A stretch of DNA of 64,000 bases, from the NCBI RefSeq assembly GCF_014280235.1, contig NZ_CP047940.1, positions 2,418,001 to 2,482,000 on the forward strand, in the 5' to 3' direction. Position 1 is the stretch's first letter, and each line of letters starts with the position of its first letter. Positions 1 through 64,000 of this stretch are shown here, one piece after another. Source of the DNA: Cyanobium sp. NS01. GTDB lineage: Bacteria > Cyanobacteriota > Cyanobacteriia > PCC-6307 > Cyanobiaceae. A model generated the notes under the pieces. It worked only from the letters and a program-made list of their open reading frames with translations, did not search any database and was not told the origin of the DNA. The translations under genes were made by a program, and so were the position numbers.

Positions 1-2164
1 CGAAACGGCCCCGCCACACGAAGCTGGCGCAGAGCGGCCCCCGCTCGCGCCACACGGGTGCTCCCTGCCATGGCCACGGAAGTGGATGGTCGGCGTGGTC
101 GGGGGCCAGGTCCCAGGCATCCCAGAACTGACCGCGATCGGCGTAGCGGCACCAGCGCAGGGGCTCGGCCAGCAGGCTGCGGCCGGCCTGGTCCCAGAGC
201 TGCTCGATGCCGTGCTGGCCGAGCTCCACGGCAATCAGGCCGTTGCCGGCCCGCTGGCCGGCGGTCCAGACCGGCTGGTCCACCAAGGCCGACTGCGGCT
301 GCGGCGGCTGGGCGGCAGCCACGGCCGCATGGCACTCCAGAGGCTGGGCCACCACGCCGGCCAGGGCGGGGAGCTGCACCCAGTTGCCCCCGGCGGCAGC
401 GCCCTGCTGGGGCAACAGGGCACCGGCGGCACTCCAGCAGCCGGCCGGCAGGCGCCGCACCCGGCGCCGCGCCGCCAGCGGCTGCAGCTGCACGGCCCAC
501 CACCGCTCAGGGCCGTCCTGGCCAGTGTCCGGAGGTCCGGAAGGGGTGAGGCCCAGCCACTGCTGGAGGTGGCGATCGCGGCTGGCCCGGGCCTGGCGGC
601 GGGCGGCTCTCCAGACGGGCTCAGCCTGCTCGAACACCTCCGGGATCGCCGTGCCCGGCAGGATGTCGTGGAACTGCTGAAACAGCAGGGGCTGCCAGTC
701 GGGCTGCTGGCGCCCCCCCGCCAGCACGGCGGCCAGCCCGGCTTCCCGCAGCAGCCGCTCCAGGGTGCGGTTGTGGCGTTTCTGGTCGGGCCGGGTGGTG
801 GCGCAGCCCCGGTGCAGCTCGAGATAGAGCTCATCGCGCCACACCGGCAGCTGGGGGCGCAGGGGCTCGAGGCCCGCCAGGAAGGACCGCAGGCTGCCGT
901 GGGTCTGGGGCGCCGCCTCGGGCTGGTGCCGCCACAGCTCCAGCTGCTCCAGCATCTCGGCGGTGGGACCGCCGCCGTGGTCGCCGACCCCCGGCAGCCA
1001 GAGGGCCTGGGGCAACCCGGTGGCCCCCTTCCACTCCAGCCGGTGCCGCTCCATGGCGAGGGGATCCCCATCGGTGCCGATCGGCGCGCTCATCAGCGCC
1101 AGCAGCTCGCTGCCGCAGCGGCTGCGCCAGCGAAACAGCCGGTGCGGGAAGGGGTTGGTGGCGTTCCAGAACAGTTTGTGGGTGCAGAACCAGCGCACAT
1201 CGGTGGCCGCGGCCACGGCCGGCAGACCCGCCCCGAAGCCGAAACTGTCGGGCAGCCAGGCCAGCTGATGGCTCAGGCCCGGGAAGCGGCGGCGGCTGTC
1301 GTGCTGGCCTTCCTGGAACTGGCGCAGCAGCGAGGCGGTGCTGATCAGCACGCAGTCGCTTTCCACCCAGGGGCCGTTGATCGGCTCAAAGCGGCCGGCG
1401 CGCACGGCCGCCTGGAGGCGGCGCAGCAGGGCAGGGCGCTGGCGCTCCAGCCAGGCGTAGAGCGCCGGGGTGGAGTGGGCGAAGTGCAGGTCGGGGAAGC
1501 GATCGATCAGGTCCAGGGCGGAGCAGAAGGTGCGTTCAGCCGCCCGCCAGGTGTCGGCCACCGGCCACAGCCAGGCCAGATCGAGATGGGCGTGGCCCAG
1601 CACATGCAGCCCCGCGCCAGGGGGCAGCGCCTCGGGCTGGCCGGCCTGCTGACGCAGGGCCAGCAGGGCCTGGCGGGCCGGCTGCAGCACCCCGAGGGGA
1701 TCCTCCAGATCCAGGGGTTCGAGTTCGATGCTGCTGTGGATCAGGGCACCGTCGTCGTGCAGGGGGCTGCGCAGCCGCAGCTCCAGCCGCAGCGCCTCCC
1801 CCCGCCACCAGCGCTGGGGCAGGGGCCAGCGGCAGGAGGTATCAAAGAGGTCGCCGCAGTGCACCCGGGCGCCATCGACCCAGAGCTCGGCCTGATCGGC
1901 CCACCAGCGCAGGGCCAGCCGGGCCCGCAGGCCGGCAGTCTCCGCCTGGGCCGCCTGCCACGTCCCGGGGCAGGGCACCTGCAGGGTGAGGCAGGTCCAG
2001 TGACCTCCCCGGGGCCAGATCACCAGACCTCGGGCCTGCCAATCCGGCCGGTGCAGCGCTCCCCAGGGATGCTCCAGGGCCGGACCGGCGCCACCGCCTG
2101 GCTGGGGACAGTGCCAGCGGGCCTGCAGATCGAGCGGAGCGGGAACGGGGCTGATTCGTTTCAA
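1..2164 (-). CDS. Alpha-mannosidase, glycoside hydrolase family 38 (3' end off the left edge)
   Basis: Hydrolyses alpha-mannosides with retention of configuration. The minus-strand frame is open from about 2297 to base 1. It shows the GH38 metal motif HAHLDLAWLW (codons starting at 1594), then NGPWVESD and WLPDSFGFG, where the Asp of PDSFG matches the family nucleophile position, and further down the conserved FHDILPG. A beta-rich N-terminal part precedes the catalytic domain, as in bacterial GH38. No ATG lies in frame near the 5' end. TTG at 2164 is used here; a GTG near 2286 is an alternative, and neither has a clear ribosome binding site. It is divergent from psbI. The C-terminus lies outside the window. 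Family assignment is firm, start uncertain, substrate unknown. Confidence 0.85.
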   Translation of the reverse strand, partial: MKRISPVPAPLDLQARWHCPQPGGGAGPALEHPWGALHRPDWQARGLVIWPRGGHWTCLTLQVPCPGTWQAAQAETAGLRARLALRWWADQAELWVDGARVHCGDLFDTSCRWPLPQRWWRGEALRLELRLRSPLHDDGALIHSSIELEPLDLEDPLGVLQPARQALLALRQQAGQPEALPPGAGLHVLGHAHLDLAWLWPVADTWRAAERTFCSALDLIDRFPDLHFAHSTPALYAWLERQRPALLRRLQAAVRAGRFEPINGPWVESDCVLISTASLLRQFQEGQHDSRRRFPGLSHQLAWLPDSFGFGAGLPAVAAATDVRWFCTHKLFWNATNPFPHRLFRWRSRCGSELLALMSAPIGTDGDPLAMERHRLEWKGATGLPQALWLPGVGDHGGGPTAEMLEQLELWRHQPEAAPQTHGSLRSFLAGLEPLRPQLPVWRDELYLELHRGCATTRPDQKRHNRTLERLLREAGLAAVLAGGRQQPDWQPLLFQQFHDILPGTAIPEVFEQAEPVWRAARRQARASRDRHLQQWLGLTPSGPPDTGQDGPERWWAVQLQPLAARRRVRRLPAGCWSAAGALLPQQGAAAGGNWVQLPALAGVVAQPLECHAAVAAAQPPQPQSALVDQPVWTAGQRAGNGLIAVELGQHGIEQLWDQAGRSLLAEPLRWCRYADRGQFWDAWDLAPDHADHPLPWPWQGAPVWRERGPLCASFVWRGRF

Positions 2165-2323
2165 AGTGAGGCTTGTGAGGCTGCAGGCCTGCGGTCCGGG
2201 CCCTGGGCGTCGTTGGATGGCGGGCCAGGTCCCATAGGATGATGCCGCTGGCAGAGGGTCGATGAGGTCCTCAGAGCTGGCCGTCACTCCCTGTTACCTG
2301 CCCGCTCCGCACAAGACCGAACC

Positions 2324-2443
2324 ATGCTCGCTCTCAAGATCTCGGTTTATTCGGTCGTCTTCTTTTTCATCGGCGTTTTCGTCTTCGGCTTCCTGGCCAG
2401 CGACCCCAGCCGCACCCCAAGCCGCAAAGACCTCGAAGAGTGA
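2324..2443 (+). CDS. psbI: Photosystem II reaction center protein I
   Basis: A 39-residue protein, the standard PsbI length. It begins [15 protein letters not shown], has one transmembrane helix (about residues 6-25) and ends with the conserved cytoplasmic tail [14 protein letters not shown]. PsbI binds next to D1 and CP43 and helps early assembly and stability of the PSII core in the thylakoid membrane. The gene stands alone, divergent from the alpha-mannosidase, with about 160 bases between them. A hairpin 82 bases downstream may end its transcript. Identification rests on near-complete agreement with the PsbI pattern. Confidence 0.96.
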
Positions 2444-2769
2444 CCTCCAGCCTCAGCGCTGCGCTCACCGGATGGAGCCAGGGCTGGGCGAACCCTCTGG
2501 GCTACGGATCTGAGCCGGAACAGGGAGGCCTCGGATCGAGGTCTCTGAAGGTTGTGTCTGGGGAGCCACGGGTTGTGTCGGGCCTCCACCCCCCAGAGGG
2601 TTGAGCAGCGCATGGGGCCTGCTCGGCAACCGGACGCCCCGTCAGCGGGCGATCAGTTGAATGCCCGTCCCCCGACAGGCCCTGCTCCGCCCATGAGCCA
2701 GCACTGTGGGTCCTGCCGATGCCCCGTCCCCCCGGCCCTGATGCCCGTCGTCTGCCAGCCATCATCCTG
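2444..2769. other. Intergenic region psbI to DUF3769 gene
   Basis: This 326-base gap contains a 9-bp stem hairpin (2525-2545) and a 9-base direct repeat GGTTGTGTC at 2550-2558 and 2571-2579. I see no convincing small gene. The promoter of the DUF3769 gene must lie here, but I could not pick -35 and -10 boxes with confidence. Confidence 0.6.
2525..2545 (+). terminator. Possible psbI terminator hairpin
   Basis: GAGGCCTCG and CGAGGTCTC form a 9-bp stem with one G-U pair around a 3-base GAT loop, 82 bases after the psbI stop. The following bases (TGAAGGTTGTG) are only weakly T-rich, so it may be a stabilising 3' hairpin rather than a classical intrinsic terminator. Confidence 0.45.
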
Positions 2770-5289
2770 ATGAGCATGAGGCCCCACCCAGGGCGCCTGC
2801 GCCTGCGGCGCGGGACCTGGCTGGCGGCCCTGGCGGTGCTGAGTGCTCTGGCCCCTGCCGTGGGGACCGCCGCCCCAACCCCGATCGACTCACCGCGTGA
2901 CCCGAGCGAAGCGGAGAAGGCCGCCGACGTTCTGCCCCCAGCCAGCGCGGAGGCCCCGGCCGACGCCGGCCAGCAACCCGCCGAGCCAAGGCTGCTGGTG
3001 GTTCGCTCGGATCGGCAGAGCTACGACCGCGCTTCCGGCACCCTGACAGTGAGCGGCAACGTGGAGGCCCGCTTTGACGGCTGGCGGCTGCTGGCCGACC
3101 GCATCGAGCTGCGCGACGACCGGCGCAGCGTGCTGGCCACGGGCCAGTTGCGGCTGATCCGCGGCGACCAGATGCTGCAGGCCGGCAGCCTCCGCTACAA
3201 CGACTGGGAGGGCTCCGGCAGCATCACCGACGTCTATGGGGTGGTGGATCAGGAGACCCTCGCCCGCGACTTCGGGGCCTTGCGGCCAATGGGCGTGGGG
3301 CTGAAGGGACTGCCCGAGGCCCCGGCGACCGAACCAGGGGCTGCCGCGCCGGCACCGGATCCCGGCGAAGCGGCCGTGGCCCTCGACGACAGCTTCGCCT
3401 GCCCGGAGCTGACCGCCGATCCGCAGGCCCGCCCGCTGCTGGAGCTCCTGCCCCCGCGGCGACGCCCGCAGCCCACCATGCCCGCACCGGTGGGCTGCCC
3501 CGGGGGTGATGCCAGCCCGCGCAACAGCTCCCTGGGCCAGATCCTCAACGACGTGGCGCTGGAGCCCCGCGCCCCCGGCGAGAGCGTCGGCACGGGCGAC
3601 CTGCCTGCCGCGGACCAGACGGCGGGCGAGCAATCGGCGGGCGAGCAGGGCCAACAGCCGGGCAGCCGCAGCGGGCCAGCAGTGCCCGACGTTCCGATCG
3701 ACCAGCGGGTGAGCGGCGTGCGCTACCGCCAGAGCCAGGACACCACGATCAAGCTCGACCTGGCCCCCCTGATCGAGCAGCAGAACGACGCCCCCGGGGG
3801 ATTCGGCAGCTACCGGCCCCGGCCCCCGAAGGAAGGCCCGCTGACGCGCCTGCGCTTCCAGGCCACCAGCATCCGCATCCAGCGCGATGGCTGGTTCGCC
3901 GATGCGGTGGCCTTCACCAACGACCCCTTCACCCCCGCCAAGGCCTGGATCTATGCGCGGGGGGTGGAGGCCCGGATCCGCCCCGACGGGGTGACCAGCA
4001 TCAGCAGTCGCGACAGCCGCATCCTGCTTGGGGATCGCTTCTCGGTGCGAGGCCTGCGCGACGCCCAGATCGGCCAGCAGCAGAGCGCCTTCAGCCTGGA
4101 TTCCGACCGCCGGGACCGGGACGGCGTCTACCTGGGCTACAACCTGCCGCCGCTGCGGCTGGGTCGGGAAGGGGTGCTGCGGCTACAGCCCCAGCTGATG
4201 ATCCAGCGCGCCATCGAAGATCGCACCGAGAGCTATGTGCGCCCCGGCACCTCCCTGGCGGGGCCTGACGTGCTGCAGCAAGCCCGCTTCGGTGACCTCT
4301 TCGGCCTGGCCGCCCTGCTGGATGTGCCCGCGGGGCGCTTCCGCCTGCTCGGGGATGCCAGCCTGTCCACCTTCAATCCCGATAACTTCCGCGCCGGCAC
4401 CCGCAGCAACGCCCAGCTGAGCACCCCTCTGAGCCTGCCGGGCCACAGCAGCTCCCAGGGGGCGCTGTTCGGCAGTTACCGGGAGCGCATCTACAACGGC
4501 AGCCTTGGACTGCAGACCCTGGTGTATTCCTATGGGGCCGAGCTCCAGGGCGAGGCTCAGCTGACCGGCAGCCGAGCCGATGACGAGCCCCCTCAGGGCA
4601 CCCCCTATTTCACCCCGCTGCGCCTCAACTGGCGGGCCCTGAGCGGCAATTACCAGGCGGCCCTCTTCGACACTGACAACCTCGACACCCAGTGGCGCAG
4701 CGTGTTGCGGGGGGGCGTGAACGGCTCCCTGCGGTTATGGGAAAACCGCGATGGCGCCAACCCCGACACCATGGCCCAGTTGCGCTACGCGCCGATCCCG
4801 GTGATTCCAGGCCTCGGGCTGGATTTCGGCATCAACGGCAGCACGGCCTTCTACCAGGACGGGGCCCAGCAGAACACCCTCACCCTGGCGGCGGGCCCGT
4901 CGTTCACCATCGGCCGCTTCGAGCGGCCGGTGCTCGACTACACCCGCTTCTCCGCCTCCCTGGCGGGCACCCTGCTCGATGGCGGCAGTCCCTTCGGCTT
5001 CGATCGGGCCGTGGACCTGCGCACGGTGAGCTTCAACGCCGCCCAGCAGATCTACGGCCCCCTGGTGCTGGAGGCCGGCGCCACGATCAACATCGACAGC
5101 CGCTCCCGCTTCAACGGCGATGTGAGCTACTCCTACGTGGAGCTGAAGCTGCAGCAGCGGGCTTACGAGGTGGGCATCTTCTACAGCCCCTATGACGGCA
5201 TCGGCGGCATTCGCATCCGCCTCAACGACTTCGACTTCACCGGCAGCGGGACCCCGTTCGTGCCTCGCCCCCAGCACCGCGGCGGCTGA
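2770..5289 (+). CDS. DUF3769 domain protein (LptD/OstA-like, predicted outer membrane)
   Basis: An 839-residue protein. A basic N-terminus and hydrophobic segment (about residues 17-33) look like a signal peptide. Next comes an OstA/LptA-like beta segment (about 75-155: gene text reads LTVSGNVEARFDGWRLLADR, then further repeating short strands), a proline- and alanine-rich linker, and a long C-terminal half of alternating strands ending in aromatic-rich beta-barrel-like sequence. This is the architecture of the cyanobacterial DUF3769 family, thought to be the counterpart of LptD that places lipopolysaccharide in the outer membrane; that role is inference. ATG 2770 is chosen because it puts the basic and hydrophobic signal at the very start; ATG 2719 is also open. 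The last 53 bases overlap the convergent leuD. Confidence 0.75.
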   Translation: MSMRPHPGRLRLRRGTWLAALAVLSALAPAVGTAAPTPIDSPRDPSEAEKAADVLPPASAEAPADAGQQPAEPRLLVVRSDRQSYDRASGTLTVSGNVEARFDGWRLLADRIELRDDRRSVLATGQLRLIRGDQMLQAGSLRYNDWEGSGSITDVYGVVDQETLARDFGALRPMGVGLKGLPEAPATEPGAAAPAPDPGEAAVALDDSFACPELTADPQARPLLELLPPRRRPQPTMPAPVGCPGGDASPRNSSLGQILNDVALEPRAPGESVGTGDLPAADQTAGEQSAGEQGQQPGSRSGPAVPDVPIDQRVSGVRYRQSQDTTIKLDLAPLIEQQNDAPGGFGSYRPRPPKEGPLTRLRFQATSIRIQRDGWFADAVAFTNDPFTPAKAWIYARGVEARIRPDGVTSISSRDSRILLGDRFSVRGLRDAQIGQQQSAFSLDSDRRDRDGVYLGYNLPPLRLGREGVLRLQPQLMIQRAIEDRTESYVRPGTSLAGPDVLQQARFGDLFGLAALLDVPAGRFRLLGDASLSTFNPDNFRAGTRSNAQLSTPLSLPGHSSSQGALFGSYRERIYNGSLGLQTLVYSYGAELQGEAQLTGSRADDEPPQGTPYFTPLRLNWRALSGNYQAALFDTDNLDTQWRSVLRGGVNGSLRLWENRDGANPDTMAQLRYAPIPVIPGLGLDFGINGSTAFYQDGAQQNTLTLAAGPSFTIGRFERPVLDYTRFSASLAGTLLDGGSPFGFDRAVDLRTVSFNAAQQIYGPLVLEAGATINIDSRSRFNGDVSYSYVELKLQQRAYEVGIFYSPYDGIGGIRIRLNDFDFTGSGTPFVPRPQHRGG

Positions 5290-5896
5290 AGCCGTTGGCA
5301 TAGGGCAGGGCTGCCAGGGTGCGGCTGAGCGCCTCGTGGTGGGAGAGCAGCTGGCCGGTGGCATCCCACTGGCCGGTGCTGAGCATCTGGCGGGGGCCGG
5401 CGTCCAGCTCCAGGGACCAGCTCTGGCCTGGAGCCCGCAGCGTGGCCTCCGCCACATCCAGGCTGAAGAGGGTGGCAGGGGCTGTGGCGGCGGCTTCCTG
5501 GATGGTCAGCATCAGCCCATGGGGTGCGGTGAGGCAGGGAAGGCCCAGGGCGAGGCAGTTGCCATGGAAGATCTCGGCGAAGCTCTCGCCCACCAGGGCG
5601 CGGATGCCCCAGCGCATCAGGGCCTGGGGGGCGTGCTCGCGGCTGGAGCCACAGCCGAAGTTGCGGTTCACCAGCAGCAGCCTGGCGCCGCGGTGCTCGG
5701 GCCGGTCCAGGGGATGGGCCCCCCGCAGTTCGGCCCGGTCGTCAGCGAAGACCTGCTCACCGAGACCCTCGAAGGTGACGCACTTGAGAAAGCGGGCCGG
5801 GATGATCCGGTCGGTGTCGATGTCATCGCCGCGCAGCACCACGGCGGTGCCGGCCACCTGGCTGATCGGACCGCTGGGGAAGGGGGCAGTGGTCAT
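5237..5896 (-). CDS. leuD: 3-isopropylmalate dehydratase small subunit
   Basis: A 219-residue swivel-domain subunit of isopropylmalate isomerase, which converts 2- to 3-isopropylmalate in leucine synthesis together with LeuC. It shows the family motifs DIDTDRIIPARFL (about residues 25-37) and NFGCGSSREHAP (79-90). It lies 28 bases downstream of leuC (16 if the upstream GTG at 5908 is used), clearly one operon. The C-terminus is a little longer than usual and its coding sequence overlaps the end of the DUF3769 gene on the other strand by 53 bases. ATG 5896 is chosen over GTG 5908 because the conserved N-terminus begins after it. Confidence 0.94.
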   Translation of the reverse strand: MTTAPFPSGPISQVAGTAVVLRGDDIDTDRIIPARFLKCVTFEGLGEQVFADDRAELRGAHPLDRPEHRGARLLLVNRNFGCGSSREHAPQALMRWGIRALVGESFAEIFHGNCLALGLPCLTAPHGLMLTIQEAAATAPATLFSLDVAEATLRAPGQSWSLELDAGPRQMLSTGQWDATGQLLSHHEALSRTLAALPYANGFSRRGAGGEARTGSRCR

Positions 5897-5924
5897 GGCG
5901 CTGGTCACGGTGATGAGGGGGGAT

Positions 5925-7361
5925 TCAGGCGGCGGGTACGGGGGTGGCCGGCGCGGCGGCCAGCAGCTGCCGCACGTCGCACACCCGGCCGGTCACGGCG
6001 GCGGCGGCCACCATGGCGGGGCTCATCAGCAGGGTGCGGCCCGAGGCTGAGCCCTGGCGGCCCTTGAAGTTGCGGTTGCTGGAGCTGGCGCTGATCTGAC
6101 GGCCTTCGAGCCGGTCGGGGTTCATCGCCAGGCACATCGAACAGCCCGGCTCGCGCCATTCGAAGCCGGCGGCCGTGAACAGCGCGTCAAGGCCCTCAGC
6201 TTCGGCGGCGGCCGCCACCTGCTCGGAACCCGGCACCACGAAGGCCTTGAGGCCGGGGGCCACCCGGCGGCCGCGGGCCACGGCGGCCGCCGCCTGCAGA
6301 TCACTGAGCCGGCCGTTGGTGCAGCTGCCGATGAAGCACACATCCACCGGGGTGCCGGCGATCGGGGCACCGGGCAGCAGATCCATGTAGCGGTAGGCCT
6401 CCTCGGCGAGGGGGCGCTCATCGGCGGGGGTCTGCTCCAGGGTGGGAATCGCCTCGTCCACACCGATGCCCTGGCCCGGCGTGATGCCCCAGGTCACGGT
6501 GGGGGCGATGGCGGCGGCATCGAAGCGCACCTCGTCGTCAAACAGCGCCTCCGGGCCGCTGGCCAGGCTGCTCCACCAGGCCACAGCCCGCTCCCAGGCC
6601 TCGCCCTCAGGGGCATAGGGGCGGCCCTTGAGGTAGGCAAAGGTGGTGGCGTCGGGATTGACATAGCCACAGCGCGCACCGCCCTCGATCGCCATGTTGC
6701 AGAGGGTCATGCGCTCCTCCATCGAGAGGGCGGCGATGGCCGGACCGGCGAATTCATAGGCGTGACCCACACCGCCCTTCACCCCGAGGCTGCGGATGAT
6801 GTGCAGCACCAGATCCTTGGCGTAGACGCCTGGCTGCAGACGGCCGTCCACCCAGATGCGGCGCACCTTGAGCTTGCCCATCGCCAGGCTCTGGCTGGCC
6901 AGCACATCGCGCACCTGGCTGGTGCCGATGCCGAAGGCGATGGCCCCGAAGGCGCCGTGGGTGGAGGTGTGGGAGTCGCCGCAGGCGACGGTCATGCCCG
7001 GCTGGGTGAGGCCCAGCTCGGGGGCGATCACATGCACGATGCCCTGGCGGCCACTGCCCAGGCCATGCAGGGTGATGCCGTGCTGGGCGCAGTTGCGCTC
7101 CAGGGTGGCGAGCATCGCTTCAGCGAGGGGATCGGCAAAGGGCCGCGCCTGGGACGTGGTGGGCACGATGTGGTCAACCGTGGCCACCGTGCGCTCGGGG
7201 TGGCGCACAGCCAGGCCCAGGTCGTGCAGCGCGGCGAAGGCCTGGGGGCTGGTCACCTCGTGGATCAGGTGCAGACCGATGAAGAGCTGAGTGGCCCCCC
7301 CGGGCAGTTCGGCCACCCGATGCAGGTCCCAGACCTTGTCGTACAGCGTGGCGGCGCTCAC
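5925..7361 (-). CDS. leuC: 3-isopropylmalate dehydratase large subunit
   Basis: A 478-residue aconitase-family protein that carries the [4Fe-4S] cluster and most of the active site of isopropylmalate isomerase. It begins with the typical [14 protein letters not shown], and the cluster cysteines are seen at 347 (FIGSCTNGR), 407 and 410 (GCSMCLAMN). [14 protein letters not shown] (about 127-140) is also conserved. The GTG at 7361 is taken as start because AGAGG lies 7 bases upstream and homologues begin at this point; a TTG at 7382 is also in frame. First gene of the leuC-leuD operon. Confidence 0.95.
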
Positions 7362-7450
7362 CGGATCCCTCTTGAGGCGCAATGGGCCAGGGTAGTCAAT
7401 GGCTTTCCCCCACCTGGGGGGCCGGGCCCGCCCTTGCGCGGGTTCCCTGT

Positions 7451-7753
7451 TCAGCGGATGCCGGGGCAGACCTGGCTCATGGCCACCACCTGGCCGGCGG
7501 TGATGGCATCGATCTGGACCTCCGTGATGCCATCCCGGGCCAGGGGAGCGTTGAGCTGGCGCACCAACCCCGGCTCCCAGAGCGAGTGTCCCTGGGCGTT
7601 GGCGTCGCGCCAGACGTCGCAGAAGAGCAGCAGCTGGGGGCGGCCTTCGCCGAGGTAGAAGTCGCGGTAGCGCTGCCAGTCCGTGGCAGAGGCCCTGGCC
7701 TGACCCTGCACCGCAGTCATCAACGCGGCAGCCAGCAGCAGCGACAGCCGCAT
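7451..7753 (-). CDS. Small secreted protein of unknown function
   Basis: A 100-residue protein starting [19 protein letters not shown], a clear signal peptide with likely cleavage after ARA near residue 22. The mature part is about 78 residues with two cysteines (LFCDVW and SQVCPG) that could form a disulfide, and no motif I recognise. ATG 7753 is preferred because it places the signal peptide at the N-terminus. It sits 68 bases downstream of the YrbL-like gene on the same strand and may share its transcript. Confidence 0.6.
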
Positions 7754-7821
7754 CGGTGCTTCAAAGGCCCCAGGATGCCACCTGGAGGTCAAGGTCGCCA
7801 AGGCGCTCCTCATGGCGCCCG

Positions 7822-8490
7822 TCAGGGGGCCACCCTCTGGGTAGCGAGCGCCGCATCCGGCAGCGCGTTCGTCACCACCCTGCTCAGCGGCAGCCGGCCC
7901 AGAAGTTGCGCCAGGAAAGGATTTTGCGCGTAGCGCACCAGGAGGATCTGATCGAAGCGCGCCCACTTGCGGGCCACTTTGCGGCGGGCGAACCAGCCGC
8001 TGTGGGTGGCGATCGGGATGAAGTCGGTGTTGCCGATGCTGTCCACGATGTAGAGCCGGAAGGCCTGGGGGCCCAGGCGCTGGCACACCACATTCTTGGG
8101 GCGCAGGGCCAGGGTCACGATGCCGTCGCTCAGCATGGTGCGCCTCAGGGCCAGAAGCCCATCGCGCAGGCCACGACAGTGAAGACCTGAGGCCTCATTG
8201 GACTCGAGGTAATGCTGCAGCGTGTGCGCCACCACGCCCGGCGTGTCCTGGATGAGTTCGAAACACGACCCCACTCCCAGGTTGGTGGGCACCGTGCCGT
8301 TCCAGCGCGGCACGGCATCCCAGCTGATGCCGCGCCGCTGCAGGTGGCGGTAGAAGCGCTGCTCCCGACGGCTGTCGTGGGGGTCGCCGCCGATGTCCAC
8401 CTTGACGCAGAGGCTCGGATCCTCTGGATGGCGGTGGCATTCGCGGTGCAGACCCCTGCCCACATAGGTGGAGGCGTCGAGATGGAGCAT
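7822..8490 (-). CDS. YrbL family protein (PhoP regulatory network protein family)
   Basis: A 222-residue soluble protein. The pattern CVKVDIGG, EQRFYRHLQRRGISWD, then the central FELIQDTPG, and later LRPKNVVCQRLG with YIVDSIGNTDFIP, matches the YrbL family, which has a distant protein-kinase-like fold. In enterobacteria yrbL belongs to the PhoPQ regulon; its biochemical role is unknown. Here two CTTA(A/G)CCG octamers spaced like a cyanobacterial Pho box lie 25-43 bases upstream of the ATG. No signal peptide or membrane segment is seen. Confidence 0.72.
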   Translation of the reverse strand: MLHLDASTYVGRGLHRECHRHPEDPSLCVKVDIGGDPHDSRREQRFYRHLQRRGISWDAVPRWNGTVPTNLGVGSCFELIQDTPGVVAHTLQHYLESNEASGLHCRGLRDGLLALRRTMLSDGIVTLALRPKNVVCQRLGPQAFRLYIVDSIGNTDFIPIATHSGWFARRKVARKWARFDQILLVRYAQNPFLAQLLGRLPLSRVVTNALPDAALATQRVAP

Positions 8491-8514
8491 GCGGGTGTCG
8501 TCGGGAGAACAGGC

Positions 8515-8533
8515 CTTAACCGGTTCTTAGCCG
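8515..8533. promoter_or_regulatory. Pho-box-like tandem repeat upstream of the YrbL-family gene
   Basis: CTTAACCG (8515-8522) and CTTAGCCG (8526-8533) are two direct octamers separated by GTT, giving the 11-base period described for SphR/PhoB boxes in cyanobacteria (consensus close to CTTAACCT). A third repeat is not visible. The only gene starting nearby is the YrbL-family gene, 25 bases away on the minus strand. Binding is inference. Confidence 0.4.
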
Positions 8534-8633
8534 TTCGATGGTATCCCTAGTCACATTGATTCGTTATCCCGCTCGACCTCCTCTTCATCCAGGCGCTGGC
8601 ACGCGGGTCGCCCCCTGCAGGGAGGCAGATCGT

Positions 8634-9914
8634 TCAGCTGGCTGACAAACGCCGCCTTAACCGATCAAGCGCTTCTCCGGTGGTGAGGGTCTGGATCCAG
8701 GCGCGGCCACGGCTGCTGCCGAAGCGCACCGCGGCGCTGTGGGTGCCATCGGGGCCCGCCACGGCGATGTGCACCAGCCCCACGGGCTTGTCGGGGCTGC
8801 CGCCCCCCGGACCGGCAATCCCGCTCACGGCCACGCCCCAGTGGGCTCCGGTGAGCCTGCAGGCCCCCTCCGCCATCGCCGCCGCCACCGGATCACTCAC
8901 CGCCCCGTGGCGCTCAAGCAACTCCTCCGGCACCCCCAGCACCCCCTGCTTCACCGCGTTGGCGTAGGCGATCACCCCGCCGAGGAACGCCGCGGAGGCC
9001 CCGGGGATCGCCGCCAGGGCAGCGCCGATGCCGCCCCCCGTGCAGCTCTCCGCCACGGCGAGGCTCTCGCCGCGTTGCTGCAGAGCCGCCAGCACCACCG
9101 AGGCCAGGCTGTCGTCGTCGGCACCGAAGCAGGCCTCGGCGGCGCGCCGGCGGATCTCCGCCTCCACGGGCGCCAGCAGGGTGGAGGCCTGCTCGGGTGA
9201 AGCCGCCCGGGCCGTGATCCGCAGCTTCACCTCGCCGGCGCCGGCGTAGGGGGCCACGGTGGGGTTGCTGCCCGCCAGCAGGTCGCCCACCTGCTCGGCG
9301 AGGGCTGATTCGGCCACGCCCCAGAAGCGCAGCAAGCGGCTGGCGAACACCCCCTGGGAGAGACCCTCCCGCCGCAGCCAGGGGGCCGCCGTGGCCTGCC
9401 ACATGGCCCGCATCTCGCTCGGCACCCCCGGGAAGGTGAGCAGCGTGAAGCCGGGCAGAGGGCTCCAGATCATTCCGGCCGCTGTGCCGGTGGGGTTGGG
9501 GAGCACCACCGCACCCTGCGGCAGCAGGGCCTGGCGGCGCAGGCTGGGCGAGAGCTCCCGGCCGCGGCTGCGGGCCTTCGCGGTGATGTCGGCCCACACC
9601 TCCGGCCGCTCCTGCAGGGGAGTGGCGAAGGCCGCGGCGATGGCCTCAGTGGTGAGGTCGTCGGGGGTGGGCCCAAGGCCGCCGGTGGTGATCAGCAGGC
9701 GGCAGCGGCGCGAGGCCTGCTGCACGGCGGCGATCAGCCGCGCGCGGTTGTCTCCCACCACCTCCTGACGCAGGTGGGGCACCCCGAGCACGGCCAGCTG
9801 TTCGGCGATCCAGCGGGCATTGCCATTGGTGATCGTGCCGAGCAGCAGTTCGGTGCCGACGCAGAGGATCTCGGCGCTGCCCGGCTGTGGGCTGCCGGAA
9901 AGGTCGGAGGTCAT
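8634..9914 (-). CDS. cinA: CinA family competence/damage-inducible protein
   Basis: A 426-residue two-domain protein. The N-terminal MoaB/Mog-like domain starts [12 protein letters not shown] and has [13 protein letters not shown] at about 76-88. The C-terminal CinA domain has [12 protein letters not shown] and [10 protein letters not shown]. The family includes NMN deamidase and ADP-ribose/NAD-related pyrophosphatase activities; which apply here cannot be told from sequence. The start codon ATG at 9914 overlaps the stop of the upstream transferase gene as ATGA, so the two are translationally coupled. Confidence 0.92.
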
Positions 9915-11014
9915 CGCAGCCGCGCCACGGGCCTGTCCTGGCGCTGCAGGGCGCGGCGGGTGCTCACCAGCACCCAGATCAGCACCGCCGTGGCCAGGGC
10001 GAGCCAGAGGAAGCGCATCTCGGCATTCACCAGCACCAGGGCCAGGGAGGCCAGCCACTGGGTGAAGGCATAGATCAGCAGCACCGTGCGGCGATGGCTC
10101 AGGCCCGTGCGCAGCAGGCGGTGGTGCAGATGGCGGCGATCGGGATAAAAGGGCGAGTGGCCTTCCCGGAGGCGGCCCATGATCACCGCTGACATGTCGG
10201 CCACCGGCAGCGAGAGGATCAGCAGCGGCAGCAGCAGGCTGACGCTGGTGAGCCCCTTGGCCGGCCCCACGATGCTGATCGCGGCCAGGGCAAAGCCCAG
10301 GAAGTAGGAGCCGCCATCCCCCATGAAGATGCGGGCGGGGTTGAAGTTGTGGCGCAGAAAGCCGAGGCAGCTGCCGGCCAGGGCCGCGGCCAGCAGGCCC
10401 GCGGCAGGTTGATCCAGGCTGAAGCTCACCGAGAGCAGACCCACAGCCGCGATGCCGCTCACGCCGGCGGCCAGACCATCGAGGCCATCGAGCCAGTTGA
10501 TCGCATTGGTGATGCCCACCAGCCACACCAGGGTGGCCAGCAGGCTCAGCCAGTCAGGCAGCTGCAGCACGGCGGAGGGTGCCCCCATCCAGCCGAAGGG
10601 CAGATCAATGCTGCCGATCCGCACCCCCTCCAGCCACACCGCCGTCGACACCAGCAGCTGGCCCAGCAGCCTCGGCAAGGGGGGCAGGGCGAACAGATCG
10701 TCCGCCAGGCCGATCACGAAGAAACAGAGCGAGCCGCCGAGGGTGGTCCAGATCAGGGCATCCTTGCTGGCCTCCAGCTGGGCGAAGCCACCGAGCTGCC
10801 AGGTGAGGGCGAGAGCCAGGCTGAAGGCGATCACGATGCCGACCCCCCCCAGCCGCACCATCGGGGTGGTGTGCTGCTTGCGGGCGTCGGGGGCGTCGAT
10901 CAGCCCCCAGCTCAGGCCGAGCCGCCGCACCACCGGCACCACCAGGGCGGTGAGCACGGCAGCCACGGCAAAGGTGAGCAGCGCTGCAGCGTTGGGGCTG
11001 TAGGCAAGGGTCAC
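9911..11014 (-). CDS. WecA/MraY-type polyprenyl-phosphate sugar-1-phosphate transferase
   Basis: A 367-residue integral membrane protein with about 10-11 predicted helices. It carries the catalytic Asp pair in [11 protein letters not shown] (105-106), [15 protein letters not shown] (170-184), [12 protein letters not shown] (224-235) and the His-rich loop [11 protein letters not shown] of the WecA branch. Such enzymes load a sugar phosphate, usually GlcNAc-1-P, on a polyprenyl phosphate to start O-antigen or other wall polymer synthesis at the cytoplasmic membrane. The His-rich loop favours WecA over MraY. The start is GTG at 11014. Coupled to cinA by a 4-base overlap. Confidence 0.88.
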
Positions 11015-11081
11015 GACAGCGGGCCGACGCAGGCGCCTGGGGGCAGGGCGTAGGCCGCCACATTACGGGCAGGGGAGGGGC

Positions 11082-12395
11082 TCAGACCGGCTGCAGCTCA
11101 CGGGTAGGGGCGTAGAGCGGGAAGCGCTCGCAGAGCCCGGCCACGCGCTGCCGGCAGCGCTCCTCGATCGCCCCATCCTCGGGGTTGAGCAGGCGGTCGG
11201 CGATCACGTCGGCCACCTCGGCAAAGGCCTCGGCATCAAAGCCGCGGGTGGTGCAGGCGGCGGTGCCGAGGCGCAGACCACTGGTGACGAAGGGGGACTC
11301 GGGATCGAAGGGCACCGTGTTCTTGTTGGCGGTGATGTGCACGTCGCTCACCAGCAGATCCGCCACCTTGCCGGTCATGCCGATGCTGCGCAGATCCAGC
11401 AGCACCAGGTGGTTGTCGGTGCCACCGCTGACCACGGCGATGCCCCGCTCCTGGATGCGCTGCGCCAGGGCCTGGGCATTGCGCACCACCTGCTCGCTGT
11501 AGGCCCGGAAGGAAGGCAGCAGGGCTTCGCCGAAGGCCACCGCCTTGGCGGCGATCACGTGCTCCAGCGGGCCGCCCTGGCTGCCGGGGAACACCGCCTT
11601 GTCAAAGCGCTTACCGAACTCGGCATCGCGGCAGAGGATCAGGCCGCCGCGGGGACCGCGCAGGGTCTTGTGGGTGGTGGTGGTGACCACATCGCACACG
11701 GGCACGGGGTTGGCGTGCACGCCGGCGGCCACCAGGCCGGCGATGTGAGCCATGTCCGCGAGCAGGAAGGCGCCCACCTCATCGGCGATGGCGCGGAAGG
11801 CCTGGAAGTCGATGCTGCGGGGGTAGGCCGAGTAGCCGCACACGATCAGCTTGGGCCGGTGCTGCAGCGCCAGCTGGCGCACGCTGTCGAAGTTGAGCTG
11901 CTGGGTTTCGGGGTCCACGCCGTAGTGCACGGCCTCGAACCACTTGCCGCTCACGTTCACCGGCGAGCCATGGGTGAGGTGGCCGCCGTGGCTGAGGTCC
12001 ATGCCCAGGATCGTGTCGCCGGGCTGCAGCAGGGCCAGGAACACGGCGAAGTTGGCCTGGGCGCCGCTGTGGGGCTGCACGTTGGCCCAGGCTGCTCCGA
12101 ACAGCTGCCTGGCCCGCTCGATCGCCAGCTCCTCGATGGCGTCCACGTGCTCGCAGCCGCCGTAGTAGCGCTTGGAGGGCAGGCCCTCGGCGTACTTGTT
12201 GGTGAGCACCGAGCCCTGGGCCTCCATCACAGCGCGGGAGGTGAAGTTCTCCGAGGCGATCAGCTCGAGGTGGGTCTGCTGGCGCTCCAGCTCCTTGCTG
12301 ATCAGGGCGGCGATGGCGGGGTCGGCGGCCGCCAGGGGTTGGTCGTGGCTGGCGCAAGCAGCCATCACAGAGGCAGCCATCGCGGGGTCGGCCAT
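11082..12395 (-). CDS. glyA: Serine hydroxymethyltransferase
   Basis: A 437-residue PLP enzyme interconverting serine and glycine with transfer of a one-carbon unit to tetrahydrofolate. It shows [10 protein letters not shown] near residue 45, [10 protein letters not shown] (about 110), [12 protein letters not shown] and the PLP-binding Lys243 in [14 protein letters not shown]. The N-terminus has a 15-20 residue alanine-rich extension before the conserved core; the second ATG at residue 6 or 11 is also possible. It stands between the transferase gene and tRNA-Arg, all on the minus strand. Confidence 0.97.
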
Positions 12396-12468
12396 CGAAG
12401 CAGTTCTGGGTCTTGCATCGATCGTAAAGACACGTCAGCCGAGGCCGCCCCCCGCCCAGGACAGCACC

Positions 12469-12498
12469 AAAAAAAACAGCTCCAGGCGGAGCCGGAGC
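12469..12498 (-). terminator. Intrinsic terminator after tRNA-Arg
   Basis: Read on the minus strand: GCTCC GGC TCC GCC T GGAGC (12498-12479), an eight-pair stem with one bulge, followed within two bases by eight T (12476-12469). It lies 15 bases after the tRNA-Arg 3' end and before glyA. This is the clearest intrinsic terminator in the window. Confidence 0.85.
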
Positions 12499-12513
12499 AG
12501 GGTGGGTTGAAAG

Positions 12514-12587
12514 CGCGCCTGGAGAGATTCGAACTCCCGACCCTCTGATCCGTAGTCAGATGCTCTAATCCGCTGAGCTACAAGCGC
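12514..12587 (-). tRNA. tRNA-Arg (anticodon ACG)
   Basis: A 74-nt cloverleaf. The acceptor GCGCTTG pairs with CAGGCGC (one G-U), the discriminator is G, the D arm contains GCTC...GAGC, the anticodon stem is CTGAC/GTCAG-like around the loop CTACGGA with ACG anticodon, and the T loop is GTTCGAATC. The anticodon A34 is normally deaminated to inosine to read CGN codons. CCA is not encoded. A terminator follows immediately. Confidence 0.95.
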
Positions 12588-12658
12588 ATGGCACCATTCT
12601 CAGCGCACGGAGGGCCCATCCGTCAATCGGTCCGCCCCTGATCCCCCAGAGCTCTCCC

Positions 12659-12898
12659 ATGCCCATCCGCTGGTACGGCCCCTCCAACCCGGAAGACCCC
12701 ACCTTCCGGCACTTCGAGCGGATCGTGAACCTCACCCTGCACGCCGCCCTGTTTGCTGCCATCAACAGCGGCCTCTGGGTGGTGCAGGAGCTGCGTCACC
12801 CCTGGACCCACCTCAACCTGGTGAGCCTGCTGTGGCTGACGGGCCTGCTGATGCACGCTGGGGTGGTCATCGCCATGCGCCCGGCCCCCGAAGCATGA
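12659..12898 (+). CDS. Small two-helix membrane protein (unknown function)
   Basis: A 79-residue protein with a polar N-terminus (MPIRWYGPSN) and two hydrophobic segments, about residues 26-46 (LTLHAALFAAINSGLWVV) and 54-72 (NLVSLLWLTGLLMHAGVVI), joined by a short polar turn. This resembles 2TM-type cyanobacterial small membrane proteins; no function is known to me. Its stop overlaps the start of the next gene (ATGA, 12895-12898), so the two are translated together. Confidence 0.7.
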   Translation: MPIRWYGPSNPEDPTFRHFERIVNLTLHAALFAAINSGLWVVQELRHPWTHLNLVSLLWLTGLLMHAGVVIAMRPAPEA

Positions 12899-13185
12899 GT
12901 CTCTCCGCCAGTGAACTGAAGGACCTGGAACTCGCCCTGGCCGACCGGCTCTACCTGCAGGTGGCCGGCTGGCACCTGTACCTGGGCGATGCCGGCCTGG
13001 CCCAGACCCTGGCCATCGAGTGCGCGGCCCGGCTCGACGCCGGCAGTGGGGTGTGTGCCCGCCAGGCCCTGGAGGCCGTGCAGGTGCCGATCGGCGGGGG
13101 CAGCACCCGCCTGCCCCTGGCCCGGCTGGTGCCTCCCGGGCAGCTGCGGGATCTGGAAGACGTGATCGAACCCTTCTGCCGCTGA
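12895..13185 (+). CDS. DUF3181-like cyanobacterial protein
   Basis: A 96-residue soluble acidic protein beginning MSLSASELKDLELALADRLY and containing YLQVAGWHLYLGDAGLAQTLA. Length and pattern suggest the DUF3181 family, restricted to cyanobacteria and of unknown role. It overlaps the preceding two-helix protein gene by four bases, which suggests that the products act together. No cofactor motif is visible. Confidence 0.7.
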   Translation: MSLSASELKDLELALADRLYLQVAGWHLYLGDAGLAQTLAIECAARLDAGSGVCARQALEAVQVPIGGGSTRLPLARLVPPGQLRDLEDVIEPFCR

Positions 13186-13256
13186 GCGCTTGTTGTTGCC
13201 GAGTCGACCGATTTTGTGGTGAAGGCCGATAAGGTTGCGCCCCATGCTCTTGGGCC

Positions 13257-13517
13257 GTGCTGCTGATTGAGGTCACCAATGCCCGCGATGTCGTCGGCAA
13301 ACGGATCGGCAAGCTCGGCAGCCGCCTGATCGGCAAGGTGGTGGATGCGGAGGCCCAGGTTGAGAAGGCCCTGATCCAGGAGCTGGAAACCGCCTTCCGC
13401 GACTTCGGCATCGAGGCCCGCATCGTGTCGGTGCAGGGCCCCCAGTTGCTGGGCCGCTCCCATCTGGAGCTGCCACTGCAGGTGCGCGAGGAGCGTCAGG
13501 TGGGGCCCAGGCCCTGA
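13257..13517 (+). CDS. Conserved small cyanobacterial protein of unknown function
   Basis: An 86-residue soluble protein starting at GTG: (V)LLIEVTNARDVVGKRIGKL, followed by a helical stretch rich in charged residues (VEKALIQELETAFRDFGIEA) and a strand-rich end. I remember similar short proteins next to murJ in picocyanobacteria but not a named family. No ATG is in frame nearby; GTG 13257 is the only plausible start. It is convergent with murJ (25-base gap). Confidence 0.62.
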   Translation: MLLIEVTNARDVVGKRIGKLGSRLIGKVVDAEAQVEKALIQELETAFRDFGIEARIVSVQGPQLLGRSHLELPLQVREERQVGPRP

Positions 13518-13542
13518 TTCAGGCCCTGACCGGCCAAGCCTG

Positions 13543-15165
13543 TCAGCGACGGCCGGGCCAGGCCAGGCGGCGGCTCAGCTGGCTGACCACCTGCTGGGCC
13601 TCAGGCACCCTGGCCCAGTGGGAGAGGCTGGCGTACACCAGCATTCCCAGTCCGCTGCTGAGACCCACCTGCAGGGCCCTGCCGATCAGGCTGTCGGGCC
13701 AGCCCACCAGCAGCGCCAGGGCCCGCGCCGCCGCGGCTCCGGCCACGGCGGCGGCCAGCAGCAGGGCGGTGTCGCGCCCCCAGCGCCATAGCGGCAGGCC
13801 GTTGAGCCGCAGCTGCAAGGCCAGCAGCAGGGCAGCGCAGGTGATCAGGTTCACCGCCACGGTGGCCAGCACCAGCCCGGCGGCACCGGCATAGAGCCCC
13901 GGCAGCAACTGGCCGCCCCCGGGGACAGGGCCTCCCACAAAGGTCCAGCAGAAGATGGCATTGAGCCCGATCCCCGCCAGGGACCAGCGGAAAGGGGTGA
14001 CGCCGTCGCCGAGGGCATAGAACACCCTCACGAGCACATCGCGGGCCAGGTAGGCCGGCATGCCGATGCCGTAGGCCATCAGCAGCTGGCCCACCAGCGT
14101 GGCCGCACCGGCATCGAAGGCTCCCCGCTCGTAGACGAGCGCCACGATCGGCACCGCCAGGGCGGTCATCAGGGCCCCGAGCGGCAGCATCGAGGCATTG
14201 GAGAGCATCAGGCCCTGGCGGATCCGCGCCACCAGCTCGGGGCGGTCCTCGGGAGCGGTGAGCCGGGCATAGACCGGCAGCAGCGGCACCAGCAGGGCGT
14301 TGGAGATCAGCCCCAGGGGGGTCTGCACCAGCAGGTTGGCGTAGCCCAGCCCCGCCGCCGCCGCCGGAATTCCCGAGGCGAAGAACAGCGACACGAACAC
14401 ATTGATCTGCAACATGCCGGAGGAGAGGGTGGCCGGGCCCATCACCTGCATCACCTCGCGCACGCCGGGATCCTTCCAGTCCCACACCAGCCGGAAGCGG
14501 TGCAGCCCCTGGCGCGCCAGCGCCGGCAGCTGGATCAGCCACTGCAGCACGGCTCCCAGGGTGGTGCTGCCCGCCAGCACCACGCCGCCGATCAGGGCGT
14601 TTTCCGGCAGGGTGATGGCCGGCCCCAGCTGCCACCAGAGCAGCCCCAGGCCGGCGATCACCGCCACGCTCGAGAGCAACGGGCTCACTGACGGCAGCCA
14701 GAACTCATCGGCGGCGTTGAGCGCCCCGAAGCCGAGGCCGATCAGGCCGGCGAACAGGGCCATCGGCGCCATCCAGCGCAGCTCCACCACAGCGATGGCG
14801 TGGCGCTCGGCATCGAGGCCCGGCCCCACCAGGCTGATCAGCGGGCCAGCCGCCACCAGCAGCAGCACGGTCACCACCAGCAGGCCCGCCCCCACCAGGG
14901 TGTTCATCGCCGCGAGCACGTGGGCCCCCTCCTGCCGCGGCCGCCGCGCCAGCACACTCACCATGGCGCTGTGGAACGGACCGTTGATGCCGCCCAGCAG
15001 GATCAGCAGGAAGCCCGGCAGCACATAGGCGTAGTTGTAGGCGTCGTAGGCCATGCCCACCCCGAAGGAGGCGGCGATCACCTGCTGGCGCACCAGGCCG
15101 GCCACCTTGCTGATCGCCGTGGCAGCGGCCACGATCAGGGCAATGCGACGCAGGGACTGGGGCAT
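13543..15165 (-). CDS. murJ: Lipid II flippase MurJ
   Basis: A 540-residue membrane protein of the MviN/MurJ family, MOP superfamily, which moves lipid II to the outer face of the cytoplasmic membrane for peptidoglycan synthesis. About 14 hydrophobic segments are seen. The N-terminal ISKVAGLVRQQVIAASFG and AYNYAYVLPGFLLILLGGINGPF are typical, as is YALGDGVTPFRWSLAG in the second half. ATG 15165 (MPQSLRRIALIV) puts the first helix at the N-terminus. Divergent from sfsA with 75 bases between. Confidence 0.93.
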   Translation of the reverse strand: MPQSLRRIALIVAAATAISKVAGLVRQQVIAASFGVGMAYDAYNYAYVLPGFLLILLGGINGPFHSAMVSVLARRPRQEGAHVLAAMNTLVGAGLLVVTVLLLVAAGPLISLVGPGLDAERHAIAVVELRWMAPMALFAGLIGLGFGALNAADEFWLPSVSPLLSSVAVIAGLGLLWWQLGPAITLPENALIGGVVLAGSTTLGAVLQWLIQLPALARQGLHRFRLVWDWKDPGVREVMQVMGPATLSSGMLQINVFVSLFFASGIPAAAAGLGYANLLVQTPLGLISNALLVPLLPVYARLTAPEDRPELVARIRQGLMLSNASMLPLGALMTALAVPIVALVYERGAFDAGAATLVGQLLMAYGIGMPAYLARDVLVRVFYALGDGVTPFRWSLAGIGLNAIFCWTFVGGPVPGGGQLLPGLYAGAAGLVLATVAVNLITCAALLLALQLRLNGLPLWRWGRDTALLLAAAVAGAAAARALALLVGWPDSLIGRALQVGLSSGLGMLVYASLSHWARVPEAQQVVSQLSRRLAWPGRR

Positions 15166-15240
15166 GGATCCGGGCCCCTGGGCCCGTTGGCTTGAGCGGC
15201 AGTATGGCGGGCGTCCCTTCGCCGCCCCGGCTGCTGCGCC

Positions 15241-15999
15241 ATGGCCCCGCTGATCCTGGAGCTGGGCCCCCTGGTGGAGGGGGTGCTGCTCAAGCGCTAC
15301 AAGCGTTTCCTGGCCGACGTGCAGCTGCAGGACGGCAGCGTGGTGACGGCCCACTGCCCCAACACCGGGCCCATGACCGGGGTGCTGCAGCCCGGCGGGC
15401 GGGTGCTGCTGCGGCACGCCCCCTCACCCAGCCGCAAACTGGCCTGGACCTGGGAGCAGGCCGAGGTGGAGGGCGCCGATGGCCAGCCGGTCTGGGTGGG
15501 CATCAACACGGCCCTGCCCAACCGGCTGGTGCGGGCGGCGATCGAGGCGGGCTGCCTGGAGCCCCAGCTGGGCCCGATCGGCGCCATCAGGGCCGAGGTG
15601 CCCTACGGGCAGAACCGCCGCAGCCGCATCGACCTGCTGCTGACGCCAGCGGCAGGGGCCGCCGATCCGCGCCCCATCTACGTGGAGGTGAAGAACACCA
15701 CCTGGACCCAGGGCCGGCTGGCCCTCTTTCCGGACACCGTGACCGAGCGGGGGCAGAAGCACCTGGTGGAGCTCACGGCCCTGCTGCCGGAGGCCCGCGC
15801 CGTGCTGCTGCCCTGCCTGAGCCGGGGCGACGTGGAGCGCTTTGCCCCTGGGGATGCCGCCGATCCCCGCTACGGAGAGCTGTTTCGGGCCGCCCTGGCG
15901 GCGGGCGTGGAGGTGCTGCCCTGCGTGTTCCGCTTCACGGCCAGCGGCGTCCACTGGCAGGGGCTGGCCGGTGTGGAGCCGCGCCAGCCAGATCACTAG
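15241..15999 (+). CDS. sfsA: SfsA family DNA/RNA nuclease-like protein
   Basis: A 252-residue protein matching SfsA (sugar fermentation stimulation protein). It contains [28 protein letters not shown], the acidic [13 protein letters not shown] and YVEVKNTTW, a PD-(D/E)XK-like EVK core. In E. coli it affects maltose use and binds DNA; nuclease activity is inferred from the fold. It is followed 79 bases later by ispH. Confidence 0.93.
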
Positions 16000-16078
16000 C
16001 CAGGTGAACGGCCCTGCTGCGGCGATTCGGCAGCCGTGCGCGAAGGCCCATAGAGTTCGGCCACTGCTGTGGGCCGCC

Positions 16079-17305
16079 GTGGATACCCGTGCTTTCAAGC
16101 GATCCCTGCACCATTCGGAGCGCTACAACCGCCGCGGCTTCGGCCTGGGCGAAGAGGTGGCCGGCAGCCTCGAGCAGGCCTACCAGAGCGATCTGGTGGC
16201 CAAGCTGCGGGGCAACGGCTACGCGCTGCAGCGCGGTCGGCTGAATGTGCGCCTGGCCGAGGCCTTCGGCTTCTGCTGGGGTGTGGAGCGCGCCGTGGCC
16301 ATGGCCTACGAGACCCGCCGCCACTACCCCAGTGAGCGGATCTGGATCACCAACGAGATCATCCACAACCCCTCGGTGAATGACCATCTGCGCGAGATGA
16401 ACGTGCAGTTCATCGCCGTGGAGGGGGGTGTGAAGGACTTCTCCGACGTGGCCGGTGGCGACGTGGTGATCCTGCCGGCGTTCGGCGCCACGGTGCAGGA
16501 GATGCAGCTGCTCAATGAGCGCGGCTGCCACATCGTGGACACCACCTGCCCGTGGGTGTCGAAGGTGTGGAACACCGTGGAGAAGCACAAGAAGCATGCC
16601 TTCACCTCGATCATCCACGGCAAGGTGAAGCACGAGGAAACGCTGGCCACCAGCTCCTTTGCCGGCACCTACCTGGTGGTGCTCGACCTGGCCGAGGCCC
16701 AGCTGGTGTGCGACTACGTGCTGCTCGGCAACCAGAACCTCAGCGCCGAGCAGCGGACCGCCGCCCGGGAGGCCTTCATGGCCCGCTTCGCCAAGGCCTG
16801 CTCACCGGGCTTCGATCCCGACCGCGACCTGATCCGGGTCGGGGTGGCCAACCAGACCACCATGCTCAAGAGCGAAACCGAGGAGATCGGCCGGCTGGTG
16901 GAGCGCACGATGCTGCAGCGCCATGGTCCCGCCGAGCTCAACGAGCACTTCCTGGCCTTCAACACGATCTGCGATGCCACCCAGGAGCGCCAGGACGCCA
17001 TGTTCGCCCTGGTGGATGAGCCCCTCGACCTGATGGTGGTGATCGGCGGCTACAACTCCTCCAACACCACCCACCTGCAGGAGATCGCCGTGAGCCGCGG
17101 CATCCGCTCCTTCCACATCGACACCCCCGAACGCATCGGTCCGGGCAACCGCATCGAGCACATGCCCCTTGGCGGTGAGCTCACCGAGGAGTCGCCCTTC
17201 CTGCCGGAGGGACCGATCCGGGTGGGGATCACCTCCGGGGCCTCCACCCCGGATCGCATCGTGGAGGCGGTGATCGAGCGGCTGATCGAGCTGAGCGAGG
17301 CCTGA
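16079..17305 (+). CDS. ispH: 4-hydroxy-3-methylbut-2-enyl diphosphate reductase
   Basis: A 408-residue Fe-S enzyme, the last step of the MEP pathway giving IPP and DMAPP for carotenoids, chlorophyll phytyl chains and quinones. Cluster cysteines are seen at 66 ([10 protein letters not shown]), 157 (DTTCPWVSK) and 298 (NTICDATQ). YNSSNTTHL and ITSGASTPD are also present. Its length, about 400 residues, is the cyanobacterial long form. GTG 16079 is the start because homologues begin M-D-T-x-A-F-K-R-S-L; longer frames run back into sfsA. Confidence 0.96.
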
Positions 17306-17337
17306 GGCTGGGCCTCTAGATTGGTGCCTGTAGAACT

Positions 17338-18081
17338 GTGAGCACAGCGATCCCTGGGCTGGAGCCATGCGCTCGTGACCTGGGTCCGCCGAGCCGGTTC
17401 CGGTTGAACCTGTCGTTGCGTCCGTCGCTGTTGTCGTCCACCCCCCTGTCGACAGCGCCACTCGGGTCGGCCCAGCGGGACGACATTCCGCCGCTGCGCC
17501 AGTCTGACGACTCCCGGGTGCGCCTGTACCAGAGCAGCTTCGCTGATCTCATGGAGATGCGGGCGCCCAGCGAGGCGGTGGCCCACTATCTGGATCGCCA
17601 CGAGGGCTGGTTCAGCCGCTGCGCCGCGCCGATGGCCGTGGAGCCCCTCGGCGCCAATGGCTACAGTCTCACCCTGGGGCGCTTCGGCAACTTCGGCTTC
17701 GAGGTGGAGCCCACCATCGCCCTGGAGCTGCTGCCCCAGAGCGAGGGGGTCTACCGGATTCTCACGGTGCCGAGCCCGGCGGGGGACACCGGCCTGGAGG
17801 GTCTCTATGACGTGGATTTCCAGGCGTCCCTGCGGCTCGACAACACTGCCGAGCTGGAGGCGCCCCTCACTCTGGTGCGCTGGGATCTGGCCCTCAGCGT
17901 CTGGATCCGTCTGCCCGGGGTGATCACGCTGCTGCCGGATGGCCTGGTGCAGAGCAGTGGCGAGCGGCTGCTGCGCCAGATCGTGCGCCAGGTGTCCCGC
18001 AAGCTCACCTGGAAGGTGCAGGACGATTTCCACAACAGCCACGGGCTGGAGCCTCCCCCCAGGCGGCGGGCGCAATTCTGA
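17338..18081 (+). CDS. DUF1997 family protein
   Basis: A 247-residue protein. After a variable Ser/Pro-rich N-terminal 60 residues, the conserved part runs from VRLYQSSFADLMEM through YLDRHEGWFSRCAAPMAVEPL to the C-terminal LLRQIVRQVSRKLTWKVQDDF. This is the DUF1997 pattern shared by cyanobacteria and plastid-bearing plants; function unknown. The start GTG 17338 is uncertain because the N-terminal part is poorly conserved. It follows ispH by 32 bases and is convergent with the DUF4079 gene. Confidence 0.75.
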   Translation: MSTAIPGLEPCARDLGPPSRFRLNLSLRPSLLSSTPLSTAPLGSAQRDDIPPLRQSDDSRVRLYQSSFADLMEMRAPSEAVAHYLDRHEGWFSRCAAPMAVEPLGANGYSLTLGRFGNFGFEVEPTIALELLPQSEGVYRILTVPSPAGDTGLEGLYDVDFQASLRLDNTAELEAPLTLVRWDLALSVWIRLPGVITLLPDGLVQSSGERLLRQIVRQVSRKLTWKVQDDFHNSHGLEPPPRRRAQF

Positions 18082-18090
18082 ACGGCCAGC

Positions 18091-18558
18091 TCAGGCTGGG
18101 CGGTTCTCCCAGATCTTGTTGAGAATCTGCATCCCGCTCACCGCCTGCCACAGAAACAGCGTGACCATCAGCATGTTCAGCCCCACGTGGGCCTTGCGGG
18201 CGATCAGGTTGCCCTGCTGCATCAAGGGAGTGAGCGAGGCGGCCAGGGCCACCATGGAGGTCATGCCGATCCCCACCAGCAGGTGCGGGCCCACGAACAG
18301 CTTGCCGTTGTTGAGGTAGGTGACGGCCATGCCGCCGAAGCAGCCGATCACCACCAGGGCCAGCAGCACACTGCCCACCTGGAAATGGCGCTTGGCGTAC
18401 TGACCCTTGATCAGCTGCTTGCGGGTTTCGGCATCGGGTGCCGTGCGCAGCTTTTTGGCCTTGATGCCCAGGAACAGTCCATAGCCGGACAGCCCGAGCA
18501 GGCTCCACATCATCAGCGGATGCAGGAAGTTGAGGCCGTAGGCGAGCGACTCAGGCAT
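18091..18558 (-). CDS. DUF4079 family membrane protein
   Basis: A 155-residue protein with four hydrophobic segments (about residues 13-31, 62-82, 90-108, 122-141). Conserved histidines occur in LHPLMMWSLL, KRHFQVGS, VGPHLLVG and KAHVGLN, a placement like cytochrome b561-type haem ligands. DUF4079 is a cyanobacterial and plastid family of unknown role; haem binding is inference. It lies between DUF1997 and purH. Confidence 0.78.
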   Translation of the reverse strand: MPESLAYGLNFLHPLMMWSLLGLSGYGLFLGIKAKKLRTAPDAETRKQLIKGQYAKRHFQVGSVLLALVVIGCFGGMAVTYLNNGKLFVGPHLLVGIGMTSMVALAASLTPLMQQGNLIARKAHVGLNMLMVTLFLWQAVSGMQILNKIWENRPA

Positions 18559-18635
18559 GGCGTGGCCGGGGCGGAGACGATGCAGCGAAACTACAACTGA
18601 GCCCCGCCCCCTCGCTGTCCAGCCCAGCCTGGGGC

Positions 18636-20216
18636 TCAGTGCAGGAAGTGGCGTCGGCCGGTGAGCAGCATCGCCAGCCCCAGCTCATCGCAGGCTCTGA
18701 TCGAGTCCTTGTCCCGCACGCTGCCGCCTGGCTGGATCACCGCGCGGATGCCCAGGCCGGCCGCCAGCCGCACCGTGTCGTCGAAGGGGAAGAAGCCGTC
18801 GCTGGCCAGCACGGCCCCGCGCACCCGCTCCCCGGCGGCCTCCAGGGCGAGCCGGGCCGACCCCACCCGGTTCATCTGGCCCGCCCCCACCCCCAGGCTC
18901 TGGCCGTCCCGGGCCACCACGATGGCGTTGGAGCGCACGTGGCGCACCAGCTTCCAGGCGAAGTGCAGGTCGGCGAGCTCCTGGGGCGTGGGCTGGCGCT
19001 GGCTCACCACCTGCCAGCTGCTCTGCTCGGCCGGCAGATCGTCGAGCTCCTGGGCCAGCACCCCGCCCAGCACCGTGCGCAGCTGCTGGCGTGGGGCCCG
19101 CTCGATCGCCTCGGGGGCCAGCTGCAGCAGGCGCAGGTTGGCCTTTGCGCTCAGCTGCTCCAGGGCCTCAGGCTCGAAGGCCGGGGCCACGACGCACTCC
19201 AGGAAGAGGCTGGTGAGATGGGCGGCAGCGTCGCCATCCACCGGCGTGTTGAGGGCCACGATGCCCCCGAAGGCCGACACGCGATCGGCCTCCAGGGCGC
19301 GGTGCAGAGCATCGGCGCAGCCACTGCCGGTGGCCACACCGCAGGGGTTGGTGTGCTTGACCACCACCGCCGCGGGCTGGGCGGCCAGGCCATAGCCGAA
19401 CTCCCGCACCGTGGCCAGGGCGGCATCGAGATCAATCAGGTTGTTGTAGCTGAGCTCCTTGCCCTGCAGTTGCCGCGCCGCGCCCCAGCCGGCGCTGGCT
19501 GCGCTGTACCAGGTGGCCGGCTGGTGGGGGTTTTCGCCGTAGCGCAGCGCCTGGCGAGCAGGCAGCGCCAGCTGCAGGGGCTCAGCTGTGGCTTCCGGCT
19601 CTGGCTGAGCCGCTGGTGGGGCCTCCGGCTCAGCGGCCAGGCGCTCGGCCAGCCAGCGGCTGATTGCCGCGTCATAGGCGGCCGTGTGGGCGAAGGCCTC
19701 CAGGGCCAGGCGGCGGCGCAGATCATGACTGAGGGGGCCGGCGGCCAGGGCCTCGAGAAAGGCGGCGTACTGCTGGGGGCTGGTCAGCACCGCCACATCG
19801 GCATGGTTCTTGGCCGCAGCCCGCACCATGGCCGGCCCTCCGATGTCGATGGTCTCGATGGCGGTGTCGAACGGCACGGCCGGGTCGGCCACCGTTTCGC
19901 GGAAGGGGTAGAGGTTCACCACCACCACGTCGATCGGATCGATGGCCTGGGCGTCCAGATCCGCCTGGTGGGAGGGGTCCTGGCGCCGCGCCAGGATGCC
20001 GCCGTGGATGCGGGGATGGAGGGTCTTGACCCGGCCCCCCAGGATTTCCGGAGCGCCGGTGTGCTCGGCCACCCGGGTCACCGCCAGGCCCGCGGTCTGC
20101 AGCGCCGCCGCGGTGCCACCGCTGGAGATCAACCGGTAGCCCGCCGCGATCAGGCCCTGGGCCAGGGGCACCAGACCATCCTTGTTGGAGACGCTCAGGA
20201 GAGCCGTGGGGGCCAT
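18636..20216 (-). CDS. purH: Bifunctional AICAR formyltransferase / IMP cyclohydrolase
   Basis: A 526-residue enzyme doing the last two steps of IMP synthesis. The N-terminal MGS-like cyclohydrolase domain begins [18 protein letters not shown] and contains [10 protein letters not shown] and [16 protein letters not shown]. The C-terminal transformylase domain has [30 protein letters not shown] and the final [10 protein letters not shown] and [13 protein letters not shown] 20216 puts the first conserved strand at residue 5. The CCATGG around the start is palindromic, so an ATG for the opposite strand overlaps it. Confidence 0.97.
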
Positions 20217-20298
20217 GGTGGCAGCTGGGCAGGGGCAGAAGGCCAACCTACGCAGCGGCCCGTGGCCCAGACTGCTGCCGCCAGCCCTGCTCCACGCC

Positions 20299-20937
20299 GT
20301 GCCCGCACCCCAACCGCCACCGGCCGAGGCGCTGCTGCGTCGGGGGCCCAGCAGCGCCGATCGGCGGCTGGTGCTGCTGCACGGCTGGGGCGCCGACGCC
20401 GACGACCTGCTCGATCTGGCCGACCTGCTGGTGAACGCAGACACCAGCGTGGTGGCCCTGCGGGCCCCTGGCCTGCACCCCAGCGGTGCGGGGCGGCAGT
20501 GGTACGACCTGCAGCAGAGCGGCTGGCCCGAACTGCCTGGGGCCCTGGAGGGCCTGCGCCAGCGGCTGGAGGCCCTGGGTCAGGAGGTGCCGCTGCGGCG
20601 CACGGTGCTGCTGGGCTTCTCCCAGGGTGCCGCCATGGCGCTGGACGTGGCCAGCGGCGGGGCCGGCCTGCCCGTGGCTGGGGTGGTGGGCTGCAGCGGC
20701 TACCCCCACCCTGACTGGCAACTCTGCGGCGGAGACCGCCAGAGCTTCCCTGTGCTGCTCACCCACGGCCAGCAGGATCCGGTGGTGCCCTTCGCCGCCA
20801 GCGTCGAACTGTCCGATCGGCTGCGGGCCGGCGGCCATGGCGTGGAACTGCTGGGCTTCCCGGGCGGCCACACGATCGACATGGCCCTGATTCCCTCCAT
20901 CCGCAGCGCCATCACGGACGCCTGGATGGAGGCCTGA
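20299..20937 (+). CDS. Carboxylesterase/phospholipase-type alpha/beta hydrolase
   Basis: A 212-residue serine hydrolase of the YpfH/phospholipase-carboxylesterase group. It shows [14 protein letters not shown] (oxyanion region), the nucleophile elbow GFSQGAAMA (Ser108), GQQDPVVP (Asp160) and GGHTID (His191), a complete triad. No signal peptide, so cytosolic. GTG 20299 is preferred: the usual core starts soon after, and it leaves about 80 bases for promoters between it and purH. ATG 20215 is in frame but would overlap the purH start codon. Confidence 0.82.
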
Positions 20938-20960
20938 GCTGACTCAGAAGCAGGTGTGGA

Positions 20961-21332
20961 TCAGACGAAGGCGTATTCGTACTCTTCCATTTCCTCCCAG
21001 TCGTCGGAGGCGAGGGCCTCGATGCCCTCGAACAGCACCTCTTCACCGATGCTGTCCACGATGGAGCGCAGCGACGGGAACAGGAAGTGGTTCTCCTCGG
21101 CGTACTGGGCGCTGAACAGGCCCTTCTCACCCCAGAAGAAGCGGTCGGTGGTGTGCTCGTTGCGGCGCACGTTGAGTAGGGCCGGCGGCACCAGGGCCTG
21201 TTCGGCGATGTAACGGCGGGCAGCCGTCACGGGCTTGTGGGAGCCGGTCTCCAGGTTGAACGTGGAGACATGGGCCAGGACGCGCTGACCGGCAAGACGA
21301 CGGCGGCTGATCCGCTTGCGCTTCTTCGACAT
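20961..21332 (-). CDS. DUF3155 family protein
   Basis: A 123-residue soluble protein: a very basic start (MSKKRKRISRRRLAGQRVL), a middle with ETGSHKPVTAARRYI, and an acidic tail (DWEEMEEYEYAFV). This is the cyanobacteria-only DUF3155 family of unknown function; the basic N-terminus suggests nucleic acid binding but that is a guess. It has a long pyrimidine-rich leader on its own strand. Convergent with the esterase gene. Confidence 0.78.
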   Translation of the reverse strand: MSKKRKRISRRRLAGQRVLAHVSTFNLETGSHKPVTAARRYIAEQALVPPALLNVRRNEHTTDRFFWGEKGLFSAQYAEENHFLFPSLRSIVDSIGEEVLFEGIEALASDDWEEMEEYEYAFV

Positions 21333-21708
21333 GGAGGCAGCTCCCGCGGCGGGGAGAGAGAGGGGACTGGAGAGGCCGGGCGGGGAGGACCCGATGGCCA
21401 TGGACCGGCGGCGTGGAACCGAGGGAAGGGAACCGGCGCATGGAGGCCGGAAGGGGTGAACCCGGAAGCCCTGGGGCTGGCGGACTGGATGGACGCTGGG
21501 CAGCATCCAAAGGGTGGCGCAACCGACCGTGGCCGCAGAACTGGCAGAGCAGCGTCGGCAGATTCCGCAAAGCCCTTAAGGCGCGGAACCCAGCAGGAGG
21601 GACGGCCCGTTGGACGGACTGCCCTGCCACTGCTGTAGCTTCGTTTGAGCAAAAGCGCAACTGAAGCGGACCAGACGCTGCTCCAGGCCCAGGACGGCTC
21701 AGGGAGTA
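21333..21708. other. Divergent intergenic region, DUF3155 to histidine kinase
   Basis: This 376-base gap must hold promoters for both flanking genes. The half next to DUF3155 is purine-rich on the plus strand (21349-21390 has several runs of four G), so the DUF3155 leader would be pyrimidine-rich. The half next to the kinase (21620-21780) is much less GC-rich than the surroundings. No credible extra gene is seen. Confidence 0.6.
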
Positions 21709-22926
21709 GTGGTCGATACCGAGATATTAAGCTTCTTTTCTCGGTTTGCTTCACGTTCCGCCAAATTTGTTTCTGGATTGCTGCCCGGGGCCGAGGTGAT
21801 GGCTGTCTCCAAGCGCTTTCTCAGCCTGCTGCAGTTCCAGCTCGCCCAGTTCGCCGACCGGCCCGACGTGACCTCGCTGGTGGTGTACGTGGCAGACGTG
21901 GGTGAGGGCAAGAGCCCGCAGCTGCTGCCAGTAGGCCAGTGGCCGATGGCGAATCGCACACTTGCGGCGGTGGCCCTCGACAATCCGCTGACCGCCGTGG
22001 CCGATCTGCGCCGCTGGCTGCCGCTGCGTCACGGCGGTGTGCTGCTGGGTGCCCTGCAGGTCGACACCGCGGCACTGCCCTGGCCCGAGCCGCTGCGCCA
22101 GCGCCTGCAGGCCGTGGCCCTCTGCCTCACCGAGGGGCTCTGCCTCGACCTGGAGCAACAGCGCCTCCAACAGCAGCTGCTCGCCCAGCACGAGCAACTC
22201 ACCGTGCTGCTGCATCAACTGCGCAATCCCCTCGCCGCCCTGCGCACCTTCGGTCAGCTGCTGCTGCGGCGGCTGGACGGGGATGAGCGCAACCGCCCTC
22301 TGGTGGAGGGATTGCTGCAGGAGGAGCGGCAGCTGCAGCGCTACGTGGACGCCATCGATCGCCTCGGCGGTGGCAACCTCGAGCCGGCCCAGGAGCCGGG
22401 ACCGGGGCCGCTGCTGCTGCCGCCCAGCCTCGGCGGGGCCGCCAGCCAGCCCCTGGCGGACCTGTTGGAGCGCCTGGTGCAGCGGGCCTGCGCCACCGCG
22501 GCCCTGCAGGGGCGCCCCTGGCAGGGGCCCCAGGCCCTGCCCCAGTGGCAGGGCGACAGCGGGGCGGTGGCTGAAATCGTGGCCAACCTGCTCGAGAACG
22601 CCTTTCGCTACAGCCCCTCCGGCTCGGCGGTGGGGCTGCAGTGCCGGCCCACGCCAGCAGGGGGCTGGCAGCTGGTGGTGTGGGACGGGGGGCCACCGAT
22701 CCCTGCACCGGAGCGCCAGCGGATTTTTCGCAGGGGGGAGCGGGGCACGGCGGGCGCCGCCCAGCCCGGCAGCGGCCTCGGCCTGGCGCTGGCCGCCGAT
22801 CTGGCCCGCCACCTCGGTGGCGAGCTGGTGCTGTGCAATGCCCCGGCAGACCTTGACCCTGCCCTGCCGGCGCACGGCAATGCCTTCTGCCTCAGCCTGC
22901 CAGCGCCCGCAGCACCAGCCCCATGA
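21709..22926 (+). CDS. Sensor histidine kinase (soluble)
   Basis: A 405-residue two-component kinase without transmembrane segments. An N-terminal unclassified sensory region (about 1-150) leads into a DHp helix with phospho-acceptor His169 (VLLHQLRNPLAAL) and a HATPase domain with N box VANLLENAFRYSP and G box GSGLGLALA. Pro follows Arg-Asn at the H-box as usual. No response regulator is adjacent, so the partner is elsewhere. Start is uncertain: GTG 21709 keeps a conserved-looking but AT-rich segment, while ATG 21799 begins MAVSKRFLSLLQF. The 3' end overlaps convergent cobS by 35 bases. Confidence 0.85.
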   Translation: MVDTEILSFFSRFASRSAKFVSGLLPGAEVMAVSKRFLSLLQFQLAQFADRPDVTSLVVYVADVGEGKSPQLLPVGQWPMANRTLAAVALDNPLTAVADLRRWLPLRHGGVLLGALQVDTAALPWPEPLRQRLQAVALCLTEGLCLDLEQQRLQQQLLAQHEQLTVLLHQLRNPLAALRTFGQLLLRRLDGDERNRPLVEGLLQEERQLQRYVDAIDRLGGGNLEPAQEPGPGPLLLPPSLGGAASQPLADLLERLVQRACATAALQGRPWQGPQALPQWQGDSGAVAEIVANLLENAFRYSPSGSAVGLQCRPTPAGGWQLVVWDGGPPIPAPERQRIFRRGERGTAGAAQPGSGLGLALAADLARHLGGELVLCNAPADLDPALPAHGNAFCLSLPAPAAPAP

Positions 22927-23687
22927 GCAGCAGGGCCAGGGCTTCGCTCCACTCCACGCAGGCGCCGTAACTGTCGCCGCTGTGGCCGCCGAGGCGGCGC
23001 CCCAGCCAGAACGGCACCAGCACGGCGGGCACCAGCCCCAGCAGCGGCAGCCAGCCGAAGCTCCCCGCTGCCTGGGCCCGGGGCGGATCCAGCACCAGCG
23101 CCAGGCCAGCCACCAGGGGCCCGGCCAGCAGGGCCGGCAGCAGCTCCCGGCGCAGGCCTCGCCAGTGGCGGCGGTGGAACCCGGCGCTGCCGCCGGCGGC
23201 GGGATCCTGGCGCAGGTAGGGGAAGCGGGCCATCGCCAGCAGCGGCGACAGCCGCCCCCAGAAGCCCGTCCACAGCAGGGCCATGGGGGCCGCGCCCGCC
23301 AGGCACACCAGGCCGGCCCCCCGCAGCAGAGCCAGCAGCAGGGCCGCCTGCACGGCGGCGGCGCCCACGCGGCTGTCAGCCATGGCCTCCAGGGCCCGGG
23401 GGCCGGCCGCCAGACCGTCGGCGGTGTCGAGGGCGCCGTCGTGGTGGAGCCCACCGCTGAGCCCCAGGGCGAGGGCGATCACCAGGAGCACCTGCGCCCC
23501 CAGCGGCAGCCAACCGGCGGTGCCCAGCCAGACCAGGGCCTGCAGACCGCCCAGCACCAGGCCGATGAGCGGCGCGAAGCGGGCGATGCGCTCGAAGCGC
23601 GGGCGGATCCAGGGCCAGCCCGGCAGCACGGTGTAGAAGATCCAGGCGCCGGCCAGGTCCCGCAGCCAGTCGGGCGCGGAGCGGGAC

Positions 23688-23710
<23 letters not shown>
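22892..23710 (-). CDS. cobS: Adenosylcobinamide-GDP ribazoletransferase
   Basis: A 272-residue membrane enzyme joining alpha-ribazole to adenosylcobinamide-GDP in the last part of cobalamin (pseudocobalamin in most Synechococcus) synthesis. It has FYTVLP near the N-terminus and the acidic motif [14 protein letters not shown], with about six hydrophobic segments after it and GDSYGA near the end. GTG 23710 is chosen because GAGGT lies nine bases upstream; an ATG at 23755 is also open. No cobalamin riboswitch was recognised upstream. Confidence 0.92.
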
Positions 23711-24890
<1,180 letters not shown>

Positions 24891-24920
24891 CGTCCGCCTC
24901 TCGCTGATGGATCTGCAGGG

Positions 24921-25097
24921 ATGGTCGTCTCCGCGCTGCTGGCTCACGCTTCAATGCACCACCTTTCGGGCTCCAGCCTGGCCCAGCTGCCTGAGGCCTA
25001 CCAGGCCTTCGGTCCCCTGGTGGACATCCTGCCGATCATCCCCTTCTTCTTTCTGCTGCTCGCCTTCGTGTGGCAGGCCTCCGTGGGCTTCCGCTGA
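24921..25097 (+). CDS. psbK: Photosystem II reaction center protein K (precursor)
   Basis: A 58-residue precursor. The mature core starts near [19 protein letters not shown] and ends [10 protein letters not shown], the typical PsbK sequence with one transmembrane helix and a kink. The first 21-22 residues ([17 protein letters not shown]) are removed in characterised PsbK. PsbK binds CP43 in the PSII core. It follows tgt by 30 bases and ends four bases before the convergent WecG-type gene. Confidence 0.95.
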
Positions 25098-25100
25098 TCT

Positions 25101-25838
25101 TCAGCCCTGGCGCAGCACCTTCCACACGAAGTGGGGCAGGGCGAGCATGCGACGCCAGCGGCTCGGCTCCTGAATCAGCCGGTAGAGCCACTCCAGGTGC
25201 AGCCTGCCCATCCAGCGGGGTGCCCGGGTCTTGACTCCGGCCCACACGTCAAAGCTGCCGCCCACCCCCATCCACAGGCCCGTGCGCTGCCCCGCCAGCC
25301 GCCGGATCCAGAGTTCCTGCCGGGGAACCCCCAGAGCCACCAGCACCAGATCCGCAGGAGCAGCCAACAGCTGGCGCTCCAGGCCAGGCCAGGCCTCGGC
25401 GGGTTGGTAGCCATCCACAGCCAGCACCAGCTGCAGAGCGGGCAGCGTGGCCTCAAGTTTCCGGCGCAGTAAGCCCATCACCTGGGGCGAGCCGCCCACC
25501 AGGGCCACCCGCCAGCCGGCCCCGGCGGCATGCTCCAGCAGGGCATGGGCCAGTTCGATGCCGGGAGCGCGAGGCACCCGCAGCCCCTGGCGCCCAAGGG
25601 CCCACACCACGCCGGCCCCGTCGGGAATCACCAGGTCGGCGGCGGCGATGGCGGCGCCCAGGGCCGGGTCGGCCAGGGCGGCCATGGTCATCTCGGCATT
25701 GAGCGTGACGATCTGACCGCCGCCGCGGGCGTGCAGGGCCAGGGCGGCCGCCCGCACATCCGGGCAGGCGTCGATGGGCACGCCGAGCACCCGGGTGCGA
25801 CGGCCCGGGGATGGGGCTGCCGTTGCCATTGCTGCCAT
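25101..25838 (-). CDS. WecG/TagA/CpsF family glycosyltransferase
   Basis: A 245-residue GT26 enzyme. It contains VTLNAEMTMAAL, IPDGAGVVWALG, a GGSP loop, LVLVALGVPRQELWI and MGVGGSFDVWAG, then the C-terminal basic RMGRLHLEWLYRLIQEP-type end (here APRWMGRLHLEWLYRL). Family members add ManNAc or ManNAcA to lipid-linked GlcNAc, so it could act after the WecA-type enzyme at 9911-11014; that link is inference. ATG 25838. Divergent from the GH15-like gene (65-base gap). Confidence 0.9.
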   Translation of the reverse strand: MAAMATAAPSPGRRTRVLGVPIDACPDVRAAALALHARGGGQIVTLNAEMTMAALADPALGAAIAAADLVIPDGAGVVWALGRQGLRVPRAPGIELAHALLEHAAGAGWRVALVGGSPQVMGLLRRKLEATLPALQLVLAVDGYQPAEAWPGLERQLLAAPADLVLVALGVPRQELWIRRLAGQRTGLWMGVGGSFDVWAGVKTRAPRWMGRLHLEWLYRLIQEPSRWRRMLALPHFVWKVLRQG

Positions 25839-25903
25839 GGAGCGTGCCGCTGCGCGAGAGAATCTATGGCCACCCCTTGCCCTGGCCTTCCCCGCTGCCC
25901 CGC

Positions 25904-28900
25904 ATGCCCCAGTCCGAGATGGCCCCCAAGCCGCCCAGTCCGGTGGCGATGGTTGACCACCCTGCCGCCGAGCTGCTGGCGGAGCTGGACCAGCAGATCT
26001 CTGCGGTGGTGCTCAACCGGCAGGACCCGATCAGCGGGCTGCTGCCGGCCAGCACCGCCAACACCGTGCACGGCAACTACGGCGATGCCTGGGTGCGCGA
26101 TGGCGTGTACTCGATCCAGTGCGTGTGGGGGCTGGCCCTGGCCCACCGGCGGCTGCGCGGTCCCTGCCGGCGGGCCTTCGAGCTCGAGCAGCGGGTGCTG
26201 CTGCTGATGCGGGGCCTGCTCAATGCCATGGAGCGTCAGGCCACCAAGGTGGAGCGCTTCAAGCACAGCCTCGACCGCCGCGACGCCCTGCACGCCAAGT
26301 TCGACACCAGCAGCGGCTCCACCGTGGTGCCTGACGACGGCTGGGGCCACCTGCAGCTCGACGCCACCGCCCTGTTCCTGCTGCAGCTCGCCCAACTCAC
26401 CCGCAGCGGCCTCGTGGTGGTGCGCAGCAGCCACGAGAGAGATTTCGTGCAGAACCTGGTGTACTACGTGGCCCGGGCCTACCGGGTGGCCGACTACGGC
26501 ATCTGGGAGCGCGGCGACAAGGGCAACCACGGCCTGCCGGAGCGCAATGCCAGCTCGATCGGACTGGTGAAGGCGGCCCTTGAAGCCCTCGACGACCTCG
26601 ACCTCTACGGGCCCCACGGCGACGGCAGCTGCTGCCTGGTGATCCCCCACGACGCCATCGTGCGCCTGCGCCGGGCCCTCGATGGCATGCTGCCGCGGGA
26701 ATCCGGCAGCAAGGAGGCCGATGCCGCCTGTCTGGCCGTGATCGGCTACCCCGCCTGGGCCGTGGAAGACCGCGAGCTGGCCGAGCGCACCCGCAACAAG
26801 ATCCGCGCCGAGCTGGGCGGCGCCTACGGCTACAAGCGCTTCCGCCGTGACGGTCACCAGACCGTGGTGGAAGACCACACCCGCCTCCACTACGAGCGCG
26901 AGGAGCTGGCCCAGTTCGAGCACATCGAGTGCGAATGGCCGCTGTTCTGGGCCTACGAGCTGGTCACGGCCTGCTGCGAGGAGCGCTGGAGCGAGGCCCG
27001 CCAGTGGCGCGGCCGCCTGGCCAGCGTGAGCGTGCTGCAGGGCGACGTGCCGCTGCTGCCGGAGCTCTACCTGGTGCCAGCGGAGGCGGTGGAGCGGGAG
27101 CGGCGCCAGCCGGGCAGCCAGCCGCGCCAGCCGAACGCCAACGTGCCGCTGCTCTGGACCCAGAGCCTCACCTGGCTGGGGGACCTGCTGCTGGCGGGGC
27201 TGATCACCCCCGCCGACCTCGACCCCTGCGGCCGCCGCAGGCCGGAACCGGCAGGAGCGGAGCAGGTGCTGGTGGCCCTGGTGCCCGGCAGCGCCTCCGT
27301 GGCCGCTGTGCTGGCGCAGCACGGCCTGCCCAGCAGTGGCGGGGCGGCTGAGCAAGCCAGCCGGATCGCAGTCCAGGGATCGTCGGCCCTTGGCAGGCGC
27401 CTGGCTCAGGTGGGGGCCAACGCCCGCCTGGGCCTCACCGGGCACCCCCCCGTGCGGATGGAAACGCTCGCCACGGCCCGGCTCTACCGCTGCCCACGGC
27501 CAGGTGCAGCGGGCGAAGAGGATGCCCTGGCCTTCGTGCCGGCCGTACTGGAGGAGGGCACCTTCTACCTGGCCGACGATGCCGAGCAGCTGGTCGACAC
27601 AGTGCAGGCCGAGCTGCGCATGCTGCAGCGCCAGTGGCGCGGCACGGGCGCCCCACTGCTGCTGATCCCCGTGGCCGAGGCCGTCTTCGGGCGGGAACCG
27701 GAGGCGTTTCTGGCCCTGGGGGCCCAGCTGCAGGCAGGAGAAGTGGGGGGCGTGCCGGTGCAGCTGGCCCGCCTTGAGGACCTGGCCGACCAGGCCCACT
27801 GGGTGTCGTTGCCCGCCGAGGCGGCCACGGGCGCCGCAGCGACAGGCCCTGAGCCAGCGGCGGACCTGCCGCTGCAGGCCAGCCGGCGCCAGGCACCGCT
27901 CTCGGCCGCAGAGGAACAGGACCTCGAACGCGACGATCTCTCCATCGGCGAGCTGGGCGAGCGGCTCTGGCAGAGCACCTCCCTTGAGGAGCAGGCGGAG
28001 GTGCTGGAACAGCTGGTGCGCCGTCTCGGGCTGGGGGCGCAGCTGCACGGGCCCCAAGGCAGCGAGCCTGTGGCCGTGCGCAGGCTGCTGGAGGAGGTGT
28101 ACCACCGGGCCCTGGTGGAGGCCGACTGGGACGTGGTGCGCCGCACGGCCGGCTGGCTGGAGCTGGTGCACCCCCAGCTGGAGGATGCCCTCACGGACCT
28201 GCTGGTGCGGCAGCGCCAGGTGGTGGTGGGCCGCAATTACACCGGCGATTCGCTGCTGAGCGAGCCCCAGGGCAGCGCCGCGATCGCGGCGATGATCCGG
28301 CGCTTCAGTGGTGAGGACAGCCGCGAGTGGATGCTGCAGCAGGAACTGTTGCTGGCCCTCGACGGCCTGGCCCGCCACGAGCCCCGGCTGCTCAGCGGCA
28401 GCCTCACCCTGCAGCTCGGCCAGCTGGTGCTGCTGCTCACCAGTGAGCTGGCCGCCGAGGCCGACCTCAGCCCCAGCGAGGCCTTCGAGGCCCTCTGCGC
28501 CCAGCCACCCCACGCCGTGCGGCGTCGGCTGCAGACCCTGCTGGCCGATGTGGAGCACGCCAAGGCCTCGCTGATGCGCAAGGAGCAGCTGCACCTGAGC
28601 GGGCGGGTGCGCTGGAGTGTGCCGCCACCGCTGGAGGAGCTGCCCAAGGCCGGAAACTGGCTGCAGCACCGCATCCGCCTGGGGGCCCTCAGCCAGGTGC
28701 CACGCCACTTCTATGCCGGGGTCTGGGAGTTGCTGCACCACTGCCGCGGCATCGTGATCGGCGACAAGCTGGAGCGCCGCAACCGCCTGGCCAGCGGGCC
28801 GCTGCTGAGTGAGAAAACGCCCGGGGAGAAGAACTTCGCCGCCCTGATCGAGCACCTGCTCAGCAAGATCGAGGCCCCGGAATACCGGCAACTCTGCACC

Positions 28901-29149
28901 GAAACCCTGATGACTCTGATGGCCTTCGTGGGGGCGAACCCCCAGGTGCGTTTCGACGACGACCTCGCCCTCGACGTGGTGATCGGCCATGCCGTGCGGG
29001 TGGGCTGGCAACAGCGCCATCCCGAGGTGCCACCCGAGGACTACGGCCAGTTCAAGGCCGGAGCCTGGGAGGCCTTCTACCAGGCCTCTCCAGCCGACTG
29101 CCGCGCCTGGCAGCTCGAAGCTCTGCGCCAGCTCACCCTGGAGGCCTGA
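25904..29149 (+). CDS. GH15 / phosphorylase kinase alpha-beta-like protein
   Basis: A protein of about 1081 residues. The N-terminal half is a GH15-type (alpha/alpha)6 barrel: NTVHGNYGDAWVRDGVYSI, SSGSTVVPDDGWGHLQLDAT, YGIWERGDKGNHGLPERNAS, HIECEWPLFWAYELV. The remaining half continues the architecture of the regulatory subunit of eukaryotic phosphorylase kinase, with a C-terminal domain of helices. Such long proteins are known in cyanobacteria; role in glycogen control or hydrolysis is unproven. ATG 25904 (MPQSEMAP) is chosen; 25919 and 25949 are also in frame. Confidence 0.8.
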   Translation: MPQSEMAPKPPSPVAMVDHPAAELLAELDQQISAVVLNRQDPISGLLPASTANTVHGNYGDAWVRDGVYSIQCVWGLALAHRRLRGPCRRAFELEQRVLLLMRGLLNAMERQATKVERFKHSLDRRDALHAKFDTSSGSTVVPDDGWGHLQLDATALFLLQLAQLTRSGLVVVRSSHERDFVQNLVYYVARAYRVADYGIWERGDKGNHGLPERNASSIGLVKAALEALDDLDLYGPHGDGSCCLVIPHDAIVRLRRALDGMLPRESGSKEADAACLAVIGYPAWAVEDRELAERTRNKIRAELGGAYGYKRFRRDGHQTVVEDHTRLHYEREELAQFEHIECEWPLFWAYELVTACCEERWSEARQWRGRLASVSVLQGDVPLLPELYLVPAEAVERERRQPGSQPRQPNANVPLLWTQSLTWLGDLLLAGLITPADLDPCGRRRPEPAGAEQVLVALVPGSASVAAVLAQHGLPSSGGAAEQASRIAVQGSSALGRRLAQVGANARLGLTGHPPVRMETLATARLYRCPRPGAAGEEDALAFVPAVLEEGTFYLADDAEQLVDTVQAELRMLQRQWRGTGAPLLLIPVAEAVFGREPEAFLALGAQLQAGEVGGVPVQLARLEDLADQAHWVSLPAEAATGAAATGPEPAADLPLQASRRQAPLSAAEEQDLERDDLSIGELGERLWQSTSLEEQAEVLEQLVRRLGLGAQLHGPQGSEPVAVRRLLEEVYHRALVEADWDVVRRTAGWLELVHPQLEDALTDLLVRQRQVVVGRNYTGDSLLSEPQGSAAIAAMIRRFSGEDSREWMLQQELLLALDGLARHEPRLLSGSLTLQLGQLVLLLTSELAAEADLSPSEAFEALCAQPPHAVRRRLQTLLADVEHAKASLMRKEQLHLSGRVRWSVPPPLEELPKAGNWLQHRIRLGALSQVPRHFYAGVWELLHHCRGIVIGDKLERRNRLASGPLLSEKTPGEKNFAALIEHLLSKIEAPEYRQLCTETLMTLMAFVGANPQVRFDDDLALDVVIGHAVRVGWQQRHPEVPPEDYGQFKAGAWEAFYQASPADCRAWQLEALRQLTLEA

Positions 29150-29158
29150 GCAGGCGGT

Positions 29159-30151
29159 TCAGATCGGCTGCTCCAGGGTCATCGAGAGGCTGGGCTGCTC
29201 GACGCAGTCCTCGATCAGATCGGCCAGCAGCAGCGCCCGCGACGCCTGCAGACCATCCACCGCCGGCACCTCCCGGCCCCTCACGCACTGCAGAAAGTGC
29301 TCGAGTTCGGCGTAGAGCGGCTCGATCGAGGTGGTGCTCACCTCCTCGATCACACCATCGGAGCGGTACACGAGCTCACCGTGCTCGGCGCTCACGGTCT
29401 CATGGGCACGGCGGTGAATGTGCAGGGTGCGGTTGAGGAAGTCGGTCTCCACCAGGGAGGAGCGGCAGTGGGCGCTGAGGCTGCGGATCTTGCGGTGGGC
29501 CATCTTGCTGGCGGTGAGGCTGGCCACCACCCCGTTGGCGAAGGCCAGGGTGGCGTTGACGTAGTCGATCGGGCCCTCGGCGGAGCGCCCCCCTGCCGCC
29601 GCCAGGCGCACCACGGGCGCACCGGCCAGCTCCAGCACCAAGTCGATGTCGTGGATCATCAGGTCCAGCACCACGGACACGTCGTTGGCCCGGTCGGGGT
29701 GGGGGCTGTGGCGCCGGGCCTCCAGCACCACCACCTCCTCGCTGGCCACCACCTTCATCAGTTCGCGGAAGGCGGGATTGAAGCGCTCGATGTGGCCCAC
29801 CTGAAGCAGCACACCCGCGGCCTCGGCAGCCTGGATCAGGGCAGCGGCCTCCTCGCGGCTGGCGGCAATCGGCTTCTCGATCAGCACGTGCTTGCCGGCC
29901 TCCAGGCAGCGCATCCCCACGGCGTGGTGCTGCAGGGTGGGCACGGCGATGCAGACCGCATCCACCAGGGGCAGGAGCTGCTCGAAGCCGGCGTGCCAGG
30001 GACAGCCGAACTGGTCGGTGGCCAGGGCGCCGCGGCGGGGATCCGGGTCGGCCACCCCCACCAGGTGGGCATCCTTGATCAGGCTCAGCACCCGGGCGTG
30101 GTGCCAGCCCATGTTGCCGATGCCGATGACACCCACGCGCACAGGGTTCAT
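29159..30151 (-). CDS. Gfo/Idh/MocA family oxidoreductase
   Basis: A 330-residue NAD(P)-dependent sugar-type dehydrogenase. The N-terminal Rossmann fold has GVIGIGNMGWHHARVL (GxGxxG at 10-15), and EKPIA at 92-96 is the family signature with the conserved Lys. The C-terminal half holds VVLDLMIHDIDLVLEL with the expected HDID. The substrate cannot be read from sequence; such genes often act in nucleotide-sugar (for example UDP-GlcNAc derived) pathways. Convergent with the GH15-like gene. Confidence 0.88.
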   Translation of the reverse strand: MNPVRVGVIGIGNMGWHHARVLSLIKDAHLVGVADPDPRRGALATDQFGCPWHAGFEQLLPLVDAVCIAVPTLQHHAVGMRCLEAGKHVLIEKPIAASREEAAALIQAAEAAGVLLQVGHIERFNPAFRELMKVVASEEVVVLEARRHSPHPDRANDVSVVLDLMIHDIDLVLELAGAPVVRLAAAGGRSAEGPIDYVNATLAFANGVVASLTASKMAHRKIRSLSAHCRSSLVETDFLNRTLHIHRRAHETVSAEHGELVYRSDGVIEEVSTTSIEPLYAELEHFLQCVRGREVPAVDGLQASRALLLADLIEDCVEQPSLSMTLEQPI

Positions 30152-30179
30152 GGCAGGGGCGTGCAAACCGCGTGAATTA

Positions 30180-31520
30180 TCAATGATCGCCGCTCCCCTG
30201 CTGCCGCTCTGAGCCATCGGCCTCCTGGGCTGCCGCCACTGGGCTGCTGTCGGGGCGCCGCTCGATCTCCACCTGGGCGATCCGCGGACCCTCCATGGCC
30301 AGGATGCGGAAGTGGTAGCCCTTCCAGCGCAGGCTCTCGCCAGCGGCGGGGATGTGCTGCAGCCGCTCCAGGAGGAAGCCCGCCAGGGTGTGGTGGCCCT
30401 CCGCCTCAGGCAGGGGCACGGGCAACTGCCGGTTCAGTTCCACGATCTCGAGATCGCCCACCGCCAACCAGCAGCCTTCCCTGAGCTGCTGCAGCTCGTC
30501 GAGCCGCTCCCGGGGGTCGTCGTCATCTCCGACGATCTCGCTGGTGAGGTCAGCCACGGTGACCAGGCCCTCGGTGCCGCCGTGCTCATCCACCACCACC
30601 AGCAGCGGCTGGCCGCTGCGGATCAGGGGCAGCAGCTCGGCCAGGGGGGTGCTCTCCTGCACCTGGGCCACCGGCACCACAAAGGGGGCCAGGGGGGTGT
30701 CGGGACTGAGCAATCCTCGGGCGATCGGATCGGCCAGGCGCCGCAGATCCAGCAGGCCTTTCACATCATCGAGGGAGCTGCCCAGCACGGGGAAGCGGGC
30801 GTGGGCTGTGTCATGCACCGCCCGCATCAGCTCCGCGAAGGTCACGTCGATGGGGAGGGTGACCATGCCCGAGCGGGGCACCATCACCTCCCGCACCAGG
30901 GTGTCGCGCAGGGAGAACACACCTTCGAGGATGTTGCGCTCATCGGGCATCAGCCCGGTGACACTGCCCGATTCGATCAGGGTTTCCAGCTCACCGGCGG
31001 ATAGCATCGGCACCAGCTCATCCCAGTTGCTGGGCAGGCCCAGCAGCCGCAGCACGATGGCCGAGATCCGCTCGATCAGGCCAATCACCGGGGCGAGGCT
31101 CCTGCTCACCGCCACCAGCAGGGGCGAGAGGCGCAGGGCCGAACTCTCGGGGCTGTGCAGCACCCAGGCCTTGGGGGCCAGGCCGCCGAGCACGGTGGCC
31201 GCCAGCACCAGGGCCAGAAACACCCCTCCATCCAGCCAGGCTGAGGGAAGCCCGAGGGCCGCCCAGGCCTCGGTGAACCGATCGGCCACCGCGCGGCCAG
31301 CCCAGCCGATCGCCACCAGGGCGAGCACGGCGCCGAGCTGGGTGGCCACCAGAACCCGCCGCAGCCGCCGCTGCAGCGCGGCCACGGCCCTGGCCCCGGG
31401 TTCGCCACTCTCGAGCAACTGGCTCACACGGCTGGGGCGGAGCTTGATCACCGCCAGCTCGCCGGCCGAGAAGAAGGCCTGCAGCAGCAGCAGAACGGGC
31501 AGGGCAAGCAGCAGGATCAC
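30180..31520 (-). CDS. CNNM/CorC family (hemolysin-like) membrane protein
   Basis: A 446-residue protein. An N-terminal DUF21 domain has about four hydrophobic segments (FFSAGELAVIKLRPSRV is typical). Two CBS repeats follow (VMVPRSGMVTLP; FPVLGSSLDDVKGLLDL; LLVVVDEHGGTEGLVT, with the usual DEHGG-T-G-VT), and a CorC_HlyC domain closes the protein. Family members are linked to Mg2+/Co2+ efflux. GTG 31520 is the start. It ends 28 bases upstream of the oxidoreductase gene on the same strand, a probable operon. Confidence 0.9.
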   Translation of the reverse strand: MILLLALPVLLLLQAFFSAGELAVIKLRPSRVSQLLESGEPGARAVAALQRRLRRVLVATQLGAVLALVAIGWAGRAVADRFTEAWAALGLPSAWLDGGVFLALVLAATVLGGLAPKAWVLHSPESSALRLSPLLVAVSRSLAPVIGLIERISAIVLRLLGLPSNWDELVPMLSAGELETLIESGSVTGLMPDERNILEGVFSLRDTLVREVMVPRSGMVTLPIDVTFAELMRAVHDTAHARFPVLGSSLDDVKGLLDLRRLADPIARGLLSPDTPLAPFVVPVAQVQESTPLAELLPLIRSGQPLLVVVDEHGGTEGLVTVADLTSEIVGDDDDPRERLDELQQLREGCWLAVGDLEIVELNRQLPVPLPEAEGHHTLAGFLLERLQHIPAAGESLRWKGYHFRILAMEGPRIAQVEIERRPDSSPVAAAQEADGSERQQGSGDH

Positions 31521-31643
31521 CAGGCGTGCAGCCGGGCCGGCCGAGGCGGAGGAAACAGCGGGTGGGGCACGCGGAGAGGGCGTCCTGGGGGGTGTCGTCT
31601 GCTGACGCTAAGGCCGGTCGCCGGCGTAGGTCGCCAGCCTTGA

Positions 31644-31716
31644 TGGGGGTCGCGAGGATCGAACTCGCCTAAGGCGGATTATGAGCCCGCTGCATTCACC
31701 AGATTGCTAGGCCCCC
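31644..31716 (-). tRNA. tRNA with CAT anticodon, probably elongator tRNA-Met
   Basis: A 73-nt cloverleaf: acceptor GGGGGCC with GACCCCC, D loop with TCTGGTGAA, anticodon stem GCGGG/TCCGC around CTCATAA (anticodon CAT), variable CTTAG, T arm GCGAG TTCGATC CTCGC, discriminator A. The 1:72 pair is G-C, so it is not the initiator. Ile2 (lysidine-modified CAT) cannot be excluded. The acceptor has one C6-A67 mismatch. Confidence 0.8.
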
Positions 31717-31759
31717 GGGGAGTGGCTTGAGGCGGTGGATCGCTCGCTGACAGCCGGGC

Positions 31760-32374
31760 TCACCAGAGACCACGAACCGGCGGCGGCGGCGACCAGGTGG
31801 GGCCGGGGTCCTGCCATACGGTGGGCAGGGCCTGCTCGGAGCCGAGGTGGCCGTTGAAGCCACTCGAGACATCCGCCGTACGCAGCGGCATGGGGTCGCT
31901 CTGACGCTCGTTCAGGGCCCGGAAGGTGTTTTCGATCGCCGTGCTGTCCCAGACGATCGCCTGGTCGGAAAAGCCCAGGCCCATCACCCGGGTGCCATCA
32001 CCACCGCCCATGGCGATGCCGAACAGCTCGGTGATCTGATTGCCGAGGCTCACGGCCTGGGCGAAAGGGGCGGCGTAGCTGTAATAGCGCCGTTGCACCA
32101 GATCAGGCACCGTCTGCACGGCGCTGCAACGGGTGACTTCCACCGGAGCCGAGGGAAGGCCTGACCTGGAGGGCTGGTCGAGAGGAGCCTCCAGGGTGGT
32201 GGTGCAGATCATCGGGCCGGCCTGGGCCGGCTGGGCCCCCAGCAGTGCGCCAGCCAGCAGGCCCAGCGAAGCGGCCAGTCCGGCGGACACGGCCACTCCA
32301 GCAGGCGCACTGAGGTGGTCGGGACCTGGCCGGCCACCCCGAAGTTGGATCACCAGCCTTGCGCGCGCATTCAT
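31760..32374 (-). CDS. Secreted or periplasmic protein of unknown function
   Basis: A 204-residue protein. A basic start ([17 protein letters not shown]) and the hydrophobic run [20 protein letters not shown] (about 27-46) ending AQPAQAG give a signal peptide with likely cleavage after AQA near residue 52. The mature part starts [12 protein letters not shown], has two cysteines (ICTTT, VTRCSAV), and a proline-rich tail. No known domain is recognised. It lies between tRNA(CAT) and divergent pyrE. Confidence 0.6.
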
Positions 32375-32511
32375 CTACATGCCCATGCCAGTTACAACGC
32401 AGACTACCGACTGAGATTCGTTTCTTCCACAGCGAACCGCCTGTTCATCGCCAAGCCGTGCTCTTGCCCTCTCCCCCCACCTGTCTGGCCCCGTCCGCAA
32501 CGCCGTCGGCC

Positions 32512-33063
32512 ATGCGGCAGGAACTGCTGCAGCGCCTGGCCCGCCAGGCTTACAGGCGCGGCAGTTTCACCCTGGCCTCGGGTCGCAGCAGCGATCACTA
32601 CGTGAACTGCAAGCCCGTGAGCCTCAGCGGCGTGGGGCTGGCCCTGCTCGGATCGCTGCTGCTGGCCGAGGTGGAAGCCGAGGCGGCAGCCGTGGCCGGA
32701 CTCACCCTGGGGGCCGATCCCCTCGTGAGCGCCGTGGCCCTGCGGGCGGCCCTGGAGGGCCGGGACCTGGCAGCCCTGATCGTGCGCAAACAGGCCAAGG
32801 GCCATGGCACGGGCGCCTGGCTGGAGGGTCCGCTGCCGGCGGCCGGCAACCGGATCACCGTGCTGGAGGACGTGGTGACCACCGGCGGCTCCTCACTCCT
32901 GGCGGTGAACCAGCTCCGGCAGGCGGGCTATGCGGTGGAGCGGGTGGTGACCATCGTGGACCGGCAGGAGGGTGGCCTTGAGGCCATGACGGCCGCCGGC
33001 CTGGAGCTGCGCAGCCTGTTTCTGCTCGACGAGCTGGCGGCCACGGCCAGCGCTCTGCCCTGA
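32512..33063 (+). CDS. pyrE: Orotate phosphoribosyltransferase
   Basis: A 183-residue enzyme making orotidine 5'-phosphate from orotate and PRPP in pyrimidine synthesis. It has [17 protein letters not shown] near the N-terminus, the flexible-loop lysines in [12 protein letters not shown], and the PRPP motif [16 protein letters not shown] 32512 ([10 protein letters not shown]) gives normal length; a GTG at 32459 in frame would add 18 proline-rich residues. Followed eight bases later by the ygfZ-like gene, an operon. Confidence 0.95.
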
Positions 33064-33071
33064 ACTCCACC

Positions 33072-34073
33072 ATGCACGATCCCTGGACCTGGCAACCCGC
33101 CCCCGCGGCACGGCTGCAGCAAGCCGTGACCCTGCTGCACCTGCGCGGGCCCGACACCCTGCGGTTTCTGCATGGACAGACCAGCGCTGATCTGGAACGC
33201 GCCCCAGCGGGGGCCTGGATCCGCACCTGCTGCATTTCCCCCACCGGCCGCATGCGGGCCCTGGCGGAGGTGCTCGTGGAGCGCGAGGGCGCCTGGCTGG
33301 TGATCACCCACGGGGATGCCGCCGCCGTCCGCGCCGGTCTCGACCGGGTGCTCTTCCCCGCCGATCAGGTGGAGCTGGGCGCGTTGCAGCCCGCCTGGCT
33401 GCTGACGCCCCTGCCCAGCCTCAGCCCCGCCGTCGCCACACCCACCCCGGCCGGCCCGCCAGCAGCACTGCAGTGGCAGGCCCTGCCCGCGGATCAGGGC
33501 TGGCGGCTGGGGCCAGGCTGGTTGCTCCACCAGCTCACGGCTCTGCCCGCGGAACTGGAGGCCCTGCCGCCCCTGGGCGCCGACGAGCAGGAGCGCTGGC
33601 GGCTGCAGCAGGGCCTGCCGGCCGAACCGGCTGAACTCAACGACGGCACCAACCCGTTTGAGCTGGGCCTGGCGGATCGGGTGAGCCTCTCGAAGGGCTG
33701 CTACGTGGGCCAGGAAACCCTGGCCAAGCTGGCCACCTACGACGGCGTCAAACAACAGCTGCGCCGCTGGCATCTGCCCCAGCCTGCGGAGGGCTCCGGG
33801 GCGGAGCAGCCCACGCCACTGGCGGCAGCTCCGATCGGCGCGGTGCTGCTCAGTGCCGAGGAATCCGATGGCGGCCGCTGCGGCAGCGTCACCTCCGCCC
33901 TGCAGCTCGCTTCGGGCGCCTGGATCGGCCTGGCCCTGGTGCGCCGCCAGGCCCTTGCCGCCACCGAACTGCGACTCGGCCCCGGCGGGCCCTGCGTGCA
34001 GATGTCCACCCCGGCTGGGTTCATGGCCCCGCCGGTGGGGGCCGGCTCCGGGAGCGCATCCGGGGCCAGCTGA
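33072..34073 (+). CDS. ygfZ: YgfZ/GcvT-domain folate-binding protein
   Basis: A 333-residue protein of the YgfZ family, which uses tetrahydrofolate and helps mature Fe-S proteins. It has LRGPDTLRFLHGQTSADL at the start, LPAEPAELNDGTNPFELGL and the diagnostic KGCYVGQETLAKL (about 208-220) with the redox-active Cys. The C-terminal beta domain follows. It is co-directional with pyrE (eight-base gap) and ends one base before the convergent nuclease gene. Confidence 0.9.
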   Translation: MHDPWTWQPAPAARLQQAVTLLHLRGPDTLRFLHGQTSADLERAPAGAWIRTCCISPTGRMRALAEVLVEREGAWLVITHGDAAAVRAGLDRVLFPADQVELGALQPAWLLTPLPSLSPAVATPTPAGPPAALQWQALPADQGWRLGPGWLLHQLTALPAELEALPPLGADEQERWRLQQGLPAEPAELNDGTNPFELGLADRVSLSKGCYVGQETLAKLATYDGVKQQLRRWHLPQPAEGSGAEQPTPLAAAPIGAVLLSAEESDGGRCGSVTSALQLASGAWIGLALVRRQALAATELRLGPGGPCVQMSTPAGFMAPPVGAGSGSASGAS

Positions 34074-34074
34074 G

Positions 34075-35556
34075 TCAGCCTGGGCCGTCGAGCAGCCAGC
34101 GCACCACCGCCCAGGTGGCCAGGTTGTCGTCGCGGTTGTAGGTGAAGATCCGCTGCAGGCGCTGGCCGCCGCCGTCGCGGCGCCACTGGCGCCACCACAG
34201 CAGACAGCGGGCGCCATCCACGCCGCTCTGGCTCCAGCGAAAGCCGAGCCAGCTGGCCACGGCCTTCAAGCCGTAGCTGTTCACCGGCAGGCGCCAGTGG
34301 CGCCGCACCCTGGCATGCACGTCCACCAGCCGCTGCCGCAGAGCCGTGAGTTCGGCCTCCCCAGCCCCCTGGCGCCGGGCCAGGCGCAGCAGGGCGATCG
34401 ACTCGGTTTCGCCGTAGTGGAGCAGCGGCCAGGCCGGGTAGCGCCCGAGCAGCCGCCGCAGCCGCTGCCACAGCAGGGCCTCGCCGTGGTCATACAGGGC
34501 CAGCAGGGGCTGATAGCGCCAGCTGCCCTGGGCGGGCACAGGGCCTGCCGGCCAGGCGCCGTCGGCGCCGCGGGGCACGATCACGAACCCGTGCAGGAAG
34601 TCGTCGCGGGCATCGGGATCCGATTCGATGTCATAGAGCAGCACGCCGGGGCAGTGGCGCAGTTCGGGGAGCGGATCGAGGCCGCCTGCCCCCTCGGCCG
34701 CAGGGGGCTCCGGCTCCAGCCGCTCAGGCCGCCCCTGGGCCTGCACCCGGGCCTGGGCCACCAGCACCGCGGCGTTGTGGCGATGTTGCTCGCCGTGCAC
34801 GGCCAGGGCCTCCCCCAGCCAGGCCGGATCGGCGGCCGCCAGCTCCTTGAGATTGGTGATGCCCAGCCCCAGCAGCATCTCGCGCCGCTTGCCGCCAATG
34901 CCGCTCACCTCGCTGAGATGGCCCTCGGCCGCCGCCTCCTGATCGCACTTGCCGCGCCAGCTGCAGAGCACACACTTCTTGCGGTCGGCCACCAGGGGCG
35001 GTGGCTCTGGGCTCTCCATGGTTTCGGCGAGGCGCACAAGGGCGTCATCGAGCTGGTGCTGCAGGCCAGCGCTGAGGCTGAGGGTGTCTCGCTGCAGGTT
35101 CCGGCCCGAGCCCGCCACCACCAGGGCCTGGGGCACAGGGGCTCGCTGGTACTCGGCCAGCAGCCGACCCCACAGAGCCAGCAGCAACCGGTGCTCGCGG
35201 GTGAGGTTACGGCCCTGGCGCCCCAGCACCGGGCGGTAGGCATGGTCGCCCCAGCGGCTGGGGCCCGGCAGCCGCTCCAGCAGGGAGGGATGGGCCTGCA
35301 GCTGCAGACCCGCGGGCCCCTCCCCCTGCAGCCGCAGCCCCACCACCCCCGGGGCAGCGGCTGCACAGGCCGCCTCGCCATGGCCGGGTTTCTGGGCCAG
35401 AAGGCTCTGGAAACTGGCCAGCTGGTCGCTGAGGGCCAGGCTGCGATGGGCCGTCCAGCGCCTGGCCTCCGGATCGCCATGGCGATCCAGCCAGGCCCGG
35501 CGCTTGCAGCGCAGCCAGCTGCGCAACAGCCGGTCGGTGAGCACCACCTGGGTCAT
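34075..35556 (-). CDS. TM0106-family RecB-like putative nuclease
   Basis: A 493-residue protein of the TM0106 RecB-like group. The N-terminal half begins VLTDRLLRSWLRCKRRAWLD with Cys16 and ends at KKCVLCSWRGKCD, so four cysteines may bind a [4Fe-4S] cluster as in AddB-type nucleases. A helix-hairpin-helix stretch follows (VSGIGGKRREMLLGLGI). The C-terminal half is an RNase H-like exonuclease fold with LLYDIESDPDARDDFLHG and a final FTYNRDDNLAT. Function in repair is inferred. Confidence 0.8.
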   Translation of the reverse strand: MTQVVLTDRLLRSWLRCKRRAWLDRHGDPEARRWTAHRSLALSDQLASFQSLLAQKPGHGEAACAAAAPGVVGLRLQGEGPAGLQLQAHPSLLERLPGPSRWGDHAYRPVLGRQGRNLTREHRLLLALWGRLLAEYQRAPVPQALVVAGSGRNLQRDTLSLSAGLQHQLDDALVRLAETMESPEPPPLVADRKKCVLCSWRGKCDQEAAAEGHLSEVSGIGGKRREMLLGLGITNLKELAAADPAWLGEALAVHGEQHRHNAAVLVAQARVQAQGRPERLEPEPPAAEGAGGLDPLPELRHCPGVLLYDIESDPDARDDFLHGFVIVPRGADGAWPAGPVPAQGSWRYQPLLALYDHGEALLWQRLRRLLGRYPAWPLLHYGETESIALLRLARRQGAGEAELTALRQRLVDVHARVRRHWRLPVNSYGLKAVASWLGFRWSQSGVDGARCLLWWRQWRRDGGGQRLQRIFTYNRDDNLATWAVVRWLLDGPG

Positions 35557-35680
35557 CGGCGGATCGTCAGCTGGGGGAGGGGGCTGAGGCGCGGAGGGGC
35601 CCGGCACCAGGGCCCAGCGGCCTGGCAACGCTAGTCAGCTGGGGGATCCGGCAAGCTGGCGGGCACCACACCCAAGGTTC

Positions 35681-37150
35681 ATGGTTTCAGCCCCGCTGCC
35701 CCTGGACGCGGCCCCGATCAGCTTCGGCACCGATGGCTGGCGGGGCATCCTCGGCGTGGACATCACCGTGGAGCGGCTGTTGCCGGTGGCGGCGGCCGCC
35801 GCCCGCGAACTGGCCGCCTCGGCGCCGGCGGAGCTGCGCAGCCGCGAAGTGGTGATCGGCTACGACCGCCGCTTCCTGGCGCCGGAGCTGGCCGAGGCCA
35901 TCTGCGCCGCCGTGAGGGGAGCCGAACTGGAGCCCGTGCTCGCCGACACCCCCACCCCCACACCCACCAGCAGCTGGGCGGTGGTGGAGCGCGGCGCCCT
36001 CGGCGCCCTGGTGATCACCGCCAGCCACAACCCGCCCGAATGGCTCGGCCTCAAGATCAAGGGGCCCTTCGGTGGCTCGGTGGAGGGGGACTTCACCCAG
36101 CGGGTGGAAACACGCCTGGCCGCCGGCGGCATCACCGTGCCGCGGCCGGGCGAAACGCTCCGCTTCGATGCCCTCGGCCCCTACCTGGCGGGCCTGCGGG
36201 CCAAGGTGGACACCGGCGCCCTGGCGGCAGGGCTGGAGCGGCTCGGCCTGAGTGTGATCGTGGATCCGATGCACGGCTCCGCCGCCGGCGTGCTGCCTGC
36301 CCTGCTGGGCCCCCAGGCCCTGGCCAGCGGGGCCATCCAGGAGATCCGCAGCCAGCGGGACCCCCTGTTCGGCGGCCATCCCCCCGAGCCCCTGGCGCCC
36401 TACCTGCAGGAGCTCATTGCCGCGGTGCGCGCCAGCACGGCGGCCGGCAAACCGGCCATGGGAATCGTGTTCGACGGCGATGGCGACCGCATCGCGGCGG
36501 TGGATGAGCTGGGCCGCTTCTGCAGCACCCAGCTGCTGATGCCCCTGTTCATCGACCACCTGGCCCGGGCCCGCCAGCTGCCGGGGCTGGTGATCAAGAC
36601 CGTGAGCGGCTCCGACCTGATGCAGCAGGTGGCGGAGGGGCTGGGGCGCACCGTGCTGGAAAAACCGGTGGGCTTCAAGTACATCGCCGCCGAGATGCTG
36701 GCTGGCGAGGTGCTGGTGGGGGGCGAGGAATCGGGCGGCGTGGGGTTCGGCATGCACCTGCCGGAACGGGACGCCCCCTTTGCCGCCCTGCTGCTGATCG
36801 AGGCGCTGGTGGAGGGTGGCGTGCCCCTGGGCCAGCGCCTCGATGCCCTGCAGCAGCGCTGTGGCGGAGCCGCGGCCTACGACCGACTCGATCTGCGCCT
36901 GCCGGACATGGCCGCCCGGGGCCGGCTGGAGGCCCTGCTGGCCGCCCAGCCGCCGGCCGAGGTGGCCGGAGTGCCGGTGCAGGAGGTGATCCGCACCGAC
37001 GGCGTGAAGCTGCGGCTGGGACCCAGCCACTGGCTGATGCTGCGCTTCTCGGGCACCGAGCCACTGCTGCGGCTCTACTGCGAGGCCCCCACTCCGGAGC
37101 GGGTGGCCTGTGTGCTCGCCTGGGCACAGCAGCTGGCCGAGCAGGTGTGA
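35681..37150 (+). CDS. Phosphoglucomutase/phosphomannomutase family protein
   Basis: A 489-residue alpha-D-phosphohexomutase. It shows FGTDGWRG near residue 15, the phospho-serine loop VITASHNPPEWLG (Ser115), the metal loop VFDGDGDRIAAVD, the sugar loop GGEESGGVGFG and the phosphate loop RFSGTEPLLRLY. The sugar-binding GEESGG is compatible with glucose or mannose. It feeds sugar-1-phosphates to glycogen or envelope polysaccharides. Eleven bases upstream of rdgB, likely co-transcribed. Confidence 0.93.
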   Translation: MVSAPLPLDAAPISFGTDGWRGILGVDITVERLLPVAAAAARELAASAPAELRSREVVIGYDRRFLAPELAEAICAAVRGAELEPVLADTPTPTPTSSWAVVERGALGALVITASHNPPEWLGLKIKGPFGGSVEGDFTQRVETRLAAGGITVPRPGETLRFDALGPYLAGLRAKVDTGALAAGLERLGLSVIVDPMHGSAAGVLPALLGPQALASGAIQEIRSQRDPLFGGHPPEPLAPYLQELIAAVRASTAAGKPAMGIVFDGDGDRIAAVDELGRFCSTQLLMPLFIDHLARARQLPGLVIKTVSGSDLMQQVAEGLGRTVLEKPVGFKYIAAEMLAGEVLVGGEESGGVGFGMHLPERDAPFAALLLIEALVEGGVPLGQRLDALQQRCGGAAAYDRLDLRLPDMAARGRLEALLAAQPPAEVAGVPVQEVIRTDGVKLRLGPSHWLMLRFSGTEPLLRLYCEAPTPERVACVLAWAQQLAEQV

Positions 37151-37160
37151 GGCTCTGGCC

Positions 37161-37790
37161 ATGGAAACCACGAACAGCAAACCCGGCGTGCTGGTGATCG
37201 CCAGCGGCAACGCCGGCAAAGTGCGCGAATTCAGCCGGCTGCTGGCGGGGCTGGGCCTGGAGGTGAGGCCCCAGCCCGCAGGCCTGGAGGTGGAGGAAAC
37301 GGGCAGCAGCTTCGCCGAGAACGCGGCCATCAAGGCCACCGCCGTGGCCCGCCTGACGGGCTGCTGGGCCCTGGCCGACGACTCCGGCCTCTGCGTGGCG
37401 GCCCTCGGCGGTGCCCCGGGAGTGCAGTCAGCCCGCTACGCCGCCACCGATGCCGCCCGCATCGCCCGGCTGCTGGACGAACTGGCCGCCGTCGGTGGCA
37501 GCTCCAGCGCCGCCAAGGCCGAGCAGCGCAGCGCTCAGTTCAGCGCCGCCCTGGCCGTGGCCGACCCCCAAGGCAGGGTGCGGCTGGCGGTGGAGGGTCA
37601 CTGCCCGGGCGTGATTCTGGAGGCGCCCCGGGGCACGGGGGGCTTTGGGTACGACCCGGTGTTCCACGTGCCCGAGGCCGGCCAGACCTTCGCCGAGATG
37701 GACAGCGCCACCAAGGCCCGCCTGGGCCATCGGGGCCGCGCCTTCGCGGCCCTCGCACCCCAGCTGCGCCAGCTGTTCGCCAGCCCTTAG
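37161..37790 (+). CDS. rdgB: XTP/dITP diphosphatase (RdgB/HAM1)
   Basis: A 209-residue house-cleaning pyrophosphatase that removes XTP, dITP and ITP. It has VIASGNAGKVREFSRLL, EETGSSFAENAAIKA, ALADDSGLCVAALGG and GFGYDPVFHVPE, all family motifs. An extra alanine/serine stretch near 115 is slightly longer than usual. Its stop overlaps the stop of the convergent carotenoid oxygenase by four bases. Confidence 0.95.
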   Translation: METTNSKPGVLVIASGNAGKVREFSRLLAGLGLEVRPQPAGLEVEETGSSFAENAAIKATAVARLTGCWALADDSGLCVAALGGAPGVQSARYAATDAARIARLLDELAAVGGSSSAAKAEQRSAQFSAALAVADPQGRVRLAVEGHCPGVILEAPRGTGGFGYDPVFHVPEAGQTFAEMDSATKARLGHRGRAFAALAPQLRQLFASP

Positions 37791-39337
37791 GCCGCCACCC
37801 AGCTGCCGTGCAGGCCATGGGGGATGGCCAGCGGCAGCTCCAGCACCGCCTGCTCGGAGAGATCGTGGGCGTTGAGGATCACCAGATCACTGGCGCAGCG
37901 GGCGCCGTTCCACACCACGCAGAGCAGCCAGCCGTCGTCTTCAGGGCCGCTGGCGGCTTCAGAGCCCGTGCCGGCGCGGGGCACCATCACGGGCTCGCTC
38001 ACGAAGCTCCGCGCCCCGGCGCACCACACGCGCCGCTCGCCGCTGCTGAGATCCAGCTTCTCGATCGCTTGCAAGGGCGCATTGCCACGCTCCTGCTCGG
38101 TCACGGCCATCCAGGCGAAGCGGGCCTCGCGGCCCTGGCGGGCCGGATGCACGGTGGCGAATTCGCAGCAGCGCTGCTCCAGCCAGTCGGAGCTCACGGC
38201 CCCGGCAGGATCAGTGGCGGCTCGCTCCAGGTCGATGCGGCAGCGCTTCAGCTGCCCCTCGGGAATGGCCTCGAAGTCCACCGAGCGGAAGTCGTCGCCG
38301 GGGCCGATCGAGGGGAAGTCGGCGTAGAAGATCGAATCGAGCACCAGCTCGCCCGTGGCTTCATCCTCGAAGGCATTGAGGTGGTGGAACACAAAGCCCT
38401 CGGGGGCTGGCACCTCCAGGGGCTTGGCATGGCGCTCCGCCGCGGCGCTGCCGGGCCGGGGCACCAGAAAGAAGCGGCCGATCTCGCCGGGCTTGGAGGC
38501 CAGGCACTGGGCTGCCCCCTTCTGGCCGAGCACGTAGGGCAGGGGATTGAAGGCCATGGCGTTCTGCAGGAACACGGCCCAGTTGGGGGTGATGGCGAAG
38601 TCGTGCAGGAAGGCGAAGCCCGCCATCGTGTCGTGGCGCTCCGCCAGCAGCTGGCCCGCCTGCACGCCGGCGGCAGGGTCGTCGGCCGTGGCGAACTCCA
38701 TCAGCCGGATCGTGCTGCGCGGCCCGCTCTTGACACCGAAGGTCACCATCCGTGGCGCCCCCCGGTGACCGGGATCAAAGCGGGGGTGGGCGCTGAAGGC
38801 CTCACCCGGCTTGAGCACCCCATCGAGGCGGCTGAGGCCCCGGGTTTCCAGGCTGTGGGGATCGAGGGCATGGGGTTCCGCCGCCTCCCAGAGGGCCAGC
38901 AGCTGGTCGCCGAGGCGCACCACGTGGGTGTTGGCGATGTTCTTGAGCCGCAGGTCGAAGGCGTTGGCCAGAGCCCCCCCCGGTTTCTGGGTGCCGAACA
39001 CGCCGCGGTACACGAAACGGCCGGCGCTCTCCTCGGCCTGCCAGCCCTCCGTGCGCACGAAGCGGTTGCTGAGCCGGGCCTCGCCGCCCTCAAAGCGCAG
39101 GGCCGTGATCATGCCGTCGCCATCGAAGGGGTGGTGCACCCACTGCCCGCCCCGCTCCAGCCGGCCCGGGCCGTTGCGGTAGAGGCTGCCGCAGAGCTCG
39201 GCCGGGATGGTGCCCCGGCTCGCCGTGACGGCCACATCGGCGAGCTCGGTGCCCACGTTGCGGAAGGAGCTGGCCCAGTCCGCCCGCTGCCAGGTGGCGC
39301 CGGAGGGGGCCGGGGAACGGCTGGGGGCGATGGTCAT
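37787..39337 (-). CDS. Carotenoid cleavage oxygenase family protein
   Basis: A 516-residue non-haem iron dioxygenase of the RPE65/CCD family. The four iron ligands are found in their expected motifs: His184 (FSAHPRFDP), His245 (FLHDFAITPN), His318 or 319 (FHHLNAFED) and the C-terminal IPHGLHGSW. It cleaves a carotenoid or apocarotenoid double bond; substrate and bond unknown. It is the last gene of the lipid A operon: its ATG overlaps the MsbA-like stop as ATGA. Confidence 0.93.
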   Translation of the reverse strand: MTIAPSRSPAPSGATWQRADWASSFRNVGTELADVAVTASRGTIPAELCGSLYRNGPGRLERGGQWVHHPFDGDGMITALRFEGGEARLSNRFVRTEGWQAEESAGRFVYRGVFGTQKPGGALANAFDLRLKNIANTHVVRLGDQLLALWEAAEPHALDPHSLETRGLSRLDGVLKPGEAFSAHPRFDPGHRGAPRMVTFGVKSGPRSTIRLMEFATADDPAAGVQAGQLLAERHDTMAGFAFLHDFAITPNWAVFLQNAMAFNPLPYVLGQKGAAQCLASKPGEIGRFFLVPRPGSAAAERHAKPLEVPAPEGFVFHHLNAFEDEATGELVLDSIFYADFPSIGPGDDFRSVDFEAIPEGQLKRCRIDLERAATDPAGAVSSDWLEQRCCEFATVHPARQGREARFAWMAVTEQERGNAPLQAIEKLDLSSGERRVWCAGARSFVSEPVMVPRAGTGSEAASGPEDDGWLLCVVWNGARCASDLVILNAHDLSEQAVLELPLAIPHGLHGSWVAA

Positions 39338-41082
39338 CGGGACGACACCACGGAAGGGTTTGCGAATTGTGTCGAAAATAAGGCGGCATACCGGCCGCCG
39401 CGAGCCATCAGCTCCCGGTGGGTGCCGGATTCCACCATCGCGCCGGCCTCGATCACGCAGATCCGGTCGGCGTTCACCACCGTGGAGAGCCGGTGGGCCA
39501 CCACCAGGGTGGTGCGGTTGCTCATCAGGCGATCCAGGGCCTCCTGCACCACCTGCTCCGAGGCGGAATCCAGGGCGGAGGTGGCCTCGTCGAGCAACAG
39601 GATCGGGGCGTTCTTGATCAGGGCGCGGGCGATGGCGATGCGCTGCCGCTGGCCGCCTGAGAGCAGGGTGCCGTTCTCGCCGATCAGGGTGTCATAGCCC
39701 TGGGGCAGCTGGGCGATGAAGCCATGGGCGTTGGCGGCCCGGGCCGCGGCCTCGACGGCCGCGCGGGAGGCGGCAGCATGGCCATAGGCGATGTTGTTCG
39801 CCACCGTGTCGTTGAACAGGAAGGTGTTCTGATCCACCACCGAGATCAGACTCCGCAACGAGGCCAGGGAGAGCTCGCGGATGTCGATGCCGTCAATGCT
39901 GATCCGGCCGGCGTCCGGGTCGTAGAAGCGGCAGAAGAGGTCGATGATCGTGCTCTTGCCGCCGCCGCTGGGGCCCACCAGGGCCACGGTGCTGCCCACG
40001 GGGATCCTCAGCGCCAACTGGCGGATCACGGGGTCGGTGCCGTAGCCGAAGCTCAGGGCCTCAGCCCGCAGCTCCCGGGCCACCCCCTGCAACTGCCGCG
40101 GCACCGGAGCCTCCACCGGATCCACTGGGGTGTCGAGGATGGCGAAGAGATCCTGGGCCGCCGACACCCCCTGCTGCAGCACTGCATTGGCCCGTGCCAG
40201 CCCCTTGAACGGCGCGTAGCAGAGGTAGAGGGAGGTGAGAAAGGCGAAGAAGCTGCCGGTGGTGCGGCTGCCGCTGATCACCGCCTCGCCGCCGTACACC
40301 AGCACCGCGCTGAACCCCACCGCCCCCAGCAGCTCCATCAGGGGCTGGTTGGCGAGCTTGGCCCTGGTGGTGCGCAGGGCCGCCTTGAGCACGGCGGTGT
40401 TCTCCTCGTGGAAGCGTTTCAGCTCATAGGCCTCCATGCCGAAGACCTTCACCACCCGGGAGCCCACCAGCGACTCCTGCAGGTAGCTGGCCAGCCGCGC
40501 CAGGCTTGACTGGCCGCGGCTGGAGTGGCGCCGCACCTTCTTCGAGGAGCGCAGCACCGGCAGGATCGCCACTGGAAAGAGAATGAAGGCGATCAGGGCC
40601 AGCAGCCAGTCCTGGTAGAAGGCCACCAGCACCAGGGCCAGCAGGGTGAGCGCATCTTTGAAGATCGAGGAGAAGCCGTCCACGATGCCGGTCTTGACCA
40701 GCGTCACATCACTGAGCAGACGCGAGATCAGGGTGCTGGAGGGATGGCGGTCGATGTACGACTGCGGCAGCACCATCACCTTGGCGGCCAGATCGGAGCG
40801 CAGATCCGCCGTGATCGACTGGCTCACCGTCTCGGTGAGGTAGGCCCCCAGGTACTGGCAGACGGCCCGCAGCACGATCACCCCCAGGATCACGGCCGGA
40901 GCGCTGTAGAGCCGGCCCCGATCACTGCTGGGCAGCACGTCGTCGAAGAGGTGGCGAATCACCAGAGGCACGAAGCCCGTGGAGGCCCCATAGCCGAGGT
41001 TGAACAGCAGGGCCAGCAGAAAGGTGGGCCACAGATAGGGCTTCCCGTAGGCCAGGAAGCGCCGGTACACAGGCCTGCTCAT
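39334..41082 (-). CDS. MsbA-like ABC exporter (lipid/LPS core flippase)
   Basis: A 582-residue half transporter with fused membrane and ATPase domains. Six transmembrane helices lie in residues 15-300, followed by Walker A GPSGGGKS (370-377), signature LSGGQ (474-478) and Walker B ILLLDE (494-499), with H-loop in VVAHRLST. Size and order match MsbA. Direct coupling to lpxB upstream (ATGA) makes lipid A-core export the best guess; lipid or peptide export is the alternative, as half-exporters are hard to tell apart. Confidence 0.88.
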   Translation of the reverse strand: MSRPVYRRFLAYGKPYLWPTFLLALLFNLGYGASTGFVPLVIRHLFDDVLPSSDRGRLYSAPAVILGVIVLRAVCQYLGAYLTETVSQSITADLRSDLAAKVMVLPQSYIDRHPSSTLISRLLSDVTLVKTGIVDGFSSIFKDALTLLALVLVAFYQDWLLALIAFILFPVAILPVLRSSKKVRRHSSRGQSSLARLASYLQESLVGSRVVKVFGMEAYELKRFHEENTAVLKAALRTTRAKLANQPLMELLGAVGFSAVLVYGGEAVISGSRTTGSFFAFLTSLYLCYAPFKGLARANAVLQQGVSAAQDLFAILDTPVDPVEAPVPRQLQGVARELRAEALSFGYGTDPVIRQLALRIPVGSTVALVGPSGGGKSTIIDLFCRFYDPDAGRISIDGIDIRELSLASLRSLISVVDQNTFLFNDTVANNIAYGHAAASRAAVEAAARAANAHGFIAQLPQGYDTLIGENGTLLSGGQRQRIAIARALIKNAPILLLDEATSALDSASEQVVQEALDRLMSNRTTLVVAHRLSTVVNADRICVIEAGAMVESGTHRELMARGGRYAALFSTQFANPSVVSSR

Positions 41083-42215
41083 CGCACAAGATCCACCAGT
41101 TCGTCGGCCGCCCGGGCCGAGGCGCCCGGCGGCCCCATCTTGCTGCGGAGCTCCTCCACGGCCTGGCGCACCCCGGCGGGATCGGCCAGCAGCTGGCGCA
41201 GCTCCCGCACCAGGTTGGCCGGCGTCACGGCCCGCTGCACCAGCTCCGGGAAGGCGACCCGACCCAGAATCACATTCGGCAGACCGATCACCCGATGGCG
41301 GGTGGCCAGCCTGGCCAACAGATAGGTGAGCCGCGAGAAGCGGTAGACGATCACGTGGGGACAACCCAGCAGGGCGGCCTGCAGGGTGGCGGTGCCGGAG
41401 CTGACCAGGGCGCCATCGGCGGCGTGCAGCAGGTTGTTGGTGTCCTCGCCGGAGCAGCAGCGGGGCAGGGGGGTCTCCCCGGCCACCTGCTCGAGAAAGG
41501 CCTGGTCCACCGTGGGGGCCCGCAGCAGGCCCACCTGCCAGCCCTCCCGGCGGAACGCGGCGGCGGCGGCGAGCAGGGCCGGCAGCAGCAGCCGGATCTC
41601 GGCGCGGCGGCTGCCCGGCAACAGCAGCAACAGCCGCTGATCGGGCCGGAAGCCATGGCGCCGCAGGGTGGCCTCCCGGCTGGAGGTCACCGCCAGCCCA
41701 TCCATCAGGGGATGGCCCACGTAGCGGGCGAAGGCCCGGCCGTGGGCATTGAACAGCGGCGCCTCGAAGGGAAAGATCACCGCCAGACGATCGATGTAGC
41801 CGGCCATCCGGCGCGCCCGGCCCTGGCCCCAGGCCCACACCTGCGGAGCGATGTAGAAGAACACCGGAATGCCGCGCCGGTGGGCCTCCTGGGCCACCAG
41901 GAGGTTGAAGCCCGGGTAGTCGATCAGGGCCACGGCCGCCGGGCGCTGGCGGTCCATCTGGCGCTTCAGCAGCCGCATCACCCGGTAGTGGCGGCCCAGG
42001 CTGCCCAGGATCTCCACCACCCCGGCAGCGGAGAGATGGCGCACATCGGCCAGCTGCAAGAGGCCGGCGGCCCGCATCCGCTCCCCCCCCACGCCCAGGA
42101 TTTCGGCCTCGGGCAGGCGAGAGCGCAGCTGCCGCAGCAGGGCACCGCCGTGCAGGTCGCCCGAGGCCTCACCCGCCACCACCAGCAGCCGCAATGGGGC
42201 CGGGCTCAGCTCCAT
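41079..42215 (-). CDS. lpxB: Lipid-A-disaccharide synthase
   Basis: A 378-residue GT19 enzyme joining UDP-diacylglucosamine with lipid X to form the lipid A disaccharide. It opens VVAGEASGDLHGG (15-20 region), then GVGGERMRAAG, VVEILGSLG, LIDYPGFNL and FYIAPQVWAWG, and LLLLPGSRRAEI, all LpxB motifs. It lies between lpxK (10-base overlap) and the MsbA-like gene (4-base overlap). Confidence 0.95.
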   Translation of the reverse strand: MELSPAPLRLLVVAGEASGDLHGGALLRQLRSRLPEAEILGVGGERMRAAGLLQLADVRHLSAAGVVEILGSLGRHYRVMRLLKRQMDRQRPAAVALIDYPGFNLLVAQEAHRRGIPVFFYIAPQVWAWGQGRARRMAGYIDRLAVIFPFEAPLFNAHGRAFARYVGHPLMDGLAVTSSREATLRRHGFRPDQRLLLLLPGSRRAEIRLLLPALLAAAAAFRREGWQVGLLRAPTVDQAFLEQVAGETPLPRCCSGEDTNNLLHAADGALVSSGTATLQAALLGCPHVIVYRFSRLTYLLARLATRHRVIGLPNVILGRVAFPELVQRAVTPANLVRELRQLLADPAGVRQAVEELRSKMGPPGASARAADELVDLVR

Positions 42216-43297
42216 GCCAGCCGCAACCGCTCCTGCACCAGGTCGGCCAGGGCCTTGAGCGCCTCAGGATCCAGCACCAGGGGCACGGCCGCCACCACGC
42301 TGCGGGAATGGGGGGGCAGGCGATGCCAGTCCTTCACGGTGGTCACCAGCGTGGCTCCTCCCCGGGCCTGGGCCATGGCCAGCAGCCGCTCCAGATCGGC
42401 CTGAGCATAGGGGTGGTGGTCGGGGAAGGCCTGGCTCCCCACCAGCTGCAGCCCCGCCTGGCGCAGCGCCGCAAAGAACTTGCCCGGCAAGCCGATGCCG
42501 CAGAAGGCCAGCAGCGGCCGTCCCCGCAGGCTGGGGGCCGGCTGCAGGCTGGCGGGCACCCGCAACCAGGGTTTGGCGGCGGGCCAGCCCAACTGCTCGG
42601 GGGCAAGACGGCCCCCCAGATCAGGCAGGTCCACGCTGGGGTCGCCGCCGGCCATGGGAGCAGCGCCGCTGCCGGTGAGCACCAGCAGGTCGGCGCGCCC
42701 CAGCTGGGAGGCCGGCTCGCGCAGGGGTCCAGCGGGAAAGAGCAGCCCATTGCCGAGGCCATGGCGCTCATCGAGCACGGTCACGTCGCAGTCGCGGGCC
42801 AGGGACCAGTGCTGCAGGCCGTCATCCAGCAGCAGCAGCTCGGCCCCCTCGGCCACCGCCTGGCGGGCCGCGGAGCGGCGATCAGAACCCACCCACACCG
42901 GCACGCCGGGCAGGCTGCCCATCAGCTCGAGGGCCTCATCCCCCACCTGCCGCAGGGGGGCACGGCGCCCCGCCTCCGGCGCCAGCGGCTCCCGGCCGCG
43001 GCCGCCCTCCAGGCGGATCGGCGAGCGGCGGCCGCTGCCGTAGCCGCGGGTGAGCACGGCCAGGCGCACCCCCCGCCTGCCCAGCTCCCGGGCCAGACCG
43101 ATCACCAGGGGGGTCTTGCCGGTGCCGCCCAGCGTGATGTTGCCGATCGACACCACCGGCACCGCTGGGCGCAGGGGTCGCACCCAGCCCCGGTGCAGCC
43201 CGCTGGCGAGGGCATAGAGCACGGCCAGTGGACGCAGCAGCCGTGCCCTCAGGGAGGGACCGCGCTGGTAGAGGAACGCAGGCGGCCGGATCAGCAT
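42206..43297 (-). CDS. lpxK: Tetraacyldisaccharide 4'-kinase
   Basis: A 363-residue membrane-associated kinase adding the 4'-phosphate to lipid A. It has an N-terminal hydrophobic helix (about 22-40), VVSIGNITLGGTGKTPLV with the P-loop (57-62), LTRGYG, the DH-type motif region LLLLDDGLQHWSLARD, and FPAGPLREP. All LpxK hallmarks are present. Its ATG shares one base with the kdtA stop (TGATG). Confidence 0.93.
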   Translation of the reverse strand: MLIRPPAFLYQRGPSLRARLLRPLAVLYALASGLHRGWVRPLRPAVPVVSIGNITLGGTGKTPLVIGLARELGRRGVRLAVLTRGYGSGRRSPIRLEGGRGREPLAPEAGRRAPLRQVGDEALELMGSLPGVPVWVGSDRRSAARQAVAEGAELLLLDDGLQHWSLARDCDVTVLDERHGLGNGLLFPAGPLREPASQLGRADLLVLTGSGAAPMAGGDPSVDLPDLGGRLAPEQLGWPAAKPWLRVPASLQPAPSLRGRPLLAFCGIGLPGKFFAALRQAGLQLVGSQAFPDHHPYAQADLERLLAMAQARGGATLVTTVKDWHRLPPHSRSVVAAVPLVLDPEALKALADLVQERLRLAWS

Positions 43298-44637
43298 CAG
43301 CGCGCCTCCCGGGCCAGGTGGGCGTCGGCCAGCCCGGCGTCGGTGAGATCAGCAGTGCCCAGTTCAGCGATCAGGCGCTTGGCGATGCGGCGCGAGGGAC
43401 CCTCCAGACGCAAGGGGGGTGGCGCCGGCGCCCCCCGGCTCAGCAGCTCCACCACCCGAGCCCAGAGCAGCTCGTCGGTGGGGCAGGCATGGAGCCAACC
43501 GGCGGCCTGCAGCTCCTCGCTGAGGCCAGCGAAGTTGGCCATGTCCGGCCCACACACCACGGGTTTGCCGGCGCGGATGGCCTCCAGGGGATTGTGGCCC
43601 CCTATCCGGTGTCGCCCCGCAGCCAGGCTGCCGCCCATCACCACCAGATCCGACGCCCCAATCCAGCTGCCCATCGCTCCCAGGACATCCACCACCAGCA
43701 CGTCGAGATCAGCATGGTCAGCCGGGCCCCTGGCGGCCAGCTCCCTCCAGAGAATGGCCACAAGGCCCTGCCGCCGGGCCAGCTCGAGCACGGCGGCAGC
43801 CCGCGGCGGGTGCCGCGGCACCAGCACCAGGGTGAGCGGGCCCAGCTGCTGCTGCAGCCGCTGGCGGGCCTGGAGCAGCAGCTCCTCCTCCCCGGCATGG
43901 CTGCTGGCCAGGAGCAGCACCGGCCCCCGGCGCCGCAGCGGTTGCAGCCGGGCCAGGATCGCCTCGTCCGCGGCGAGGGGATCGGCGTCCCGCTTGGTGG
44001 AGCCCACCACCTCCACCTGGGTGGCGCCCAGCCGACGCAGGCGGGCGGCATCGGGCTCCGACTGGGCCCAGCAGAGACGGGCACGGCCATAGAGCCAGGC
44101 GGCGTAGGCCGGCTGGCGGCGGTGGCGGCGGTAGGAGCGCTCGCTCATGCGGGCATTGACCAGGTGCAGCCGCGGCATGGCCAGCACCAGCTCCGGCCAC
44201 AGCTCAGCCTCCGCCAGCAACCCCAGCTGGGGCCGCCAGTGGCGGCGGAACAGGGCCAGGGCCAGCCAGTGGTCCACCGGCGCCAGCTGATGGATCACCC
44301 CCTCCGGCAGCAGCCGCTGGGCCAGCTGGGCGGAGCTGCGGCTCACTGAGGTGACCAGCAGCGCCGGTGGCTCCAGGCCCGATTCGGCAGCGGCTGCGCC
44401 CAGCTCCCGCAGCAGGGGCAACAGTGCCGTGAGCTCGCCGACGCTGGCGCCGTGCATCCAGATCAGGGGGCCGGGGGGGCGCTGATGGCCCGCCCAGCCC
44501 AGCCGCTCCGGGAACCGGCGCAACTCCTCCTTGCCCTGCAACAGCCGCAGCAGCAGCAGCAGCAGGATCCCGGGGGTGAGCAGGGTCTGCAGCAGTCGCA
44601 GGCCCAGCAACGGCAGTGTCACCGGCTCAGAGGGCAC
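43297..44637 (-). CDS. kdtA: 3-deoxy-D-manno-octulosonic acid (Kdo) transferase
   Basis: A 446-residue GT30 enzyme (WaaA). An N-terminal hydrophobic helix (LLTPGILLLLLLRLL) precedes MHGASVGELTALLPL with the catalytic Glu of SVGE (about 68). The second half has LLLASSHAGEEELLL, LVLVPRHPPRA, and MGGSLAAGRHRIGGHNPLEA, where the Kdo transferase family has G-S-x...GGHNxLE. Start is uncertain: GTG 44637 (AGG six bases before) or GTG 44622. It adds Kdo to lipid IVA. Overlaps the DUF374 gene by about 11 bases. Confidence 0.93.
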   Translation of the reverse strand: MPSEPVTLPLLGLRLLQTLLTPGILLLLLLRLLQGKEELRRFPERLGWAGHQRPPGPLIWMHGASVGELTALLPLLRELGAAAAESGLEPPALLVTSVSRSSAQLAQRLLPEGVIHQLAPVDHWLALALFRRHWRPQLGLLAEAELWPELVLAMPRLHLVNARMSERSYRRHRRQPAYAAWLYGRARLCWAQSEPDAARLRRLGATQVEVVGSTKRDADPLAADEAILARLQPLRRRGPVLLLASSHAGEEELLLQARQRLQQQLGPLTLVLVPRHPPRAAAVLELARRQGLVAILWRELAARGPADHADLDVLVVDVLGAMGSWIGASDLVVMGGSLAAGRHRIGGHNPLEAIRAGKPVVCGPDMANFAGLSEELQAAGWLHACPTDELLWARVVELLSRGAPAPPPLRLEGPSRRIAKRLIAELGTADLTDAGLADAHLAREAR

Positions 44638-45298
44638 GGGAGGCCTGCTCCGAAGCGGCTTCCAGGGCCGCCTCCAGCTGTTCGGCCTGCAGGGCGAGGG
44701 CCTCGGTATCCTCCACCGGCGGCAACCACAGGGGCGCCCCCAGGCTGAGCACGGCCGAGCAGAAGGGGAAGGGCAGCAGGGTGCGGTCCCAGGAGCGCAA
44801 CCGGCGCCCCCGGCGCACGGCCAGGCCCACCGGCACCACGGCACACCCCGACTGCTGGGCCAGGTGCACGACACCGGGCTTGACGCGCCGGGCAGGGCCC
44901 CTGGGGCCGTCCGGGGTGATGCAGATTGAGCGTCCCCGGCGCAGCAGCTGAATCAGTTGCAGATAGGCGCGCACACCCCCCCGGGTGGAGGAGCCGGCCA
45001 CCAGCTCAACGCCGCGCATGCGGGCCGCCACCCCCACGATCTGGGCATCGCGATGGGCGCTGAGCAGCACCGCCACCGGGCGTCCACTGCTGATGCGCAG
45101 CATCGGCATGAAGAACACATGGCAATGCCAGAGCGCATAGATCACCGGCCGCCCCTGCGCGCCGATCAAACGGGCACTGAGCTGGTCGCGGCGCACCACG
45201 ACGCGGGAGGTGAGCAGGATCAGCTGTCCGTAGGCGTTGAGCAGAGCACCCGCAAACCAGGCCAGGGCCCCGTGATTCAGGAGGGTGCGCTTCTTCAC
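44627..45298 (-). CDS. DUF374 lysophospholipid acyltransferase-like protein (LpxJ-like)
   Basis: A 223-residue protein. Motifs are LWHCHVFFMPML, VLLSAHRDAQIVG, ELVAGSSTRGG and ITPDGPRGPARRVKPGVV, as in DUF374. Some DUF374 members (LpxJ) are late lipid A acyltransferases, and the family often sits next to kdtA and lpxK in Gram-negatives, exactly as here. One N-terminal hydrophobic stretch suggests membrane association. Start GTG 45298. First gene of the lipid A operon; 60 bases downstream of the psbJ-side hairpin. Confidence 0.85.
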   Translation of the reverse strand: MKKRTLLNHGALAWFAGALLNAYGQLILLTSRVVVRRDQLSARLIGAQGRPVIYALWHCHVFFMPMLRISSGRPVAVLLSAHRDAQIVGVAARMRGVELVAGSSTRGGVRAYLQLIQLLRRGRSICITPDGPRGPARRVKPGVVHLAQQSGCAVVPVGLAVRRGRRLRSWDRTLLPFPFCSAVLSLGAPLWLPPVEDTEALALQAEQLEAALEAASEQASRAL

Positions 45299-45357
45299 CG
45301 GAGAGCGGGGAACGGGCCGGAGGTCGAGGCTTCAGCCAAACCGTCTCCCACAGGAAA

Positions 45358-45387
45358 CCCCGGTGGCAGCCAGGCTGTCCACCGGGG
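45358..45387 (-). terminator. Strong hairpin downstream of psbJ
   Basis: CCCCGGTGG (45358-45366) pairs perfectly with CCACCGGGG (45379-45387), and CAGCC with GGCTG inside it, giving 14 pairs with one bulged base. On the minus strand it is followed by TTTCC. It separates psbEFLJ from the lipid A operon and most likely ends or attenuates the psb transcript. Confidence 0.7.
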
Positions 45388-45433
45388 GAGAGGCATTGCT
45401 GGGGATGGCTTGGGCCGGGAATCGGGCCAGGAT

Positions 45434-45634
45434 TCAGGCAGAGCCGACGCCGGTGTAGGAGCCGTAGAAGAACAGGCCCACCACGAAGATCACAGCCATG
45501 CCACCGGCGGTGGCCACCAGCCACAGGGGCAGAACGCCTGCTGTCCAGCGGGAGCGCCAGGCCACAGCCGGACGGCCGTCAGGCAGGCGATCCGGGATCC
45601 GGCCATCTGGGATGTTGGATTTCTTGCCGCTCAT
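45434..45634 (-). CDS. psbJ: Photosystem II protein J
   Basis: A 66-residue protein: a long polar N-terminus ([18 protein letters not shown]), then one helix [21 protein letters not shown] and the C-terminal [10 protein letters not shown] that defines PsbJ. It stabilises the region around cytochrome b559 and electron transfer at QB. The N-terminus is about 25 residues longer than in Synechocystis. Last gene of psbE-psbF-psbL-psbJ. Confidence 0.95.
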
Positions 45635-45649
45635 GGGGTGCCCTCCGGA

Positions 45650-45769
45650 TCAGTTGAAGAAGTAGCTGGTGAACAGCACACCGGTGACGAAGACCAGCAG
45701 CAGCCCCAGGTAGAGGCTGGTGCGGTTGAGCTCAACCGGCAGGTTGTTGGGGTTCGGGTTGCGTTGCAT
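45650..45769 (-). CDS. psbL: Photosystem II protein L
   Basis: A 39-residue protein [20 protein letters not shown] followed by the helix [19 protein letters not shown], essentially identical to PsbL in other cyanobacteria. PsbL lies near the PSII dimer interface and protects the QA/pheophytin side. It lies 11 bases after psbF and 15 bases before psbJ, in the conserved operon. Confidence 0.98.
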
Positions 45770-45780
45770 GGCAGGAGACC

Positions 45781-45918
45781 TCAGCGACGGATGAACTGCA
45801 TGGCCGCCAGGGCCCCCAGAAAGAACACCGTGGGAATACCCAGGGCGTGAACGGAGAGCCAGCGCACCGTGAAGATCGGATAGTTGCGCGGCGTGGTCGA
45901 GACGGGAGACTGGGTCAT
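45781..45918 (-). CDS. psbF: Cytochrome b559 subunit beta
   Basis: A 45-residue protein with one membrane helix. His24 in [17 protein letters not shown] is the axial haem ligand shared with PsbE. N-terminal [18 protein letters not shown] and the end AAMQFIRR fit the family exactly. It pairs with PsbE around the b559 haem in PSII. Six bases downstream of psbE. Confidence 0.98.
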
Positions 45919-45924
45919 GGGGAT

Positions 45925-46173
45925 TTATGGCAGACGCAGGTCAAGCTGGCTCTTGCCCTCATAGCGCTGGCTCACAACGGGAGCCTTGCTCTCCTGGGCC
46001 TGGAAATAGGCGTCGGGGCGAGGCGTGCCGAAGGCGTCATAGGCCAGGCCGGTGGACACGAACAGGAAGCCAGCAAGGAAGATCGCTGGCAAGGTGACCG
46101 CGTGGATCACCCAGTAGCGAATGCTGGTGATGATTTCGAAGAACGGGCGTTCCCCTGTAGAGCCGGCAGCCAT
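45925..46173 (-). CDS. psbE: Cytochrome b559 subunit alpha
   Basis: An 82-residue protein. The N-terminus [20 protein letters not shown] leads to His24 ([16 protein letters not shown]), the haem ligand in the single helix, then a lumenal tail ([14 protein letters not shown] ... SQLDLRLP) typical of PsbE. First gene of psbEFLJ. A possible -10 (TAGGAT, minus strand, 46202-46197) lies 24 bases upstream of the ATG. Confidence 0.98.
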
Positions 46174-46293
46174 AGCGACAAGCGTTCAGCTCGGCGATCC
46201 TAGGGGGAGGGTCTGGCCCTGCGGGAGCGGCCGTCCCCCTTGGTTACAGAAGTTGGCGAGCCTGAGAAACGCCGCTGGATCGCGGGCCGTCCC

Positions 46294-47322
46294 TCAGCCC
46301 ACCCAGCGCAGCAGCGAGCCGCGCTCGCCCAGCACGAAGCCCTTGCTGCCGTCGCGGCTGAACACGATGCGGGTGAAGTTGGAGGGCTCCTGGGCCCCCA
46401 CCGGGTCCTGCTCCCAGCTGCGGCCGTCGTCGCTGCTCACCAGCAGGGTGCCGCTGCCGCCGCCGGCCCAGATCCCACCACGGGGATCCCAGGCCATGTC
46501 GAGGTAGCCGTAGCCATTGGTGATCGGGATCACCGGCTTGCTCCACTGCTCGGGCTCGGCGGGATCGCTGCCGAAGCGGATCTGGGCACCGCGGGCCAGC
46601 ATCCAGAGCGTGCCGTCAGGGCGGAAGCCGATGGTCTGCAGGCGCTGGCTGCTCACCCGCTGGTGCACCTGCCACACCTCCTGGCCGGGATTCCAGGTGG
46701 AGAAGAAATTGCCCAGGCTGCTGACGCTCACATAGCGGCCATCAGGGCTGCGGCGCAGCTCGCGCACGGCGCCGGCCGCATCCCCCACCCGGGCCTGCCA
46801 GCTGGCACCGCCATCGCTGGTGTCGTAGATGGCTCCCACGCTGGTGGCCAGTTCGGCCGTGTCCCGGCCGAGGGCCGTGACCAGGTAGGGCTCGCCGGGC
46901 AGCTTGGTGTCGAGGAACAGGCGGCTCCAGTTGCGGCCGGCATCGGAGCTGTGCAGCAGCAGGCCGGGCTGGCCCACGATCCAGCCCTCGTCGCCGCGGA
47001 AGTCGATGCTGATCAGGCGGAAGTTCTCCTCCTCGGGCAGATCGAGGGCCCGCTCCTCCCAGCTGGCACCGCCGTCGCTGGTTTCCAGGATCAGCCGGTT
47101 GCTGCCCACCAGGAAGCCGTGGTCGGCGTCGGAGAAGGCCACGGCCAGCGGGTTGGCCGTGGTGTTGAGGGGTACGGACTCCCAGGGACTGTCGACCGTG
47201 CGGGCCAGGCCGGTGGTGACGCAGCCACCCAGCCCCAGGCTGATCCCCAGCACCAGCAGCAGGGAGCACAGCGAGGAGAGCAGGCGGGGGCGGAGCGGGA
47301 AGCTGGAGGAGGAGCGGTTCAT
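46294..47322 (-). CDS. ycf48: Photosystem II assembly factor Ycf48 (lipoprotein)
   Basis: A 342-residue protein with a lipoprotein signal: hydrophobic 13-33 and lipobox LGGC with Cys34. The rest consists of seven-bladed propeller repeats, seen as recurrent TSDGGASW-like strands (SDGGASWEERAL, SSDAGRNWSRLF, TSDGGASWQARV, SSDDGRSWEQDP). Ycf48 binds precursor D1 and helps form the PSII reaction-centre complex on the lumenal side. ATG 47322 is preferred to upstream ATG/TTG at 47334/47337. Eleven bases after rubA. Confidence 0.95.
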   Translation of the reverse strand: MNRSSSSFPLRPRLLSSLCSLLLVLGISLGLGGCVTTGLARTVDSPWESVPLNTTANPLAVAFSDADHGFLVGSNRLILETSDGGASWEERALDLPEEENFRLISIDFRGDEGWIVGQPGLLLHSSDAGRNWSRLFLDTKLPGEPYLVTALGRDTAELATSVGAIYDTSDGGASWQARVGDAAGAVRELRRSPDGRYVSVSSLGNFFSTWNPGQEVWQVHQRVSSQRLQTIGFRPDGTLWMLARGAQIRFGSDPAEPEQWSKPVIPITNGYGYLDMAWDPRGGIWAGGGSGTLLVSSDDGRSWEQDPVGAQEPSNFTRIVFSRDGSKGFVLGERGSLLRWVG

Positions 47323-47333
47323 CGGCGCGGGCA

Positions 47334-47810
47334 TCAACGCAGGGAATAGAGGGAGAGGAAAAAGGCGAAGGCCAGGGCGAATCCCCCGAAGATCAACACA
47401 TTCTTCTGCCCCGGGGTGAGCCGATTGACCCCGAGGCCGAAGTTGAGGTTTTCCTCAAAGCCGCTGGGCTTGCTGCGCGGGCCGATGTCCATGAAGGCCC
47501 CCACCTTGCTGCGGCACACCGGGCAGCGAAAGGCAACGGGGTCGAGATCGGAAAACGGCGTCCCCGGGGCAATCGCCAGTTTCCTGACGCCCTCGGCCGG
47601 GTCATAGACGAAGCCGCAGCTGCGGCACTCGAAGCGGTGGCTGTCGGGATCGTCGACGGGCTCGCCGGGAACCGAGTCCGGTGGAGCCGGAACCGCCTGC
47701 GGAGCAGAAGCGGCCGGCTCAGCCGGCTGCTGGGCAGGGATCTCCTGCCCCTGCGGAGTGATCTCTTCGGTCACCGGAGTCGGGCTGGGGGACCTGACTC
47801 TAGGAACCAT
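47334..47810 (-). CDS. rubA: Membrane-anchored rubredoxin RubA
   Basis: A 158-residue protein: a proline/glutamate-rich N-terminus (about 1-55), a rubredoxin domain with iron cysteines 62, 65 ([10 protein letters not shown]) and 96, 99 (RCPVCRSK), and a C-terminal transmembrane helix ([19 protein letters not shown]). This is the cyanobacterial/plastid RubA needed for PSII (and photosystem) assembly, cotranscribed with ycf48-psbEFLJ here as in relatives. ATG 47810. Divergent from ndhC with 67 bases between. Confidence 0.95.
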
Positions 47811-47877
47811 GCTGCAAGCGAGGCCGTGGCTTTCCGGTTGCAGATGCCAGACTGCGCGCCACGTTGGGCTCGCCCCC

Positions 47878-48240
47878 ATGTTCGTGCTCTCCGGCTACGA
47901 CGCCTTCCTCGGCTTTCTGCTGATTTCGGCTGCCGTTCCCGTGCTCGCCCTCGTCGCCAACAAGCTGCTGTCGCCCACCAGCCGCGGCGGCGAACGGGAG
48001 ATCACCTACGAATCCGGGATGGAGCCCATTGGCGGAGCCTGGATTCAGTTCAACATCCGCTATTACATGTTTGCGCTGGTCTTCGTGATCTTCGACGTGG
48101 AGACCGTGTTTCTGTATCCCTGGGCGGTGGCCTTCCACCGGCTGGGGCTCCTGGCCTTCATTGAAGCCCTGGTGTTCATTGCCATCCTTGTGGTGGCCCT
48201 GGCCTATGCCTGGCGCAAAGGCGCCCTCGAGTGGAGCTGA
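47878..48240 (+). CDS. ndhC: NAD(P)H-quinone oxidoreductase subunit 3
   Basis: A 120-residue membrane subunit of NDH-1 with three helices. [21 protein letters not shown] and [16 protein letters not shown] are fully conserved in NdhC. It belongs to the membrane arm near plastoquinone in respiration and cyclic electron flow. It overlaps an upstream GTG of ndhK and is the first gene of ndhC-ndhK-ndhJ, the standard cyanobacterial order. Confidence 0.98.
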
Positions 48241-48248
48241 CGGAACCC

Positions 48249-49028
48249 ATGACCCTCACCCCCCAGACCAGCCCCAGCATCGACGCGCTGCGGGACGTGC
48301 GTGCCGCCAGTTGCGGCCCCGTCGGCAGCCCGGCTGTCACCTCGGATCTGTCGGAGAACGTGATTCTCACGACCCTCGATGACCTGCACAACTGGGCCCG
48401 GCTCAGCAGCCTCTGGCCCCTGCTCTACGGCACGGCCTGCTGCTTCATCGAGTTCGCGGCCCTGATCGGCTCCCGCTTCGACTTCGACCGCTTCGGTCTG
48501 GTGCCCCGCTCCAGCCCCCGCCAGGCCGACCTGCTGATCGTGGCCGGCACGGTGACCATGAAGATGGGCCCGGCCCTGGTGCGCCTCTATGAGCAGATGC
48601 CTGAGCCGAAGTACGTGATCGCCATGGGGGCCTGCACGATCACCGGTGGCATGTTCTCGGCCGACTCCACCACCGCGGTGCGGGGCGTTGACAAGCTGAT
48701 TCCCGTGGACCTCTACCTGCCCGGTTGCCCGCCGCGGCCCGAGGCCATCTTCGATGCGGTGATCAAGCTGCGCAAGAAGGTGGGCAATGAGGCGCTGGCT
48801 GAGCGCGGCAACCTGCGGCCCACCCACCGCTACTGCACCGTGGCCCACCAGATGACGCCCGTCGAGCCGATCGTCACCGGCGCCTATCTCGAGGCCGAAA
48901 CCCAGCGCCGGGCCCTGGCCGCCGCAGCCGGCCTGCCGCTCGGCAGCCTCGAAGCCGAGGCAGCCAGCACGGAGCCCGTGCCCGCTGCTGAGAGCCCCCC
49001 CCCCACCGCCGAGTCAAGCGATGCCTGA
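48249..49028 (+). CDS. ndhK: NAD(P)H-quinone oxidoreductase subunit K
   Basis: A 259-residue subunit carrying the N2 [4Fe-4S] cluster; ligand cysteines 64 and 65 (GTACCFIEF), 129 (MGACTITGG) and 160 (LPGCPPRPE) are visible. ATG 48249 is chosen; GTG 48231 is also in frame. The C-terminal 40 residues are an Ala/Glu/Pro-rich extension common in picocyanobacteria. It overlaps ndhJ by eight bases. Confidence 0.97.
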
Positions 49029-49578
49029 GTCCGCCCCCAGCCCCGAAGCGCTCGCCTCCGTGGAGCCCGGGCCAGTGAGCCGGTGGCTGCAGAGCCAGGG
49101 CTTTGACCACACGGTGCTGCCCCCGGATCACCTCGGCGTGGAAGTGCTCGGCGTTGAGCCGGCCTTCCTGCCACTTCTGGCCACCGCCCTCAAGGCCGAC
49201 GGCTTCGACTACCTGCAGTGCCAGGGCGGCTACGACGAGGGGCCAGGCGGCCGTCTGGTGAGCTTCTACCACCTGGTGAAGCTGGGTGTCCTCGCTGACA
49301 GCAGCGCCGGCCTGGCCAAGCTGCCCGCCGAGGTGCGGCCCCAGGAGGTGCGCCTCAAGGTGTTTCTGGCTCGCGACGGCGCCCTCACCATCCCCAGCCT
49401 CTACGGCCTGTTCCGCGGCGCCGACTGGCAGGAGCGCGAGACCTTCGACATGTACGGCATCCAGTTCGAAGGCCATCCCCATCCCAAACGGCTGCTGATG
49501 CCGGAGGACTGGAAGGGCTGGCCGCTGCGCAAGGACTACGTGCAGCCTGACTTCTACGAGATGCAGGACGCCTACTGA
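49021..49578 (+). CDS. ndhJ: NAD(P)H-quinone oxidoreductase subunit J
   Basis: A 185-residue peripheral-arm subunit. [35 protein letters not shown] and [18 protein letters not shown] are diagnostic of NdhJ (30 kDa subunit). Last gene of ndhCKJ. The final seven bases overlap the convergent sulfotransferase gene. Confidence 0.97.
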
Positions 49579-50387
49579 GCCGGCACGAAGTGGCGCGGCC
49601 GGCGCGGGCCTCCCTGCCGCACCTGCGCCACTGTCAGGTTCCCCTCCAGCAGCCAGGGGTAGAAGAAGCTGAAGTCGTCGACGTAGCGCTGGCGCAGCAG
49701 CTGCACCAGCTGCGGTTGGGCCAGCAGTTGCTCGAGATCGGTGCTCTGGCCCTGGCGGCGGCTGTTCTTGTCCGGCAGCTGACGCATCAGGCCCGGCACG
49801 CCGGCGCGGCGGGCCCGCTGCACCAGGAAGGGCCAATGCAGCTCCAGGCTCTCGGCATAGGCCACCCAGGTGGGCAGGGGCTCCGCATCCAGGCAGAGGA
49901 TCTCCGCCTGGGGCAGCACGTGCACATCGAGAGCCGCCGAATCCGCTGCGCAGAGGCGCTCGATGAACTGGGGCAGCGCCATGCCCCGCTCCACGCCGAT
50001 GGCCCGCAGCCGGGCCGTGCAGCTGGGGTTTTCGATCACCTTGTTGTTGTAGGCCGAGAGCAGGCGATCAAAGGGGTTGCGCACCACCGCGAAGCTGAAG
50101 CAGTGCGCCCGCAGCTGTCTGGCGGTGGCGCGGTCCACGGGGCGGGCGATGCTGCTCGGCAGCAGATCCCAGAACTGGTCCACCTGGGAGGAGAGGGATT
50201 GCCAGGAGCGATGGGGCTGCAGCGCCCGCAGCAACCGCTGGCCCAGGCCATGGCGGTTGCGCTGCAGCTCCGGTCGGATCAGTCGGGTGAGGGCCGCCTT
50301 GACGCTGCTGTTGGCCGCCTTGGGCACGCGCCCATAGAGCAGATGGTGGCCGGGCAGGTGCAGAAAGTGGTGGTCAGAAGCCGCCAT
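49572..50387 (-). CDS. Sulfotransferase family 2 domain protein
   Basis: A 271-residue protein. The 5'-phosphosulfate loop is [17 protein letters not shown] (about 18-33) and the 3'-phosphate motif is [17 protein letters not shown] (RNPFDR 103-108), as in the Sulfotransfer_2 family that uses PAPS on sugars. LPDKNSRRQ and a C-terminal DDFSFFYPW also fit. Substrate unknown, possibly surface or extracellular polysaccharide. Convergent with ndhJ. Confidence 0.82.
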
Positions 50388-50409
50388 GGCCGGAGGCTAC
50401 CTGGCTGGC

Positions 50410-51963
50410 TCAGGGATCCTGGCGCTGGGCCCTCGCCCGCCGCAGGTTGTTGCCGCGGTAGCTGCGATAAAACCGCATCACCGCCAAGGCCAGGCTGCGG
50501 GGGTCGTGGCGCAGCGTGGCGGTGGGCCGAGCCCCCTGCAGGGGTGCCTGCATCACCTGATAGCCCTGGCGCTGCAGCTTGCGGGCTTCGCAGCGGACCG
50601 GTTCGGCCCCTTTCTGGCGGTAGCGATCCAGCAGCGGCGTGTCGGCCAGGTTCTCCTGGGCCAGCACGGCATTGAACAGCCGTTGCTCGACACCGAGGCT
50701 GCCGAGCTGGGCCTCGATCGCGCGCAGGTGCCCTTCGACATCGAGGTGGTCGGTCTCGCCGGGCTGGGTCATCAGGTTGCAGATGTAGAGGCGGGGCGCC
50801 TTGCTGCGGGCGATCGCCGCCACCAGCTCCGGCACCAGCAGGTTGGGCAGCAGCGAGGTGTAGAGACTGCCAGGGCCGAGCACGATCAGGTCGGCATGGG
50901 CGATGGCCTCGATCGCCCGGGGCAGGGCCGGCGGGCGCTCGGGCGAGCAGCCCAGCCGCACGATCGGGCTGTGGGCATGGCCGATCGCCGATTCGCCCTC
51001 GATCCGCTCACCGCTCTCCAGCTCTGCCCAGAGGCGCACGTCGGCATTGGTGGCGGGCACCACCTGGCCCTGCACCGCCAGCACCCTGCTGCTGGCGGTG
51101 ATCGCCGACTCGAGGCTGCCGGTGATCGCCGTGAGGGCCGAGAGAAAGAGGTTGCCGAAACTGTGCCCCTCCAGCCCCACACCCGACTGGAAGCGGTACT
51201 GGAAGAGTCTGGTGAGCAGGGGCTCCTCCCGGGCCAGGGCGGCCAGGCAGTTGCGGATGTCACCCGGGGGCTGCACCCCCAGTTCGCGGCGCAGCACACC
51301 GCTGCTGCCGCCGTCATCGGCCACGGTGACGATGGCGGTGAGGTTGCTGCTGTAGCGCTTCAGGCCACTGAGCAGGGTGGAGAGGCCGGTGCCGCCGCCC
51401 ACGGCCACAATGCTGGGACCGCGGTTGAGGCGGCCCTGGGCAGCGAGGGCATCCACCAGATGGGTGCCCCGATCCGGGGCGAGGGCCTGCTGGATGGCGC
51501 CGAAGCTGCGGCTCTGTCCCAGCCAGATCATGGCGGCGCCGATCGCCAGGACCAACGGCCCGGTGATCCCCCTCGGCAGCACGGTGGTGAGGTTCTTGAG
51601 CAGCCACTGGATGCCGGCGATGGTCCAGTAGATGGGCTGCAGATCGGCCCACACCGCGGCCCCCAACAGGGCGATCAACAGGCCCAGCCCCGAGGTGAGC
51701 ACCCAGCGTTTCACCACCAGGCCGGGCTGCAGCCAGCGCACCGCGCGCCGCGAACGGCTGACCAGATCGCGCTGGCGCAGCTCCCCCCGGCCAACCCAGC
51801 TGGCCCGTGGTCTGAGCCGGCGGGGCCGCCGCGGCCTGGAAGCCGGCGCAGGGGAAGACGAGGGCGTGGGACTGTGCTCAAGGAGCCAATCCAGTGTAGA
51901 TCGGGCTGCAGGCGCGAGGATGAGAGGTGATTGCGCTGCCGCCGCTGGACTCCCCAGCCCCAC
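50410..51963 (-). CDS. YvcK/CofD-like gluconeogenesis factor with N-terminal membrane anchor
   Basis: A 517-residue protein. The first 150 residues hold a proline/arginine-rich stretch and two hydrophobic helices (WVLTSGLGLLIALLGAAVWA and TGPLVLAIGAAMIWLG), then the YvcK core with VAVGGGTGLSTLLSGLKRY, ADDGGSSGVLR, GDIRNCLAAL, SFGNLFLSAL and LGPGSLYTSLLPNLLV. YvcK binds UDP-sugars and affects carbon flow and cell shape in Gram-positives. GTG 51963 is the only canonical start but it overlaps the divergent mlaF-like gene by 37 bases. Confidence 0.85.
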   Translation of the reverse strand: MGLGSPAAAAQSPLILAPAARSTLDWLLEHSPTPSSSPAPASRPRRPRRLRPRASWVGRGELRQRDLVSRSRRAVRWLQPGLVVKRWVLTSGLGLLIALLGAAVWADLQPIYWTIAGIQWLLKNLTTVLPRGITGPLVLAIGAAMIWLGQSRSFGAIQQALAPDRGTHLVDALAAQGRLNRGPSIVAVGGGTGLSTLLSGLKRYSSNLTAIVTVADDGGSSGVLRRELGVQPPGDIRNCLAALAREEPLLTRLFQYRFQSGVGLEGHSFGNLFLSALTAITGSLESAITASSRVLAVQGQVVPATNADVRLWAELESGERIEGESAIGHAHSPIVRLGCSPERPPALPRAIEAIAHADLIVLGPGSLYTSLLPNLLVPELVAAIARSKAPRLYICNLMTQPGETDHLDVEGHLRAIEAQLGSLGVEQRLFNAVLAQENLADTPLLDRYRQKGAEPVRCEARKLQRQGYQVMQAPLQGARPTATLRHDPRSLALAVMRFYRSYRGNNLRRARAQRQDP

Positions 51964-52736
51964 CCCTGGCCGAACTCCGCAACCTCAGCATGCGCTGGGG
52001 CCGCACCACCGTGCTGGATGGCGTGAACCTCAGCCTGCAACCCGGCGAGCAGCTGGTGGTGGTGGGGCCCTCAGGGGCGGGCAAGTCGACGATCCTGCGG
52101 CTGCTCGCCGGCCTGCTGCTGCCCAGCAGTGGCAGCCTGCTGCTGCACGGCGAGCCCCAGACCTACCTGCGCATCGATCAGGAGAACCCGCCCGACGTGC
52201 GGCTGGTGTTCCAGAACCCGGCCCTGCTGGGCTCCCTCACGGTGCGCGAGAACGTGGGCTTCCTGCTCTATCGCTACGGCCGGCTCAAGGAGGGCGAGAT
52301 CCGCCAGCGGGTGGCGGAAGCCCTGGAGGCCGTGGGGCTGAGTGGGATCGAGGAGCGGCTGCCGGGGGAACTGAGCGGCGGTATGCAGAAGCGGGTGAGC
52401 TTTGCCCGCGCCCTGATTCCGGCCCCCCAGCTGCTGGACTCGCCCCAGATGCCCCTGCTGCTGTTCGATGAACCCACGGCCGGGCTGGATCCGGTGGCCT
52501 GCACCCGCATCGAGGATCTGATCGTGCGCACCACAGCCGTGGCCCAGGCCAGCTCCGTGGTGGTGAGCCACGTGCACAGCACGATCGAGCGCACCGGCGG
52601 CCAGATCGTGATGCTCTACGACGGCATTTTTCGCTGGGCCGGCGATCTGGAGGCCTACCGCCATACCGACAATCCCTATGTGATGCAGTTCAGGAGCGGT
52701 AGCCTGCGCGGGCCCATCCAGCCTGCAGAGGCCTGA
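51927..52736 (+). CDS. MlaF-like ABC transporter ATP-binding protein
   Basis: A 269-residue ATPase: Walker A VVGPSGAGKST (47-55), Q-loop RLVFQNPALLG, signature ELSGGMQKRVSFARAL and Walker B LLLFDEPTAGLDPV. The MQKR variant of the signature is typical for MlaF. A good ribosome site (GAGGA, seven bases before) supports GTG 51927. It pairs with the MCE-domain gene three bases downstream as part of a phospholipid (or sterol-like) transport system. The MlaE-type permease is not next to it. Confidence 0.88.
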   Translation: MIALPPLDSPAPPLAELRNLSMRWGRTTVLDGVNLSLQPGEQLVVVGPSGAGKSTILRLLAGLLLPSSGSLLLHGEPQTYLRIDQENPPDVRLVFQNPALLGSLTVRENVGFLLYRYGRLKEGEIRQRVAEALEAVGLSGIEERLPGELSGGMQKRVSFARALIPAPQLLDSPQMPLLLFDEPTAGLDPVACTRIEDLIVRTTAVAQASSVVVSHVHSTIERTGGQIVMLYDGIFRWAGDLEAYRHTDNPYVMQFRSGSLRGPIQPAEA

Positions 52737-52739
52737 GCA

Positions 52740-53765
52740 ATGCGCCGCTCTGTGCGTGAGGCGATCGTGGGATTCTCCCTGGTGGGAGCGATCGTTTCGG
52801 CGGTGGGCTTCTCGTTCTGGCTGCGGGGCCTCTCCCTCACCCGCCAGTTCTGGACGCTGAACGCCAGCTTCCAGCAGGCCTCGGGGCTGGCCGCACGCTC
52901 CCCGGTGGTGTACCGAGGGGTGATGGTGGGCAGCGTGCGCTCCGTGCGCGTCACCCCGGGGGCGGTGGAGGCCGACCTGGAGATCACCGATCCCAGCCTG
53001 AGACTCTCCCTGCCGGTCAGGGCTGAGGTGGTGCAGGGATCGCTGCTGGGCGGCGAGGCCCAGGTGGCCCTGATCAGCACCGGACCAGCCCCGAACGCCT
53101 CGGCGCCACCGCCCCGATCGCCCGACTGTCCTCGCGAGCAGATGCTCTGCGACGGCTCCTCGATCAAAGGCAGTGAGGCTGCCAGCCTGTCGACCGTGAC
53201 CAACCTGATGCAGCAACTGCTGGAGCAGGGCGACCGGGAGCAACTGATCCAGAAACTGGCCGGGGTGGCCATCAGCGTGGATCAGACCTCCAAGCAGGCC
53301 ACCGCCTTCCTTAAGGATGGCCAGGTGCTGGTGGGTCAGGGCGAATCGCTGGTGAACAGCCTGGATCGATCGGTGCAGGATGCCCAGCCCACCATCGCCA
53401 ACCTCAATGCCAGCTCAGCCCACCTGCGACGGCTGATTGCCGCCCTGGACAATCCCAAGACCGTGGCCGAACTGCAGCGGACGGTGAGCAACGCTGAACA
53501 GCTCACGGCCCGCTGGGACGCCGTGGGCGGGGATGTGAACCAGCTCACCTCCGATCCCCGCTTTATGGATGGGCTGCGCAATGTGACCGTGGGCCTGGGC
53601 AAGTTCTTTGAGGAGCTCTACCCCGCCCAGACGGGAGCCGCCCGGGAACCTGCAGCGGATGCGGCCAGCGGCGGCGACAAAGCGCGGCACGGCCGCGGAA
53701 CCCAGCGGCGTCCGAATGCTCCGGAGCAGGCTGCTGAGGCCTTCCCGATGCCTACACCGCGTTGA
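52740..53765 (+). CDS. MlaD family (MCE-domain) lipid transport protein
   Basis: A 341-residue protein. An N-terminal helix ([19 protein letters not shown], about 10-28) anchors it in the membrane; an MCE domain follows ([49 protein letters not shown]), then helical coiled-coil-like residues 150-290 and a low-complexity tail. This is the substrate-binding partner of an Mla-type importer or exporter between the membranes. It is three bases from the ATPase gene, and its last 14 bases overlap convergent chlD. Confidence 0.9.
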
Positions 53766-55878
53766 TCGCCTCCATGGCGATGGCGGCGATGGCCTGATCG
53801 CTGGCCTTGGGCAGCTGCACGTATTTGCCGCCGGCAGCCTCGGCCAGCTCCTTGCCCATGCCGCTGCCGATGAACTTGCGCTCGGTGTCGATCACCAGCA
53901 GCTTGAGGCCGAGGGCGCGGTAGCGGCTGGCCACCTGCTTCACCTCCTCCTTGAGGTCCACTGGCTCCTCCCCCTCCAGCTCCGGTTGCCCCAGGGAGCG
54001 GCCCAGGGGCACGTTGCCGCGGCCATCGGTGATCGCCACCACCACCACCTGGCCCAGGTCGCCCGTGGCCAGGGCGTTGGCCCCCACCCGGGCCGCCTGG
54101 GAGAGGCCGTGGGCCAGGGGTGAGCCGCCGCCGCAGGCCATCGCTTCGAGCCGGCGGCGGGCAGCGGTGATCGAGCGGGTGGGGGGCAGCAGCACCTCGG
54201 CCTGCTCGCCGCGGAAGGGGATCAGGGCGACTTCATCGCGGTTTTCGTAGGCCTCCGTGAGCAGCCGGATCACGGCGCCCTTGGCGCTCTGCATGCGGTT
54301 GAGGGCCATCGAGCCGCTGGCATCCACCAGGAAGATCACCAGGGCACCGGCCTTGCGCTGCAGCTGCTTGGCCCGCAGGTCGCCGTCCTCCACCACCACC
54401 TTGCGGTGGGGCTGGCGCTCGCGGCGGCTCTTCTGATAGGGGGCCGCGGCCCGCAGGGTGGCATCCACGGCGATGCGCTTCACCGGACCGCGGGGCAGCA
54501 TCGGCTTCACGTAGCGGCCGCGGGAGTCGCTGAACACCACGGCCCGGCTGCCGCTGCCGCCGGAGCGGGCCTTGGCGGCACCGAAGAGCAGCAGCTCGGG
54601 ATCGATCGCCACGGCCTCGGGATCGAGCATGAACTCCTCCGGCACCGAGGGGGGCGCCTGGTCCTCGGGGGTGTCGTCCTCCTGGTCGGGCTGCTCGGGA
54701 TCAGTGTCGTCCTCGGGCTCCGGCTCGCTCTGGTCGGGTTCGGGCGGCTGCTCTGGCGGCTGCTCGCCCTGGGGCGGCGGTGGCGGCGGCGGCTCCAGGG
54801 GCTGGTCGGGATCGGGGGGCGGCAGCTGCAGGGCCCGCGGAGCGATCACCAGCCGCACGGCCACCTGCAGGTCGTCGGCCTCGACGCGATCGCGGCCACT
54901 GAGGGCCGCATGGGCCCGGGCGACGCGCACGGCGTAGAGCTCGGAGCGGTGGCCCTCCACACCGCCGCGCAGGGCCTCGGTCACCAGGTAGGCGATCTGC
55001 TCGCGGCTGATCTGCACATCGGGCAGCCACTGGCGGGCCAGCAGCAGCTGGGTGGCGAGGGCGTCGGTCTCCTCCTGCCAGCGGCCCCGGAAATCCTGGC
55101 CCGACTCGGCATGGTCGAGGGCGGAGCGGGTGATGGCCACCCGCTGCTCCAGCTCCAGTGCCTGGTTGGCACTGAGGCAGATGGCGAAGCGATCGAGCAG
55201 GTGGTCGCGCACCGCCCCCTCCTCGGGGTTGTAGGTGGCGATCAGCAGGCAGCGGCAGGGGTGAGCCAGGCTGAGGCCCTCGCGCTCGATGCGGTTCTCG
55301 CCGCTGCCCACCGCCGCCAGCAGCAGGTTGGTGATGCCGTCATCGAGCAGGTTGAGCTCATCCACGTACACCACGCCGCGGTGGGCCTCGGCCAGCAGCC
55401 CCGGCTGGAACACCGCCTGGCCTCTGGCCAGGGAGGCGGCCACATCCACCGAGCCCAGCAGCCGGTCTTCGGTGATGCCCAGCGGCACCTGCACGAAGGG
55501 GGCGGGGATCACACGGGTGGGCAGCAGGGCCTGGGTGTCGCGGCCGCTGGGGTCGGCGCCCAGCTGCTGCAGCCGCTCGCGCACGGCCTCGTTCCAGTCG
55601 TCGGGGCGCTGGGGATCCACGTTGAGGGCCTGCACCGCCGCGCCGCCCAGATCGAGCACGTCGATGGGCGGCAGCAGGGCGTGCAGGCCCCGGGCCAGCA
55701 CCGACTTGCCGGTGCCGCGGCCACCGGCGATCACCACGCCCCCGAGGCCCGGATCCACGGCGGCCAGCAGCAGGGCGAGCTTGAGGGTGCCGTGGCCGGT
55801 GATCGCCGCCAGTGGGAAGGAGCGATCAGCACCCTGGCCGGCCGGAGCCGGAGACGCTGCTGAGCCGCTGACAACCAT
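53752..55878 (-). CDS. chlD: Magnesium chelatase subunit D
   Basis: A 708-residue subunit of the ATP-dependent enzyme inserting Mg2+ into protoporphyrin IX, the first committed step to chlorophyll. N-terminal AAA domain with [13 protein letters not shown] (52-64), a central acidic/proline-rich linker (about 365-420; repeats of PPE, PEP, DDT), and a C-terminal vWA domain with [19 protein letters not shown] (near 520). The AAA Walker A is intact here, although in many ChlD it is degenerate. Divergent from the DUF1993 gene. Confidence 0.96.
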
Positions 55879-55987
55879 GGGGCGCGGGCCGGAGGGGGAG
55901 GGAGGTCAGTCTGGCCGATGGGCCTGCAGGAACTCGACAACGGCACAGCCCTTAGCCTCAGGATCTGCTCACCGGCCGGGCCGAATC

Positions 55988-56497
55988 ATGTCCCTCTCCA
56001 TGCATGCGGCCGCGGTGCCGCCCCTGCAGCGCACCCTCACCAACCTGGCGGCGGTGCTGGCCAAGGCGGAGGCGCACGCCGAGGCCGGCGGCATCGATCC
56101 CGCCGTGCTGCTGGCCAGCCGCCTCTACCCAGACATGTTCCCCCTGACCCGGCAGGTGCAGATCGCCGCCGACATCGCCCGCCGCGGGGTGGCCCGCCTC
56201 GCCGGCGTGGAGGCCGTCGCCGTGGCCGATGACGAGACCACCTTTGCGCAGTTGATCGAGCGCCTCGAGGCCGCCGTCAACGAGCTGGGCGGCTACGCCC
56301 CCAACCAGCTGGAGGACAGCGCCGAGCGGGAGGTGAGCGTGCCGATCGGCCGCGGGCAGAGCATCACCATGATCGGCTGGCCATTCCTCTCCGGCTTCGT
56401 GCTGCCCAACGTCTACTTCCACACCACCACCGCCTATGGGATCCTGCGCCACAACGGCGTGGTGCTGGGCAAGCGCGATTTCCTGGGGGAGCCCTGA
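55988..56497 (+). CDS. DUF1993 family protein
   Basis: A 169-residue soluble protein starting MSLSMHAAAVPPLQRTL. The pattern RLYPDMFPLTRQVQIAADIARRG, TFAQLIERLEAAVNEL and FVLPNVYFHTTTAYGILRHNG defines DUF1993, a DinB-like four-helix family of unknown function; the conserved His in FHTTTAY and LRHNG could bind a metal. It is divergent from chlD (109 bases apart), and its stop overlaps the putative CTG start of folK. Confidence 0.85.
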   Translation: MSLSMHAAAVPPLQRTLTNLAAVLAKAEAHAEAGGIDPAVLLASRLYPDMFPLTRQVQIAADIARRGVARLAGVEAVAVADDETTFAQLIERLEAAVNELGGYAPNQLEDSAEREVSVPIGRGQSITMIGWPFLSGFVLPNVYFHTTTAYGILRHNGVVLGKRDFLGEP

Positions 56498-57132
56498 ACG
56501 CAGGCGGGGTTAATCCAGCCGCTGCCAGCACCGCGGCGCCCGGGCCTTCCACGGCCATCGCCCTGGGGGCCAACCTGGGCGACCCGCTGGCCACCCTCAC
56601 GGCGGTACGGCCGCTGCTGAGCCAGGTGCTGCAGCACTGGGCCGGGGCGGATCCGGCGGTGGGCTCCTGGCGGCTGCGCTGGTCGCCGCTGTTCCGCACC
56701 GCTCCCGTGGGGGGGCCAGCCGGCCAGCCGCCCTATCTCAATGCGGTGCTGCTGGCCAGCGGCCCTGGCGACGAAGGCGCGGCGGGGGCGCCGAGCGGGG
56801 GCGATCCGCTGCCGCTGTTGCTGGCCCTGCAGAGCCTGGAGGCGGCCTTCGGACGGCAGCGGCTGCAGCCCTGGGGGCCGCGCAGCCTCGATCTCGATCT
56901 GCTCTGGTGCGGCGGCCATCGGCGCCAGAGCGCCGCCCTGTGGCTGCCCCATCCGCTCTACCTGGAGCGCACCTTCGTGCTGGCGCCGTTGGCGGCCCTG
57001 GCACCGGAGCTGGTGCCGCCAGATGCCGGGCGCCGGGTGGACGAGCTGCTGGCCGAGCTGCTCGCTGCTGGGCAAGATGACGGCAGCCCGCCACCGCAAC
57101 GGCTGGCCCCCCAGGTGGGCTGGCCGGAGTGA
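56494..57132 (+). CDS. folK: 2-amino-4-hydroxy-6-hydroxymethyldihydropteridine pyrophosphokinase
   Basis: HPPK of folate synthesis. Conserved parts are TAIALGANLGDPLATL (bases 56551 onward), FRTAPVGGPAGQPPYLNAVL, WGPRSLDLDLLW with the catalytic Asp pair, and LPHPLYLERTFVLAPL. The essential N-terminal GANLGD strand lies upstream of the first canonical start (GTG 56626). No ATG, GTG or TTG is in frame between it and 56401. CTG 56494, three bases after GGGGGA and overlapping the DUF1993 stop, is taken as start (212 residues). An insert near residue 90 is longer than in E. coli HPPK. Confidence 0.85.
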   Translation: MNAGGVNPAAASTAAPGPSTAIALGANLGDPLATLTAVRPLLSQVLQHWAGADPAVGSWRLRWSPLFRTAPVGGPAGQPPYLNAVLLASGPGDEGAAGAPSGGDPLPLLLALQSLEAAFGRQRLQPWGPRSLDLDLLWCGGHRRQSAALWLPHPLYLERTFVLAPLAALAPELVPPDAGRRVDELLAELLAAGQDDGSPPPQRLAPQVGWPE

Positions 57133-58892
57133 GGCTGGCCCGGGTGCCACGGACGCGGGTGATGCGGAAGACGGCCAGGGCAGCGACGGCCCTCTTCAAT
57201 GGAGCAACCGTTCCCGCTGCCCCGATCACCAGCTCCCATCCACCCAGCCGCTGGCGCAGCGCCCTGGCCATCGGCCTGGTGATCACGGCCCTGGCCCTGT
57301 TCGGCGGCAATCTGGGCGACAACGAGGCCGGCAAGCTGGCCCTGGCCCGACAGGCCATCGAACCCGGCTGGATCCCCACGGACTGGTACCTGAACAACAG
57401 CCAGGGCTACCAGTGGCTGTTCCAGCAGTTGAGCGGCCGGATTGTGATCCTGCTGGGCTTCGTGCCGGGCTCGCTGCTGGTGCGGCTGCTGGGCTACGGG
57501 GCCTGGGCCTGGGCCCTGGCGGGCCTCACCGTGCCGCTTGGGCTGACGCCGGCGCTGGCGGCCCTGGCGGCGGCTCTGTTCAGCCTGCAGCAGGGGGTGG
57601 TGGCTGCCGAGTGGATGGTGGGCAGCGCCGAGCCGAAAACCTTCGCCTACGCCGCCGTGCTGCTGGCCTACGCGGCCTGGCGTGAGCGGCGCTGGTGGCG
57701 CTGCGGGCTCTACAGCGGCCTGGCCTGCTCCCTCCACCTGCTGGTGGGGAGCTTCGCGGTGGTGTCGCTGGCGGGGATGGCGCTGGCCAGGCTGGTGCTG
57801 GAGACCAGAACCAGGCGCGAGCCGGGCTGGGCTGGACTGGGCCGCTGGAGCGCCGGGGCGGTGCTGATGGGGCTGCCGGCGGGCTTGGCCGTGGCCCAGA
57901 AGCTGCTGGCGCCCAGCGTCACAGCGACCCCTCACAGCAGCGCCTCCCTGCCCTCCGCGGGCTGGATCTACGTGGTGCTGCGCAATCCCCACCACCTGCT
58001 GCCGAGCGATTGGTCGGCGGGCGACTGGGCCCGCATCGCTCTGCTGCTGGGGCTGTTCGTGCTGACGGCCGTGGCGGCTGGCGGCTGGTGGCCAGGGCGG
58101 TGGCGCCCGCGTTGGCAGGCGCGTTGGCAGGGGCCATTGCAGCCAAACGATCCGTGCCAGAGGGCCAGCCGTGACCTCGCTCTCTGGGTGGCGATGAGCT
58201 GGCCCCTGGCGCTGCTGGGGTTGCTGGCCAGCCGCCTCCCCGCCGCCCCAAAGCACGCCCTGCTCAGCCTCTACCTCTTCCGCCTGGCCGACACGCTGCT
58301 GATGCTGGGCCTGTGGCTGCTGCTGGCCGCCGTCCTGGTCAGAGCCGTGCGCCGCTGGGGGCCGGGCCGGAAAGCCCAGCGGCGGCTGCAGGCGGCACTG
58401 GTGGTAGTGGTTCTGCTGATCAGCCTGGGGGGCCTGGCCCGCGAGCTGCCCACGGCGGCGGCGGGCTGGCCGCGCCAGTTCGTGGCCAGCCTGGAGCAGG
58501 CGGAGCTGTACGCCTGGATCCGGGGCCACACCCCCAGGAGCGCTCTGGTGCTGGCACCACCTTCCGGCTTTGAGGACCTCTCCCTGCAGACGGGCCGGCC
58601 CGGCTTCGTGCAGTTCAAGCAGATCCCCACTTCCGCCCTGGCCCTTCAGACCTGGTTTGAACGCCTCACGGCCCTCGCCGGCGGCGATCGCGGGGTGTGG
58701 CAAGGCCCGGGCGGCTGGCAGGCCCGCGATCGGCTGCTGGCGGCCTACGGCGCCTTGCCGCCGGCCGCCCTGGGCCGCCTGGCCTACGACCAGGGCGCCA
58801 GCGTGCTGATCACCAGCTCCCAACACAGCGGGCCCGAAGGCTGGGCGCCGGCCTACCGCGACGGGCGCTGGACGGCCTGGCAACAACCCTGA
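57129..58892 (+). CDS. Multi-pass membrane protein of unknown function (possibly DUF6798)
   Basis: A 587-residue protein with about 10-12 hydrophobic segments between residues 44 and 440, a periplasmic-type stretch after DNEAGKLALARQAIEPGWIP, and a C-terminal soluble region of about 140 residues (LEQAELYAWIRGHTPRSALV onward). The layout resembles GT-C-like glycosyltransferases and the DUF6798 family of bacterial membrane proteins; this is a fold-level guess. GTG 57129 overlaps folK stop; ATG 57162 is an alternative. Confidence 0.65.
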   Translation: MRLARVPRTRVMRKTARAATALFNGATVPAAPITSSHPPSRWRSALAIGLVITALALFGGNLGDNEAGKLALARQAIEPGWIPTDWYLNNSQGYQWLFQQLSGRIVILLGFVPGSLLVRLLGYGAWAWALAGLTVPLGLTPALAALAAALFSLQQGVVAAEWMVGSAEPKTFAYAAVLLAYAAWRERRWWRCGLYSGLACSLHLLVGSFAVVSLAGMALARLVLETRTRREPGWAGLGRWSAGAVLMGLPAGLAVAQKLLAPSVTATPHSSASLPSAGWIYVVLRNPHHLLPSDWSAGDWARIALLLGLFVLTAVAAGGWWPGRWRPRWQARWQGPLQPNDPCQRASRDLALWVAMSWPLALLGLLASRLPAAPKHALLSLYLFRLADTLLMLGLWLLLAAVLVRAVRRWGPGRKAQRRLQAALVVVVLLISLGGLARELPTAAAGWPRQFVASLEQAELYAWIRGHTPRSALVLAPPSGFEDLSLQTGRPGFVQFKQIPTSALALQTWFERLTALAGGDRGVWQGPGGWQARDRLLAAYGALPPAALGRLAYDQGASVLITSSQHSGPEGWAPAYRDGRWTAWQQP

Positions 58893-58917
58893 GGGCTGCT
58901 GATCGCCCCCGAGCGCC

Positions 58918-59508
58918 ATGCTGGGGACCAACCCCACCTCGCTTGCCATGGCGCCCCTGCCCGCTCCCGAGCCCGCGCGCCATCTCGACACCATCGCCAC
59001 CCTGCAGGCCCGCAAACTGCGCTTTGAGGTGAACCGGGTGGCGCTGCCCATGGGCCTTGAGGCCAGCTTCGGCGTGATTCGCCACCCGGGAGCCTCCCTG
59101 GCGGTGCCGGTGCTCGACGACGGCCGCCTGGTGCTGCTGCGCCAGTACCGCTTCGCGGTGGCTACCAGGCTGCTGGAGTTCCCCGCCGGCACCCTGGATC
59201 CGGGCGAAACGCCCCTGAGCACGATGCGCCGGGAGCTGCAGGAGGAGGCGGGCTACAGCGCTGAGCGCTGGGATCCGCTCGGCACCCTGCTGCCCTGCCC
59301 CGGCTATTCCGATGAGGTGATCCACCTCTTCCTGGCCCGCCAGCTCACCGCCCTCACCGATCAGCCGCCCGGCGACGACGACGAAGACCTGGAGGTGCTG
59401 CTGCTGCAGCCCGATGAGCTGGAGGCGGCCCTGGCCAGCGGCGATGAATACCTCGATGGCAAGAGCGTGAGCGCCTGGCTGCGGGCCAAGCAGCTGCTGG
59501 GGCTCTGA
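58918..59508 (+). CDS. NUDIX hydrolase, ADP-ribose pyrophosphatase-like
   Basis: A 196-residue protein. A complete Nudix box is seen: G-TLDPGET-PLSTMRRELQEEAGY, with LLEFPAGTLDPGE just before, the ADPRase-type pattern, and CPGYSDEVIHLFLAR downstream. It probably hydrolyses ADP-ribose or related nucleotide sugars. ATG 58918 or 58948 could start it. Its stop overlaps the photolyase start as TGATG. Confidence 0.9.
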   Translation: MLGTNPTSLAMAPLPAPEPARHLDTIATLQARKLRFEVNRVALPMGLEASFGVIRHPGASLAVPVLDDGRLVLLRQYRFAVATRLLEFPAGTLDPGETPLSTMRRELQEEAGYSAERWDPLGTLLPCPGYSDEVIHLFLARQLTALTDQPPGDDDEDLEVLLLQPDELEAALASGDEYLDGKSVSAWLRAKQLLGL

Positions 59509-61013
59509 TGGCTACAGCGCAGAAGACTTCTGAGCGCTGGCTGTTCTGGCATCGCCGCGACCTGCGCCTGGCCGACAACCTCGGCCTGGCCGCCGCGGCG
59601 CGGGCCACCCCGGCCGTGACGGGCGTGTTCGTGCTGGATCCCGGCCTGCTGGAGGCGCCGGACCTGGCCCCCGCCAGGCTGTGGTTCCTGGCCGAGAGCC
59701 TCAGGGAGCTGGAGCAGCGCTGGCGCCAGGCCGGCAGCCGGCTGCTGGTGCTGCGGGGCGAGCCGGCGCTGGTGCTGCCGGCCCTGGCCCAACAGCTCGG
59801 CGCGGCGGTGGTGGCCTGGAACAAGGATGTGGAGCCCTACGGCCGCGAGCGCGACCGACGGGTGGCGGCGGCCCTGCAGAACCAGGGTCAGCGGCTGCTG
59901 GTGGACTGGGACCAAGTGCTGATCCCGCCGGAGGCGCTGCGCACCGGCCAGGGTGATCCCTACCGGGTGTATGGCCCCTTCTGGCTCAACTGGCGTGCTC
60001 AGGTGGCAGCCCGCTCCGGCCAGGGGCAGGCCAGCAGCGGCGGCCTGGAGCCCGTGGAAGCGCCCAGCGCTCTGCTCGATCTGGCTCCGTCCCAGCTGGC
60101 AGCGCTGCTGGAGGGCGCCAACGAGGCGTTGGCGCTCGTGCGCCCCGATCCCCACACCGGGCTCCATCTGCCCCACAGCTTCACGGGCAGCGATCTCTGC
60201 CCCTGCCGCCCCGGCGAAGCCGCCGCCCTGGAGCAGCTGCAGGCCTTCTGCGATGGCGGGCCGCTGCTGGGCTACGAGCCGGGCCGCAACCTGCCCGGTG
60301 AGGCCGGCACCTCCGGGCTGAGCGCAGCACTGAAGTTCGGCAGCCTCAGCCCGCGCCAGGCCTGGGCCGCCGCCCAGCAGGCCCGCCAGCTGGCCCGCAG
60401 CAGCGAGGCCGAGCAGTCGATCACAGTGTGGGAACAGGAGCTGGCCTGGCGCGAGTTCTATCAGCAGGCCCTGTTCCATTTCCCCGAGCTGGCCGATGGC
60501 CCCTACCGGGCCAAGTGGCAGCGCTTCCCCTGGGAGAACGATGCAGGGCGGTTCCAGGCCTGGTGCGACGGCCTCACCGGCGTGCCGATCGTGGATGCGG
60601 CGATGCGGCAGCTCAACGCCAGCGGCTGGATGCATAACCGCTGCCGCATGATCGTGGCCTCCTTCCTGGTGAAAGACCTGATCTGCGACTGGCGAATGGG
60701 CGAACGCCAGTTCATGCGCCATCTGGTGGATGGCGACCTGGCCGCCAACAACGGCGGCTGGCAGTGGAGCGCCAGCAGCGGCATGGACCCCAAACCGCTG
60801 CGCATCTTCAACCCCTTCACCCAGGCCGCCAAGTTCGACCCGGAGGCCAGCTACATCCGCACCTGGCTGCCGGAGCTGCGCCATGTGGCCACGGCCGATC
60901 TGATCAGCGGTGCCATCCCCACCCTGGAGCGGCGCGGCTACCCCGAGCCGATCGTGAACCACAAGGAACAACAGGCCAGGTTCAAGGGGCTGGTTGCGGC
61001 ACTGGGGCGCTAA
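59508..61013 (+). CDS. phrA: Deoxyribodipyrimidine photolyase (class I, cryptochrome/photolyase family)
   Basis: A 501-residue flavoprotein that repairs cyclobutane pyrimidine dimers with blue light. The N-terminal Rossmann-type antenna domain starts RWLFWHRRDLRLADNLGL. The C-terminal FAD domain has WEQELAWREFYQQALFHFP, GVPIVDAAMRQLNASGWMHN, RCRMIVASFLVKDL and the signature DGDLAANNGGWQWSASSG with FNPFTQAAKFDP. Which antenna chromophore is used cannot be read. Coupled to the NUDIX gene. Confidence 0.95.
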   Translation: MATAQKTSERWLFWHRRDLRLADNLGLAAAARATPAVTGVFVLDPGLLEAPDLAPARLWFLAESLRELEQRWRQAGSRLLVLRGEPALVLPALAQQLGAAVVAWNKDVEPYGRERDRRVAAALQNQGQRLLVDWDQVLIPPEALRTGQGDPYRVYGPFWLNWRAQVAARSGQGQASSGGLEPVEAPSALLDLAPSQLAALLEGANEALALVRPDPHTGLHLPHSFTGSDLCPCRPGEAAALEQLQAFCDGGPLLGYEPGRNLPGEAGTSGLSAALKFGSLSPRQAWAAAQQARQLARSSEAEQSITVWEQELAWREFYQQALFHFPELADGPYRAKWQRFPWENDAGRFQAWCDGLTGVPIVDAAMRQLNASGWMHNRCRMIVASFLVKDLICDWRMGERQFMRHLVDGDLAANNGGWQWSASSGMDPKPLRIFNPFTQAAKFDPEASYIRTWLPELRHVATADLISGAIPTLERRGYPEPIVNHKEQQARFKGLVAALGR

Positions 61014-61138
61014 TTGTTAACCGAGGGCTGCCCCAAAGAAGATGGGCAAGCTCTATGCAGCGCTCGCCCTACGAGGCTTGGTAGACGACAAGCGCTTCGG
61101 CTTGCTAATCGTTGAACACGGCACCTGCAGATTTGGGT
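61014..61138. other. Atypical spacer between photolyase and aminotransferase genes
   Basis: A 125-base convergent spacer of noticeably lower GC, with codons rare in this genome (CTA, CGA, GTA, AGA, TTG) if read from ATG 61042. It holds a hairpin CAAGC GCTTCG GCTTG (61089-61104). The open frame from 61042 runs on into the antisense of the aminotransferase and is not called as a gene. Confidence 0.45.
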
Positions 61139-62404
61139 TCAGACCGCGCAGCTGGCCCGATCCGGCAGGCTGCTGGGCGCGGCAGCGTCGCCGGGGCGCG
61201 CCAGCAGCTGGCCCAGGGCCTCTACCACCCGTTGCTGCTGGGCCTGGGAGAGCTCCGGGAAGATCGGCAGGCTCAGCACCTCGGCGCAGAGCCGCTCGGT
61301 GACCGGCAGGCTGCCGGGCCCATAGCCCAGGGCGGCATAGGCCGGCTGGCGGTGAATGGGAATCGGGTAGTAGATGATCGTGCTCACGCCCGCCTCCTGC
61401 AGCTGCTGCTTGAGCCAGTCGCGGCAGCGGCCCTGCGGCAGGCCGAACGCGTCCGTGTTGGCAGCGGGGTCGCAGGGCGCCTCTCCGCGGGCGCCACAGG
61501 CCGGGGCGCCGATCGGGCAGGCCGGCACCCGCAGCACGAACTGGTTCCAGCTGTGGCCCTCAGGCCCGGCCGCCGGCAGGGCCACCCCGGGCAGCCCCGC
61601 CAGCTGGCTGAGGTAGCGGGAAGCGATGGCCCGGCGGCTCTCCAGCCAGCGGCTCAGGTGGGGCAGCTTCACGGCCAGCACCGCCGCCTGCAGGGCATCG
61701 AGGCGGCTGTTGTAGCCGAGATCGGTGTGCAGGTAGCGGCGCGGCATGCCGTGCACCGCCAGCTCCCGCACCCGCTGGGCCAGGGCCCCATCGCGGCACA
61801 CCACGGCGCCGCCATCGCCGGCGGCGCCAAGGTTCTTGGTGGGAAAGAAGCTGAAGCAGCCCGCATCGCCCCAGCTGCCCACCGGCCGGTTGGCCCAGCG
61901 GGCGCCGGTGGCCTGGGCGCAGTCTTCCACCACCTTGAGGCCATGGCGCGCAGCGATGGCGCCAATGCGCTCCATGTCCACCGGCCGGCCGAACAGATGC
62001 ACGGGCAGCAAGGCCCTGGTGGCCGGCGTGATCGCTGCCTCGATCAGGTCCAGATCGATCAGGTAGCTGGCGGGGTCCACGTCCACGAACACCGGCGTGG
62101 CCCCCACGGCACTGATCGCCTCGGCGGTGGCGAAGAAGCTGAAGGAGGCGGTGATCACCTCATCGCCGGGGCCGATGCCGAGGCCGCGCAGGGCGAGCAC
62201 CAGGGAGTCGGTGCCGCTGTTGCAGCCCACCGCGTGGGGCACGCTGCAGGCCTCGGCAAAGGCGGCCTCAAAGGCGGCGATGGTGGGGCCGCCGATGTAC
62301 TGGCCGCTACGCAGCACGGTCAACACGGCGTCATCGAGGGCACCACCCAGCTCCTGGATCTGCTCACCGAGGCTGAAGGGTGGCACCTGCATGCGGCTCA
62401 CCAT
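61139..62404 (-). CDS. DegT/DnrJ/EryC1/StrS family sugar aminotransferase
   Basis: A 421-residue PLP enzyme. It has GPTIAAFEAAFAEACSVPHA, CNSGTDSLVLAL, DEVITASFSFFATAEAI, LPVHLFGRP, EDCAQATGARW and the PLP Lys190 in CFSFFPTKNLGAAGDGG, then YYPIPIHRQPAYA. Members transaminate nucleotide-linked ketosugars for O-antigen or capsule. An insert around residue 300 (ACPIGAPACGARGEAP) with two cysteines is unusual. Start ATG 62404 or 62392. Confidence 0.92.
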   Translation of the reverse strand: MVSRMQVPPFSLGEQIQELGGALDDAVLTVLRSGQYIGGPTIAAFEAAFAEACSVPHAVGCNSGTDSLVLALRGLGIGPGDEVITASFSFFATAEAISAVGATPVFVDVDPASYLIDLDLIEAAITPATRALLPVHLFGRPVDMERIGAIAARHGLKVVEDCAQATGARWANRPVGSWGDAGCFSFFPTKNLGAAGDGGAVVCRDGALAQRVRELAVHGMPRRYLHTDLGYNSRLDALQAAVLAVKLPHLSRWLESRRAIASRYLSQLAGLPGVALPAAGPEGHSWNQFVLRVPACPIGAPACGARGEAPCDPAANTDAFGLPQGRCRDWLKQQLQEAGVSTIIYYPIPIHRQPAYAALGYGPGSLPVTERLCAEVLSLPIFPELSQAQQQRVVEALGQLLARPGDAAAPSSLPDRASCAV

Positions 62405-62425
62405 AAACGCAATGAGCGGCAGGGA

Positions 62426-63046
62426 TCAGCGGGCCCATTCCGGTTCTGAACCTGGATGCCACTTGATGTTGCAGCCGATGGCGGGGCGCTGCTCCCCTGC
62501 CGGAGTGCCTCCAGCCTCAAGGGCCGCGAGGGCAGCGCGCAGATCTTTGCCATCAGCGGGCCGGCCCTGGCCGGGGCGGCTGTCATCGAGCTGGCCGCGA
62601 TACACCAGCCGCAGAGCGCCGTCGGCGGCCGGGGCGAAGAGGTAGGGATCGGGGGTGCAGGCGGCCCGGAAGGCCCGGGCGATCTCCTGGTGGCCATCCA
62701 GCAGGTAGGGGAAGGTCCAGCCGTGGCGAGCCGCCTGGGCCCTTAGACCCTCGGCGCCGTCCTGGGGGTGGGTCTGCAGGCTGTTGCTCGAGATCGCCAG
62801 GATCCGCAGCCGCAGCGGCGGGCCGGCCACATCCGCCTGCAGGCGGCTGAGCTCCTGTTCCACGTGCTTCACGAAGGGGCAGTGTTCACACAGAAACAAC
62901 ACCAACACGGGCCCCCTGGCCAGGCCATCGAGGTCGAGCGGTTCGCCACTCACCTGCTGGGCAGCACCAGTGGCCAGCTGGGCGCTGATCACTCCGAACG
63001 GCAGGGGCGTGCCCAACGGCAGCATGGTGGATGGCGTCAGCGCCAT
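62426..63046 (-). CDS. Thioredoxin-fold (AhpC/TSA-like) redox protein
   Basis: A 206-residue soluble protein. The redox motif is CEHCPFVKH (Cys53, Cys56) after LVLFLCEH, followed by AISSNSLQTHPQDG, FPYLLDGHQEIARAF, AACTPDPYLF and YRGQLDDSRPGQG. This is the PRX-like/TlpA-like family with CxxCPxVKHxE, common in bacteria and of poorly known substrate. It lies 21 bases upstream of the aminotransferase gene on the same strand, probably one operon. Confidence 0.85.
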   Translation of the reverse strand: MALTPSTMLPLGTPLPFGVISAQLATGAAQQVSGEPLDLDGLARGPVLVLFLCEHCPFVKHVEQELSRLQADVAGPPLRLRILAISSNSLQTHPQDGAEGLRAQAARHGWTFPYLLDGHQEIARAFRAACTPDPYLFAPAADGALRLVYRGQLDDSRPGQGRPADGKDLRAALAALEAGGTPAGEQRPAIGCNIKWHPGSEPEWAR

Positions 63047-63064
63047 GGGCCTGTTCCTTCATCG

Positions 63065-63613
63065 ATGCCTGCCCTCACGCTAAAGAACTCTTCCCTGCAA
63101 GCCAGCGCGGCTCTGGCGGGGTTGCTGCTCAGCGCCGGCTGCGTGCCGGCCCACCGCCAGGCCAGCTGGGCGATCTTCCCCCTGCAGCGCAGCGTGCCCC
63201 ACGACGGCCTGGCGGTGGTGAGCCAGCCCGATGGCTACGGCCTGCACATCTGGATCGACACCGACACCCGCGAGAGCGGCATCTGCCAGCCCCGCTGGAC
63301 GCCCGACCCGGCGCGGCTGTTCAACGGCAACGGCACGGCTCCGTTCAGTTCGGGGCTGGCCAGCCGCCAGGAGTTCTTCCAGGCCGTGGCCCGCAGCGAT
63401 GTGCGCCGGGCCCTGCGCCAGCAGAGTGAGGCCCTCTGTCAGGAGGCCGATCCCAAGCGCAGCTTCCGCTGGCTGGAGCCGCCCCTGACACCCGAACAGG
63501 TGCAGGTGGAGGCCTTCCCGCTGCTGGAGGAGCCGGATCTGCTCAGCGATCCCGCCGCCGTGCTCGAGCAGGAGGAGGCCTTTCTCAAGGAGGCCACGGA
63601 ACCCGGGGATTGA
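63065..63613 (+). CDS. Lipoprotein-like secreted protein of unknown function
   Basis: A 182-residue protein starting MPALTLKNSSLQASAALAGL with lipobox LLSAGC (Cys26), so likely lipid-anchored. The mature part begins VPAHRQASWAIFPLQRSVPH and ends in an acidic helix. WAIFPLQ and HIWIDTDTRESG suggest strands, but I recognise no family. Divergent from the thioredoxin-fold gene (18 bases between starts). Confidence 0.6.
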   Translation: MPALTLKNSSLQASAALAGLLLSAGCVPAHRQASWAIFPLQRSVPHDGLAVVSQPDGYGLHIWIDTDTRESGICQPRWTPDPARLFNGNGTAPFSSGLASRQEFFQAVARSDVRRALRQQSEALCQEADPKRSFRWLEPPLTPEQVQVEAFPLLEEPDLLSDPAAVLEQEEAFLKEATEPGD

Positions 63614-63631
63614 GCCCAGGGCTTGAGCTCA

Positions 63632-64000
63632 TCAGCCCGTGAGGAAGCGGCGCCACACCAGGGGCTCGGCCTGGCGCCAGTAGCGCGAGAAACGGCGCAG
63701 ATCGGGGGGCGACTCCAGCCGCACAAAGGGTTCCGGCTCCAGCACCTGCACGGGCAGCACCACGGCAATCCTGCGACGGATCAGCTCGAAGCGGGGATCC
63801 ACTGCAGCGGAGGTCACCACGCCATCAGCCCCATGACGAGCGGCGAAGGCAAGCACCTGCTCGGCCACATCCCCCTGCCTGAGGCTCACCGGCAGCTCCA
63901 GGGCGCATTCGTAGAGGAAGCCCAGCCGTTGGAGGCTGAGGCCAGAGGCCGCGATCAGGGAGGTGTCGAACACGAACAGCGCCGGCGCCTCGGGCCAGGC
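63632..64000 (-). CDS. C-terminal part of a conserved protein cut by the right edge
   Basis: The open frame continues past 64000; 122 residues are visible. The visible part has LFVFDTSLIAASGLSLQRLGF, then AFAARHGADGVVTSAAVDPR and the end LESPPDLRRFSRYWRQAEP. This looks like the C-terminal part of a Rossmann-like domain similar to the antenna domain of photolyases, with the characteristic RFSRYW ending I have seen in cyanobacterial proteins of that type. Full gene and function are not visible. Confidence 0.5.
   Translation of the reverse strand, partial: AWPEAPALFVFDTSLIAASGLSLQRLGFLYECALELPVSLRQGDVAEQVLAFAARHGADGVVTSAAVDPRFELIRRRIAVVLPVQVLEPEPFVRLESPPDLRRFSRYWRQAEPLVWRRFLTG

Follow-up and report, generated by a model that had tools for sequence, protein, structure and literature searches.

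The folK gene of Cyanobium sp. NS01 raises a simple question, namely from which codon its translation can begin. In the window, by which we mean the whole stretch of 64,000 nucleotides that was analysed, the folK frame is open on the + strand from 56233 to 57132, and no in-frame ATG, GTG or TTG occurs between 56233 and the GTG at 56626. The initial annotation had described this lack from 56401 onward, and we confirmed it and could extend it upstream. The features considered here are collected in Table 1, and codons ahead of the domain are counted backwards from the GAN of the conserved motif.

Table 1 Features of the folK locus in the window.
Feature	Positions	Strand	Remarks
Degenerate copy of the chlD-side element, consensus GCCAGTCTCGCTGATCAG	55905..55919	+	Beside chlD; DUF1993 between it and folK
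DUF1993 gene, upstream partner of folK	55988..56497	+	ATG 55988, TGA 56495-56497; PF09351 E 3.6e-54
GGGGGAG, weak Shine-Dalgarno-like stretch	56485..56491	+	GGAG 56488-56491, 2 nt before CTG; not conserved
CTG, proposed folK start	56494..56496	+	4-nt CTGA overlap with DUF1993 stop; homologous G009 junction
folK from CTG, 212 aa	56494..57132	+	HPPK domain, residues 22-171
FolK first strand STAIALGA, residues 19-26	56548..56571	+	AlphaFold2 model mb681cfb6fe53, N-termini of solved HPPKs
Rival near-cognate codons ACG 56551 and ATC 56557	56551..56559	+	ATC in frame at -3, ACG at -5
First in-frame standard start of folK, GTG	56626..56628	+	Inside the domain

An intact FolK and its missing standard start

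Judged by domain score and conserved residues, the protein encoded in this frame is FolK (HPPK). The CTG-initiated form reaches 85.1 bits against TIGR01498 (cut-off 54.1) and matches PF01288 with an E value of 6.4e-23 (81.8 against 25.7) over positions 2-116 of the 116-position profile. The window genome (G000) is complete, with one contig of 2,748,087 bases, and a search of it gave a single, intact folK match. The conserved classes G[AS]N and WGPR.LDLD and the H-P residues are all kept, and G25, N27, G128, R130, D133, D135 and H153 are present and invariant among 32 aligned sequences, the invariance of G25, N27, R130 and D135 being partly imposed by the motif used to pick the folK loci. The part upstream of 56626 is also conserved, with A21, L24, G25 and N27 invariant in the 32 sequences (G25 and N27 are search-motif residues). 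Among G000 and its two congeners G002 and G009, the dN/dS ratios of folK were 0.40 (G000-G002), 0.52 (G000-G009) and 0.54 (the third pair) by NG86, and 0.14 (G000-G009) and 0.25 (G002-G009) by YN00. These values below 1 indicate that folK is under constraint in the trio.

The fold limits where a start can lie. The AlphaFold2 model, built with 32 aligned sequences, has a mean pLDDT of 87.4, with block means of 55 for residues 1-10 and 70 for residues 11-20, and, of the 27 distinct sequences with a solved HPPK that were matched, 18 have alignments beginning at query residue 21 or 22 and at chain residues 5-9, and the others match only further in. As strand 1 is predicted to comprise residues 19-26, starting at ATC 56557 or CTG 56563 would disrupt the fold, and in this model the whole strand probably requires a start ahead of 56548. 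The GANLGD strand reported from 56563 is present, but 56563 belongs to the preceding Leu and the first G of the motif is encoded from 56566.

A scan of 56440-56640 on the + strand in all frames gave neither ATG nor TTG, and the GTG codons found there were those at 56459, 56462 and 56626 alone. Because neither ATG nor TTG occurs there in any + frame, a one-base indel near the gene would uncover no nearby start, and an assembly indel hiding an ordinary folK start was thereby ruled out; a base substitution, the other form of sequencing error, is weighed below. No standard start was found at a domain-preserving position of folK, and we consider it very likely that the window folK starts at a codon other than AUG, GUG or UUG.

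The DUF1993-folK junction and its relatives

The CTG at 56494 overlaps the stop of the DUF1993 gene as CTGA (56494-56497), and GGGGGA lies three bases ahead of it (56485-56490), both as the initial annotation had stated. As a ribosome-binding site this stretch is weak: its GGAG is too close to the CTG, and both G002 and G009 read GGCGAG at the site and thus do not have GGAG. Shine-Dalgarno support was therefore dropped as main evidence for the CTG. The 16S 3' end (...GGATCACCTCCTAAC) has the usual CCTCCT, an ordinary anti-SD. A relaxed initiator tRNA as the explanation of CUG use was ruled out, since an initiator tRNA-Met of ordinary type (GGG-CTCATAA-CCC, pattern search) was found in five of five genomes, and RNA folding around the CTG gave an ordinary energy (z -0.54), which indicates no special structure at the junction, with the CUG base-paired in the predicted structure. 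The coding log-likelihood ratio of the stretch from CTG to the strand was -4.2, against +9.3 (SD 5.2) for gene segments and means of -11.9 and -15.2 for gene segments read out of frame. This poor coding potential counts against translation of the CTG-encoded extension, and it may be tempered by the atypical composition that unstructured N-terminal tails can have.

Among 13 genomes of the genus that were searched, DUF1993 is present in three (G000, G002 and G009), and in all three it lies directly before folK with the junction sequence GAGCCCTGA. The DUF1993 stop lies 68, 47 and 17 nt from GAN, respectively, with the frame unchanged, and the CTG is in the folK frame in all three junctions despite gap differences of 21 and 30 nt. 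Particularly, the folK of G009 (locus L003), a separately sequenced species, is also without ATG, GTG or TTG. Its CTGA is directly followed by GCACCGCCATCGCCCTG, which places the CTG at codon -7, where folK has GTG in G002 (L002) and in L032, and TTG in L036; the window has CCT at codon -7, and its CTG 56494 is codon -24. The alignment of the G009 CTG with GTG-7 and TTG-7 appears to be the best evidence for CTG as a start in this group. With this comparison, a non-AUG folK start is well supported.

Two features of the junction carry less weight. First, we examined 30 DUF1993 loci, in 21 of which no folK was found within 400 nt downstream, and 17 of these 21 folK-less genes also end in CTGA. 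The overlap is therefore not evidence by itself, because it is inherited from the usual DUF1993 C-terminus, and conservation of CTGA was rejected as evidence of CTG use. Second, DUF1993 occurs in six genomes of the genus g50 (G061, G126, G147, G178, G201 and G212), each time in the same pair with folK, which there has an ATG in frame 14 nt past the DUF1993 stop. The register from CTGA to folK is the same there as in the window (gaps of 68 and 83 nt), so that the shared register, which holds where an ATG is present and used, is weak rather than strong evidence for the CTG. A transfer of folK and DUF1993 from g50 is unsupported, since the folK genes of G000, G002 and G009 group in a single clade (SH-aLRT 95), which stands apart from g50 in the tree. 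Also in g50, the folK frame of L100 and L101 (G164 and G190) is closed by a stop at -18 and holds no ATG, GTG or TTG before GTG-3, and their start candidates apart from GTG-3 are CTG-15 and ATC-12 only.

The sequence on the chlD side gives some indication of the history of the gene. In many relatives a conserved element, GTGnnnGCCAGTCTCGCTGATCAG, stands beside the divergent chlD and next to the GTG of folK. This arrangement was found in seven of eight other parsed loci of the window's genus (L005, L006 and L008-L012, not L007), and the GTG by the element is the probable folK start in most of the congeners examined. G009, like the window, has a degenerate element copy beside chlD with DUF1993 between the element and folK, and the stretch examined in G002 contains neither chlD nor the element. 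Because DUF1993 stands between the element and folK in G000 and G009, the old 5' end of folK appears to have been lost in this lineage, and the gene would now use a codon taken from the DUF1993 stop; the order of these events is what we infer from the arrangement. The element is conserved at the nucleotide level in L005, L006, L008-L012, L156, L161, L162 and others, may fall inside folK in some genomes and upstream of the start in others, and is possibly a regulatory element.

Proposed coupled re-initiation and rival readings

We propose that folK is translated from CUG 56494 by coupled re-initiation, which we regard as the probable reading. Ribosomes would terminate DUF1993 translation at UGA 56495-56497, and the post-termination ribosomes would step one base back and re-initiate on the overlapping CUG. 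The ordinary initiator tRNA would decode this codon as fMet, and the FolK product would have about 17 unstructured residues ahead of its first strand. If CTG is the start, the two genes overlap by 4 nt, one of the two overlaps (1 or 4 nt) taken here as the mark of a coupled pair. According to PMC10666635, the 4-nt overlap is the favoured geometry of re-initiation, 4 or 1 nt being the commonest. The proposal of re-initiation at this CTG, already made in the initial annotation, fits this geometry; the use of CUG 56494 and the coupling itself are what we infer from the sequence, the overlap deriving from the DUF1993 C-terminus. Further along, the folK stop and the GTG that begins the following ORF (57129-58892) share the letters GTGA (57129-57132), possibly a second 4-nt overlap in a row.

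Similar systems have been described. Termination-reinitiation at ATGA in bacteria and archaea (PMC6728339, PMC10666635) shares the -4 nt overlap, the strand and the adjacency with the window, whereas the shared codon here is CTG, the SD is weak and unconserved, and the coupling is putative. According to PMC6728339, overlapping gene pairs make up less than 10% in cyanobacteria, an SD motif precedes about 40% of such starts, and ample use of SD motifs is said to be made in cyanobacterial re-initiation. In PMC9845219, reporters with a CUG start were silent both in E. coli and in chloroplasts, and CUG starts are cited as 0.024% of ORFs in 69 bacterial genomes. The silent CUG reporters, together with the ordinary initiator tRNA and anti-SD, are points against a CUG start. 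The annotated bacterial CUG starts cited there and the window codon both differ from AUG at the first base; here, the CUG is placed by the GTG and TTG of relatives and by the lack of other candidates.

The rival that survives best, although we consider it unlikely, is that folK initiates at ACG 56551 or ATC 56557, with the DUF1993-proximal CTG unused and 56494-56550 acting as a spacer. The poor coding potential of 56494-56556 fits this reading, as does the aligned GTG-7 start of G002, which is close to the domain, but the window has CCT at -7, and in the model strand 1 would lose three residues from its beginning with a start at ATC-3 and a single residue with a start at ACG-5. Distance matters as well, since both codons are more than 50 nt from the DUF1993 stop. 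Measured against the distance dependence reported in PMC10666635, this is a long way for re-initiation: coupling in six tested gene pairs fell strongly with distance and was almost abolished at about 20 nt, and E. coli pairs lost 80-100% of coupling at 38 nt, with variable effects at shorter distances, although an older study cited there found little effect of distance, and coupling over long spacers is also cited there.

A base substitution error in the assembly, for example in CTG 56494 or GTT 56509, could mask an ordinary start, and a single base would be enough; however, G009 was separately sequenced and shows the same lack, and an error of the indel type cannot explain the missing start, as no start is near in any frame. 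We consider such an error distinctly improbable. A DUF1993-FolK fusion by -1 ribosomal frameshifting near the DUF1993 end is more doubtful still. The folK frame is the -1 frame of DUF1993 and is open upstream, and a run of five G is present at 56485-56489, but the run is broken in G002 and G009 (CTCGGCGAG), no slippery heptamer was seen at the junction on inspection by eye, and the same gene pair has a separate folK ATG in the six g50 genomes. Just as improbable is that folK has decayed, or starts at GTG 56626, the first standard start in frame, without the first strand and the GANLGD segment, in view of the conserved upstream part, the sole folK match in G000 and the dN/dS below 1.

Apparently recurrent unusual folK starts and what they may mean

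We surveyed 185 distinct folK upstream regions, which were high-scoring matches of two queries within one family together with some more distant relatives and are neither a random nor an exhaustive sample (the two queries matched 351 and 350 of 400 family genomes; loci where the motif missed folK, 11 and 4, and duplicates were left out). Eleven of the 185 are without ATG, GTG or TTG at codons -5 to -45 before GAN (L001, L003, L015, L100, L101, L197, L202, L204, L218, L242 and L256). At codon -16, the 65 loci of small-genome relatives, which are probably Prochlorococcus-like and many of which come from incomplete assemblies of many contigs, have ATG in 48, ATA in seven, ATC in two, ATT in two and another codon in six, and none has GTG or TTG. 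Nine of the 11 ATA/ATC/ATT loci (L014, L015, L195, L197, L202, L204, L218, L240 and L242), whose sister genomes have ATG, show no standard start within -5 to -24; in L014, L195 and L240 one lies further upstream than -24, and in L255 and L257 one lies closer to the domain. Changes between usual and unusual starts number at least 11 on a tree of 94 rows, and changes between ATG and ATA/ATC/ATT at least five on a tree of 59 labelled rows, many branches of both being weakly supported. In L274 (G247), on a contig of 3,136 bases, the folK start region is apparently shifted by one base (TCGCATGACTTATGC), probably by an assembly error.

Control genes gave a different picture. An ATG start of infC was found in all 17 genomes with a match among 20 searched, and an in-frame ATG is available to chlD in all 11 loci examined (L256 and 10 of the 11 ATA/ATC/ATT folK loci), in nine of them at a common position and in L242 and L257 at other positions. 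In these controls, a general use of ATA starts throughout the genomes of the relatives was thus not seen. The lack of a usual start in 11 of 185 regions, the ATA/ATC/ATT codons in 11 of 65 and the ATG kept by infC and chlD suggest that non-canonical initiation looks recurrent at folK. In folP, one of 15 loci (L315) has no standard start ahead of the domain, and folK may therefore not be unique. The folP of L315 (G013) has no ATG, GTG or TTG between the upstream stops and the domain, and ATT ATC follows the stops. In infC of all 17 genomes (L286-L302), the ATG stands immediately after a TGA in the same frame (TGAATG).

A further parallel is the infC gene of E. coli, which starts at AUU under IF3 control, unlike the TGAATG-type ATG of infC in the relatives. 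Both infC and folK are conserved single-copy genes with a non-canonical start, and the E. coli codon is of the same class as the putative ATA/ATC/ATT folK starts of the small-genome relatives, whereas the window codon is CTG. Unlike infC, folK encodes no translation factor, and we know of no autoregulatory loop for it; infC itself has ATG in the 17 genomes checked here. According to PMC4611024, AUU, AUC and AUA are non-canonical starts discriminated against by IF3. Non-canonical starts and 4-nt overlaps are each already known. A literature search on folK starts or cyanobacterial non-AUG starts gave nothing on folK starts among the matches listed, and neither the combination of CTG with a 4-nt overlap nor repeated non-canonical folK starts at one position is described among them.

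We also considered, as a rather unlikely idea, that the weak folK starts (AUA/AUC/AUU in the small-genome relatives, CUG in the window) form a folate-responsive valve. When the supply of folate and one-carbon units falls, initiation would become less stringent, the unusual start would be used more, and FolK would rise and restore folate. E. coli with a folD mutation, in which one-carbon supply is disturbed, selects its initiator tRNA less strictly (PMC7949028), and an effect of this type reaching start codons would be an extrapolation from that case. The absence of GTG and TTG at codon -16, although these are ordinary replacements, possibly fits a folate-sensing start, and AT-rich mutational bias may explain part of it. 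If true, folK would have a start-codon circuit of the infC type, but in metabolism, where the gene feeds initiator formylation and rRNA methylation, and the pattern would be a regulatory one in which folate supply is tied to initiation fidelity.

In conclusion, the folK locus has consequences for annotation as well as for the study of initiation. Gene finders consider mainly ATG, GTG and TTG, so that genes like the window folK would be truncated or called broken. As folK has apparently changed more than once to AUA, AUC, AUU or CUG, it offers natural material on which start codons cyanobacterial ribosomes tolerate, and the window folK can be a test case for whether a 4-nt overlap may rescue a codon as poor as CUG.
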